This document shows, in pieces, positions 1 through 64,000 of a DNA stretch of 64,000 nucleotides. A program made the position numbers and the translations under genes. Within the stretch, counting starts at the first letter, position 1, and each line of letters begins with the position of its first letter. The notes beneath the pieces were generated by a model. It ran no database searches and was not told the origin of the DNA. It worked only from the letters and a program-made list of their open reading frames with translations. The DNA comes from Fragilariopsis cylindrus CCMP1102 (taxonomy: Eukaryota; Bacillariophyta; Bacillariophyceae; Bacillariales; Bacillariaceae), in NCBI GenBank assembly GCA_900095095.1, contig FMBT01000299.1:496001-560000 (forward strand), written 5' to 3'.

Positions 1-1161
1 ATTATTTCTCGGTCGATGACCACCACGACCAACAACATCAAATCTTTCTCCTATATATCCATCATATCCCACAGCGTTATGATTGTTTTGGTGATCTCCT
101 CCTATATATCCATCATATCCTGTTGGATGTGAATTAACATTAAAAGTATGACCGACATTCGTCGTTGAGGTTTTATTCCTATTAGTTGATGTCATCATAA
201 TATTATTAATATCATCTCTTTCATCGATAGCATGTTCATCAATTAGTTCAGTTGCGTATGTTAATATTAATGCAGCAAAGCCGGCATATAATACTGTTAA
301 TACCATACACATATATGAAAATGCCATTGATTTATTTTCTCTTTGTCCGTAATATTGATTATTTGCATTATTGCCACCGCCATTACCGCCACCATTTTCA
401 TCCCCTTGACTATCTCGAATCTTTTGTGTACAATTTATTTGTTTATGAAGGAAAAGAAGAAGAAGGAAAAGAAAGGATTGAGAAAAATAATAATAATAAT
501 ACAATATAATAAAATACCTAGTACTTATTATTGTTTGTTGCCAGTTATTTATTACATTGTATTAGATTTATAATATTCAATATTGAATTTTCTTACTACA
601 GCACTGAGCACTTACCTCAAATTCACCAAATAATACTGAACAAACTAATGTTAAATTAGCAAACATAAGTAATGCACCAATAAATGAACCTATTCCCAAT
701 GGTGTTGTTCTATGTACCGAACTACTACAACATGTATAGTATAATCCTGTTGGACTTTGCCATCCTAATATAACTGTACCAAAAACACTTAATAGTGCTG
801 CTAATACACCTGTCCATAATGCTGAAAATGCTAATGCACGTGATGTAACAGCAACTTCTGGATAATCATAATAATATGAATTATTCTCACCATCTTGTTG
901 TTCGTCTTGACTACCATCTTTATCATTATTATTGTTATTATTATTGTAATTGTTATAATATTGATTGTTACCATCACCACCACCGTCAGCATTATAATTC
1001 TTTGCACTACTTAATGCGAATATGAATGCTGTTAAAAATGAAATTGCTGTTAGTATTGTCATTAGTGACCATAATGATGCTAATAATCCTCTTTTTGAAT
1101 TTAAATAGCCCCCACCTCCGCCTCCACCACTACGGGCGTATTCGTTGTATCCATCTGTCAT
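1..1161 (-). CDS. Four-helix membrane protein, 3' end outside window
   Basis: Unrecognised membrane protein, partial. Exon 1 is 1161..616 and starts MTDGYNEYARSGG; exon 2 is 420..1 and stays open to the window edge. The intron 615..421 has a GTAAG donor and an AAAG acceptor and joins in phase 0. Three hydrophobic segments lie in exon 1 (about residues 27-50, 107-133 and 152-176) and a fourth near the start of exon 2 (MAFSYMCMVLTVLYAGFAAL). A Gly run follows the start and an Asn/Asp-rich loop lies between helices 1 and 2. The four-helix plan recalls tetraspan proteins, but I see no tetraspanin CCG signature in the loop, so no function is assigned. The exon 2 tail carries two copies of a GYDGYIG element. 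Confidence 0.7.
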
Positions 1162-1771
1162 TATTTTCTTACTTTCTTCTTTTTCTGTAGTATTTAGTGT
1201 TTTGTTTCTTATTTATTTCTGACGATGAATGTGAGTCGAGTCAATGCGATTAGTAACGTTGTATCGTTACTGTTTGTATTTTAAATTCATTCTCTAAACT
1301 CTTTGTCGCCGTTCACATACAGTACAGCCAACAACATTAAACATGAAAAAAATCAATTAACAAAAATTAACAAACGTCGGATTGAAAAATGTTTGAACGA
1401 ACGGGCACAGGGCTGTAGCGCTTGGAAAGCCCTTAAGTAATTATGCGACGAGCACGTCGCAAAATACCGTATCTAGTAAATTTTACAATGATATAAAAAT
1501 TATAAACTTCTTGCTGTACCGGTACTGTAACAAAACGATCCACTCATCGTATGAGACACGAACAACGCATTCAAAATTGTTGGAGATAAATTGAAAGAAA
1601 GGTTGAAAGAGTCGTTGAAACCGCAATCAGACTACAAGCAACACACATATTACTTAAATCTGATTGCTTTCAGTCTTATTTGTTCTCGACCGCACCAATA
1701 TAAACAATAAGCTCGTACCGAAAAAGGTCGTACCGTACAGTAGCTTTGTTAAAACAAAAAATCCTACAATC
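1162..1771. other. Divergent intergenic region
   Basis: 610 bases between two divergently transcribed genes, so it probably holds both promoters. It contains GAGTCGAGTC at 1233-1242, a decamer that recurs in another divergent promoter of this window. No gene is visible. Confidence 0.5.
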
Positions 1772-2902
1772 ATGAGGTTTTCAATCGCTCTACTATTACT
1801 ACTTGCAACATCCGTAAGGGAGGAAATACAACATGTCGATGGATTTTCTATTTCTTCTTCTACCAGCATTGATTTCAGAAGAAGAAACCGTTCAGTACAC
1901 CAGCTGAGAAGTAGTAGTGATGTTGATAATGAAGTAGTTGCTATCGACGATGATGCGGATGATTGCGGTTGCGGTGACACTACTGGTGACCGTACTACTA
2001 CAATTTTTTCCGGTAAGCCATCAAATACAGCTAAAAAATTGAATCCAAGACAAGCGATTCGTAACGGTTCAATATATAATTTATATGGTGAGGAAGTTAC
2101 AATGGATAAGATACTTGTAAGAAATAATAACAGCAACAATAATAATAATAATAATGTATCAATTGTTGTTTTCTTACGATCATTGGGATGACCCTTATGT
2201 CAAGAATTTATTCTTCAATGGAGTAAACGAAAAGGTGAACTTGATAATAATAAATTGGGAAGTACACAATTAATTTTTGTATCAATTGGTACACCAGAAA
2301 CTGGTTTAAAGTTAGTTGATCATTTAAATATACCAAATCTAATTGATTATTTATATGTCGATCCAACAACTACACTATATAATTCCCTACAATTGAATAA
2401 AGGAATCAAAGAAACATTTTTTTCACTAAGTACATCATTTGCTTTTTTAAAACGATTCACTAAACCTGACGGTATGAAAGAATTGAATGAAATTCTACCC
2501 AAATGGAATAAAGGTAAGTTTAAAAAGGAAGGAGGAGGTATTTATATTGTGCCGTTTTTTATATTTTTTCGAGGGTAACTTTAAAAGAGAAAGTTAACTA
2601 CCACACTTTATTCGTCGGTCGTTGTAACTAAATCCCTTTATTCGTATTTCCTCCCTGCCGTTCCACTAAAAAAACAAAAACAAAAAAACGTTTTATACGT
2701 ATATACGTATATATATATATATATATATTTCTCAGCCAGTTACATGGTACCAAAGCCGGATCAAGCATTCAACCAAGGCGCAACGTTTGTATTTGATGGT
2801 GAGAAAACTATCTTTGCTCACTACGATGAAAGTACAGGAGCTCATAGTGACATACAACAAGTAATTGACTTGACCAAGGATAGGTTGAATTTGGATGCTT
2901 AA
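1772..2902 (+). CDS. SelU/PRXL2-like thioredoxin-fold protein, candidate selenoprotein
   Basis: Exon 1 is 1772..2513 and exon 2 is 2736..2902; the intron has GTAAGT and CTCAG borders and joins in phase 1. The start MRFSIALLLLLATSV gives a signal peptide followed by VDGFSIS, so plastid targeting is possible. An in-frame TGA lies at 2189-2191. The same frame continues for over 100 codons to the splice donor, and exon 2 joins in frame with the conserved family ending (GATFVFDGEKTIFAHYDES). Around the TGA the protein reads VVFLRSLG-U-PLCQEFILQW, so the TGA falls on the first residue of the Cys-x-x-Cys-like redox motif of the PRXL2/AhpC-TSA family. That family includes the known selenoprotein SelU, whose U-x-x-C motif matches. 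Reading TGA as selenocysteine is therefore the best explanation. I could not find a convincing SECIS element in the 3' region. The alternative is a nonsense mutation. Confidence 0.75.
2709..2728. repeat. (TA)n microsatellite in an intron
   Basis: Uninterrupted TA dinucleotides just upstream of the 3' splice site of the SelU-like gene. Confidence 0.9.
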
Positions 2903-3797
2903 AACAAAAAAATCTACTTATCTAGTTGGCTGGCACTAGTAGTAGTATTTATTTATAATTGGAACAAACATCATTATCAACATCGATAAGTTTAGTGTTG
3001 TACTATATAAGTCCGAATGACGCCAGTATTAATATACACAAAGAACAAGAAAAAAATCTGCCTTCTTTCTCTCTTTGAGGAAAGAAGCAGAATGGGATTG
3101 TTCAGCTGGTTGATATGGAAATATAAAGATCACTCTTTTTTTGTTTTTGTTTTCTACGTTTGTTTTGTTTGATTAAAGTGGATGGTTTTTTTGAGATCGA
3201 TATTTATTCAAACAACAAGTGGCTTCTCTTTGTCATATTCTTGAATACAAAAAATAATAATACAAAGTTACTGCATTATTATTTTTGTCTGTAATAGTTA
3301 ATGATAGAACAAGTTGTTACCACATGTTTTCTTCTTTTTTTAGCAGATCATATAAATATAAATATACATCTTAATCATTCTCTCAATTACATCATTGGTA
3401 CTCTACAGTACATCATATTACAGTTGCTTTCGTTTCATTTTATCTCTATATCTAAGTTGTGTCAGTTTAATAGTAGTATATTGTATTATATAATATTATT
3501 ATGAATGAAGTACCGGTGAATACCGTCAGTACGTAAGGGGAGTACTACATTAGTGCTGTAATTCCAGAAAAGAAGAAAAAGCAAGGAGGGGAATTCGGGG
3601 TTTTATTCGGGGGAGAAAATATTTTCATGACTTGAGTTGATCGATCGAGTCGAACAAAATTTACCGATTTACTAAAACTTCCGCGTCTCGGAATCATCTA
3701 ACGTTTACAAAGGGTCTAATACAACTAACGTCGCATATTTAATTAAATAACTCCAATAAAATTTTCCTAAAAAAATAATCCACCCCCAACTTTAAAA
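2903..3797. other. Intergenic region and 3' UTR of the SelU-like gene
   Basis: 895 bases between the SelU-like gene and eL22. It includes the 3' UTR where a SECIS element would be expected. A strong hairpin lies at 3058-3090 (CTGcCTTCTTTC paired with GAAAGAAGCAG), but it lacks the AUGA/GA core and apical AA of a SECIS. The last 200 bases should hold the eL22 promoter. No gene is visible. Confidence 0.5.
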
Positions 3798-4445
3798 ATG
3801 GTAAGAGATCTTCAACGAGAAATGATCCGCCTTCCTGATCTAAAAGTGCTCGCATGAGCCGACAGATCAGGGGCCTTAACATGTCGATTGACCGATGAAT
3901 TACGCTGATGTCTGGGGCATTTCATTATCTTCCGATTTTGAACGATGATACGCGGAAACATTTATGTCGTCTTCGAATTGTTTTGGTGGGTTGCCTACCA
4001 ACGTTTCGCCTCATAATGATGCAGCCACGGTATGTTCACCAATGCTCACCCTTGTCGCTTTTTTCAACTTCTTGTATCATACTGATTTTAGGTAAAAGCA
4101 AAGAAATCGACTGTCAAGTTCGTCATCGACTGTACGCAGCCTGTAGACGATAAAGTCCTTGATGTTGCGCAGTTCGAAAAATACCTTCACGACAAAATTA
4201 AGATTGGAGGCAAAACCGGTTCATTAGCTTCTAGTAATGTTGTTATCTCAAGAGATCGCACAAAGTTGACCATTGCGAGCCCAGCCGATCTGAAATTCAG
4301 CAAAAGACAGTTAAAATATCTTTCAAAACGTTACTTGAAGAAACAGCAACTTCGGGACTACCTTCGTGTTGTTGCTGCTAGCAAGAACTCATACGAAATG
4401 AGATATTTCTCTATCAGTGGAGGAGATGACGAAGACGAAGAGTAA
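3798..4445 (+). CDS. RPL22: 60S ribosomal protein eL22
   Basis: Component of the large cytosolic ribosomal subunit. The coding part of exon 1 is only the start codon, 3798..3800. The intron 3801..4091 begins directly after ATG (ATG|GTAAGA) and ends TTTTAG, and exon 2 is 4092..4445. The joined protein starts MVKAKKSTVKFVIDCTQPVD and has 118 residues, the normal size for eL22. Family hallmarks are KFSKRQLKYLSKRYLKK in the centre, LRDYLRVVA after it, and an acidic tail GGDDEDEE. The start is fixed by homology: without the one-codon exon the protein would lack its Met. It is convergent with the next gene. Confidence 0.93.
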
Positions 4446-5059
4446 AGAATTATGTGACTATAGGGACGTTATACTTTACCTGATATATAAAATAACAGGC
4501 GATATAGACTTTTATTATTTATTTTTCATACTATTGCTTTTCCAATCACCAACTCCTGCATTATCATAGTTCCCATCCTTATTTGTATTAGCTTGCATCT
4601 ATTGCATGAGAAGAAGTTTCTTCTTGACTTTATTCATCAAGCAAACATTGAGATTACCATCGTTGCTTATTTTGGTCTCTCCACCAGATTTCATGACGAA
4701 AAGAGAAAATAATGCTGCTGCTTGATATCATGGTTGTACTTCCATTGCCGACGATTGCACAACAAAATAAAATCAACCAAAAACAACCTAGAAAATTAAC
4801 TGGTAATATTAGAAAATAACACAGGCACACTTTAGGACATCCATCTCATGAGCATAAGCTCCATCTATTTATGCTGCATAACTATACTACTACATGCATC
4901 CAACATACAAATTGGAAAAATACAGGTTGTACAATTGATAGAAGTAGTGTCTTATGTATAGGTATTATCTATCTTTATACATTTCAAAGAGCAATACCCA
5001 ACAGTGCACATCATACGTACCAATTGATAAGCTTTTCAACCAACTGACTTGATCATCAT
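4446..5059. other. Convergent intergenic region
   Basis: 614 bases between the 3' ends of eL22 and the monooxygenase-like gene. AT-rich, with no coding signal, RNA gene or clear repeat visible. Confidence 0.5.
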
Positions 5060-6502
5060 TTACGGTTTGAGAGCCCAAGCAATTGCACAGCCTCCTATAT
5101 ATGAGTAGAAGTTGCATAAAAGTGAGATTCAAACACATACATCTACACACATACAAGCATCAGACTTACCACTTACCACAGTATGCCACAACAATAACAG
5201 CCTTCTGCCATAGGTATGGAAGGCCATCATTCAATGTACGCCAAGGTTCCTTAGTATCCTTTTCATCCTCCTTTCTTCTCATCCACTCACTGAATATCAT
5301 CACTAAAAATGGTATAATGACATAGGCATTAAAAGCAAAGTCAAAGACATGATTCACAAACATCTGTACCCATTCAGGAGCATCATCCAACCCCCATGTC
5401 TTAAAGTAGTGAGGTAATATCATTTCTCGAAGGAATATAATTGTCCATAGACTTATAGTAGTTAACCAAAACACTTTCCACTTCTTCGGTAGAAGAGCTG
5501 GTACTCCTTCTCCTTGTCTTGTGACTAAATCAGTAAATGCATCAGGCAATATCGATCCTTTCGAAGTTGAACTAAACTGGGTGCAAGTAGGAGGGGTTGT
5601 AACTTTGCAAGTATGACCATTCTTTCGGGAGAATACATCCATGCATTCAGATCATTAATAGATGTAAACTTCAAGTACAGTACCCGTAGTGATTCATCAT
5701 TATTATTGATACATCTGTACCTTGTGTCATTATGTGAACTGATCATGTACTTTGGCAAGCTGAGATCTCCATGCAGTATACATCTTCTGTTTCTTAGGGT
5801 TGATACGATGTTCAATCCTTAGTACAATTGGTATCGGTTCCTCTTCATCATAATTTTGTAACCCGATCTTGACATGATCATATTGCTTCTTATTGTACTT
5901 GTCAACAATTCTTGGTGGTGGATTGAACATTTGAAATCCATCCTCGAGAATAATCACAATTGTTGCAATGAGCTCTAGAATGCAATTCCTATTCTCGTAT
6001 TGGTGCATCGGACCCATTGTATCCTCGGTCGTTTCAACCAAGGTACTAGTCCGTAGGTTGTGCCCCTTATTGTTACTGTACAACAATACATTGTAAGTTC
6101 CGTCATTGCATACACGATAACCCATACAATGATTGCACAATATACGAATAGCGCAGCTTTTGTATTGAGCCAGCCTGATTTTGACATTCCTCCAACAATA
6201 TCTGCTCCATCGCCAAGTAGTATAAGGATGTATGCTAGGATGAGAACAATTAGCCATAGCTTGTATTTAGGTGGTGGTGGTAGTACCGGACGTGTTCCAC
6301 CAGTGTACTCTGCAAATTCTATAATTGTTGATGACGATAGTGATGGGTCTAATGATGAAGAAGAACGGTCAGGATCTACGCGTCGTCTAGTAGCCGTATT
6401 AGCAACTGCCTCGCCGTATCCTTCTTGTGCTGGAAGCACTGATGATGATATAGACGCCATGTTTACATTATCAGAAAATCTATCGTCGTCGTGGTCCTCC
6501 AT
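5060..6502 (-). CDS. Membrane protein with antibiotic-biosynthesis-monooxygenase-like domain
   Basis: Start 6502 (MEDHDDDRFSDN). After a disordered Ser-rich tail comes a two-helix module introduced by LPPPPKYKLWLIVLILAY, then an ABM-like ferredoxin fold (PIPIVLRIEHRINPKKQ ... SLRVLYLKFTSINDLNAW ... MYSPERMVILAKLQPLL), then a second two-helix module introduced by LLPKKWKVFWLTTISLW. The ABM-plus-PPPxxKM-helix arrangement is known from bacterial and cyanobacterial ABM membrane proteins; the duplicated helical module is an addition. The last intron is 5176..5095 (GTAAGT/TATAG) and the protein ends GGCAIAWALKP. The frame changes near 5737, 5708 and 5552 with homology continuing each time, as if single bases were missing. 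A further change before 5988 could be a 101-nt intron (6089..5989) or a fourth missing base. The substrate is unknown. Confidence 0.65.
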
Positions 6503-7433
6503 ATTCTTATTTGTTTATTCGTTAGCACTTATTGATCCAGCGATAATCTACCAGCTAGTAATCTAAACAGACATGTAAATTTGCATGTACTGTAGGAATG
6601 CACATGCGCATGCACATGTACATTTACATGTACATGTGCATGCACATGTAGCACACGAAGTTGCACGTCATTGGATTGGCAAAAGTAAGACGCAAAGTGT
6701 ACAAACAAAGGCGGGTTTATTATATATAATTTTACTTGCTGTTTGTGTATTTTAAAAAATGAGGTTTAAAGTGATCATACTGTCAGATCTTGTCCGCGAA
6801 TAACACCGCCAAAGGCTTTTAGTCCTTCTACAATACAACTGTCAAACGATAGCGCGCGGTAAAATTAGCGCTGACTAATACTTGTACGTAATGCGTGATT
6901 ATCGTAATACGTTGGCAAAGAGGGAGTGACAGTTAGAGAGAGAGAGAAAAAAAGAAAGAGTATTTACCGTACCCGCGGGGAGATCTTGACTTTCCCACGA
7001 AGTATGTAACTTTTGGCGAAAGAAAATTCTTTTGCGAATACGAGTCAGTCGCAGTTTCACGTTGAAAAAGTATGAGAAATGTTCATATCAATGTCAGTAT
7101 GTAAGCTTAAAATCGCAGAAATACATTGGATCGCTTTTGACAGTGAGCGTATATTGGAAAATACTTAAAAACAAAGAATATGAACGTTTACGAATGTGAG
7201 TCCTATCGCCACTTCGATCTCTCTCTCATCGTCGCCAAATGGAAGTTTCGCTCACAAAATCGGACTCTAAAGATAATTTCTTGTTGTGGGCGTTTTCTAC
7301 GGAATGCTGTTGACATAAAACAAATCTACACTTCACTTTTTGTCCCATACATACAACGATTAAGTTTTGCAAAGTGAAAACGAAAGTCAACATAAGTTAT
7401 TTTACTGTCGTGTTACAAAAATAAATAATTAAG
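6503..7433. other. Divergent intergenic region
   Basis: 931 bases between divergent genes. It holds the CATG-rich inverted repeat at 6608-6643, a GA-rich tract near 6930-6960 and GAGTCAGTC at 7042-7050. No gene is visible. Confidence 0.5.
6608..6643. repeat. Inverted repeat, 16-bp arms, in alternating Pu/Py DNA
   Basis: Arms 6608-6623 (GCATGCACATGTACAT) and 6628-6643 are perfect reverse complements around a 4-nt TTAC loop. The surrounding 6597-6649 is almost strictly alternating purine-pyrimidine, so it could form a cruciform or Z-DNA. Confidence 0.9.
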
Positions 7434-10400
7434 ATGAAGTTGTCTTTGATCGGCATTTCACTTGCATTGCATGCACTGATATTAATAGCGATAGCTCAAG
7501 ATGGAGATACTATTGCTCGTAAAACACAAGAAGATGAGGAAAAGCTTGATGGGTTCTGGACTGCATTCATCGATGATGTAGACTCTTTCCCAAGTGCTGC
7601 ACCATCTCCTGCACCATCTCCTGGCCCTTCTCCTGGCCCATCTCCTGAACCGTCTCCTGAACCGTCTCCTGAACCATCTCCTGGACCATCTCCTGCACCA
7701 TCTCCTGGTCCTACTCCTGGTCCTACTCCTGGTCCTACCCTGCCACCTACCCTGCCACCTACCCTGCCACCTTCTCCTGGCCCTACTCCTGAACCTACTC
7801 CTGGTCCTACTCCTGGTCCTACCCTGCCACCTACCCTGCCACCTACCCTGCCACCTACTCCTGGCCCTACTCCTGCACCTACACCTGGTCCTACTCCTGC
7901 ACCTTCCGCGTCACCTTCTCTTACGCCAACTGGAACGTGTGATATCGATACTTGTGTGAATTGTACTGCGATTATCGGTGGTGCCGAAGTCAATTGTGAA
8001 GATATTGTTCCCGAGCAAAAAAGTGCATGTGAATGTCCGGAATGTGTTCGAAATCTTGTTTTTGTATACACCGGCAAGAATTGTCCAGTAAATCAAGCCG
8101 GATCTGGTCAGTGTGTAGATTTTGGACCTAATCCATTCGTTGCTGGTTACAGAATTACCAATGCTAATGACGAAACTGAAGTTCTTGGTACTGGTACAGT
8201 GCAGCAAGGTGATGAAGTGACAATCAACGCAGTAGGTTTAACCGGATGTATTCCTGATATGCTTGCTGTTACAATTTCAGTGCCCACTGGTGCTCAGACT
8301 CAATCTTTCATTATTGATTCTACCTGTGATGGTGGTCGTGGATTGATTTTGACAGAAAGCTATGGTGCCTTTGAATCCATTGGTTACAGCTGTAGTGATT
8401 TTGATGTTCATAATTGTTTAACGGAAGTTAGTTACGGTCTTAAGGTCTGTAACACTGGTCCGACATTTGAAACAATCTATGATTGGTTCCTAACGGCAAA
8501 TGATGATTTTTGTGATCTTCTCGAAGATGTGAACCCCGAAGATGTTATGCTTGGTCCAGGTGAATGCTATTATGACACTAAACCGTATGTCGTCGATAGA
8601 TGCCAGAGCTCTATGTATTGCGTCAATGTAACTGCCAACGCAACCAACCCACTTACAGGTATTCCTAAAAATTGTCCAGATACCGATGAGATCAAGTTTA
8701 ACTGGACTCAAGTCCCAACTCTTCCACCTACCCCAGAACCAAGGTATGTACATATTTCATCTTTCTTTTTGGATATAAATTTAAATTTTCGAATGCTTCC
8801 TTACAAATTCTATACTTTGCATTTTCTTCAACAGCCCTCCCCCAAGTCCACAACCATCGCCAAGTCCTACCTCCACGTGTATCATTGATATTGAGCTCAC
8901 GGGTTGTCCCAAGTACAACATTTCTCTTGATAACGATTGCCAAGGCCGTCCATGGGAGATTACTTTCCGATACAATGGGGGTAACTGTGCCCAGTCTGAC
9001 AACCTCCAGCCTCGTCAAAAGTTCTCTTGTACTGATACAGGTAGCGGTCCTCCTACCGCTCTTGGTGCTCAAAGTTACATCACCGCTACTCCTCGTGGAG
9101 GAAGTGATCTTTACTTTGCAGGTCCTGTGAAGGTTGGAGAGAAGTACACCTTAAATGCCGACAGACAATTTGACAAGCTTTCTGCTGATATGACCCTCTC
9201 CATCTTCGACTCCCAAGGAGGAAATGCTCTCCAAGTAACCGATGTGCATTTGTCTTGTTCGCAACCATTGTTCCTCTTCGATAAGTTTGGAGCAAGTCAA
9301 GTTACTGAGTGGGTTGAAACATCTGGTCGTGTCGTTACCGACACACAAACCGGTGTCGAAACGGGAACGATTGAAGTTGGTTTGGCTACAGACAACCAGC
9401 AGAAGCCAGTTCGTCTCTTAGAAATGACCGTCCTTACCAACACACAAGATCAACCTATTGATTATACTTCCCAGGTTGCAGGCCAAGTCTTACAACCGGG
9501 ATCTAGTATTGAGCTTCCTGGTTTCGAAATTGACATCGAGCTAGGTCAACAAGTTCGATACACATTCTTCACAACAATTATTGGCGAAACTCTTGATGGA
9601 ACCAATATGTGTAACGGTAACGACATGCTTGAATGTATCGTTGGTTTCAACCTCAATCCTGTTTTCCCTACCATGGTTCCAACTCCTAGTCCAACCCTTA
9701 CTCCTCGCCCTAGTAGCAACTCTGCTGTTACTACTTGTAATGTTGGATCTCAGATTTCATGTGCCGTCACCAATCCACCAGGTATATTTACATGCGACTC
9801 TCTTCAGGCTCCTATCTCAGAAAGCTGTCCCGCTGATGCTGAGCTTTTGAGAGCCTTCCTTAAAAATACAGGGACTGCAAGCGTCTTCCTTATAATTGAC
9901 TGTGACAAGAGTGAATACGTTGCTCAACTAGTTGAACCTGGTCAACTTGCCCAGTTAAATACGCGTGCTAGTGACGTCTGTGAGGAAGCCACGGCAACTG
10001 TTTATGACTCAGATCCTCTCGATGGTGGTTCTAGCATTGGATCTTCACAACTCCAAATTGCATGTCCTGGACCTTGGACGCTTGGAGCCACAATCGCTCC
10101 AGGATTTGTCCTAGAGTCGTACGTAAGTACTTTTGACAACGGTGGAACCTTCGACTTTAACATTGCCGAAGTTGAAATTGAAATTAACTTCATTGGACAG
10201 AACTCAGGGTCTGTTCCCCTTACTATCAGTGATGGTACAATTACTTCCCCCCTCGGTTCGGGACCTGTCACTGGACTACCAACAAATATCGCAGTTAGAA
10301 ACCAACAAATTCTCCAGACACAGATTGGAACTATTGAATTAAGTGGTAAAGATGGACAGGCATTGACCTTCATTCAGAGTCTTAATGGTGTGGGGGGCGT

Positions 10401-10443
10401 CGGTACTTGTGAAGGTACCTCTGAGCTTGTAATCAATCTTTAA
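7434..10443 (+). CDS. Large secreted Pro-rich multi-domain protein
   Basis: Exon 1 is 7434..8743 and exon 2 is 8835..10443; the intron has GTATGT and ACAG borders. The protein has 972 residues. A signal peptide ([21 protein letters not shown]) is followed by a Pro-rich stalk of PSPx[10 protein letters not shown] and LPPT units at about residues 55-160. Next come Cys-rich beta-type domains that look like copies of one fold: residues 160-430, then about 480-680, then about 700-970, separated by short linkers rich in Pro, Ser and Thr. Shared elements are a [LI]xFxYxGxxC strand near the domain start and, in the second, [19 protein letters not shown]. There is no C-terminal membrane segment, so it is probably secreted or held in the cell wall or mucilage. 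No enzyme motif is seen and the function is unknown; cell-surface or frustule-associated structure is an inference. Confidence 0.82.
7594..7930 (+). repeat. Coding minisatellite for Pro-rich stalk
   Basis: Tandem 6-12-nt units (CCATCTCCTGCA, CCTACTCCTGGT, CTGCCACCTACC) encode PSPx, PTPG and LPPT repeats of the secreted protein. Near-identical blocks recur, which fits expansion by slippage or unequal exchange. Confidence 0.9.
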
Positions 10444-11980
10444 AATCAATGTCGATTTTTCCAGATGATCTTTTTGCTAAAAGAAGAAAGAGAAAGAAAA
10501 TATTTGAATTGATTTCCTTACTACGACGACATCCCCTACATGGACGAAGGCAATAAATATAGCCCTCGATATTATTTTACTTTACCTAAACTAAGATCAT
10601 TGTGGATCTAAAATGCTTAGTGATAGTCTCAATATGATCATTGTCGATCTATGATACGAATATATATATGTGTATATGAGAAGCTTCTTCTTTGATTTGA
10701 TGGGAGGCGCGGGGCATATTATATATACTCGCTAAACCCCATCATTTCCTTGAGCTGTTTCAGAAGTAGAAAAAAATAAATTGTATTTAGTGTAAAAATT
10801 ATTATTATTATTACTATTATTATCTTGCAACTATTTTCTTATTCGAATAGAGATTATTTATTTCATTGCTATTATTATCAGTTCAGTTAGGATCGATATT
10901 TTGTTAATAATCGACCGTATTCAATATAAGATATATATATTATTATTTATATTTCATATCTATTTCGTCCTATATTCGAATCAATATCTTTCTATCTCTC
11001 TTCCGTCCTCTCCCTGTGCGTATATTATGGATAGGAAATAATCCAGAGCATATTTATCCATCCAAGTACATCCATCTCGTAAGTACCCATTCAATCTAAT
11101 GCAACTCGTTCCGCCTCGCCCCGAATCGTATTCAGGCTTTAAAAAAATCCTATTTCAAAATCGATTCTTCTTCTAGTACTGTATACCATAATCATCAAAA
11201 ACTTGATCCGCGAAGGATTTCGATGGTGTGGCCGCAGAGAGTTTGTTACGTCGACGGATGTTGTTCGATCACCAAATTAATAATATTATTTCCTCGACTT
11301 GAATAATGTATTGCCCCATCAGTCTGATTTATATAATTAGGTGATGAAAAAACCTCACTTCACCTAAACTTCAACGATAGTCGTGAAGAAGAGAACATGC
11401 GAAGTCATCATTGTTCAAAACAACAACAAAAAATCCGGATAAATCGTCGTCAATCGTGAAATATCGTGTTTGATTTACGACTGCTGCCTAATATCATCCA
11501 TCCTGCATACCCTTGCTACATTCAAGGTTTATTTCCACCGATGGACAACAAAAGAGTTTCCTGTAGAATCGATCAACCGCATAATCGATCTCTGTAGCAC
11601 CATATTAGATTGGTAAAAAGAAATTATAATTAGTTTTTACATCGTGTATTGATTGATTTTTTGATGTTAGATGTTGTACGAGTACCGTACTAGATGATGC
11701 GTGGGTGATGTGATGTCACCTAATACGTACTAGTACAGCAGCAGATTTCTTGATTTCTTCACCGATTTTCATTCCGTTTTTTGTACACGTTTGAAAAAGT
11801 TTACACGACTTAAAAAACGTGTCACGAAAATAATAATTAGTCACGAACCATGCCACTAATCGGTTTACTATTTACGGCACTTGTGATGCCTCACGTAGAA
11901 AAACAGTAGGTGAAATAGGCGTTTGACGTTTACAATACATTTCAAGTTGTAATAATAAATAACAACGTAAATACAGCAAG
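10444..11980. other. Intergenic region, 1.5 kb
   Basis: Contains the 3' UTR of the secreted-protein gene and the eL24 promoter. AT-rich with short ATT and TA runs near 10797-10825 and 10925-10945. I see no supported coding exon, tRNA or snoRNA. Confidence 0.5.
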
Positions 11981-12719
11981 ATGGTTATCGCAAGTAAGTA
12001 CCTAGTAGATCAACTATCCCTCCCTTTCGAGTGGTAAAGATAAATGAAGAGAATAAATAAGATGATAGAGGCATATACGATTTTTCCGGAGGAGCAAAAG
12101 GGGTCATTGGGCTTCATTGTAGTTTTACGACCACATTTGCTTTGACCTTCTGTGATCAGTGTCTGTGTGTGCTCAATTGGTATATTAACTTATTCCTATT
12201 GTTATTCTTCTACTCACAACTCTCTCTCTCTCTCTAATAATATCGAAATATAGCTGAACTATGCGCTCTTTCAGAGTACAGAATTTATCCTGGAAATGGT
12301 AAACTCATGATCCGTCGTGATGGTAAGCCAATCTGGTTAGGTTCGGCCAAGGCACAAAGTTTGACACTCCAAAGAAAAAAGGCTGCCAAGCTTGTTTGGA
12401 CTCAGGCATGGAGACGTCTTCACAAGAAGGGACTGTCGGAAACGACGAATAAGAAGCGAACTCGTCGTGCGAACAAAGTGCAAAGAGCTGTCGTCGGTGC
12501 ATCATTAGATGATATCAAAAAGAAGGCCTCCGAAAAGAGTAGTGTTCGAACAGCGGCCCGAGATGCTGCATTGAAGGAATTGAAGGCAAAGAAGGTTACC
12601 AATAAGGCAAGAGTGGTTCCAAGGGAGGTGCGAAGCCAAAGAATTCTCAAGGAGGATTCCAAAAGGTTCCTAAGCACATGGCACGCCCTAAGGGTAGTGG
12701 TGGTAGTACTCTTCGTTAG
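11981..12719 (+). CDS. RPL24: 60S ribosomal protein eL24
   Basis: Large-subunit ribosomal protein. Exon 1 is 11981..11993 (MVIA plus one base) and exon 2 begins at 12254; the intron has GTAAGT and ATAG borders. The joined protein MVIATELCALSEYRIYPGNG, then GKLMIRRDGKPIWLGSAKAQ and KKAAKLVWTQAWRRLHKKG, is textbook eL24. Near 12606 (AATAAGGCAAG) the frame appears to lose one base. Unshifted, the protein ends in an atypical hydrophobic tail at 12732. In the -1 frame it continues as the basic, Gly-rich tail expected of eL24 (GSKGGAKPKNSQGGFQ, then KHMARPKGSGGSTLR) and stops at 12719, giving about 159 residues. I place the end at 12719 on that ground. Confidence 0.9.
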
Positions 12720-12732
12720 AAAACCCCTTTGA

Positions 12733-14471
12733 ATATCAACCAAATATAACCCCGTATCAATATCTTTTATAGATCGTCAATAATCTTTCTTAAAATTGTT
12801 GGCACTCTTCAACAACGATACGTCAAATGCTTCCATCGACCTTTTGAATTTTTCAGGAATGAATCCACCCTTCAGATTATTGTGAACACTATATATATAT
12901 ATACATTCGCTCTTCAATATAGTAGAGTGAATAAATTCAGACATACTTAATTGTAAATCCTCATTTGCCTTTAAAATATAGTGCACTTGTAGAGTAATGA
13001 TACCTCCAAAATTTGTGACCTGACTTATGATGTAACATTCTTATTTGTTATGATAATACATATTATATAATGCAGATAATGTCTGCTATGAGTCGAGTGT
13101 ACCCTTACATTCTAGCATATTCTGCTCCATGGCATACTATCGTGGCGCTGTTGTTCATTCCTTGTAAACAATAAGTTGTCAATATTTATCTCTTATAATC
13201 TATTGTACTCCTTAACTTGTACAATTTACCATAACATCCTGGTGGATGTTATGGGTGTTGTTTTGCAATTATTGTGATGTTGAAGAAGTATTGATCACAA
13301 TTAATAATCACAACTGAGCAATGATAAATAATTGTACGATGCAAAGTTTTCCCTCTTTTTGTGAAAGCTTTACCTGCAAGCAAAGCTCTTTCCCCCGCAC
13401 ACACATTATCACCTCTAGTACGTATTATCATTAACCTAAATGAAATAACAGACAAAGAATAGGAGTTAGGTGTGGTGAGGTGTGCTGGAAATGCCATTCA
13501 TATTGTTAATGGTGGACAGCTTCTGCACAAAAATTGGCATCATGTTTACCATGATTTGATCAACATCTTTGAAATATTGTACTCTCAATTGTTGTTAAAA
13601 GTCTAACAAGCAAGTTAACATCCTGTTCATCAACTGTTTGATACAGTAGATTTTTACATGTCCTTGATTGTGATTGTGGTACTATTAGATTCAATACCAT
13701 CTATACCAAAAGTTTTATGTTGTACATTGAGGAAAGATGACATTATCTTTGACTTGATTCACATATGTGATGTATCATAAGTATAAGATTATATCTCGGC
13801 ATTCTTTGTCGTTTCTTTTGCTTTCGCACTGCACTTTTTGTGACAACAATTTTTCAAGTCTCAGTACTTATTAGATGTGCAAAGTTATCTTATATATCTG
13901 TCTTTCTTGAGTATCCACTAGATCTTTTTTCACACATGAACACTTTTTGTGAGTAGAAATAACACGTAATTCTGTTGTTGTTGTCTAAATTCTGTTGGAT
14001 GGAGGAAATAGTGGTGAAGTATAGACTAAAGAGAGTGTATCTATCCCTCCATATCTTGAACTAATTAGTGTTTTATTTCTAGCTGGACTTAGTGGTGTAG
14101 ATGTACGAGTGCTTCACATCGTAACATTGGGTCAAAAAACAGAGTTAGAGTTGTAGGACATGTCTTTGTAGTTAGTACTACTACAGCAGCTAGTACATCT
14201 ACTGTATTACAGTCTTTAGTACCAAACAACTTCCATTGATGTTTTTTGAGAAGAATTATCAGACGCGTCATCTCGCAAACATGCCTAAAAAATGTGAGGA
14301 CAGAAAATAATTTGCTCGGTACTACCAGTATTTTTTAACAATTTTCGTATTTTCAATTTTGTGTCAAGTACGGCTTCAATATTTTCTTTGAAAAGGAGTT
14401 TAGACAAGACGGAAACATCCAACAATATAACATCCACCCCGGTCTATTAAATTCGAAATCTTTGAATTGTG
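12733..14471. other. Intergenic region, 1.7 kb
   Basis: The longest gene-free stretch here. It holds the eL24 3' end and the LeuA promoter. Short open frames exist but have no recognisable content or flanking splice sites. GAGTCGAGT occurs at 13090-13098. Nothing else is supported. Confidence 0.5.
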
Positions 14472-16617
14472 ATGAAGATTTCTACATCCTGTGCTTTAGC
14501 TGCATTTCTAGCAGCTTGCTCTTCGGCACCCAGTGGAGCCTTTACTCCAGTGGTTCTTCATCAGGAGCCATTTTCTGTTAGCGCTAGAACTTCGAAATCA
14601 CAAACGTCGAAGTATTTCCAGTCTCGGAGGACTCATAGCTCTAATAATGCAGCTGCCTTGTATGCGACGCCCGTGATACTGTTGTTCGTAAGCCCCGCCC
14701 TCGATACATTCCGGGAGAGATCCCAGATCCAGATTATGTGAGGATTTTCGATACCACCCTCCGAGACGGCGAACAGAGTCCAGGTGCTACCCTTACTTCC
14801 CAAGAAAAACTTGAAATCGCTCGCATGCTCGCCAAGCTTGGTGTTGACATTATTGAAGCCGGTTTTCCCATTGCTTCGCCGGACGATTTTGCTGCTGTTA
14901 AACAAATTGGTGATCTGGTCGGAAATGAAGTAGACGACGATGGATACGTACCGGTTATATGCGGTTTATCCAGAGCCTTTCCCAAGGATATTGAACGAGC
15001 CTGGGATGCTGTTAAGGGAGCGAAGTATCCACGAATCCATACCTTTATTGCAACCAGCCCAATTCACATGGAGACCAAACTCATGAAAACGCCAGACGAA
15101 GTTGTCGAGATAGCCGTAAACGCCGTGAAGTTCGCCAAAAGCTTGGGTTGCAATGATATTGAATTTTCTCCCGAGGATGCTGGTCGTTCTGATCCTGAAT
15201 TTTTACTCAGAATCCTATCTGCCGTGATCAAAGAGGGTGCTACAACCCTCAACATCCCGGACACAACTGGGTGGAATATGCCCTGGGAGTTTGGAGGTCT
15301 CATTAAGACCTTACGTGAAAACGTGGAGGGAGCAGATAAGGTTGTTTTTAGTACACACTGTCAGAACGATCTTGGTTTAGCGACTGCTAATTCGTTGGCT
15401 GGTGCCCTGAACGGTGCACGGCAGTTAGAATGCACTATCAACGGTATTGGTGAGCGAGCAGGAAATGCCTCTCTTGAGGAAATCGTTATGGCTTTGGCTC
15501 TTAAGGGAGACAGTAACTTCCAAGGAGGTCCGGTACTGGAAGATTATACACTTCGATTAACCCAGTTTATATTTCACCGACATCAAAAATGGTTTCAGAG
15601 TATACAGGTATGATCTGTCAACCACACAAAGCAATTGTCGGTGCGAATGCATTTAAACATGAGTCAGGAATTCATCAGGATGGTATGATAAAGAACAAAA
15701 GCACGTATGAAATCATGACACCTGAAAGTATTGGTTTAATGCGGGGTGATTCACAATCTGGAGCAGGTATCGTCCTTGGAAAGCATTCTGGCCGTAACGC
15801 TATCGGAACACGTTTGAAGGAATTGGGATATGATCTGGATCAGGACAAGCTCAATGCTGTTTTTGATCGTTTCAAGCAGGTCGCGGAGAAAAAGAAGGGT
15901 GGACTAGAAGATGAAGAACTCGAGGCTCTTGTCTTGGATCAAGCAGGTATGACGAACTCTTTGTGGAAAATCACTGGTCTACAAGTTTCTACGGGAATGT
16001 CTGGTATTCCTACCGCTACGGTAAAAATGATAGGTCCGGACATGGTTGAACGATATGTTGCGACCACAGGCACTGGACCTGTCGATGCCGTGTACAAGGC
16101 AATTGACTTAATATTGGGTGTTTCAGTCGAATTAGAAACATATCAAATGTCTGCAGTGAATGAAGGCATTGAGGTAAGTAATGTCATCTCCGTGTTGTTT
16201 CATAGCTGTTTGGAAAAGTGAAGTATTATTCTGATATTTTCTACTACCAGGACCCAATCATTGAACTAACTCAAATTTACATGCGATGTTCTTGACTTGT
16301 TATATTTTATTTATCAGGCTATGGCAGTGACTAGAGTGACAATTTCACCCAAGGAAGGTGGACCAAACGATGCTCCGTCAATAAACGCACAGTCTGGAGA
16401 ATTTACGAACCGTAAATTTTCCGGATCTGGCTCCGACACAGACATCATGACATCTTCAGCCCGTGCGTATGTGTCAGCCATAAACAAACTCCTGTCATGG
16501 AATGCGCGACGATCTCAGAAATTGGCTGCAGATCAGACAAAACTAGACGCCGATGAAGGAAAAATTACGTCGGAATCTGTAGCAGCAGAACCTATGTCAG
16601 TCACAGAAATTGCATAA
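14472..16617 (+). CDS. leuA: 2-isopropylmalate synthase, plastid
   Basis: Condenses acetyl-CoA with 2-oxoisovalerate, the committed step of leucine synthesis. Exon 1 is 14472..16173 and exon 2 is 16318..16617; the intron has GTAAGT and ATCAG borders. A signal peptide with SGAFTP indicates the plastid. The HMGL-like catalytic barrel begins at [13 protein letters not shown] (metal and substrate site) and includes [17 protein letters not shown] and [24 protein letters not shown] follows. The C-terminal region resembles the LeuA allosteric domain, so leucine feedback is likely. One base seems missing near 14665 (before [19 protein letters not shown]) and another near 15555 (before [18 protein letters not shown]). 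With both added the coding length is a multiple of three, 667 residues, the usual size. Confidence 0.9.
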
Positions 16618-16852
16618 GGAACAAACAGGATTGGATGATTCGATGTTTGTTCCCCCTGATAGATAAGCTGTCGTTTTACTAACTTTCATGAGTTAAGGCT
16701 TAGTATCATTACTACTTAAAAAGCTAAACTAACGTAATTTATCTTCATACTATTCAAAACATGTAGAAATAATATACTAGTACATCAGAACACGTTGCTT
16801 AGTTATTAGAGTCGTGTATTATTTATTATGATGATGCTTCTAGACTAATGAT

Positions 16853-17845
16853 TTAACTCCGTAGACTAGGCATGGCTGGAAGAGGGATGTGACTAGTTTT
16901 TGTCTTAATCACTTCGTCAATTAATCCATAATCCAAAGCTTCATATGGAGTCATAAAGAAATCACGATCAGTATCAGCAGCAATTTTTTCGACAGGTTGG
17001 TCGCAATAGTCAGCCATGAATTTATTTAATGATGCCTTAGTGAACAAGATTTCCTTTGCCCTATTTTTTCATTGTAAATTATTACAATTACATAATATTT
17101 TGAAGAGGAGGAAGAGGAAAAAATGAGTATACAAGTGAGTACGCATATCAAATGAAATCAAAGACATTCATCACGACCAAACAAGAAAGATAAGTACGAT
17201 AGTATGGCACAATCGTCGAACACACTTTTAAACTTACTGGATTTCGATATCTCCCGCTGTACCCTGTGCACCTCCCAAAGGTTGATGAATCATGATACGT
17301 GCATTAGGTAAGGACTTTCTCTTTCCTTTTGCTCCTGCACCGAGAAGAAATGCTCCCATACTGGCAGCCATACCAAAACAAACAGTTTGTACATCACATG
17401 GAATGAATTGCATAGTATCATAGATTGCTAATCCTGCACTAACTGATCCTCCAGGTGAGTTGATGTACAAAGTAATATCCTTATCAGGATCTTCGTTCGC
17501 TAAGTACAAGAGTTGCGCAACAAGTACGTTGGCCATTTCATCGTTGACGTCAGTTCCTAATAATAGAATCCGATCCTTAAGAAGTCTCGAAACGACATCC
17601 AATTGACCAGATGCACCATCCACAGTGGGCAATGGAGGACGTCTACGTGGAGCAGGTGGTTGTTTTGGTTCTTCGTTGGGTTCATCAGGCATCATGAAAG
17701 GATACGCTGCCAACGACGAGGAGCATTCATTCGTCAAAGTCGAGCTGGGAAGAACTAAGCCAGATTTCGTTGTCGTCGTTGCTTGGAATGCTGTTGTCGT
17801 CGTTGCAACCAATACGATAGATGAAATAATTTTTAACGCAATCAT
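16853..17845 (-). CDS. clpP: ATP-dependent Clp protease proteolytic subunit, plastid-targeted
   Basis: Serine peptidase ring of the Clp protease. Exon 1 is 17845..17238 and exon 2 is 17060..16853; the intron has GTAAGT and ATAG borders and joins ...DIEIQ to [10 protein letters not shown]. The N-terminus is a signal peptide with TTAFQA at the predicted cleavage site, so this nuclear copy is probably plastid-targeted. The catalytic triad is intact: Ser in [11 protein letters not shown], His in IMIHQPLGG and Asp in [28 protein letters not shown] is also typical of the family. A Pro-rich linker precedes the mature domain. It is convergent with leuA, 235 bases apart. Confidence 0.93.
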
Positions 17846-18593
17846 TGTTACTAGTTATCAGTCTTATTATATTACAGTCAATTGCGAAGCTAGTCTAGAC
17901 TATATTGTAGCTACCGTAGTATGTTTGCATTGAGTGATTGATTTTCCCAGTTTTACCGTGCTGTTCGAAAGTAAGGATGATTCGATTCGAGGATTGCCGA
18001 AGCAGGAAAACAAAAACAAACAAAACAAACAGCACATTACTGCCAGGTGGAAGGAAGCCAGACGATTGTTCAGACATGGATAAAAATTATGTAAAATATT
18101 TTCTCATCGAAATTCCCACCGCGCTTAAAAGCTAGCGGTATATCGAAGCTAGAGTGGTTGCGCCGTGGAAGCTCTTTTTTTCATCACGACAAATCAAGCC
18201 GTTTCCCACCACACGAAATTTCAAAATTTGCTTTCTTTTATCGAAGAGTTAAAATACCAAAAAAAAAGGAATGCAAACAAGCGCGTACGATAATAAGTGA
18301 AATTCCTTTTGTGTGTACCTGTAACGTGTTGCTTTCTTGACGTCTTGTCTGGCAATAATTTACAGATAAATCGAGATTTTGGAGTGGGAAACGCCCCACA
18401 GCGCTTTTCAATCATTTACACAAAAGCATTGCAATCTATTCTAAAGAATCTCCATTGATTCATAGATAGCTTACGGCATTCACCATCATTACTAATATTA
18501 AAGCATATATTAGAAGACCACTTTACATCGAGCAAGCAAAGATTATTAATTAATCATATATAGAAACGTAAACACGACAATTCATCATTCATC
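17846..18593. other. Divergent intergenic region
   Basis: 748 bases between ClpP and the W2-domain gene, probably holding both promoters. No coding exon, RNA or repeat is recognised. Confidence 0.5.
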
Positions 18594-21500
18594 ATGGGCA
18601 AAAATAATAAAAATAATGCGAAAATGTCGTTAGGCGATTTCATGGGTGGTGCACCCAGCACTGAGTTATCAGCACTTCCTACTGGACCCAAACAACGATC
18701 GTACGTGCGAAAAAGAAATAATCATACAGAAGAAGAAAGAGCATTTGTTGTTATGCTTGGGATGTAATGTTTCTTTCCTTTCTTTTTTTTTCTCACGCGT
18801 TTTTTTTCAACTGATTGTTTCTTACTATTTTTCTTTCCATTCTTATAGAGCCGACGACGACGGTTCCTTCAAACGCCGGGATTTCAATGCTGATAAGAGA
18901 GATCAAGAATTTTCCCGAAGTGATGGGGATGACAATTGGAGACGCGGCGGTGGTAGTAGTGGAGGTGGCGGTGGCGGAGGAGGCTTTGATGATCGACGTG
19001 GAGGTGGCGGCGGCGGCGGTGGATATAATGATCGTGGTGGCGGCGGCGGTGGATTTGATGATCGACGCGGTGGTGGTGCAGGCAGCGATGATAATGACAA
19101 CTGGAGACGCGGGGGTGGAGGAGGAGGAGGAGGCTCTGACGATCGTCGTGGCGGCGGCGGCGGTGGATATGATCGTGGTGGTGGCGACAGCAGAGGTGGA
19201 GACCGGGGAAGTAGTGGTTTCGACCGAAGAGGTGGTGGAGGTGGAGGTGGATTTGATAGTTTCGATCGCGGTCAAAACAACAACCGTGATAGTGGTGGTG
19301 GCTTTGATAATGACAGAGGGGGTAGTAGTGGCTTTGATCGTCGACCACCCAGCAATAATCGTGGCTTCGATGGAGGAAGTGATGGACCTTCGAAACTTGG
19401 AGAATCTGCTAGCAGTGGTGGTGGTGGTGGTATGAGACCAAAACTACAGATTAAGAAGAGGACAGCTCCAGTACCTAAACTAGACGTAAAAAAGGAAGTC
19501 GCTAAACCAGCAGCAGAAGAAAAAAAGGAAGTCGCTAAACCAGCTGCTGAAGAAAAAAAGGAAGTCGCTAAACCAGTAGAAGAAAAAAAGGAAGTCACTA
19601 TCGATAGCACGGAGGACAAAGCGTCAAACGAAAAAGAAGACGACACTTTTACTACTGTTACTAGCGAAAAATCTGAGAAGAAAGTAGGAGTTGAAATTCC
19701 TGTTCCAGCAACTAAATCGTCACAAAGCGAGAACAAGGATGTCAAAGATAAAGAAGAAAAGAAACCGTCCAAGAAACGAGAGCCAAAGATTGTCAATTCT
19801 AGAGCTGCAATGCTAGATTCAGCTCCACAGGTCAAAAAAGACGTAAGTAGATCTTAAAAGAGTTCGATCTCGTTTCGTTTCGTTCAGTTTAGACCATCAG
19901 CTGTTTTATTTACCTTCTATTCGATCCACTAACCTTTTTATTTCATCTGTACTTATGATTCCACATGCAGTCAAACAATGCTAACAAAAGAGACGGAAAT
20001 GAACGTAGTCGCGCACCTCCTCCCGTAGTGAATAAACGATTCGAACAACTTGCTGATGAAGAGAGAGGAAAGCAAAACCAAACCGAACGAGAACCTCGTC
20101 GTGCTCCTCCTCCTCCTTTGGTTACCAATTCACGCTTTGCGGCTGCTGCTGAAGCTGATAAAGACTACAATCGTGACCGTGATGATAACAGAATGCAAGA
20201 TCGTGGACCACCCCCTGTTGCCAATTCGAGATTTGCTGCCGCTGCTGAAGCTGATAGAGACTATAATCGTGACCGTAATGAGAACAGAATGGATGATCGC
20301 GGGCCACCCCCTGTGGCCAATTCGAGATTTGCTGCCGCTGCTGAAGCTGACAGAGACTACAATCGTGATCGTAATGATAACAAAATGGAAGATCTTGGTC
20401 CGCCCCCTGTAGCAAATTCGAGATTTGCTGCCGCTGCTGAAGCTGACAGAAGCTACAATCGTGACCGTGATGATAATAGGATGGATGATCGTGGACCACC
20501 CCCTGTGGCAAATTCGAGATTTGCTGCTGCTGCTGAAGCTGATAGAGACTACAATCGTGACCGCAATGAGAACAGAATGGATGATCGTGGGCCACCCCCT
20601 GTGGCCAATTCGAGATTTGCAGCCGCTGCTGAAGCTGATAGAGACTACAATCGTGACCGCGATGATAACAATAACAGGATGGATGATCGTGGACCACCCC
20701 CTGTGGCAAATTCGAGATTTATGAACGCTGTTGCTGCCGACCAAGACTATCATGATGAAAAAAATGCAAGAAACGAAAGGGACAATAACAGACAAAATGA
20801 TGATCGTTATGATGATCGTTATGATGACCAACGTGGAAATGGCGGTGGTGGTCGATACGATGGTGGTGGTGGTGGTGGTGGTCGATATGATGAGCAACCT
20901 AGGCCCCAATCTTACGACGAACCACAGAAATCTTCAGTTGCGGATCTACTGAAGCCTAAAGCTCGTCCCATGGAAGAAAATATTCTAAAGGTCCCTACCA
21001 AAGATCATTCCGACAACTTTTTGAAAGCACCTTCTAAAGTAAAACCGAAACCCGTAGCAGAAAAAAGCAAAACTGCTCCTTCAGCGCCCACCCCTGTTAA
21101 AGTTGTGGACGATAGTGACATTCTTGCTGAGTTTGCAAGTGGCAATAAGTTGGGAACTGATCTACAAGCTTGGGTTGAATCGCTGCCTGTTGTTCCCAGC
21201 GTTGAAAGATTGGTTTTCCACCTTTTGACTGAAACTGAAAAGTCAACTCCTGATTTGGAGTGCGGTTGGGCTGAATCCGCTAAGTATGGAGCTGCCCTTG
21301 TATCTTTAGTAGAGGATGATCTCCTGAAGCAAAAGGAAATTTTATTTGCAGTTCAAAAGTACTCCCAATCGCTGGGTATGCCGAAGTTGGATGATGAATA
21401 TGTTGTGCAAGCTATGTTCAGAGCTATGTACAAATTCGACCTTGCTGATGATGAAACCTTCACCCTATGGAAAGAAGATGAATCCCCTGAACATGAAGCA

Positions 21501-21596
21501 GGAAAGCTTAAAGCTGTAATTCAAACAGTTGACTGGTTTAATTGGCTAGAAGAAGAAGACGATGACGAGGAAGATTATGAGGAAGAGGAGGAATAA
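18594..21596 (+). CDS. RGG-repeat and W2-domain translation-initiation-factor-like protein
   Basis: Exons are 18594..18700, 18849..19842 and 19971..21596, giving 908 residues. The N-terminus MSLGDFMGG resembles the start of eIF4B-like proteins. Exon 2 encodes a long Gly/Arg/Asp-rich region (GGGGFDDRRGGG units), typical of RNA-binding RGG proteins, then Lys/Glu repeats (KKEVAKPAAEE). Exon 3 has seven tandem copies of a 32-residue unit (PPPVANSRFAAAAEADRDYN). The C-terminal 150 residues form a W2-type helical domain, recognised by FTLWKEDESPEHEAGK, then VDWFNWLEEE and a Glu-rich tail, as in eIF5, eIF2B-epsilon and eIF4G. A role in translation initiation is inferred from this; no exact orthologue is recognised. 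All three exons join without frame breaks. Confidence 0.82.
20120..20730 (+). repeat. Coding tandem repeat, about 96-nt unit, seven copies
   Basis: Units encode DRGPPPVANSRFAAAAEADR plus DYNRDRNENRMD with few substitutions. The sixth copy has two extra Asn codons and the seventh diverges after SRF. A degenerate copy (APPPVVNKRF) precedes them. High nucleotide identity between copies suggests recent expansion or homogenisation. Confidence 0.92.
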
Positions 21597-21821
21597 GCTC
21601 AAATTCTTTTGTGATACTACTAGTAACGTTAATACAATTTAAGAATGCAATATGTTTGATTTCAATAATATTATGTTTCTTCGTTTAATCTTCTCTCAGA
21701 AGTTATTGTGAGCGTGTCTAGTTAAGTGAACTGCTAGTTGATAGATGATGAAAGATATATTGGATTGCGAGACTTTTGTGTATGTTGAAGTGACTAAAGA
21801 AAAACGAAATATTCATTCCCA

Positions 21822-23675
21822 TCAATTTTTGCTCTTTTCAAACTGCACAGGCGCTGTCCTCGGTCCAGCATTATTATCAGTAGCACCTTCAGCTCCCGCA
21901 AATCCTTTCGCTGGCTGAAATTTGGATGTCGATCCCTTGACTAATTTATCGTACGATTCATCTGCATTGTGTTCCGTCTCTCCTCGGGTAGGTCTATAGA
22001 TGGAAGCTGAAGTTACGCCTTGACGGTCGAATAGAGGCTTTGAGTAGGTATTGTACTCATCCGATGCTCCAAAACCAGAATCCATACCAGCTGATTGATT
22101 AAATAAACGATTGTCGACCTCTCCAGCACCTCCCGTTCCAGTATGCACCCCTAAAGCAATCTTTTCTGAAACATCCCGCTCTTTCTCTAATTTGCGTTTT
22201 TTAGTTCCATATTGTTTTCTTGTCGAAGCTCTCGTTCTCGTTCCCGTCTTCGTTCTTTCCTCATGCGCTCACGTTGTTTCGCAGCGACATCGTCATCATT
22301 TTCCACCACAGCCTGCGGCTTCCTAGGGCTTTCGTTATCATCGCTATCTTTGGCTTCACCGGTATTCGAATGTTGGATTGGTCGACGATCGTCTTCTTCA
22401 TCCTTTTCACCAATGTCGTCGTCGTCATCGTCGTCTCCGGCAACGCCAACACTACGTCCGACACCACCACCCCACCACCAACTCCGCTTCGCTCGAGACG
22501 AGCTTGGTTGGCTAACTCACGTAATTCAATCTCCCGCCGATCCTTCTCTTGAATAGTCAGTTTCTTCTGAACTTGGGAGCGGAGTCGAACTTCTTGCCGA
22601 GCTTGACGTTCCGCGACATAAAGGCTTTCACTGAGAGTGGCAAAGTTGGAATTGATAGTATGTTCTCGTAAACCACGCCATCTGCAGCCAATCGCTTATC
22701 AAGTGGAATGGTATAACCACGTGTATTTTTCCAATTACTTATACAGGCAGGAACATTCCACGAGTCTCGTTCCTCCTTGGATAGTTTCTGAGGCGGTGCA
22801 TGCAGAATTGGAACAGGGTCATCAGCTGGCCCTCGTGGAACCTTCTTATGTTTATGCTTAGGTGGCATCATTGGATCGACTTGAGCCGGAACCATCTGAA
22901 TAACTCTTTGCGCTGCAGCCGGATTGTATCCTGGAGCGTCTGGCCTTGGCGTGTATTTGATGAATTGCGTTTTCTCTTCTATATTCTTGGACGTATCAGC
23001 ATTTACCATGGCTGAACCAGATGGCTTGTTCAGAGCCATCTTATTATTCAAGAGTTTCTGAAAGGCTAATTGGGTCCGATTCGCCGTTTCCGTTTCTTCG
23101 CCTTCTGTGGGAAGCGCAATGTCTTCTGCTTTAGCTTCTCCTCCACGAAGATCTTCATATCGCGAATATACTTTCTTATCAGAGTTGGTCCCACCCTTGA
23201 CGATTGCATCGTAGGAAATTTCTCCGTCCTTGTCAACTTCAACATTGACAATTGCTCGAGAAATAGTAACACCAGCTGCGCCTCCAGACGAAGATGTGGT
23301 AGATTCTTTCTTCTTTTTCTTCAAGTGGGGGTTCCCCATGTGACGAGGATATTGCGCAACATGGATCTCAGGAAAAGAACCTCCATCATCAAAATCTGCC
23401 AAAGACCGAGGAACGAACAACCTTTTCTGCTTTCGTTCGGCGGGTGACATACGAGAAAGGTCTGCGGCGGCCTTGCATCGCTGCTCATATGCTGGGGCCT
23501 TATTGCTAATTTTCTTTGTGACGTTATCGGGGCTTATTTTTCTATTATTTTTCTCCGTCTCGTTATCAATGGCTACAAGATCCGTTGTTCGTTCCATGTT
23601 TCCAGCAGAACTGACAACGTCACGCGTAGAATTTCGTGGCGGTGGAAGGGAAAGAGATGATGCCATGGTCGACAT
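21822..23675 (-). CDS. SNW domain spliceosome and transcription factor, SKIP/Prp45
   Basis: Core factor of the activated spliceosome and transcription co-regulator, nuclear. Start 23675 (MSTMASSLSLPPPRN). The SNW region carries IPLDKRLAADG and the hallmark CISNWKNTRGYTIPLDKRL, after GYNPAAAQRVIQMVPAQVDP and KHKHKKVPRGP. The conserved C-terminal SKIP motifs RDVSEKIALG and LFNQSAGMDSGFG are also present. The frame changes by what looks like one missing base near 22677 (GATGGCGTGG), near 22471 (a G4 run in the coding strand) and near 22199 (an A6 run). After each change the expected SKIP sequence continues: EVRLRSQVQKKLTIQEKDRR, then an acidic stretch, then RERMRKERRRERERELRQ. With three bases added the length is a multiple of three, about 618 residues. 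Convergent with the W2 gene, 225 bases apart. Confidence 0.9.
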
Positions 23676-24338
23676 AGAGTGTTGTTAATTTTTTGGCGGC
23701 CTCGTGACGTTGGGAGTTGTGTTGAGTTGATGTTTTAAGGCATGTAATTCTTTTATGTTGTTTCGATGTTTTTTGTTAATAAATTTTTTGTTAATATCGC
23801 ACATCGACAACACAATAAACTTGTTCGACTAAATCGATTACATCTGAAGGACCTATGGTAAATTAAAATCTTTTATTAAATTTCTCCCTAAAAAAGCACC
23901 ACTTTAGCCTCGGACTTCGGAAACTACATATATTATGCAATATATATATATATATATATATATTTGTATGCATGTGTATTCCATATACCCCCACCCAGTA
24001 CAAGGAAAGGTTTAGAAAACCTTCACTTCAACAGAACAAGATATCTTACTATAGGCCTGTAATTTAAATGTAATACAGATTTTGGCACACAAAATGAATA
24101 AAATCAATGCTAAACAGTACTCATATTCATATGACGAAGTGGTTGAATTATGGGATATTTTTCTAATTGCATTAGGAAATAAATAAAACTACGTGTGCAC
24201 TGGTACGGTCCATAGATCAGAAGTGCAGCGTACGATGGTGTTCAGAATGCATGCATCGACATTATCTTATCTTATCTCAACTATGATATGATGTATGGGA
24301 GAAAGGAAGGAGAAGCGTTTATCAGCTCTGTCTTGATT
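23676..24338. other. Intergenic region
   Basis: 663 bases upstream of SKIP and downstream of the next minus-strand gene. Contains a TA microsatellite at 23940-23962. No gene is visible. Confidence 0.5.
23940..23962. repeat. (TA)n microsatellite
   Basis: Uninterrupted AT/TA dinucleotides in intergenic DNA. Confidence 0.9.
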
Positions 24339-24393
24339 CTATTGTTTTGATTCCATAACTTGTCCATTCAACCTAGGAGGCACTACGACTCGT

Positions 24394-25389
24394 TTATTGC
24401 TTCCAAAGGGATAAGTTTCTCGGCTTCGCACCTTGACGATAAAAAAGCCCGCTCTCTTTATCTTTGTAGAAAATTTCACCATTTTTGTAACGCCGATCAC
24501 CATATTTCCTGTCAAGATTAAATGGTTCGTCAGGAAGGTCTTCTTCTGAGTACGGATCATCATAGTAAGGGTCGTATTCTACACCGTATTCCATTTCAAA
24601 CTGATTAATTTCGTTGTCGCTCATCACATTCTTTTTATTTTTAACATCGTCGTCGTCGTCGTAATCATCATCATAGTCTTCATCCTTTTCCATGACCTTC
24701 ACCCTTCGGCGACTCCTACTACGATATGATCCTTCATCATCGTCTTCTTCTCTCATGGCTTTCTCTCGTTCTTCTTCTTGTCGACGTGGTTTCCCATAAG
24801 CGCTCCACTCGAGTCCTGCCTCTTTTCTTCGCAAATCCAATTCGGTTAAAGATGGATCGTCTCTCAGGCGTTTCTCTCGTGCCTCCTCCAAACGTTGTTC
24901 CCAGGCTGATTCTTCAAGACGGCGACGTGCAAATTCTTTCGAGATTGTCAACAATATACCAAGCATAGGAAAGGTAAACGTAAAGAAATATGGAGGGACT
25001 TCTAATAAAGAATTTAAAGATGTAGAGCTTGTAGTTGTGGTAGGTATATTACGTATACCATTGCGATTGACATCGCCGTTTCCTTCTTCTTCTCCTTTGT
25101 AGTAAGATCCGAGAGTGAATTGATCACGCTCGGGGCTGATGATTTCGATACCGGTGAAAAAGCAACTACGTCAACGACGGCAACAAGAACGCTGAATAGG
25201 AATCCAAAATAAGACGTCGATGATTATGATGTTCCAACATAACTTTCAACTCTTTGGAAGGTACGTACACGTATTCTGGTCCAGTGATGAAGTTGTATTG
25301 CGGCGTGTTGGCAGATGTGTTTCTTTTGATGATTGATGAACTCAAAATAATAACATTGTACAAGACCTTGTCGTCCGACAACTTGACAT
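24394..25389 (-). CDS. Unrecognised membrane protein with charged C-terminal half
   Basis: No family recognised. The likely start is the ATG at 25389. The reading MSKLSDDKVLY, the helix LYFGFLFSVLVAVVDVVAF and the segment GIEIISPERDQFTLGSYYK lie in successive frames, each offset by one base, near 25384, 25210 and 25152. Adding three bases makes the length a multiple of three, about 332 residues. A second helix is PYFFTFTFPMLGILLTIS. The C-terminal half is Arg/Glu-rich with probable coiled coil (EESAWEQRLEEAREKRL) and Asp runs, ending DKESGLFYRQGAKPRNLSLW. An overlapping frame to 24339 gives an alternative C-terminus (IVKVRSRETYPFGSNKRVVV) if one base is in excess near 24441. The frame corrections are my inference. 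Confidence 0.5.
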
Positions 25390-25869
25390 TTTTTTACTAC
25401 GTAATCTTCGGTTTTGCGGAAAAATAGAATGATTCCACGTGTAATATCATATTTTTATGTTGATTACTGCACGATTGTCACGACGGGAGAAAGGACGAGA
25501 AATCACAAAAATGATCAAATTTCATTTTCAGTGAACGAAACGAAGAGATAATACAGTACAGGAAGGATTATAAATATGCTTATTTTGAATGACAATTCAT
25601 CGAATTGAAGACTATTCTTCCTCAGGAAAGACTTGATTAATTTGTTAATCTTAATACCAAGATATCATATAGAATAACTAGAAAAAGAAAGCAAAAATAT
25701 GGATAACCAGTTTCGAAAGTAATAAACTTAAAAGACACAATTCATTTCGAATTGTAGAATATTTATTTGATTGTACAGGAATTTTCGTGCCGATATTTAC
25801 TATTTTTACATCATCTGATTTTGTTACTACGTCTCACACTTATTATCTGCTACGTATATCTAGCGCTAA
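25390..25869. other. Intergenic region
   Basis: About 480 AT-rich bases between two minus-strand genes: the promoter of the unrecognised membrane protein and the 3' end of RNase H2B. No other feature is visible. Confidence 0.5.
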
Positions 25870-26949
25870 CTAATGTTTAGCTTTTTTGGTTTTCACCGCC
25901 GCACCGAAAAAACTACTCATAGACTTCATACCTTTTGTGCTCACCTTTGCTAGACGCTTATTACCCATTGTCCTTGTTTCTGCAATAGTTTTTTTCTTTG
26001 CCTCGGCTATTTTTTTAGAGGAAATATCATCATCAATATTTTGTTGGATAACGGCATTGCTAACAACATTATTAGAAACACCAGCAGCCTTGTTTGTTGG
26101 ATTCGTAGTACTTATCACTTCCATTGTACATCCCAAATATTCGATAAATTTCTTGGACCAATCCTGATTAAGGTAATTACACATAATTTGAATACTTTCA
26201 GTCTTTATGGCCTTCGTATTATTCGATAGTTCAGCAGCGCTACTATTTTTGTCTTCACTACTAGAAGTGACCGCCACAAGACGTGATGCTTGTGGTGGCA
26301 GGTTAAAATTCGCGCTCATAGATCCCCCCGTTACCCCGGTTTTATTATTGTTAAACGAAGCATACTTGATGCCCTTGGCCTTTCGATTTCGTTGGTCTTG
26401 AATAATCAATGATTCAAAGAGACGCTCTTGCTTTTTTTGTAACCATTTGAGGGTCTTTTCAACATTGAACTTCAAATAACAAACATCGTCATTGGAAAAT
26501 GTTGAGCAGATATGTGCCATCTGTTTCTCGGGAATAGCTTCGCAGACTTCTCGTGGCAATTTAGAATTTTCCAAGTTTTGATCGAAAGGTTGCCATGATT
26601 CTTGTTGACCGTCGTCAACTGATTGTGTTGATAAGTAAAAGAAAAGTGGATCGATTCGATTGACGACATATATATTCCCATCCTTCACAATATGTCGACC
26701 CACAATAAAGCTAGAAAAATCTGCTGGTAAGCTTTGGAATTCGACAATCTTGTTACATTGTTTGTCTTGATTATTATTATTATTATTCCCGCCGATCGTA
26801 GCTGCCATCAAACCATAATCACGATTTTCGTTCGTATTTGGATCCCTTAGTTTTACGATTTTGCCGATCGATGTGTTACAATCGATACCAGGGACATCTA
26901 ACATCATCGCCACAATCCATTTCTTATTATTCTTTGAAGCATCACTCAT
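25870..26949 (-). CDS. RNASEH2B: Ribonuclease H2 subunit B
   Basis: Non-catalytic subunit of the RNase H2 trimer, which removes ribonucleotides from genomic DNA. Single exon, 359 residues, starting MSDASKNNKKWIVAMMLD. The N-terminal triple-barrel region holds NKIVEFQSLPADFSSFIVG and the family signature NRIDPLFFYLSTQ. A winged-helix-like part follows (DVCYLKFNVEKTLKWLQKKQ), with conserved MCNYLNQDWSKKFIEYLG further on. The end KGMKSMSSFFGAAVKTKK resembles a PCNA-interacting (PIP) box, as at the C-terminus of human RNASEH2B. Asn runs are insertions in loops. No frame breaks. Confidence 0.85.
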   Translation of the reverse strand: MSDASKNNKKWIVAMMLDVPGIDCNTSIGKIVKLRDPNTNENRDYGLMAATIGGNNNNNNQDKQCNKIVEFQSLPADFSSFIVGRHIVKDGNIYVVNRIDPLFFYLSTQSVDDGQQESWQPFDQNLENSKLPREVCEAIPEKQMAHICSTFSNDDVCYLKFNVEKTLKWLQKKQERLFESLIIQDQRNRKAKGIKYASFNNNKTGVTGGSMSANFNLPPQASRLVAVTSSSEDKNSSAAELSNNTKAIKTESIQIMCNYLNQDWSKKFIEYLGCTMEVISTTNPTNKAAGVSNNVVSNAVIQQNIDDDISSKKIAEAKKKTIAETRTMGNKRLAKVSTKGMKSMSSFFGAAVKTKKAKH

Positions 26950-27357
26950 AGTCGAGTTTTATTGATACTGTCGATACGCTTTCTTTTCTTTATTACAGTA
27001 GAAGTCAATTGGAAAAAGTAAGTACTGCTAGGTATGATAACAACACTTGTCATTGCTTTGTTTTATGTCGACGATATATAAATTTAAAAAATAATCGGGC
27101 GCGCGCTTTTTCAATTATCCATGATTGAGAAAATTGAGACAATTTTATTTGGCGCGATCGCAAAATACAGCCATCATATCTTTCTTTTATGCATACGGTA
27201 TACTGTATATTGAATATCGACTCGATCATCGTCAAACGCTGTGTTACAAACCGTTTCGATTAATAATTGCTTGTTTTATTTATTTGATGCAGGAGCTACC
27301 GATCATCTTTAAACAAAGAACCAAGAAAAGACGACACAAAACAGTACATACTGAAAT
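26950..27357. other. Divergent intergenic region
   Basis: 408 bases between RNase H2B and the ABA4-like gene, presumably a shared promoter region. GACTCG occurs near 27220. No gene is visible. Confidence 0.5.
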
Positions 27358-27832
27358 ATGATGAAGTTTTCGAGACGCGGTCTTCCGGGGTTCCATCTTG
27401 TCTTCCCAATTTTTGCCATGTTGCTATTGATGCAACCCTACAGGACTCTATCATTTGCGCCATCAATAAATCTTTCCGTTGTCTCTCCCGTAAATAACGA
27501 CAACCGAAACTCAAAAGAACTTAGAAGAAAATCACTGTTACCAGTTAGAAAAAATCAAGAAAGAATGCATACAACTGATTCTCGATTGAATGCCATCATG
27601 GATATTGTGGGCGTATCACCTGAGCCTATCCATACTGCTTTCGCTTTCGCAACATTTGGACCGCAGCCATTCTGGGTACTTATGGTTTTACTTCCGAAGA
27701 ATGAAATTACTAAGAAAATAATGGGAACAATGGGTAAATTTATCACATACATGCTCGTCGTCTTCGCTTTTTCCTAAAAACAACATGTTTCAACGTGATT
27801 TTTTTAGAAACAACGTCATGATTCATTGCTTG

Positions 27833-27872
<40 letters not shown>

Positions 27873-28272
27873 ACACCCGTTGCTATCAGATGTTGTCATA
27901 TTCTTTGCATTGGTCCATTTTTTCATTGTCTCGGCGTCCATTATGCAACCAGATTCGACCGCTCCACTCTTAGAATTTAATGATGTTTTTGACCCGAGTA
28001 AGGATTCACAGGCTGCGTTTATGAACATGGTAACTAATTATCCTAACTTTGTTGCAGAAGAGTGGCCTCACGTATTGACGTGGGATTTGTTTGTGGGACG
28101 TTGGATTTGGCTGGATGGATTGAAACGAGGTATTTTTACACCTCATTCTGTATTATTTACAAACCTAATTGGTCCCCCAGGTCTTTTATTGCATTGGATT
28201 ACATGTCTCGTGACAAAGAAAGGATTTGGCTCAAATGAAGCACCTTTTGACGACGATGTAGATGAATCTTAG
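27358..28272 (+). CDS. ABA4-like (DUF4281) plastid membrane protein
   Basis: Exon 1 is 27358..27733 and exon 2 is 27890..28272; the intron has GTAAAT and ATCAG borders and a CT microsatellite. The presequence ends LSFAPS, which fits plastid import. The mature part has four hydrophobic helices, and the family core is WDLFVGRWIWLDGLKRGIFT, then PHSVLFTNLIGPPGLLLHW. In plants ABA4 is required for neoxanthin formation; in algae lacking neoxanthin, relatives are thought to act on xanthophylls. The carotenoid role here is inferred from the family. Phytoene synthase lies 12 kb away. Confidence 0.88.
27837..27868. repeat. (CT)n microsatellite in the ABA4-like intron
   Basis: Sixteen CT units directly upstream of the 3' splice site, so it may act as an extended polypyrimidine tract. 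Confidence 0.9.
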
Positions 28273-29163
28273 TGAGAATGATGCGCATTTTACTATCCAT
28301 ATCCTATTTTAAAATTATCCTTACTAGCTAGTAATTACCATTTTAAATCTATTAAGATATTCTTCACCTTTTCTGGATGTGCATTGTATACTATACTATA
28401 CTACAGTGGATTGAGTGAAGCATGCATGCATAAAGTTCAACACCAATGTTCAATTTTTACTCCTATATCTTTACAATGATGGATATCCATTGACTTGGCA
28501 GATTGTTTAATTAAGAAGTACTTTTTGAGGGTATGGTAACGATGTAGCTTTACATAACAACAGCAGTAACAACAACAACAATATGCTTTGTTGCAATATT
28601 TAATATGCCTCCCACCAATGAATCAATCCCTCCCCTCCAATTTATTTTCAACTAGATACTTTCCATGTGCAGATCTAAGATCTAGTGTTCCCCTGTTGTT
28701 CCCCTGTTGCTTGGTGCGCATTGTCTACCTGTTAAAAATAACCAGTCCTCCTATGCCTCCTAAAACCACCTCACAATCATTAATGACTTCAAGATCTTAT
28801 ATTTCTGCTTCCAGCTGATGTATTTAATAGGCTTTGGAGGCCCAAATTGAGGCAACAAGTTGAAGGTAAAACAAAAAATGGACTAGAGTACATTTATTTT
28901 GTAGCAGAAAAATACACTACGATCTTTGGGGGCGGAGAAATATTTCGTCCCCACTTTATCTGCATTTTACAAACTTTGCGGCGCCAATAAAATCAAAATC
29001 GTCGAGAAAAAACAGCGTTATTTCATCGAATTATCATCATCAATCATCAATCAAATCAAATCATTTATTTCACATCTCTCATAACTTCAAAACTATACGT
29101 CTCTTCATCCAAAACATGCTGGCAGAAAGATAGCTGCAACGATTTGAATAATACTGCAAGAAC
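28273..29163. other. Intergenic region
   Basis: 891 bases between the ABA4-like gene and RPC2. Contains a 12-bp direct repeat, GTTCCCCTGTT-type, at about 28687-28710, and AATC/ATCA-rich sequence upstream of RPC2. No gene is visible. Confidence 0.45.
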
Positions 29164-32100
29164 ATGCCGAAAGCCCAGGCAAAAGTTAAGCCCGAGGCGG
29201 CATTATCGTCGAACTTAAAGAGTGCCGTAAAAGAATCGACCAGTAAGTTATTGTCTCCGGTGGATGCACCCAAAACCAAAACCAAATTTCAATTAGGTCA
29301 AGTACGAGCTAGTCCCTACGGCTCTTGTCTAGATTCGATTCAAGGGGAAGAAGGTCTTGCAGCGTTTGAGGGTTGGCGAGAAAAAAATCTTCCTGCCTTA
29401 GATGTTCCACGTGAGGGTTATGGCCATTTTTTCGGGCAGGATGTGATTGACAAAGTAGATGGGACGGATCTAGGAGATGCAAATCCAGAAGTTTCTGCCA
29501 CAGGCCACGCAGAGCTCAAGAATCCTCATGATTTTGGTTCGACGAAGACCCCCGACGACGCCCCAATCGGATCCATCAAAGACAAATGGAGATTACTTCC
29601 CCACTTTTTAAAGATTCGTTCATTGATGCGACAGCATATTGATTCTTTTGATTACTTAGTAAATGTCGAGCTCAAACAGATCGTCCAATCACCAAGTGCT
29701 CGCGAAATTCGATCCGAACACGACCCAAACTTCTATCTGCGATATACGGACTGTTGGTTGGGAGAGCCGAGCTTAGAAGAAGACTCTTATGCAGTGTCGA
29801 CAGCGACACCCTTTCAATGCCGTCTTCGGGATTGCACGTACTCGGCACCAATTTACGTCAACGTTCGATACACTCGTGGACGGCAGATCGTTGTTAAACG
29901 AAAAGTTAAGATTGGTCAAATGCCTATAATGCTACGATCACAAAAATGTATTCTGAACGGTAAATCAGAACAAGATTTGGCGAGAATGAAAGAATGTCCG
30001 TACGATCCTGGTGGTTACTTCGTTGTCAAAGGTGTAGAAAAAGTTATTTTGATCCAGGAACAATTATCTAAGAATCGTGTCATTTTGGAAAAGGATAACA
30101 AGGGAGAAATATGTGCTAGCATTACGTCCTCGACACACGAACGGAAATCCAAGGCATACATTTCCATGAAACACGGAAAGGTCTACTTAAAAAATAACGT
30201 ATTGGGAGAAGACATTCCAATTGCAATCGTCTTAAAAGCAATGGGAATTGAGAGTGACGTGGAGGCAGTGCAACTCGTCGGAAGTGAATCCTATATTGTT
30301 GCCGCTTTAGCAATGTCGCTCGAAGAAGCGAGTAAAGTAGGCATCCATACACAACTTCAAGCTCTCAAATACATTGGCTCAAAAATTAGGCGGAATACTA
30401 ATTCTTATCGTAAACCTATGCCTCCTGAAGATGAAGCAAGAGAAATTTTAGATCGTGTTGTTTTGAGTCACGTTCCAGTACATCAATTTGATTTTAGAGC
30501 CAAGGCAATTTACGTTGGACATATTACCCGTCGAGTGCTCCTTGTGCATCTTGGAAAAATGTCATTGGACGATAAGGACTATTACGGAAACAAGAGACTG
30601 GAATTGGCGGGGAATTTACTATCATTACTCTTTGAAGATTTATTCAAGCTCTTTAGCAAAGATTTAAAACGACAAGCGGATATGGTCCTCTCCAAACCGA
30701 ATCGTGCACAGGCCTACGATGTTGTTAAGTCAATTAGACCTGACACCATTACAAATGGTATGATCAATGCGATTGCCACCGGAAATTGGGTCTTAAAGCG
30801 CTTTCGAATGGACCGTGCAGGAGGTAAGTTAAGTAGAGATTTAATAACGTTGCACCAGTCGATTTCAATACTCACGTTTATTCTTATATGCATTCCACTT
30901 TGTCTATTTAGTCACTCAAGTACTATCAAGATTGTCGTTCATGTCCTGCCTGGGTATGATGACTCGTATTAACAGTCAATTTGAAAAGACAAGAAAGGTC
31001 AGTGGCCCTCGTTCACTACAAGCTAGTCAGTGGGGTATGCTCTGTCCTGCAGATACTCCTGAAGGAGAAGCTTGTGGTCTAGTAAAGAACCTTGCACTGT
31101 TGGCACATATTACAACCGATGAAGATACGCAACCTATTGAACGTTTGTGTCGTGATTTGGGAGTAGAGGATGTACTTCGTTTGTCTGGTCACGAGATTAA
31201 CTCTCATCAGGCCTACTTAGTGCTCCTTAATGGTTTGATTCTTGGAGTTCATACACGGCCAATTAAATTTGTGAAGAATCTAAGAAGCTTGAGAAGGAGA
31301 GGCTTAACTGGGGAATTTGTCTCGTTCTACTTGAACAAAGAACAGCGGGCCGTCCACATTGCAACAGATGGTGGCCGTGTATGCCGCCCCTTATTATTGT
31401 TGATGACAATACGAGCTTGCCTAAACTCAAACAGAGTCACGTTGAAGCACTAGCTCTGGGTACTATTGACATTCGATATCTCCTTCAAAAAGGAATTGTT
31501 GAATATGTCGATTGTAATGAAGAAAATAATACTCTCATTGCACTCACAGAAAAAGACTTAGAAATTGCTCGCAAGCAGGGTGTTGAAAATCTTAGAATGC
31601 GATACACGCATTTAGAAATTGATCCCTTTACCATTCTCGGAGTTATTGGTGGAATTATTCCATATCCCCACCACAATCAAGCGCCGCGAAATACTTACAC
31701 GGTTGCGATGAGTAAACAAGCAATGGGAACGATTGGCGTGAACGCATACGAGAGAATGGATGGTTTGATCTATACTTTGGTGTACCCTCAAAAGCCACTA
31801 GTGAAATCTAGGACACTAGACTTGGTCGGGTTTGATAACATCCCAGCTGGACAAAATGCCGTCATTGCAGTTATGAGTTTCAGTGGATATGATATTGAGG
31901 ATGCTATTATCCTAAGCAAATCAGGTATCGATCGTGGTTATGGAAGATGTATGGTTCTACGAAAGCATCAGACGAGTGTGAAACGGTATCCAAACGGTTC
32001 AATAGATAGGACATGTGGCCCTCCTGATGTTAGTAATTTTACGGACGGGGAAGATGATAAACGATATGCAAGATACAAGGCAATTGATCAGGATGGAATC

Positions 32101-33090
32101 TGCATGGTTGGAGAAAAAGTTGAACCCGGAACTATTATGGTGAACAAGGAGTCACCAGCAAATACCACCGGTGATATTGGCGGAGCTGACCTTGGTCTAA
32201 ACATGGGCATGTCAGCAGCGTCCACACAGTACAAACCATCGGGTATGTCGTTTAAGGGGCAGGCTCCATGTCATGTTGATAAAGTCCTCATTTCATCTAA
32301 TGAACACGAACAATTCTTAATAAAGGTTATGTTACGGCAAGTTCGCAGGCCTGAAATTGGGGACAAATTCGCATCAAGGCACGGTCAAAAAGGTGTTTGT
32401 GGCCTGATTGTACAACAGGAAGATTTGCCTTTTAATGAACTTGGACACACACCTGACTTAATTATGAACCCTCATGGTTTCCCTTCTCGGATGACTGTTG
32501 GAAAACTACTTGAGCTTCTCGTTGGAAAGTCCGGTACTTATGACGGTCGCCAGGGATATTCATCTGCTTTTGGAGAAGAACATGGCTCTGCGGACACTGC
32601 AGAAGCAACTTCCGAGGCTCTCATTCGGAATGGTTTGAACTACACGGGCAAGGATACTTATTATAGTGGTTTCAGTGGCGAGCCTTTGGACGCGTATGTC
32701 TTTTCAGGACCCGTGTTCTATCAGAAGCTTAAGCATATGGTGCTGGATAAGGCTCACGCTCGCGCCCGTGGACCTCGTGCTGTATTAACTAGACAACCTA
32801 CAGAAGGACGATCCCGTGACGGTGGGCTACGATTAGGAGAAATGGAACGCGATTGTCTCATTGCTTATGGCGCTGCAAATCTTATTATGGAACGTTTAAT
32901 GCATTCCTCGGATGCTTTTTCCGCAAATGTTTGCCTTACATGTGGACTTCTTCAATACGAGAATTGGTGCCAGTATTGTAGATCCGGTGAAAAAGTTGCA
33001 GATATCCGCTTACCGTATGCCTGTAAACTGCTATTTCAAGAGCTTCAATCTATGAATGTTCTTCCAAGATTACGCCTCCAAGATTGTTAA
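29164..33090 (+). CDS. RPC2: RNA polymerase III second-largest subunit RPC2
   Basis: Catalytic-core subunit of Pol III, nuclear. Exon 1 is 29164..30823 and exon 2 is 30912..33090; the intron has GTAAGT and TTTAG borders and the join gives [19 protein letters not shown]. Motifs include [67 protein letters not shown], and a C-terminal zinc site [16 protein letters not shown]. The ending [20 protein letters not shown] is typical of Pol III rather than Pol I or II. Near 31388 (GCCGCCCCTTATT) one C appears to be missing: homology runs VCRP then [20 protein letters not shown] in the next frame. With that base added the length is a multiple of three, 1279 residues. Confidence 0.94.
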
Positions 33091-33391
33091 AAATTTGATA
33101 ACTGGTAATAATAATATTAATAACAGATTTTACATAAACGGACAATTAAATCATTGTATGTTATCATAAGAATAATCTCTTCGAATTGTTCTCCGAGGAA
33201 ATTAGTACTAGGTGAATCTAGAACTATAGTCGCAACTAGACTACGCAGAAGAGCAATGACTACGACAAAATATAAGGAATACTTATCATTTGGTCCATTT
33301 GCTGCTTGAAACGTTAAATGTCTCGCAAAAAGCAGGCTAAATACTAAAAGTATTGTATAGAAGAATAGTTACTAATTTTATCAGAAAATAC
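33091..33391. other. Convergent intergenic region
   Basis: 301 bases between the 3' ends of RPC2 and the FAD oxidoreductase gene. AT-rich; nothing else is seen. Confidence 0.5.
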
Positions 33392-35136
33392 TTATAGTTT
33401 AGGTCGCCACCAGTTCAGAATTTCGCTACCCTCAGTCGTATTTTCTTCTAAAATCATGTTCACCAAATTGTCTCCAAATAGTCCATGATAAAGAAGCCCT
33501 CTACCACTCAGACCAGTAAAAATCCACGAATTAGGATGATGTCGGCAGTCTTTTAATTTACCAACGATGGGAAGTCTTCCGTAGGGTCCTCTATTACTTT
33601 GCACTCTAGTTGCACTGGTAATTCGATCTATCGTCCCATTATCCCATACTCCTGACGCAAAGTGATATGATCTCGTCTTAAGCTCATCTTCAACTTCATT
33701 AGGCGTCATCGGTTCTTCCTTAAACTCGTGAGTTGAACCAATCAGCACACGATTTTTTTCTATCATAGGAGATACGTATTTTCCACATATGATTGCATTC
33801 CATAATATTTTATCATCGTCATCATCACCGTCGTTCATCGTCATTTCTATAGATTGACCTCCCACCAGGTGAATCGGAAATTCCTCTTTTTCCAGAAGTG
33901 ATGATGTTTGGAACAATCCAGACCCTGCAGCAAATATCACAGTGTCGAAATCTTTAAGTCGTTCTTCCCATTCAATATTGTTATTGCTGGTACCGATGTC
34001 TTCTTTTTCTACTTGTTCGGGAAGAGTAATCCATTCTTTGGTACCAGTACCTATCGATTGACAGGATGACCATAATCCTTTCATATAGCTCTTCATGTGT
34101 AGAACTTTACAGTCCCCAGATAGTTTGAGAGCTCCCAATACATCATTCGATTCACTGGCAAAATATTCTTTTTCCCAGGCATCTAGTTCTTCCTTGTTAT
34201 CATCATCATTATCATCAGCAGAGCTGCTGCTGTTGGAGGATGGTTGGTCCAACCAGGTTGCGAATTCAGGCAACTGATTAGCTGTCGTTTGAAATTTTGT
34301 CACCTGGTCTTCGTTCATTGCAATGCGATATATTTTATTTCGCAATACAACATCATTTTCAAACTCACATGCAGCATTAACAAGTTTGTTTGCTAATGCA
34401 AGGCCTTCAAGTCCATTCCAGGCAAGTTTCCCTCGAGGATTCAAGGGGTGTAATAGACTGTAAATAAAAAGAGAATATAATAATGAATATGATAGGTAGG
34501 GGAGGTGAAAGTCAAGAAAAGGTTAGTTTCATATATTTTGTATTGATATTATGTTTATGTATGATTTTTTTCTTCTTGGTTCGTTTAGTTAGTTGTTACA
34601 TATATTCTCAGCGATCTTGGTGATATATAAACTGTCGTCATTAGCTTTATGATGTTAAACTAGATCAAGAGTAGCAAATAATATATTCTTCATAGAATGG
34701 ATGTAACAAAACAGCAACTCAAAAACAAGTGATTTTTGTCCTCTAGCAGATCGTGCGAATATGAATGACGAAGAAAAACTTACCCTCCAGCAACTGCAGA
34801 AGCACCACCTATACCAGGTGTAGGATACTGATCGAAGATAGTAATATCTGTTGAAGGATTTTTCTCTAACAGATGATAAGCAGTTGATAGTCCTGCTAAA
34901 CCACCACCAATGATCCCAACACGATGACTATTAAGAATAATGTGATGATGATTTTGTCGTCGTTGTTGTGTACCATACATATAATTATAATGATGATATG
35001 GTTTATTTCGAAGAAATATTCTCTTATCCATCAATAAAGCAACCACCATCGTCGGGGACTTGGTTCCTACTCTATTATTATCATATGCAAGAAGAAAGCA
35101 TATAACACATAGAAACCGGAGAAGAATAAATACCAT
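33392..35136 (-). CDS. FAD-dependent oxidoreductase, DAO family
   Basis: Exon 1 is 35136..34784 and exon 2 is 34457..33392; the 326-nt intron has GTAAG and TACAG borders. A hydrophobic N-terminus (MVFILLRFLCVICFLLAY) suggests a signal peptide or anchor. The FAD-binding Rossmann motif is RVGIIGGGLAGLSTAYHLLE with the acidic end of strand 2 in ITIFDQ. The join gives GASAVAGGLLHPLNPRGKLA, a signature shared with plant and cyanobacterial DAO proteins and with the C-terminal oxidase part of MnmC. The C-terminal flavin-binding part is SWIFTGLSGRGLLYHGLFGD. The substrate is not known; amine or amino-acid oxidation is the family-level inference. Confidence 0.85.
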
Positions 35137-36007
35137 TGTTTATATATTTCTACTCTTAAAACATATATAGAGACATTATATTCATTGAATATAATATCGT
35201 ATCAAGTCTAAATCTAAGTGTTCATTGTCTTAGATATACCGACTTCAACACATGCACTACAACGTGTGGTGATGGTCGATATTGAACGTCTTCGTAGTTT
35301 ATGACTAATGAGAGTTCGATCTACAAAATAAATAAATAAATAAATCTAAAATCAAGATCGATGAAAATCCTACTGGTGGCGTAGAAATCAATGAAAAATG
35401 AGTGGAAGAGAATGAGGGTGTTTACGGGTCAGTCTGCTCATCATCCGTAACACTTGAATGTTTATTTTTAGGAGGAGTATTTTTGAATTACAGTACAAAC
35501 AATTTAATAAATCGAACATATCTGTTTTTAAATGTGAACACAGCATAATTTAGCGAAGGTTGCTTACTCCATGAGGTTCAGTTGTTCTCTCTATTTTTAA
35601 ATTTGAAGAGCGACATCTAATTCCCTGAATCTGGAATTTTATGTCGCGCAAAATCGGAAACGCAAACGGCGAGAAAGATACGGTATTACTGTCGAATGTT
35701 GTTTGATGTTTGAACATCTGGTCTTGCACGTTGAGATAGAAACAACAACTTTGATGTCTACTTCGCACTTTGTACCATATCTTCTTCATTAACCTGTCTT
35801 CCGGGATCTCTTCTAGCATCTTTTGAATGAAATCGATCATCACAAAATACACTTTGTAGATATCATACCACCGAAACGATACGAGACATTCTTCGCATAA
35901 TAGCCTGATCAAATTTACATTACTGAGTACATTGACTGAACTGACGACAAAGATCAGAAATATTTGAATTCCTATGCAGGCAGCTGCTGCACGAAATAAA
36001 AGTAAAA
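35137..36007. other. Divergent intergenic region
   Basis: 871 bases between the oxidoreductase and kinase genes. A 120-codon open frame at 35912..35550 on the minus strand has no recognisable domain and is not called. Otherwise AT-rich promoter-type sequence. Confidence 0.45.
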
Positions 36008-38963
36008 ATGTATTCGTTTAATAGTACCAAAAAGTTTGCCTTGTTGATGGCGAACAATAAGCGCCACAGGTATCTTTTGCGAGATACAATTGCAATTGGT
36101 GGCATCTTTGCTTCTGCTTTGTTGATAGCAACACGAGAAGTAGACGAACAGAAAGAATCATCGAAGATTGACGAGAACAAATTGCTGCATTCGCAGCAAA
36201 TAGTAATGGAGCATAGTAGTAGTAGTAGTAATAGTAGTGTGACGTCAAGTACAAGTATAGCAGTAGTATCATCGACGAAAATTGCTCCTGATTTTTTGTT
36301 CGTTCCACAATATGATTTACTTCGCGGTATGTTTTCTTCGCCATCGTTGTTCAGCAACGTTACATCATGTGACTTCAAACCAACACCACCAAATGTACAT
36401 ATCAAAAGAAATCAAACAACTTCGAGAATTATGGAAAATGCCACGACGAAGAAAAAGCTACGAAGCAAGTATAAAGTCCAATGGAAGAGAATTTTAGGTG
36501 AAGGGGATTTGGGGCTGTCTACTTGGGCAAAGAAAAGAAGTCAGGTGAGTTTCGTTTCGTTTCGTTTTTCGTTTTTCCGTAGATTCCTATCGTTCGATCA
36601 GATAAATAAATAATATTCTTTGTTCGTTATCGTTTCGAAACTGTCATTAAATGATGGCATATATTCATCGTTACTTTTTTATCATCACATAATGATATAG
36701 GAGAATTGTATGCGGTGAAAAAAATAAGTAAGCAGTACACAACCGATGCTACTTTCGAAAGAGAGATGGACGCCTTTATGCACATACGACAGTCGGGTGA
36801 TCATCCAAATATTTGTGGATTGCATGAAAACTTTGAAGAGGGAAACTACTACTATCTAGTTTTAGATTTAGTACAGGGGGGTGAAATGTTTGACCATTTG
36901 ATCAGGGATGGTACATACAGTGAAGCTGATGCTGCTCGATTGGTTCGAGAAGTAGGCTCAGCGCTAAATTTTCTACATGGTATTGGACTTGTACACTCCG
37001 ATCTAAAGCCAGAAAATCTGTACGTAATAAATAGATCCTGAAGACGTCAGTTATTTACTTTGTAACATTGGTGAACGATATTAGTACGATTGTTTCTTAC
37101 AAAAAAAATGCGTTCATCCAATTATCTTTTTTTAAATGTCATTCAGTATGTTAAGCTCCAAAAGTACCAGCGATGCTGTAATCAAAGTTGTAGATTTTGG
37201 TTGTGCAGAGATTACTGACAAGAATAGTCCTTTCTATGACGCAAAAGGAAACCAATCTTTTGCAAACACTCCTGGGTACTCACCACCCGAGATGATAGAT
37301 AGAGCAAGGAGACCTTCACATTTGGAACCATCCGCAGATATGTTTTCTATGGGTGTTATTATATACATTATGCTGACAGGTGTTCATCCATACGATATCG
37401 ATGGACAGTCGACCGAGGAGGAAATGAATCAAAAAGTTCTTTCTGGGAAATGCCTCCTCTACGGAATTCTCAGATCACTGCCCATTTGTCACCATCGGCA
37501 ATCGATCTGATCGAGAGATTAATAGCTAACGATCCAAAGAAACGAATGTCTGCGTTAGGAATGTTGAGCCATCCATGGATCCGAGGAGAGACGGCAAAGA
37601 CAGGAAAAATCGCTAATTCTGACAAGAGGTTAAAGTCCTTCCGAAAATACAAATCTGGGCTTGAAGCTAGAGTCTTTGCTAGCATGGTCCAAGCTTCCGA
37701 TGATTCCGATGACGACGACTTGTCGAAAAAGACATCTCTGATCCAACGATCCTTCCAAATGATTGATTCTGAACATAGGGGATACATTACGACAGGAGAC
37801 CTGAAAAAACTGGATCAAAAAGACACAGAAGATGGCGAGGATGATTCTCATCTTTCACTCTCCGGATTCTCTGAATTAGTATCTGAGCACATGAAAAGCA
37901 TATTTCTTCCTGCTGGCCACGTCATCTTTAAGGAAGGAGAAGAAGGTGACAAGATATACTTTATCAACTCCGGACGTGTAGAGGTGTCCACAAAGGATGG
38001 ATTTAAGGCGACCACTGAGCAGGGTGATTTTTTCGGGGAAGGAGCACTATTGAGTACAACTGGAAAGCGCAGCGCAACCATCAAGTGTATAACACCGATT
38101 GATGCCATTGAAATCAGTAAAGAATATTTTGAAAAGTACTTAGCTGGTGGCGCTTCAACGGAGATATCTATTCGTGAGAAGGATCGACTAAGAAGACAAC
38201 ATAGAGCAAAAGCTATCCTCGGTCTCCAACATCGTCTTGATACCGTTACAGTCGAAAACGGTGACTGTATCTACGAGAAAGGAAAAGAAGGAAACGACAT
38301 TTTCCTAGTAGAAGACGGAGTAGTTGACATGTGCGTGGATGGATATCCTGTGTACTCAGTACAACCGGGAGAACTATTTGGAGAATATGCGTACGTAAAC
38401 ATTTTCTCTGTGTTTTTTGTCTACGAATTTGGTCTTGCTCTGTAGCTTCTTTCGCTACTAATATTTTGACCAGAAAAAAATGAGAAAATGCAACTTCTGC
38501 TCTAACATATTTCTTTCTTAAAAACAATGAATATAGTTCGATATTCGGTCGTCCAAGAAATACGACTGCGCTATGTGCGAGCAAACAGTGCAAGATCCAG
38601 ATCATGGAACCGAAAGATTTTGACAGTATTATGAAATCCAACCCCAGTGTACGAGAAGGACTTCGCGAAGTAGCACTACGGCGAGAATTTAAGAAGGCAC
38701 TAGTCTTTTCAACGAAGAAGCCTTTCCCCCAAAAGGTGGAGGAATTAAAAGAGGCGTTCATAGTAATTGATGACGATAACTCTGGAGAAATTGATCTTTC
38801 CGAAATTGATGTATTGCTAAGAAAAATGGATAGTACCTTCACCGACGATGATATTGAACAAATTTTGAATTCTTTGGATCTTGACGGTGGCGGAAATATC
38901 GATTGGGAAGAATTTAAAAGAATTTTTGGTATGACAGGTACCAAGTTTGTGAGTAACTACTAA
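36008..38963 (+). CDS. Ser/Thr kinase with two cyclic-nucleotide-binding domains and EF-hands
   Basis: Exons are 36008..36544, 36701..37019, 37147..38390 and 38537..38963, giving about 842 residues. An N-terminal hydrophobic segment (TIAIGGIFASALLIAT) may anchor it. The CDPK/CaMK-type kinase domain spans about 160-415: Gly loop ILGEGD, Lys in YAVKKI, HSDLKPEN in place of HRDLKPEN, VVDFGCA, then GYSPPE in place of APE. After a degenerate EF-hand come two CNBDs (about 540-625 and 645-730), each keeping the phosphate-binding FGE and Arg-x-x-Thr-type elements (FGEGALLSTTGKRSATIKC and FGEYASIFGRPRNTTALC). Two canonical EF-hands follow (DDDNSGEIDLSE and DLDGGGNIDWEE). One base seems missing near 36509 and near 37453; with both, the length is a multiple of three. 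Calcium and cyclic nucleotides are the probable inputs. Confidence 0.87.
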
Positions 38964-39199
38964 GTAATCCTTCTTTAGTATAGAGAACTAATAATTTTGA
39001 AGACTGAAGTATACCGTATAATTTTATTTTGAAATTATTAGTATCTAAGAAATTAGCTTTATTGCGCGATCAATCATTGGCGCGCCCAAAAATGTCTTAT
39101 TTGTGCAACGTAACAAATTCGAAAAAAATGTATAAACAATGACGAGATAGAAATCCTACTTGCGTAAATCATATTTTTTTAGGTACTAGTACTTCAACT

Positions 39200-39850
39200 A
39201 TGAAGTCTAAAGAGCTAAAGATATTGCGAAAGCGTCTGGCGGCAGCAAATCGCAGTGAGGATCTCCTGCGAGGATTAGATGATGACGGCATCGTTCTTTC
39301 ATTTGAGGTTCCAGAAAATGAAGCAGAAACAGCTCGAAGAAATTTGTCTATTATATTTGCATCTTCAGGCAACATCACGGAAAGTCGAATAATAGAATGT
39401 CTGGATTTATTCGAGAGAAATATGGGGGAATTGTATAGAAACAGTTCCTGGGGTCTTGATATGGAAGAAAAGTTGACGGAATTACGACACGACAAGGCGC
39501 GTTTTCTACTTCTTTTAGACGACAATGAAAAACTAGCGGGCTTCGTTCATTTCCGATTTGAATACGATGAGGAAGAGAGTCCATCATGTGCCGTATTGTA
39601 TATCTACGAAATTCAAATCGAATCAATTTATCGAAGATGTGGTATCGGGAAGAGATTGATGAATATTACTGAACGTATTGCACGCAACGAATCAATGTTG
39701 AAGGTACTTTTGACCGTTTTCAAGTCGAACCAAGAAGCTATGTCCTTTTATACGAAGAAAATGGGCTACAATATCGACGAGACAAGTCCGACCAAATTCG
39801 GAGAATCAGCTGATTATGAAATTCTGAGTAGTCTTGTACACCCAGAATAA
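39200..39850 (+). CDS. NAA40: N-alpha-acetyltransferase 40 (NatD)
   Basis: GNAT enzyme that acetylates the N-terminal Ser of histones H4 and H2A in known members. Single exon, 216 residues. A Lys/Arg-rich helical start (MKSKELKILRKRLAAANRSE) leads to RNMGELYRNSSWGLDMEEKL, typical of NAA40. The acetyl-CoA site is IQIESIYRRCGIGKRLMNI (R-x-x-G-I-G), and LLTVFKSNQEAMSFYTKKMG gives the C-terminal family pattern. A TTTTTTTAG just upstream of the ATG could be a 3' splice site of a 5' UTR intron. It lies 236 bases after the kinase gene on the same strand. Confidence 0.88.
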   Translation: MKSKELKILRKRLAAANRSEDLLRGLDDDGIVLSFEVPENEAETARRNLSIIFASSGNITESRIIECLDLFERNMGELYRNSSWGLDMEEKLTELRHDKARFLLLLDDNEKLAGFVHFRFEYDEEESPSCAVLYIYEIQIESIYRRCGIGKRLMNITERIARNESMLKVLLTVFKSNQEAMSFYTKKMGYNIDETSPTKFGESADYEILSSLVHPE

Positions 39851-40148
39851 TAGAACTAAATTAAAGTAAAATAAAATAAAACTTTCTACTTAAGAAATAG
39901 AGAAGTAACAAGTTTTTGTTATTGAAGTTTAGAGAAATTGACTGTATTTATTCTCAGTACGTCGACGATATGTTGCTCAAGACTTGGAAAAGGTCTATAC
40001 TGTACGATGTTACTCGTGATTGAAGTAATTTTTACTGTATGAAACAGATATGGTCTCAATCGCTTGAACCAGTTGTCGACATAGTGAGGAATGATTCGTG
40101 AAGTTATATGTGTGTGTGAGAGGTTGTTGCCAAATACGTTGAAAGAGC

Positions 40149-41799
40149 TCACAGTGATGGCTCCTCCAGAGTAGGGATAGTTTTATCTCCTGGTAGCGGA
40201 ATTGTTCTTGAAATGTCTTGAGTTCGGTACCATGAAAAGGGGATTATTGACATCTTTTCCATTTTGCCTACATATGCCCGCGTTGTTAAGGTATCGTAAC
40301 CATTCTCCTCGATTTTATCAAGAATTTTACCGTATGCATCCAAGGAACTCTGAACAGGCAGTCTGCTCTCTTCAGCTAGCATGAATACTCCGCGTCGTGC
40401 TCGTTCATAGTACATTTTGGCCCTTGCGATTTGAAATTTCATCATGTTGATATAATTCTCGTCTACTCTTTGCTCAAATAACTGTTCATCGGTTACACCA
40501 AATCGATCCATATCTTCCCTTGGCAGGTACACTCGACCACGATCTTTGGCATCTTCACCAACATCTCGAAGAATGTTTGTAAGCTGAAAGGCAACCCCAA
40601 GTGACAAAGCAGGCTCTCTATCGGTTATAAATCCGATATGATGGAAAAAGAAGAAAAAAATTAGCACGAGTTTCACAGTATAATACTCAATTAATTCGCT
40701 CAAGACTGTGTAATATCGCCATGCGAAAACGTAAGAACATAAAATACACACAAAAAAGGGAAAAAATAATCTACACTCACTTGGAGATAATTTCGTCGTA
40801 ACCTGGAGCACATCCAAAGACTGGTAAACACATCAAACCAACAGTTCCAGCTACTCTATAGCAGTATAAATGCAGGTCATCAAATGATTCGTAGCGGTCT
40901 ATTCCAATTTCGGGAACATCCATGAGCATACCACGGATCATATCAACAAAAGGCGTAATTGGAAGTGTGGGATATTTGACCAAGACGTCCAATAGACATA
41001 GGTCGAAGACATCTTCTACCTCGCCATATTTCCAGAGATTTTCTAATCGCATCTCCCACATTCCCAAATCACTTAACATCTCATCGTCGTTGTCTCGGGG
41101 AGCATCTACTATCTCGTCAGTTCGTCGACACCAAACGTATATGGCCCACGTAGCCTCACGGGATACTTCGGGTAACATCATAGTTCCCATGAAAAATGTT
41201 TTAGCAAATGCACTAGTTACTTCACCAGATTCGACAAGAGCTTTTCTTAAGATTGTCTGAGCTGTGTCCTTTTGTACCTGTGAAATTGATGTCGAACTAT
41301 GTACCTCGTCATACGTGTCAGTAACGGACCCTGCACGTTTTTCAAAGAAGTTCTCTGCAGTTTGTGACCTTAAATACGCAGCACATTTTTGTATCTCATC
41401 AGAATTTGCAAATTCGCATAAGGCATGTCCTACTTCTTTAATGACATCATCATTGATACCCAATATAGAAGTTTGTTCGATTTTATTATTTCCATCACTC
41501 TGCTTCATTATCTCTTCCTTCGCAAGCTTAAGGGCGTGTTCGGCTTGGGACGGACCCCGCATCGACTCGAAATCGATAACCTTACCACCCTCAAGAACTT
41601 TCCCAGAAGTGGAAGAATCAATTTTATTGCCTTCTGAATCAGTCGCAGTAGATCGGAGGATCTGTATCCGATTTAAATTGGAGTTGGAGTATCTCGTCGA
41701 CGTTTGGACGCCGTTAATATTAGGAGCGACGAAAGCATCAACGACGGATGATGATATAATTGTCAGATAGGCCATGAAGGCAACGAAAGAAATTCTCAT
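40149..41799 (-). CDS. PSY: Phytoene synthase, plastid
   Basis: Joins two geranylgeranyl diphosphates into phytoene, the first committed carotenoid step. Exon 1 is 41799..40781 and exon 2 is 40617..40149; the intron has GTGAGT and GATAG borders. I chose the ATG at 41799 because it gives MRISFVAFMAYLTIISSSVV followed by DAFVAP, a diatom plastid presequence; an upstream in-frame extension lacks this. The first Asp-rich site is in WCRRTDEIVDAPRD and the second in FQLTNILRDVGEDAKDRGRV. YCYRVAGTVGLM and YYERARRGVFML are also family motifs. No frame breaks; 495 residues. Confidence 0.93.
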
Positions 41800-42725
41800 C
41801 TTTCGTTTCTTTTTTTTATTAAAGTATATATTTATTAAAGAATACGTTTTGTATAGCTGTATCTGGAATGCGTGTGAGTGTCTGTCTGTATCTAGAAATA
41901 CTGAAAGTAAGAAAATGGTAGCAATAGTATTTTGATGGAGAGAAGAGGCCAAGTTGAAGCGGTGCTTACTGTAACACTTACTGACTATCACAGAGAAGAG
42001 CAACAAAATAGAATTGAATCGAATGTTATTGAATTGACACGCTACTATCGAGGGCGGTATTTTTCATTTACGTGCCAAGCGGACAGTATCTTCCAACTGT
42101 ATCGTCCATCCATCAAAAAATCACGTCCAAAGAAAGACAGAGAGCAAATCCTTGATGTGTGCTTCAACCAATCAAAGAGTGAAGAGTGTAATGCATGCGA
42201 CTACGAGTCAAATATAGTCGACTGAGTCGAGTCACATAATTGACTCTAACCTTAATCCATAATTATCATGATGTCGATAATTCTTACTAATTCGAATCAA
42301 CGGCTACTCCGGGTTCTCTTGCTAATCGCTGATGCTTACTAAGTACAGTACAGTAAACTCGAACTCGGAGTGAGTAAATGCGCATTTTTACTAAACTAAA
42401 ACACTCATTTCGCTCATTCCAATACAATTCAAAACCCTTCGGAGTTGTTTAGACCAGCTAATGGCAAAAAGCAACAAGAAAGTTCTTTTTTGAAACCGAA
42501 TGTCGTTGTAGAAATACAATTTATAATAGATTTTCATATATATTGATTTTGAGTTCATAATCAGATACAATTGCATATTTGAGAAATCTTATCGTTACTA
42601 GAAAAACGACGGCAAGATAATAATAAAGTGACGAAGCGAGCGTGGTCATAATCCGATCGAGAAAAATCTTGCTTGTATCTAAAAGTATCTAGCCAAACAA
42701 AAAATTTAAAACAAGCAGTAAAAAT
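41800..42725. other. Divergent intergenic region
   Basis: 926 bases between phytoene synthase and myosin. Contains GAGTCGAGTC at 42224-42233, the same decamer as at 1233, followed by GACTC. Short open frames have no recognisable content. Confidence 0.5.
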
Positions 42726-43138
42726 ATGGAAGCCGGAACGAAGGTGTGGTGTTCGGCTGAAGGGAAGGGCGACGAAGCCTGGATCCTTGCCGAAGTTTTG
42801 AAGAAGGGCGATACCGAAATCGAATTACAACAAGTCGACAAAAAACAAAATATTTTCACTCGACAGCTCGATGAGAAAGATGAAGAAAGTGGAGCGCTTA
42901 AATTTAGAGGTGTTGAACTCGCCAACACTCCATTGAGTGAACAAGATCGACTCGCAGGTGCTGACAATGATTTAATCACGCTTCCACATTTACACGAACC
43001 TGCCATTCTTCACGCAGTCGGAGAGCGTTTCGTTCACGGGTCAATCTATACCTGGACCGGACCTGTTCTAATTGCTGTGAATCCTTTTCAACGATTGCCA
43101 TTATATACAGATGTACGTTTTCCAAACCAGACGCATTC

Positions 43139-43180
<42 letters not shown>

Positions 43181-46100
43181 GTAGTACTTACAGTAGTAGA
43201 TTATAAGTCACGTCAGTCCTGCTGACACTATTTATCTTTTTTCTGCTTCTTCTTCCCTTTTTCAATATATATTTGACGACAGGAAATCCGCGAGCATTAT
43301 CGAAGTGAAGGTTTATTCCGATCGCAAGGAATGGGCAATAGTGATGGTGCTTTAGAACCTCATGTTTTCGCTATAGCGGATCGAGCTTATCGTCAAATGA
43401 TGGCTGAAGGTCGAAAGTCCCAGGCTATTCTTATTTCTGGAGAATCTGGAGCAGGAAAGACAGAAACGACTAAGATTGTGATGTCGTACCTAACAACACT
43501 TGGAGCGATGGGTACAAACGAAACACAAAATGAAGGTGAACTCACTGTGTTGGAACGAGTTATGCAATCGAATCCTGTCCTGGAGGCATTTGGTAACGCA
43601 CGTACGCTTCGTAATGACAATTCCTCTCGTTTCGGTAAATTCATTGAGCTTGGATTTAGTCGTGCTGGACACTTGCTTGGAGCTAAAGTACAAACATACC
43701 TATTAGAAAAGGTCCGTCTTGCCTTCCACCAAACTGGAGAACGTAACTATCATATTTTCTATAATTTACTTCGTGGTGCAAGTCACGAACAAAAGGAAAA
43801 GTACGGCTTTTTGGAAGGAGATACAGGTGGACTTGAACTACCCAATTGCTTTCATTATACCAGTCAAGGTGGTGCCCCGCAACTCAGAGAGTACACCGAT
43901 GAAGATACGTTCGTACATACGTTGAAAGGTATGCGTGCTCTTGGATGGTCAGAAGATACCATAGACAGGGTACTTGGCCTAATTGCAGGATTATTGCATC
44001 TTGGAGAAATTACATTTGAAAAGAAGGAAACCAGTTCCGGCAATGACGCTGCCGGTGTTGAAGACCATGAGTGCCTAAAAAGAACAGCCCGTCTCCTCGG
44101 TGTAGATCTCGATAAGATTGAATTTGCCCTGACTCAAAGACTTGTCGTTGCTAGAGGAGAGGAAATCAAGACAGAATTATCTATCGAAAGAGCAATAGAT
44201 GCTCGGGATGCCCTCGCAAAGACAATTTACGGCTCGCTCTTTCTTTGGGTTGTTGAACAAGTCAATAAAAGTATTTTATGGGAAAATGACGACGAAATCC
44301 GGTCTTCTATTGGTGTTCTTGATATCTTCGGTTTTGAATGCTTCGCAACTAATTCCTTTGAGCAGCTCTGTATTAATTTTACAAATGAAGCTCTGCAGCA
44401 GCAATTCAACAAATTTATCTTCAAATTGGAACAAGAAGAGTACGAGCGAGAGAAAATTGAGTGGGCCTTCATTTCATTCCCTGATAACCAGGACTGTTTG
44501 GATACAATTCAACAAAAGAAGATAGGTATTTTGGCAATGCTTGATGATGAGTGTCGTCTTCCTAGAGGGTCTGATAGAAACTGGTGTCAACGTATGTGTG
44601 ACCAATGGCTACCAGAGAAGGGTCAAACCGTTTCAGAAAATACCCGATTCCAATCCACAAAAATGCAACAGAGTAGAGCTACATTTTGTATCAGACATTT
44701 CGCTGGTCTAGTAGAATACAAAGCCGAAACGAATTTTATGGAGAAAAATAAAGACGAAATCCCTCTTGCGGCACAAAATCTGTTTGAAACAGCTCCTACG
44801 GATCTCATTAAAGAATGTTATGCTATCCAGAAGAAAGATGTTGAAGACAGAGCTCCCGACACTTCCAATAAAAAAGGACCGACCAAATCAAAGACTGTTG
44901 GGCAGCAATTCAAGGAGCAACTGTCAGGATTGATCGCCAACGTTGAAATCACCGATCCTCATTACATTAGATGTTTGAAGCCGAATGACTCAGCGAAACC
45001 ATTAATTCTCATTCGAAAGCGCCTAACAGAGCAATTGCGATACGGTGGTGTCCTTGAAGCCGTACGTGTAGCTCGTGCTGGGTATCCTGTTCGACTCACT
45101 CATGAAGTATTCTTCCAACGATTCCGAATGCTGCTGCCTCACGTTCCAGAAGAAACAATTTCGTGGAGTATGGAAGGGGAAGAACCTCAGAAACTTTGTA
45201 TGAAAGTTCTTGTTGCCTGCCTCGAAGAAGGCAAGAAAAGAGAAGGAACTGGAACTTTGGACGCGAAAGAACCAGGAATCTCTAGATTTGAGAAAATTAG
45301 ACGAATGCAGAGGCAGCCAGCCCCAATGCTCTTCCCGCAGACAGATGTACAACTTGGATTAACGAAGATCTTCATGAAAAAACCTCCTCACGACGATCTA
45401 GAGGCACACCGCGTATTCCACCAGAGTGCAAGCGCCATAATGATTCAATGTTGGGTACGAGGTTTAGAAAGAAGGAAGCAATATCTTATCCTTCAAGATG
45501 CACTTCTTACCATCCAACGGTGTTACCGTGGTTACAAAGGCCGGGCAGCGTTCATTTCTTTGCGGAGAGCTACAGCATCATTGCTTCTCACTAATCATTA
45601 TCGTATGCAGATTAGCAGATGTCGACATGTTCGTGCTAAGAAAGGGACAATTACGTTACAAGCTACGTTCCGTGGTATCACTACCCGTCGATTGTTGGCC
45701 GCTACTAAGCTAGAAACCTTGTACCGACAGTATCGTTGCCGCAAAAGCTTCACTATGCTCAGATTGGCTGTTATTGCTCTTCAATGTAGAATACGCGTCA
45801 AGATTGCTAAGAAGTTAGTGAAGGGCCTCAGTGGTGAACAGAAGAATATCGGAAAACTTCAAGAGAACAACGAACGCTTGAAGATGGAAATGAACAGTTT
45901 GAAGGCTATGCTTGCAGCACAGGCAAAAGAGGAAGCTTCAAATTCTGCACACTCAAGCGAATTGGAATCAAAGCAAAAAGAAATTACCAAACTGAAGGAG
46001 CGTATTGCAGAGTTGGAAACTCTTCTCTCCGACGAGAAAGCGATCATCGCTAAGCTCGAAACGGACATGAAGAATCAAAAGGAGCAATCAGAAGCCATGA

Positions 46101-48323
46101 TGATGTCTACCTCTCTTCACCGCAAACAACGATCAAGTGGTACTATATCGCCGACGAAAATGGCTGCTGTCCACGAGGTTGACCCTAGCTCTGTTACTTC
46201 CCTTCAAATGCCGAACATGCCCTCAAACTATGTTAGCCCAGAGGTAGTTGCAAAGCACAAGCACAAACTTTCCAAGCTCGAAAAAGAACTACGGGCAGAG
46301 AGAATGCACCGTCGAGAGGCCGATGGCGAAATTATTAAGCTACGTGCTGCTATCAATGGAGTACAGCTTAATGAAGCCGAAGTCAATGATCTTCTTGCCC
46401 AAAAACTACAGGAGGCTCCCAGTGCCAAAGAGAGTTTGAGGTACGTGTCAAAGAAATACCGTGCACGGTTGTGTGCGTTCAATTTATTTTCCATCTGTCA
46501 TTTGTCCGTATGATGTTTGAGCGTGTATTGTCTAAGAAGTTGTACTGTATATGTAAATTTATCGATGTTACTCTTGCTTCAAGTAGAATTGTGATCTTTG
46601 TTTTGATTGTTCTTGGGGTGAACTGGGCTATCGCTATGTTCTCTATTCAACGACGGTCATCTTGTGTAACGAGGCGCCATTGGATCAAAAGTTTGGAAAT
46701 CGAGATGGGAAATGACTTGTTGCTGAATGAAACTGCGGATGATTATTTCTTTCTTTCTGAACGTTGGGATTAGAACTGTATTATGTAATTGTCTTTTTTT
46801 ACTAGAAATTGCTATACAATACATTTGATTTATACTTCTTCTAATCTAACATTATTCTTTGTGGTTACACTACAATTGTACACAATATTCCTTTCCTAGA
46901 TCTGGAGAAACACCTGAAATCGCAGGAGTTGAAAAGGATGAACCAGCTCAACCCAAGTCGAGTTTGGCGAGGGCTATGGAAGGAATTACATCTACCTTCG
47001 GGGGTGGTGAAGAAAAGAAAGAAAATAAACCTAGCTTTTCGGTCATGGCAGACAATCTCCTACCGAAAATTCGTAGAGGTGTCACGGGTGAACGAAAGGA
47101 AGATGCAGTCGTTGTTGGTTGGAAGGCAGATGTCAGAAGCAGAAAGCAACGAGAAGAGGTTCTTCGGTACGTGCTTTTAGTTTTTCTTAATCGCCCCTCT
47201 TATTATACACACGTTACTAATTTCATCCATTGCTTATTATTCTCTTCTTCTCCGTACCAGTGATGAAGTACACAAGTTCGAATCGAATATGAAAGGTTTT
47301 GTCCATTCTCTGGAGGAGGGTGTTGATATTACAATGTGGCAAATGAATCGCGCTGAAGAGAAAAATGCTCCCGCTGAATTTGCTCTTAAGGGATCGCACG
47401 TCACCGTAAAACTGCATAGGAAAGGAGAATTGTGGCTTCAGGGCATGATTAATTTCACAATCCGTGGTGGTTATTTGAGCAAGGCCATTGGTCGTAACCG
47501 TGGAGGTGAGTAACCAAGAATGCATACCACAAGTGTCTTCTTCTCTCTTTTCGATCAATCGTGCAGTTTCTCCTCGTCTTTGTTTTTTCTCATTTATTTT
47601 TTTGCAACACTATCTTCCTCTCTCTTTGGTATAGCTAACAAAGCGGCTCTTGAACCTTTATCCATGCATGATATCTTGGAGGTCAAGGCTGGATGCTCTG
47701 GATATGATCACACTGAGCTCCCATCTACAGCAGCTGGTCGATCGAAATCATCTAAGAGTAGTAAGGGTGGCAAGAGTAGAAGCGAAAATCGCCAAGGAAG
47801 CCTTTTTATAACAATCACGGCCACCCCTACACCCATGGCCGCTACTCGTTCTTATATTTTGAGATTCAAATCAAGATCTGTAAGGAATGAATTCCTTAAC
47901 GGAATGCGCTGCGTCCTCGCAGACATGCAAATATACGAGGGTGTGAGTGTTTCTGGTCTGCACTCTTCTGCTGAAGCAATGGAATACGATGATGACGAAG
48001 AAGTCATGGTCCCTCTCGGAGCTGTCCACAAGGTGATGAATCGTGAACGCGAAGCGTACGACAGAATTCTTTTGATGTTACTTCAAGGTTATGAGGATGT
48101 TAAGGATAGAGAGGATGAGCTTTTGAAATTACGCAAGAAACTTGAGAGTGTTATGGAAGAGTCGGCCGAGAAAGATCGAGTTCAAGCGAACGATTCGAAG
48201 TTAATCATGCAACTCAGTAAGAAGCTTGAAACTCTCCTCATGGACAACGAAGACTTAAGAGATCAAAATGACCGCCTCAATAATCGCTTAATGCTTGCTG
48301 AGTGCGAAAAGATGAATTCATAA
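42726..48323 (+). CDS. Unconventional myosin heavy chain with IQ motifs and PH-like tail
   Basis: Actin-based motor. Exons are 42726..43112, 43283..46440, 46900..47166, 47261..47505 and 47635..48323; together they are exactly in frame, 1581 residues. An SH3-like N-terminus ([19 protein letters not shown]) precedes the motor: P-loop [12 protein letters not shown] near residue 181, switch [11 protein letters not shown] near 238, switch [10 protein letters not shown] near 475, and the actin-binding/SH1 region [11 protein letters not shown] near 680. About four to six IQ-like motifs follow ([31 protein letters not shown] and others, about 850-970), then a coiled coil (about 980-1070) and a tail resembling a PH domain split by a Ser/Lys-rich loop (about 1290-1450; [20 protein letters not shown]). 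It ends in a second coiled coil. The class is not assigned. Confidence 0.9.
43142..43178. repeat. (GT)n microsatellite in myosin intron 1
   Basis: About 18 uninterrupted GT units starting 29 bases after the 5' splice site. Confidence 0.92.
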
Positions 48324-48536
48324 ATAACCCTAGAAGAGATCGATAGCTCAACCAGTCAATCAAACTAACAAATAAATAAATATCTAATCTAGATCATATG
48401 TTAACCCGTAATAAATAATAATTATAATCTAATATGTCAACACTATTGAATACGACGCTCCGTGTATACATTAACTTATACGAATACTTTTTTTCGGTTC
48501 CTTCATCTTTGAAATATACAATGCAATCGATTCAAT

Positions 48537-49880
48537 TTACGCACATTCGTTGTCGCAGACTTCCTTGAATGCTCGGCCTGGTTGTTCAGGAAACAAAACA
48601 AAATCAAAGCAATATTATTTAGCTCTTCACGAGATAAATTATACATTGTACTGGACAAGTAAAACAATTGATTGTCGAGGAGAAATTAATAGTGCGAAAC
48701 GAAGGGAACTTACGCATACATCGAACCAGCATTGACATATCTTCTCTATCAGTTCCATTCAGCTCCTCTAGAATATCCGCTAATACATTGTCATCAATAT
48801 TTGGTTTGCATTCGATGATATCATATTTTTCTTCATCATTGACAAGAAACACGAACGAGAATTTTCTCGACGGATCAACGGGGTCAAGCTGAGTGAATGA
48901 AAACCTGTTAAAAATCGAAAAGGAATGACACGGTAAGATGGTTATTGTTTTGTACAGATATAGAAATAACGAAGAGTTATGTACCAAGAAAAGACTGTTC
49001 AGCCAACTGTATCATTGCTTGGCGACACAGATACAACGTTATAATCACGAAAAGAATATAGACTAAAACAATAGTTCTCCGAAGAGAAGAGTGCACACTT
49101 GACTTACTCCAATCCTGCATCTCGTCCTGTCTGTGTGAAATCCAAACCAAGTTTTTTGTAGCTAACAATGCCTCTGGTCAAATCATCGATTGTAGTCTTT
49201 TTGGATTCTTCTGCCATTCTCTTTAAGCTACTTGCATCATTTGCTCGAATACGTTGTTTTGATTCTTCCAATGCAATATCTACCATGTGTGTAATAGACA
49301 GAAATTCAAGCGCAACAGACATGATGAATTACAATGAACATTGTTAGTCACTCGCAAAATCAATATTAAGAATGTCATACATTCAATTATACCTTGTCGA
49401 TTATCATCATAATGTATGTATCATATTATCAATTTGATTGCTACTGTACTTACCCTGAACTCTTTTATCCCTATTGTCTCGTTCAGTTTTCAACTTCAAT
49501 ATTTCGATTTGTACCCCGGCGGATTTCTCTTCCAATATTTTTTTTCTCGAAGTAATATCTTCTTTTCCTTCCACCGTATTGCTGCTGTTGTCGTTCTTTT
49601 CAGTCGTTCCCATTTCTTGTTGAATATCAATTAGTTCTATCAATTTCGAATCAATTACAGCTTGTTCTTGTATCAAACTATTACGGTAGGACTCAGCTCT
49701 TAAATCAGCCTTCGATTTTTCGCATTCTGCCCAATTTTGAAATCTTGCCTTAAATGTAGGAATAGAATCAATCAGGGGTGCAGTGAAACCAAGATTAGTT
49801 TTCTGATTACTAATATTGTACCCATTTTGACCGTTGTAACCGTCATCGTAGTTGTCGTAGTTAGAAGAATGTGGAGCCAT
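48537..49880 (-). CDS. SPC25: Kinetochore protein Spc25
   Basis: Subunit of the Ndc80 complex, linking kinetochores to microtubules. Exons are 49880..49454, 49279..49108, 48904..48714 and 48577..48537; all have GT-AG borders and the sum is exactly in frame, 276 residues. The N-terminal two thirds is coiled coil (KARFQNWAECEKSKADLRAE, LEEKSAGVQIEILKLKTERD). The C-terminal RWD-type globular domain begins YKKLGLDFTQTG and carries the Spc25 signature FSFTQLDPVDPSRKFSFVF and KYDIIECKP. The last exon is 13 codons long and ends RRAFKEVCDNECA, the expected terminal helix. Convergent with myosin, 213 bases apart. Confidence 0.88.
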
Positions 49881-50384
49881 TTTGTGAATACGTTTGTGCT
49901 ATTAAGAAAAGTTATTCCTTCAGTTGACCTTGTCTTATGATTTCTTTCTTGTTGTAGGATAATGACTTCGGATTAACTTCAATGTTGCTTCGTTCTACTG
50001 ATGCAGTACCGGTACGCTAGTTTTGTTCTAACTTGCTACGGTAGCTTTTTGATGTTTTTTGTTTCCCTAATTCGTTCTTCGTGTTTGTAACGATTTTATT
50101 TTTGAATTTAGAGAGCGTTATCGACGGTTATTGCCTCGCTCGCGCGCGTAGTGGTACTTCTTGTGCGCGAAATTCAATTTTCCCCACGACTAAAACAAAC
50201 CACGATCGACAACATCTCATGAAAAACGTAACGGAACCTAAAATGAAAAAGTGAACAAAGCAAAATAGCAGAATGAACTTTTAAACTAACATTCCATTTT
50301 CCATTATAACATTTACTGGCAACGACAAGAATTAGAACTATTTTTACTTCTATACCATACCAGCGACTAAGTAAACTAAAGAAG
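49881..50384. other. Divergent intergenic region
   Basis: 504 bases between Spc25 and IST1. A CG-alternating stretch (CGCTCGCGCGCG) lies near 50134-50148. No gene is visible. Confidence 0.5.
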
Positions 50385-51756
50385 ATGTTTGACTGGGGAT
50401 TTAATGCTACTAAGCTCAAGCCTCGTGAGTACATTCGTCATTGATATATGTTTGAAAAAAAATGTGTAGACCATGGTGTCTATTATCGAAAGATGTCCCA
50501 ATTTACTTTTGTATTTTTCATTCATTTTATTCTTACTCACATTTCCTTTTTTTTCCTAAACTTTATAGAACTGAAAATGGCAGTCCATCGTTTTCAGATG
50601 GCTAGCAATAAGAAAGGTGCCCTGTTGAAACAGAATATGAGACAAGTTGCGGTATTACTAGCCGAAGATCCACCAAAAGAAGAGAAAGCTCGTATAAAAG
50701 CCGAAGCTCTGATTCGAGATGATCATGTAAGTCAAAAGTGTCGATAAAACAAACAAACGAATTGAATCATTTTGTCATCTGTCGCTACTGTTATTGTCAC
50801 TATTTTTTTTCTTTTGGGTGTCACGTGGTTCTCACATTTACGATGATATACGATTTGGACACAAAACAAACTATCTTGTTATCGCAATTTTAATATTTCA
50901 GGTGATCGAAGCATATGATATTCTTAGTCTAAACTGTGAACTACTAAGTGAAAGAATCAAATTAATTCAATTCAGTAAAGAATGTCCACCAGATCTTATA
51001 TCATGCATTTCAACTCTTATGTATGCTGCACCAAGAGTTGATATCCCAGAATTGATAGTAATTCGAAAACAATTCACTTCAAAGTATGGAAAGAAATTTG
51101 ATGAGGATGCAATGGGGAATGTTGGTGGTGTTTTGAACGAGCGCGTTGTGACTAAACTTTCTGTCCAACCACCCGCTGCATACTTAGTGCAGACGTATTT
51201 AGAGCAGATATGTGAAAAGTATGAAGTAGACTGGTCACCAAATTATCGTCTCTCTGCAGAACAAATGGGTGAACCAATGGCACCACCATCGGGATTTTCA
51301 GTTCCTATTGGTTCAGGAACAGGACTTGGCCCGATTATTGCACACACTGGTATGACTGTGAATGGTGACATGGATGAACTAACCTATGACGGAGGACAAT
51401 CTATGCCACCTCCACAAGCACCTAGTGGTGGCGGTAGTAGTAACAGTAGTGGAAATAATAATAGTAGTAATAATAATAATGGGGGTAACGTCAACGAACA
51501 GGATTTTAATCTCCCGATGGCGCCAGGGACGTCAAAGGAGTTCACCCCTGCTCCATTAGCTCCACCTCAAGCCCCTGTTACAAAACCAACGACCGATAGG
51601 ACTGATATCAATAACGACGATGACGATGACGACGACGACAATAATAATAATAATAATAATTCGTCTAACGATCAGCCATCGTCTAGTAGTGGAGGAAAAG
51701 ATTCAGCATCGTATAATGACTTGGCTGCGAGATTCGAGAACCTGAAAAATTTGTAG
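50385..51756 (+). CDS. IST1: IST1-like ESCRT-III regulator
   Basis: Regulates Vps4 and ESCRT-III in endosomal sorting and cytokinesis. Exons are 50385..50424, 50579..50726 and 50902..51756, joined in frame. The N-terminus MFDWGFNATKLKPQLKMAVH and RFQMASNKKGALLKQNMRQV is the ESCRT-III-like IST1 core, continuing with ARIKAEALIRDDHVIEAYDI and the conserved ELLSERIKLI. The core ends near residue 190 with FTSKYGKKFDEDA and later NYRLSAEQMGEP. A long disordered linker follows, rich in Pro, Asn and Asp. The C-terminal YNDLAARFENLKNL matches the MIM1 motif that binds MIT domains. The first coding exon has only 13 codons. Confidence 0.9.
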
Positions 51757-52235
51757 GAAGAAAAGAAAGATGCATTGTATGATAAATGCTATTGTTATAA
51801 TACACTTTACATGTTGTTTCGAACTTTACGATGATACGAGACTGGAACGAAAAAATAGATTTAAAAAAATTGTCCTACGAATGTTCCACTCTACTCAACT
51901 AGATAAAGTATTAAAGCATCAAAAATAGTAACGTAGATCAATTTGACTTATTCGTGTGTGTGTGTGTGCGCGCGTGTGTTTATGGAATTTTTATTTATAG
52001 AGAAGGCTATAGCGAGATTGTCATCTACAACATACGAAGACAAGAAATCAAACCTAAAATTGTTGCACAGATACTATAAATTTCCGTCAAATGAACAACA
52101 TGAAGATATCATAGCAATTGCCGTTGTGGTATGTTGTGGCTTTCCTCTCACTACAAATGCTACACGATCCGAGTAGTACACGTTGCATATTATTATCATA
52201 AAAATATTAGATGAAAATACAAATGATTTCTATTT
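51757..52235. other. Convergent intergenic region
   Basis: 479 bases between the 3' ends of IST1 and the MIT-like gene. Includes a short GT/GC run at 51955-51978. No gene is supported. Confidence 0.5.
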
Positions 52236-54495
52236 TCAACGTTGGGTAGAAGGGGATGAAATATTTCTAGTTTTGGTACCTTGCCGTTGCTGTTGTGTCT
52301 GTCGTTGAGCTGCCTTCTGTGCACTACGAGCCTTGACTTCTCGGTAAAAACTCTCGTACTTACGCAAAGCAGAGTCCTTCTTCTTACTCTCTTCTTTCTC
52401 CTTTTTTAGGTCAGTGGTCAATTTGCGAATAAGCTGTTCTTGACGTTGTAGCTGATCTGATACGGTGACATTCTTCATGAAATCACTTGTAGTGACAGGA
52501 CTATTTGTACTATTCTTTCCGTCTTCACGAGATTTTTCCAATGCTCTTTTAAGGGATGAAAAGCGTTTACCGTATTCCGCCTTGAAACGCTTCATCGTTG
52601 CCCTAACCGTTTTAGCTTCTGATCTTGCAACCTCTAGCTCCTCTACTTCTCTCAAAAGCACAGCATTCTCGTCACCTAGAGTCTTTAGCGAATCCATTAG
52701 ACGCATAATTTGCTTCGTATTTGCTGAAGAAGACTGATTACTCGATGCATCGGCTGAAGATACTCCTTCAGTTCCGGCTCGGCCACCTCCAAGTGACATC
52801 ACTGACGAAGTCAATATGTTCGAGGTGGAACTAGCGTTTCCCCACCAACTGGATTCCAATCCAGCAGTGTTTTTACTACTCGTAGTTTGTGCGTTAACGA
52901 TTGGGAGCTGATGATTGGGTGGCCGAATTGCTGGGGTTGTAGTAGCCTCCAACTTATTTTGGACTCGATTGGCCCGCGCTCGGATTCCTTGCTGGTTGTT
53001 AGCAGACACTGTAGTTTGCCGAGTGTTGTTCAGAGCAGGCGGACCGGAAGTCCACATGGAGGAGGAAGACATATATGAGATCGACCCAGGCGGTACAACC
53101 ATAAAGCTCTCTCCAACCATTGAACTCTTCATTCTACTTTGCATCCTAACATCAAGCGAAGAAATTGAACTTCCAAGCTCTAAAGCCATGTCCATATCTT
53201 TGAGTTCCCTTTCTAGTTCCATCATCTCGTCTACTGGGTTGGTACTGTTCTCGGAGTAATCTTGCTCCTCAGTAAGTAAAGTTCCTTCGTTATCATTTCT
53301 TGTATCATCATTGATATTGTTCCTCTGTATCGCTTTGTTTTCGATCCTGCCTGTCGTTGATGGCCTTCCTGTTCTTCCTGTTGAAGCTTTACCTAAGAAT
53401 TGAGAGTCGGATATATCTGCTTCGTGAGGATGCCTCGAGGAAAGTGCACCACGAACAGCTGCTCTCAGACGTTCCTCCTGAGTATTCGCAGCAGAAGCAT
53501 TAGCGTCTACACACTCTCTAGAAGAAGGCGGGAAGATCCGTCGGAGTTCTATTGGATTGAGTTTGACTATACCCTTTAGAGCGATTGCTGACTTTGCTTG
53601 AGTCTGACTGAGGAGTAAAAGTGAGCTTGCAAGAGGTGCTATTTATCTCGATGGTGTTAGAATATCGGATTATTTAGGAAATGCGGACAGCAAACAGACA
53701 AAATAAGGAGCCGAGGACAAAACAAAGATCGCCATTCGTTGTTGCATTGAACTCGAAAAACAAAACAAAAAATTCGATACAATACTGTAACATACAACTT
53801 ACGATTTCTATCTCGAATTAACATCGCATTATCTTTGTACAATTTCGCAGCCTGAGTGTGATAATCGAGAGCAGAAGGTAAATCGCCCTGCTTCTTCGCT
53901 TCGGATGCCTGTATCGCTAGCTCGTTAGCAGATTCTGTTCCATTCTATTCCATGGAGAAGTAATAATATTCAGGAGGTTTTAGGATTAGTAATAATAACG
54001 TAATACAAATATACTTTTTTGAAATTCTTTTTTCTGTCTCTTCAGACTTACCAATAACGTATCACTTTCGCCATGTTGCATCCCACTTATAAGTATCGCC
54101 AACACATCCCCTCTCGTCTGATCTTGTTGCAGAGTTAAGTCTTCTCCTTCGAACAAGATATCATCATCGTCGGCATCTGTTTCGGTAATATTGACATACG
54201 TGAAGTCGTTATCTGGATCTATGAATTCTTCAGAGGCGGGTGTCACCACTAGTTGCCCTTGATGGTGATGATGATGATTATGATTAGGATGGTTATTATT
54301 AGGATGAAGATGCTGCTGCTGCTGCTGTTGTGTATGATTTGGAGACGGTAGGATAATATCTTGAGGTGTATTCGGAACAAGTGGACTGCTCGAGTTCATA
54401 AAACTTCCTTGTGAACTTGCCGTGACTAGAGAGCTTGATTCGGAATGGTGGAGTGAACTATCCGCTGGAGACTCCACAGCAAATGGTAGTTCCAT
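52236..54495 (-). CDS. MIT/NRBF2-like coiled-coil protein
   Basis: Exons are 54495..54052, 53944..53803 and 53638..52236; the sum is exactly in frame, 662 residues. Exon 1 is low complexity (Gln, His, Asn runs) with an acidic patch. Exon 2 and the start of exon 3 encode a helical domain: NELAIQASEAKKQGDLPSAL, DYHTQAAKLYKDNAMLI, then PLASSLLLLSQTQAKSAIAL. This three-helix pattern with a G-x-x-x-x-A-L turn resembles MIT domains and the N-terminal domain of NRBF2/Atg38. The C-terminal half has Ser-rich linkers and two coiled coils (QIMRLMDSLKTLGDENAVLL; QRQEQLIRKLTTDLKKEKEE). NRBF2/Atg38 has the same MIT-plus-coiled-coil plan and tethers the autophagy PI3-kinase, but this assignment is inference. 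Confidence 0.72.
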
Positions 54496-55115
54496 TTCTA
54501 AGTATTACTAGATTCCTCCTGAAACCCTTACTGTGCCTTCGTTAGTCTTGTACTACTTCTAGACTTGCTCGAAAACTGAGTCGACTCGAATCAATCGCTC
54601 GAAGTAGAAAATTTCAGTCGTACAGTCTATTGTTGTTTCTGTTTCTCTCTCCAATCAACACTTTTGCACCGCCGACCAGTAAATCTAGCTACATTCAATC
54701 TCTATGCAATGTATGTTTTGTCAATGGTCTCTTGATTGATGCATCGATAGCATTGTTGCGTGCTTACTTTTAGGATACGATATGTTTTGCTTTGGGTCCT
54801 CTCACACAGAAAAATCTGAAGCTTTTCATTCTGATATTCTTCTGATTTCTGATTGCGATGATGGCGTTATTTTCTACTAGTAACTTATCCAGGACTGAGC
54901 TATTACTCTTACTAGGTACAATTTGTACCTACGACAACTATCTTGACGTACGTACTAGTAAAATAAAGAATAGACAATAATACACTGTACTAATTGCAAC
55001 AGCAACAATTTTTGAAATTCGTGACACATCTATATAGATGTGTCACGAATTTCAAATAAACATAATTACACACAACATAAACACACAACAAGTACATAAT
55101 AATGTACCATTGACA
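54496..55115. other. Divergent intergenic region with long palindrome
   Basis: 620 bases between the MIT-like and DUF4336 genes. Contains the palindromic GAGTCGACTC at 54578-54587 and the perfect 46-bp palindrome at 55011-55056. Confidence 0.55.
55011..55056. repeat. Perfect 46-bp palindrome
   Basis: Every one of 23 base pairs matches around a TA centre (55033/55034). The left arm begins TTTGAAATTCGTGACACATC and the right arm mirrors it. It ends 60 bases before the start codon chosen for the DUF4336 gene, so it is promoter or 5' UTR. Confidence 0.95.
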
Positions 55116-56914
55116 ATGGAGATATTTAGAATGCATTGGTCGTTGTATTTATGTTTGATTTTTGTACGGTTAGACTTGGCAGCAGTCGATGCTTTTAACA
55201 ATCAACCTTGCTCTCCCAGCAGTCGCTATCTCATCGATGATTCGTATTCAAAAACTCGACTGTTGTCGGAAGCAAATGACGGTGATGGTGTAGGACTGTC
55301 GAGGCGACAACTTGGAGAATTGAGTGTTGCTGGTTTGGGATTGGGTACATCGTATATCGCGACACGAGAAAATAAGCCTACAGATTATGGTCTATGGGGT
55401 GTACTTCCCGTGGGAACTTACAAAACTAAAAAGACACTTCTTGCTGAAGTAGTGGCAGATACGATCTGGACATTTGACCAGAAATTTGGTATTCTTAATG
55501 TTCAAGTCCCTATAAGGACGGTAGTTGTCAAACTGAAAAACGGTGGCTTATTTTTGTACAATCCCGTAGCAGCAACTCCAGAGTTTATGGGTATGCTGGA
55601 AAATTTGATTAAAAAACACGGTCCTTTGAAACATATTGTCGTCGGTAGTGTTGCGCTAGAACACAAGGTTTATGCAGGTGTGCTAGCCCAAAAATTTCCT
55701 CGGGCAGAAATTTGGCTTGCGCCTGGACAATACTCGTTCCCTGTGAATCTTCCAAATCCGTTCCTTGGCTTTCCTTCATCAAGAACGAAGATTGTTCCAC
55801 AACGAACCGAAGATGCTCCAGACGAATGGAACGAAAATTTTGGTATGTAACACACTTTGTTCTCTTTGTGTGATTTCGTTAGGTTGAACATAGACCTACT
55901 AGTAGCGTCTTTGTACCCTTATGTACTATTACATTGTACGGTAAAACATACATCTTTGTTCACTCTGGTTTCGCCTTCTTTTTTCTTTAGACTTTTTGAC
56001 CTTAGGACCCTTCAAAAGTAAGGATGGCGCCTTTTCGGAATCTGTCTTTCGACACAAAGAATCAAAAACACTCATTGTTACAGACACGGTATTAGAAGTA
56101 ACCGATGAAGTACCGGAAATTCTCGCGTTAGATCCTTCTCCTCTTTTGTATCATGCGCGGGATACTATCACTCAAATTATAGTTGATACGCCAGAGAACC
56201 GAAAGATTGGTTGGCGCCGTGTGGCATTATTTGGTCTATATTTTACCCCAAGTGCCATAGATATCAAGGACGGCGATGTGGCGTTCAAAGAACGTCGACC
56301 TGATATAAACAGTGATTTTATTGGAATCTACCCATGGTGCGTTTATGTTTGTGCAAACTTTTCTTTACATTTCTGAGATAAATACATGTCTGATACTATT
56401 ATTGGGATGTTACGTATTGCTGTTGGTCCACGAAAAAAAAGAAAAAATAGACGACTTCTTACCTGTTGCGTTTTTGTTGTTTTATCGGAAATCATCTTCT
56501 ATTTGCTTTTACTTTGTTAGGGATTGGGTACGAGATGAAAGACCCAGCTTTGACGCACTAAAAGGAGGACTGCTGGTAGCACCCATACTTCAAACTCTGA
56601 TTCTTAATCGAACTCCCATTCAAGTCCTCGACTTCGCCGATACAGTTTCAAAATGGGAGATCGAGAGAATTATTCCTGCACATTTTATAAACGATCTGAA
56701 ATATAATGGCGAGGACTACCGAAAAGCATTTTCCTTCTTGGAAGATAAGGGCGTGCCGGCCGGTTTACCAAAACCACTCGAAGCCGATCTACAATTTCTA
56801 CGAGAAAGCGAAGTGGGTTTGATTGAATCTGGATCAATAGTAGTATGCCCACCATTACCGGGGGGAAAGTTCACGAGAGACGAAATATTGGCCAAGACTA
56901 TTCTACGAAGTTGA
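55116..56914 (+). CDS. DUF4336 protein, plastid-targeted
   Basis: Exons are 55116..55842, 55991..56336 and 56521..56914, with GTATGT/TTTAG and GTGCGT/GTTAG borders. I chose ATG 55116 because MEIFRMHWSLYLCLIFVRLD, AAVDAFNN gives a signal peptide and diatom-type cleavage motif; an in-frame ATG at 55038 lies inside the palindrome. Conserved stretches include VPIRTVVVKLKNGGLFLYNP, GPLKHIVVGSVALEHKVYAG and FPRAEIWLAPGQYSFPVNLP, typical of DUF4336, which has a degenerate metallo-beta-lactamase-like fold found in plants, algae and cyanobacteria. LALDPSPLLYHARD and VAPILQTLILNR are further family elements. The function is not established. Confidence 0.87.
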
Positions 56915-57029
56915 TATGTATACAGTTGAAAAGGATGATCGAATCCAATCATTTTCTAGCTAGAATATAATTAAGAATAAACATTCTTGCTGTTCCTAAA
57001 TTTTATGTCACATCAATAAGTGATTAATT

Positions 57030-60000
57030 CTAAGATGATTCCTTCTTTGACGCTGGGCGGAGCCGAATCGTACCCTGCACAGGATCAACGGCTGTGCAAA
57101 CGACGTCGATCGTTTGCCCTACTTTGAAAAGATCATTTACCAATCCTAGAGTTCCTTCGGGATGTTTTTTGATCTTTTCTTTTTTTGCTAGTTCACTAAC
57201 ATGACACAATCCCTCTTTGTTTCGTAGTAACTCAATTATGATCCCAAAGTCCCGGATCTCAATAATTGTACCTTCGTATGTGAGCCCGACTTCGACATCA
57301 CTAACAAGATCCATCACAGCTGCTTTTGCTTTCCTTACCATTTCCCGATCGTCGCCAAATAGCAAGCATTGACCTTAGAGAGAGAAAGAGAGAGAGAGAC
57401 AGGAATAAATAGAAACTGTTAATAAAGAGATGTTGTGTATATTATAATCAACGTGAACAAAATGTGTAGTTCTTCTTCTTAGCGTAATTACTTACCTTCC
57501 TGTGTTAGATCAAGCGAAACATTAAAACGATCTTCCATCTGTCTGATTACTACGCCGCCTGGGCCAAGTAGATCTTTCTTCCTGGCTGGATCAAATCTAA
57601 CAACTGAACATCTTGGTGCTGTAGCTTTTGGCTCGGGTCGAGGTGATAGATCTGAAATGTCTCCTTTCGAGGAGGTATTACACTGTGCTTTCATTTCTTC
57701 TATAATTGCATTTCTGCCTACTTTCGCAAGATTAAGTGCATCTGCAATAACCGAGAAAGAGAGCGCTTCCTTCACATCCAGTTGAAATGCTGTTACTTTT
57801 TCTCTTGTACCAGCAACTTTGAAGTCGATCACACCGAAATGATCCTCGGTTCCTGTTATGTCCAATAGTAGTTGGTGCGAATTATTATGTTTGTCTTGTA
57901 CTAAACCAACACTTACGCCTGCTACAGGAGCCGTGATAGGAACTCCAGCGTCCAGCAAGGATAATGTTACACCACAAACTGAAGCCATACTAGACGATCC
58001 ATTCGAGCTAGTAACTTCACTTGTCATTCGAATGGCATATGGGAATTCACTCGCGGATGGAAGTACAGGAAGAATTGATTTTTCGGCCAATGCCCCGTGA
58101 CCTATTTCGCGTCTGCTAGTATTCCCTGGTCCTGTTTGTACTTCCCCTTTACAGTAAGCAGGGAAATCATACTGAAGAAAGGCACGACGACGGTCTTTAA
58201 AGGTACCCGAATCGCCAGTTTGTTCTCGGTCGGCTCGAACTTTCCGCGAATTAAGATCTGACTCGAGGTATTCTTGTGATCTTAGATAACGAAGTGACCC
58301 AACTGGAAGGTTTCTATACGGCATATTATCAACACCATTATTTGCTTTTTCGGCTGTTGTATTCGCAGAGGAAACGTACGGATCATTGTGATGGAGGAGA
58401 ATTCCATCTTTGGGTGGTCCCAACGTAGTAGTGCACAAAACTTGCGTTTCTCCTCTTGTAAATAAGGCTGAACCATGAACTATATCTGAAAAGAGTGGAA
58501 CATCCATCGATATCGGTCGTATCGTATCACAACCGTTCGTTGTTGAATCACTTCCACGGCCATCGGCACGAGATTTGTACTGAATTGAAGCATCCTTCAT
58601 GGCTTCACGGAGCATTTGTGAGTGTACAGTATCACCCAATATATTAATAATGGACTTGTCTTGCTTTAATAGATTGTGATAGTCCTTCGAAAGTTTCGGA
58701 TCCGAGGGTCTAAAATGAAGTAATATACGTTTAATCTCTTCTTTAACGAGGTGCTCTCTTCTACCACGAAGGACCTTCCCTAGAAGCATCCCATCCGTCG
58801 CTTCTGAGTGAATCTTTACCTTAACATCGCTGCTGTTACTTTTGACATCATCATCCTTCTCATCATCATCTAGTTGCGCACCAAAAAGTCGAAGTAATAC
58901 ATTACTTAGACGAGATGAAACAAATTCAATAGCCTCATCGTAGATTTGGTTAGCATTATTTTGAACATTGTTTTCTTTCGTTTGTTTATTATTGGGTATT
59001 GTTGCTGCTGAGTCAACAACTACTTCAATAGTGTCCAGACCAAGTTGTTTTCTCAGCTCAATATCACTTTGATGATGAGAATGTTGATTATTTTGCTGTT
59101 CTTTATTGATAATACTCATACGTTTCGAATTTGCTTCCTGTGTCTTTATTACGGGTTGTATACATTCATGAGCGAATTGGATTAACTCTAATATTTGTGA
59201 TTCGGATAACATTCCTGAAAATTCCATCATTATTACAGAATCCTTCGTTCCTGCATACAATAATTCACCCATGATATTATTGTTATTATTATTATCATCA
59301 TTATTTGTTACATCCGATTGTTGTTGCTGTTGTTGTTGCTGGTACCCTTGTATCGTTGCTGTGGATGGATCTACGAGAATAGTTCCATCACCCAAATAAC
59401 ATAATACGACTGCAGCTACCGGTTCTTTAAGTCTTTCATTCATAGCCAATGATGCTGAATTGATCGCCAAAGATACAGGGTGGCCACCACCACCGCCACC
59501 ACTAATACCACCACTACTAATACCACCACCCTTATTATTGCTATTATTCTGCTGTTCCTTGACGGGATAGGATTGAATACTGCATGTTAAATGAATTTTA
59601 TCTTCACCATTGTTATTACTGTTATTGATTAGTAGTAGTAGTGGTCGTAATGATCGATCAATAGCTCTACTAGCTAATATTTCAGAATCTGTTTGTCTTC
59701 GATTATCTGTCCGATTAGCAGAGGATGTTGGTATTTTTCCTACTGCATGATACCGTTGTCGATATTCCACAGTCAGTGGAATCATATTAGATTTATTATT
59801 ATGTTGGCATAGTTGTTTGATCGAATCTCCTAACATTTTTGTGGTTGTGGTTGTTGTTGTTTCTATTATTATATCATTATCATTATCATCATTATCATTG
59901 TCATCATCTGAAGGGATTGTTATGTAATCTGAAGCAACAGTTATCAATGCTATTGTTTCTCCAGTTTTTCCAACAATAGTCGATTCTGTCAAATTGGCAA

Positions 60001-60164
60001 TTCGACGACTAATATCAAACTCGATTTGATGTCCACGGACTACTACTGATTTTTTATCGTCGTGATCAGTGTTGTTGCTACTGCTGATATCGCTGTTATC
60101 GCTGTTATTGGTAAGATAACGTCTTGGATCTTTGTGGATGACGGTAGTATTGTTGTGAACACGA

Positions 60165-60206
<42 letters not shown>

Positions 60207-60409
60207 TTATTGTACGATGAAATTTGTGATAAATGTCGGTGGTAGTTTCTGTTTTGTAGATGATGTATCAGTATCGTCGCCTGTCTCCGGAAAAGACACC
60301 ATTCCCTTCCTCCACCAGAAAGAGACGATGGCGATGGCGATGGCGATGGCGATGGCGATGGCGATGGCGACGACAACAACAATGATCGAATGAACCTACG
60401 CATTCTCAT
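57030..60409 (-). CDS. PNPT1: Polynucleotide phosphorylase, organellar
   Basis: Phosphorolytic 3'-5' exoribonuclease. Exon 1 is 60409..57496 and exon 2 is 57373..57030; the sum is exactly in frame, 1085 residues, longer than usual because of Asn, Gly and Asp insertions. The N-terminus is Arg- and Ser-rich with an SPSPSP run, compatible with a mitochondrial presequence, although a plastid is not excluded. The first RNase PH domain includes ASRAIDRSLRPLLLL; the second has VPLFSDIVHGSALFTRGETQ, then GHGALAEKSILPVLP and SSNGSSSMASVCGVTLSLLD. The KH domain has KKDLLGPGGVVIRQMEDRF and the S1 domain has YEGTIIEIRDFGIIIELL. It is divergent from CMC2. Confidence 0.92.
60170..60205. repeat. (ATT)n run coding for Asn
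   Basis: About twelve TTA/ATT units on the plus strand encode an Asn run in PNPase. Confidence 0.9.
60325..60372. repeat. (GATGGC)n hexanucleotide repeat in PNPase presequence
   Basis: About seven GATGGC units encode the Ser-Pro repeat near the PNPase N-terminus; length variation between alleles is likely. Confidence 0.9.
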
Positions 60410-60753
60410 TCACTGGTGATATGCTTTTATTAACAGTACATTTGCTTGTACTTTTACAAGTTTACAAGTAACCTTCGTCGTTCGGATTATTGATTATTAT
60501 GAACAAATAATAAATCCTTTACTTTTAAGTTAACGGAAATAATATTGAAAATGTGAGGCTTGTGCCGTGGTGAAAACAGTGTGCACGACTGGATTATGAA
60601 ACACTCAGCAATTTGATCCTCAATTTTATCATTCTTTTCTCACAAAAGCATAACCTAGAACAAGACCATCGTAGCCAATCTTAGCAGCGATATTACAACA
60701 CAAGTTATAGCCAATAGACAAAAAATATTCCATTCGATACAATAGAATAGAGA
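60410..60753. other. Divergent intergenic region
   Basis: 344 bases between PNPase and CMC2, probably holding both promoters. Nothing else is seen. Confidence 0.5.
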
Positions 60754-61089
60754 ATGCATCCACCATTAGATCGACCGCATCCGGAATGTCAAGATGAAAT
60801 CAATGGTTTACGTGAGTGTCATCGATCCGCCAGTAAATTAAAATTTTGGGCCTGTAATGAAGTCAAGGATGCCTTAGATAAATGTTTTCGGGAGGAGAAA
60901 AAAAAAATGCTGAAAGAAACGATATTTTTCAATTTAGAAGAAAAAAGACAAGAAGAATATAGTCAGGCGGCATTAGCCTTTAATAATAAAGGTGTGACAT
61001 TCCGTGAATCATTAACCACTGATCCGATCTATCAAAAGGAATTAGAAAAGGAAAAAAAAAGACAAAATAGTTGGTTTAATATATTTTGA
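60754..61089 (+). CDS. CMC2: Twin CX9C mitochondrial protein CMC2
   Basis: Small intermembrane-space protein of the Cmc1/Cmc2 family, needed for cytochrome c oxidase assembly. Single exon, 111 residues. It starts MHPPLDRPHPECQDEINGLR, the typical Cmc2 opening, and both CX9C motifs are exact: CQDEINGLREC and CNEVKDALDKC. These pair as two disulfides through the Mia40 pathway. The C-terminal half is a charged helix ending NSWFNIF. It is convergent with cytochrome c1. Confidence 0.9.
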   Translation: MHPPLDRPHPECQDEINGLRECHRSASKLKFWACNEVKDALDKCFREEKKKMLKETIFFNLEEKRQEEYSQAALAFNNKGVTFRESLTTDPIYQKELEKEKKRQNSWFNIF

Positions 61090-61603
61090 TGAGAGAGTAA
61101 AAACAATGCTATGCAATGCAATGCAATGCAATGCTATGGAATGTAGACTCAAAATTTGAATAGTTAATTACTATCAACAAATAACTATGATATTTGATAT
61201 TGTAACAAAAGCAAGCTATTATTATATTTGGAATATTTATTCTTTGTACTGTACTGGGATTTATTAAATTTATTTATCTCTAATTACAAGTGCTTGTACG
61301 ACGACGATCATAGTAATAGTAGTCGTATTGAACGGGAATGAATGAATTGTTGATGATCATATTTTTTCAAGTTATTCCACTCCACTCCACCACTATTCAA
61401 TACAGTAGAAATAATTTAATTTGAGTAAATAAAGTTATCCATCACGACCGATACTTTGTATTGAAGAATACTTGTACTTGTATAATATATAACATAACAT
61501 AACAATCCATCATATATATATATATATTATATATTCATTTTCATTACTAAATAACATAGAATGTGTATCAAGTGTGGAACTAAAATGAAACTCTCATTCT
61601 TAT
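61090..61603. other. Convergent intergenic region
   Basis: 514 AT-rich bases between CMC2 and cytochrome c1, with a CAATG pentanucleotide array and a short TA run near 61513-61530. No gene is visible. Confidence 0.5.
61103..61143. repeat. CAATG pentanucleotide array
   Basis: About eight units of CAATG or CTATG just after the CMC2 stop codon. Confidence 0.85.
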
Positions 61604-62765
61604 TTAATGAAGACTTGCTCCATGAGTACCTTTGACGTATGCAATCTGTCTAGTCTTCAATGGTGACCACTTCCAACGTTTGTAATAACCAGCACTCAGT
61701 GCCATAAAGGCTAACACAGTCAAATACTTGCAGGCATTCTTTTTTCGGTCTTCTGATTCTGGTTCGGCGGTCCAACTTAAAAATTGTGCAATATCACGTG
61801 CCTGTTGTGAAATCGTCGCTTCGGTACCATCTTCATATTCCACACCAGCATCCTGCAGTGGTGGTGGCATCGAAATTGCTCCACCAGGAAAATAGGATTA
61901 TAATACAAACCGGGCATCATTTCCTTCCCAGCTGGTGCTTCACAGTATCCAGTTAATAATGCCATCACGTAATCGGCACCATTATGTCGAGCTTTGACCA
62001 TTAAACTTAAGTCAGGTGGATACGCACCACCATTGGCAGCCCGACCCGTTTCCTTATTGGGGTATGGTGATGGCATAACATCATACGGCTTACCGGGACG
62101 TTCAAACATTTCCCCAATATCATTTGGTCCGTCTAATACATCAACATCCTGGGCCATATCTTTTACTTCCTGTGTGGTGTGCGTTACACCAACTAATTCA
62201 CGAAATCGTATGTATTGTAAGGAATGACACGATGCACATACCTGACGGTATACCTGAAATCCACGACGGAGTGCAGCATGGTCAAAGGATGAAAAATATC
62301 CCTGATGACGCCATGGATAATGTGGTGGATGAACGACATCGTCTTCATCTAGTAATGTTACAGAAGCAGCACCGGCAGTTGATATTGCAGCAACGGCTGC
62401 AGCGGCAACCACTGGAAGTCCGTTCTTAAGAAACTATATGAAGAAATAAGCAAGAGAACAAGAACAAGAACAAGAACGACAGTAGAGTAAGGTTATTGTT
62501 GTTTCTTTGGTAAATGAAACATTGTTTCACAGAAACAGATTCCAATTTAAATTGAGAATCTTCAAAATTCAAATAAATTTTTGGTATGCATTTTTTCTTC
62601 ATTTTGTCGCACGATAATGCATGTTATATTGGCACAACTTTTTATTCCATCAATCGCGGTCGCCTTTCTCATCTTTCAACGTCGCTGATCCGTTAATTAA
62701 GTCCAATTAAATACCCCATGAACTATTACACTTACCAATCCTTGTAGATGAGTAGCTGCGATCAT
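61604..62765 (-). CDS. CYC1: Cytochrome c1, respiratory complex III
   Basis: Heme subunit of the mitochondrial bc1 complex. Exon 1 is 62765..62736 ([10 protein letters not shown]) and exon 2 is 62433..61604; the intron is 302 nt with GTAAG and TATAG borders. The presequence continues [20 protein letters not shown]. Heme is attached at [18 protein letters not shown] (CASCH), and the axial Met is in [10 protein letters not shown]. The C-terminal membrane anchor is [33 protein letters not shown]. Near 61890 (CCTATTTTCC on the coding strand) one T seems missing, since [15 protein letters not shown] requires a frame change there. With that base the length is a multiple of three, 286 residues. Confidence 0.93.
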
Positions 62766-63133
62766 AATGTTTGATGTCTATCAACAAGATTAATATTTAG
62801 TGTCGCTACTGTATCACCGCCTGCTTGTTATGATGTCGTTAGTTGTTCATAGCGAGAAAAAAAGCTTCAACACGCGGAAAGGTGAACAGGAGGTGAGCAT
62901 TTCGGAAGTAAGTACGTCAAGACAAAGAAACAGAGAAACAGCTTATGTTGCGCGAGTCCCGCAGGGAATCACGTAAAGATCGTGACTGACTGTACCTCTC
63001 GTGAATCAATCGAAGGAATAGAAAGAACAGAAACAAACAATACTGTAATCAAAAAACTACAAAAACAATCAAAAGTGGTAATAGAAGGAGTCAACAACAA
63101 CAACAACAAATAGTAAGACGAAGGTAATTTATA
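62766..63133. other. Divergent intergenic region
   Basis: 368 bases between cytochrome c1 and the lactonase-like gene, probably a shared promoter region. Nothing else is seen. Confidence 0.5.
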
Positions 63134-64000
63134 ATGACCATTCTTTACGTTGCAACAGACGCAAATAGATTGAAAGTGATTGAAATCAATGATGAAACTG
63201 GTAAATTTGTACGTCTGATTCAAGAAATTGATCCAATCGTAAACGACACGCTTATCGCTAATGCTTCCACTGGCGGCGCGAACAACAACATTGACTACGA
63301 TGATGATGGATCAGCATCAACGTTGGGTTCTTATCTTGGTGGTATTATAGGAGGAACAGGAACAACGAAAGTAACAACCACAATGACGATGATGACGACG
63401 ACGACAGAATGGATTGAACGTCATCCTACGTTCCCATTATTGTATGTGTTTACATCATTTTTTAATAAGGCAATTTCTATTGTTACAACCTATCGTATAA
63501 TTGGCGGTAGTATAAATGATGATTGCAATTCTGATAAGATAATGAAAGGTCGTTTAAAGAAGTTAGGTGAAATTCAAACAGGTGGAATGCATGTATCACA
63601 TGTTACATTTTCACCAGATTCATATTATGCTAGTAGCAATAATAATAATAATAATACAACTATGTGTGTTGGACATTATATCGATGGACACATATCATTC
63701 TTTGATTGCAGTCAAGATGGTGCTGCTTTACAGGACCCAGTTCGTATTGTTGTTCTTCCTGAAGTTCGTCCCGAAACAAGAAATACAACATTTCCTAATT
63801 GTTTGCCATCAATTCATCATGTAACATACAATCCCTATCCCAATAATAATGATGATAAAGAAGAAAAAGAACAAGAAGAAGAGGCCGACGTATTAATATG
63901 TCGATATTTATTAGTTTCTGATACATCAAAACAAGGTCGAGTTTGGACGTATGAAGTTAATTCGAAAGGAATACCATCTTCTGGTAAACCGATTTCATCT
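63134..64000 (+). CDS. Lactonase-like seven-bladed beta-propeller protein, 3' end outside window
   Basis: Open from the ATG at 63134 to the window edge, 289 codons with no stop. It reads MTILYVATDANRLKVIEIND, then RHPTFPLLYVFTSFFNKAIS, GEIQTGGMHVSHVTFSPDSY, CVGHYIDGHISFFDCSQDGA and SIHHVTYNP ... LLVSDTSKQGRVWTYEV. The HPxxPLLYV, GG-x-x-x-H-x-x-FSPD and later H-x-x-x-YNP/L-x-V-x-D spacing is that of the 6-phosphogluconolactonase (YbhE/Pgl) propeller family. Insertions rich in Thr, Asn and Glu occur between blades. The substrate is unknown; muconate-type lactonases share the fold. No presequence is seen, so it is probably cytosolic. Confidence 0.75.
   Translation, partial: MTILYVATDANRLKVIEINDETGKFVRLIQEIDPIVNDTLIANASTGGANNNIDYDDDGSASTLGSYLGGIIGGTGTTKVTTTMTMMTTTTEWIERHPTFPLLYVFTSFFNKAISIVTTYRIIGGSINDDCNSDKIMKGRLKKLGEIQTGGMHVSHVTFSPDSYYASSNNNNNNTTMCVGHYIDGHISFFDCSQDGAALQDPVRIVVLPEVRPETRNTTFPNCLPSIHHVTYNPYPNNNDDKEEKEQEEEADVLICRYLLVSDTSKQGRVWTYEVNSKGIPSSGKPISS

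Follow-up and report, generated by a model that had tools for sequence, protein, structure and literature searches.

The window, i.e. the whole 64-kb stretch of DNA analysed here, codes for L22e, Rpb2 and myosin as well as for SNW/SKIP and a squalene/phytoene synthase domain (Pfam), a gene set with introns that fits a eukaryote, most probably an alga and presumably a diatom. The subject of this study is a two-exon gene on its forward strand. Exon 1 (1772-2513) starts with the ATG at 1772 and comprises codons 1-247 plus one base, as supported by the spliced translation and by a match to the Pfam domain AhpC-TSA_2. The following intron of 222 nt (2514-2735, GTAAGT...CTCAG, phase 1) is predicted from the sequence, because without this joining the downstream frame and the C-terminus of the family would be lost. 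Exon 2 (2736-2902) encodes the family's C-terminal segment and ends with a TAA stop codon. Spliced translation joins the two exons in frame to 909 nt, corresponding to 303 codons and 302 residues, and this frame contains no stops other than codon 140 (TGA, 2189-2191) and the terminal TAA. The original prediction, according to which the TGA lies in an unbroken frame on both sides and no frameshift is involved, is borne out. Codon 140 represents the first position of a (C/U)xxC redox motif, UPLC if the TGA is read as selenocysteine (Sec) as in our best explanation, whereas the TGT at 2198-2200 (codon 143) provides its second Cys according to the spliced translation and the alignment. A hidden intron around the TGA was considered and rejected, since the motif is contiguous in those relatives that have it. 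Ordinary gene calling would probably end the gene at codon 139. At its N-terminus (1772-1860, forward strand), the protein begins with a signal peptide-like segment followed by a Phe start (MRFSIALLLLLATSV..VDGFSIS), which presumably resembles the pattern of complex-plastid-targeted proteins.

Judged by its sequence, the protein is a member of the AhpC-TSA_2/PRXL2 (SelU) family. The Pfam model PF13911 (AhpC-TSA_2) matched residues 153-280 with an E-value of 2.6e-12 and 47.5 bits compared to a cut-off of 27 when codon 140 was entered as X. We take SelU to be the family named PRXL2 or AhpC-TSA_2 elsewhere. The match runs across the splice up to residue 280, so the proposal that the downstream exon joins in frame and carries the C-terminal signature of the family holds true. 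Furthermore, the part of exon 2 beginning with QAFNQGATFVFDGEKTIFAHYDES... resembles the GDGFQMPGIFLI..G.I...H segment of bacterial relatives, a likeness found by reading, as the alignment is restricted to exon 1. Among the NCBIfam models, the sole match up to an E-value of 1 was the SelL-related redox model NF040769, whose score increased from 33.6 bits with X at codon 140 to 42.1 bits with Cys. All scores obtained with this model (33.6-43.2 bits) stay below its curated cut-off of 120, which places the protein outside the SelL-related subfamily. Searches for relatives in viral contigs (173 stretches and a further 26) found none, and no match at an E-value of 0.01 was obtained in plasmids and phages.

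More distant relationships became visible with a profile. A phmmer search of the PDB with the single protein did not retrieve the human structure 9us9 at an E-value of 1, and its only two matches (E-values of 0.1 and 0.11) were taken as chance. The profile built from 26 relatives and exon 1, in contrast, matched two PDB sequences below 1e-5, 9us9 (1.1e-12) and 9usa (3.2e-8). The entry 9us9 represents the human prostamide/prostaglandin F synthase, and its match covers profile positions 13-168 with the TGA column aligned to the first Cys of LRRFGCVVCR. In 9usa, a variant of 9us9, the sequence has Ser in place of the two motif cysteines. The corresponding gene name is presumably PRXL2B in both cases. 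Three weaker profile matches with E-values of 0.004-0.007 belong to the thiol-disulfide proteins YkuV and ResA. An AlphaFold2 model of the exon 1 residues reached a mean pLDDT of 73.1 and a pTM of 0.69, with residues 121-139 below 50, and places the residue of codon 140 (model position 48) between the strand 37-43 and the helix 49-67. Foldseek searches with this exon 1 model gave mostly peroxiredoxins as best matches; these were modest (best E-value approximately 1.1e-3, TM approximately 0.4), none was at or below 0.001, and 9us9 appeared at rank 14.

The original prediction had placed the TGA, in the context FLRSLG-U-PLC, at the first redox Cys of the family, and this assignment is confirmed by the Cys aligned at this column in the relatives as well as in human 9us9. 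In a further test of the SelL-related model with a shorter domain, Cys at the TGA position scored 43.2 bits, while Ser (35.4), Gly (35.2), Trp (34.6), Leu (34.3) and Arg (34.1) remained lower, i.e. Cys has an advantage of 7.8-9.1 bits over the five other residues that are one base away from TGA. Relatives were collected with the pattern VVFLR[SHN][LF]GC, which was run over bacterial and archaeal genomes and yielded 75 stretches, 27 of them relatives (L001-L027). After omission of L008, which is nearly identical to L009, all 26 motif-found proteins aligned with exon 1 carry Cys at the TGA column, a residue built in by the pattern. Besides the TGA column, this alignment is invariant at VVFLR, at the G, at the second Cys and at one Tyr; the latter two residues are the only invariant ones that the pattern does not impose. 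Because the pattern contains the Cys, relatives were also fetched with the Pfam model, which begins a few residues past the redox motif as judged from its match on the protein of the window. It gave matches in four of five genomes of motif-found loci and in two phylum samples, the first with 72 matching genomes out of 118 and the second with 30 out of 115, from which at most 30 loci were taken per sample. In total, 93 loci were searched with a profile in which both motif-Cys columns had been masked. Sixteen rows came from the Pfam-fetched relatives (L066 twice), showing Cys in the TGA column in 11 cases, a gap in five and never another residue. Four of the 11 Cys rows (L029-L032) are by their coordinates motif-found genes, which leaves seven obtained independently of the pattern; among these seven, L081 and L086 resemble peroxiredoxin-like proteins of a more generic kind. 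According to these alignments, the TGA codon sits on the catalytic, i.e. the first redox, Cys of the family.

If this TGA is decoded as Sec, a SECIS would be expected in the 3' UTR. The next gene on the same strand codes for the ribosomal protein L22e, which limits the room for the 3' UTR to approximately 2903-3796. This L22e gene lies directly downstream (3798-4445, forward strand, Pfam E-value of 1.4e-41), and its sequence suggests that the first coding exon consists of the ATG only (3798-3800), followed by an intron (GTAAGA..TTTTAG) and a second exon from 4092. Visual inspection of the UTR and its subsequent folding drew our attention to a stem-loop at approximately 3003-3128 on the forward strand, which is found in the minimum free energy (MFE) fold, by a scanner with shuffled controls and in a fold with enforced core. 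Its core lies 115 nt past the stop codon and places AAUGAC (3016-3021; unpaired adenines, then UGAC) opposite UGAU (3111-3114, seen by the scanner and the enforced-core fold) between two helices. Helix I is formed by UAUA..UCCG with UGGA..UAUA plus two outer pairs, while in helix II the 5' arm GCCAGU (3022-3027) pairs with GCUGGU (3105-3110). Above helix II, the enforced-core fold shows a one-sided apical bulge of 15 nt on the 5' side (AUUAAUAUACACAAA, 3028-3042), and a long apical mini-stem (3043-3103) follows in the folds, consisting of GAACAA/UUGUUC and UCUGC-UUCUUUC/GAAAGAA-GCAGA. Within the bulge, AA occurs 10 nt after AUGA and is followed by U, giving AAU instead of AAR, and AAA(G) stands at +19 directly before the mini-stem. 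The AA-to-GA distance amounts to 79 nt compared to 15-39 nt in the SECISearch rule. The candidate is therefore atypical in its helix II of only six pairs, its long mini-stem and the displaced AAR motif.

The unconstrained MFE fold of 2996-3135 has -33.3 kcal/mol (z -2.84; one of 200 shuffles as stable) and reproduces both helix I and helix II with the two strands of the core facing each other, although three Watson-Crick pairs take the place of the quartet within the core. The SECIS quartet is not scored by energy models. A fold with an open core is less stable by 1.3 kcal/mol (-31.6 vs. -32.9 kcal/mol). Among 39 sliding segments of the UTR, the two lowest z values, -3.08 (2963-3092) and -3.03 (3003-3132), belong to segments that overlap the candidate, and 2903-3500 folded as a whole showed no excess stability (z -0.23). 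However, z values of -2.8 or lower were also found in four of 160 samples taken across the window, so stability alone is weak evidence.

The geometry was searched with a strict scanner ([AG]TGA followed after 9-13 nt by AA or CC, a helix II with six or more pairs, NGAT, a helix I with four or more pairs), the settings of which had been chosen after the candidate had been seen. The site at 3003-3128 is its only match on both strands of the 64 kb. Shuffled UTRs gave a strict match in none of 400 cases in one run and in 10 of 3000 in another, and on bacterial loci six matches were counted in 640 kb of strand sequence. With four looser settings, 22, 30, 186 and 370 of 3000 shuffles matched, and 2, 3, 12 and 30 matches occurred on both strands of the window. 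When UGAU as core strand and three helix II pairs were required in the enforced-core fold, one candidate was left. In contrast, when the spacing of the SECISearch rule was widened slightly, a scan gave eight spaced candidates, none of which passed the fold test, and Rfam returned no SECIS match for the gene region, the element (both up to an E-value of 10) or the window (at gathering level). The SECIS search suggested for 2903-3900, which we ran on 2903-3796, was successful in so far as one candidate with core geometry exists on the right strand, but this candidate is atypical and not recognised by Rfam. On balance, the element at 3003-3128 is probably the SECIS of the SelU-like gene, and the form described here is tentative.

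Altogether, the proposal that the TGA is read as Sec in a SelU/PRXL2-like protein receives good computational support, as the analysis agrees with it on the family, on the position of the TGA and on the exons, and a SECIS candidate was found in addition. We assume with a probability of approximately 75% that the gene encodes a Sec-containing, peroxiredoxin-like SelU in the nuclear genome of an alga, probably of a diatom, in which UGA-140 is decoded via a SECIS at approximately 3003-3128 and the UxxC motif has a redox role. In this scenario, SBP2 would bind to the type-II-like SECIS in the 3' UTR and recruit Sec-tRNA and eEFSec, which would insert Sec at UGA codon 140 of the spliced transcript. 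Sec-140 could then act together with Cys-143 as a UxxC redox pair where the first long helix of the fold begins, and this pair may serve thiol- or peroxide-dependent redox chemistry. Sec decoding of the TGA as such, whatever the SECIS, can be regarded as very probable. The most likely rival explanation retains Sec at the TGA, but places the working SECIS elsewhere in the transcript or assumes an unrecognised form of it. The deviations of the 3003-3128 stem-loop in helix II, AAR motif and spacing and its missing Rfam match speak for such another element. Nevertheless, we consider it rather unlikely, since with three helix II pairs still demanded beside the core, the last base of the core left free and spans of 35-140 nt allowed, the enforced-core fold of 2903-3796 gave four core pairings, of which two passed, and the runner-up (3191/3306, -20.6 kcal/mol) is 11 kcal/mol weaker than the main candidate.

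The remaining explanations do without Sec. A base error in sequencing or assembly could have turned a TGT or TGC codon, each of which is one base from TGA, into the stop, so that the locus would encode an ordinary Cys-containing PRXL2 protein; the relatives with a residue at this column all carry Cys, which was imposed by the pattern in the motif-found set. However, 38 other sense codons of the coding sequence (the terminal TAA left out) are equally one step away from TGA, thus a random single-base change would strike the redox-Cys codon in approximately one of 39 cases if mutation types are not weighted. This agrees with the original prediction that a random mutation would hardly hit exactly this codon. 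Moreover, the UTR harbours the only strict SECIS-like match of the window, which would be needless for a Cys gene, and SelU selenoproteins have already been described in algae; hence we regard a base error as improbable. The same calculation affects the assumption of a decaying gene, in which a genuine nonsense mutation would affect either a pseudogene or a single allele. Such decay would explain an in-frame stop that precedes most of the domain, and the atypical SECIS candidate fits to it as well. Against it stand the 303 codons free of frameshifts and other internal stops, the plausible splice sites, the family signature preserved beyond the TGA and the location of this TGA on the redox-Cys codon. 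The absence of any other lesion makes decay still less likely than the calculation implies, and we see very little chance for it. Least probable of all is readthrough or recoding of TGA independent of Sec, either as general readthrough or as a genome-wide reassignment to Trp or Cys, and none of our observations points to it. Sixteen of the 20 ORFs tested contain Pfam domains inside standard-code open frames, on the basis of which a genome-wide change of the TGA code was rejected. The long standard-code frames include a myosin of 1078 codons and two Rpb2 pieces of 606 and 607 codons. Furthermore, TGA terminates seven of the 18 ORF frames examined, some of these ends perhaps being intronic, and Trp at codon 140 scores like the other non-Cys residues.

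A Sec-containing SelU fits well into what has been reported on algae. In the diatom Thalassiosira pseudonana, two SelU selenoproteins were reported (PMC2375036), and according to another survey, SELENOU belongs to the four Sec proteins with the widest distribution across 36 algal genomes, and diatoms possess 20 to 44 selenoprotein genes each (PMC7539508). By its domain, our gene belongs to the same family as the T. pseudonana pair, with which it would also share the TGA in place of the redox Cys and an element in the 3' UTR, here a candidate; it differs in an N-terminal extension that contains acidic and Asn-rich stretches and in the atypical SECIS candidate. Human prostamide/prostaglandin F synthase (9us9) is linked to it by the profile match that aligns the TGA column with the first Cys of GCVVC, but the human enzyme has Cys instead of Sec and was found by the profile only and not by the single-protein search. 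A third comparison concerns the bacterial SelL-related proteins (NF040769) and the motif-found relatives L001-L027 from Saprospiraceae, Planctomycetes and others, which have the FLRxxGCxxC motif and the domain order in common with our protein; in contrast to it, they are Cys forms, and it scores below the 120-bit cut-off. Since Sec-containing SelU proteins were already reported in T. pseudonana and are widespread among the algal genomes surveyed, the gene probably represents a further SelU selenoprotein, and the novelty that is left concerns the form of the candidate SECIS.

SECIS with a long mini-stem have been described in Ostreococcus, for some Chlamydomonas SECIS and for one from Dictyostelium (PMC2375036). 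Compared by this description to the Ostreococcus and Chlamydomonas elements, the candidate has the quartet core and the long apical mini-stem in common, whereas it shows an A instead of a G before the core, a short helix II and a displaced AAR motif. It might represent a SECIS variant with a minimal helix II of six pairs, a one-sided, adenine-bearing bulge of 15 nt and a mini-stem of approximately 60 nt, which is undescribed in the literature consulted; we regard this suggestion as tentative and rather doubtful. If it were true, the variant would be missed by the SECISearch spacing and by Rfam, with the consequence that selenoproteins of this lineage with such elements would be undercounted, and a real element of this kind would help to widen the search pattern for algal selenoproteins. 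The gene thus adds a computationally well-supported Sec-containing SelU with its gene structure and a SECIS candidate, while the picture of the SelU family is unchanged by it.

Some additional observations refer to the remaining window. ARAGORN detected no tRNA gene within the 64 kb. The only Rfam match at gathering level is a C/D-box snoRNA of the SNORD24 family on the reverse strand (34604-34698, 46.4 bits), which adjoins an FAD oxidoreductase ORF on the same strand (33392-34522). At 7425-10443 on the forward strand, DUF7467 is matched by each of two ORFs that overlap in different frames (E-values of 2.6e-6 and 5.7e-40), an arrangement that may reflect tandem copies, an intron or a frameshift.
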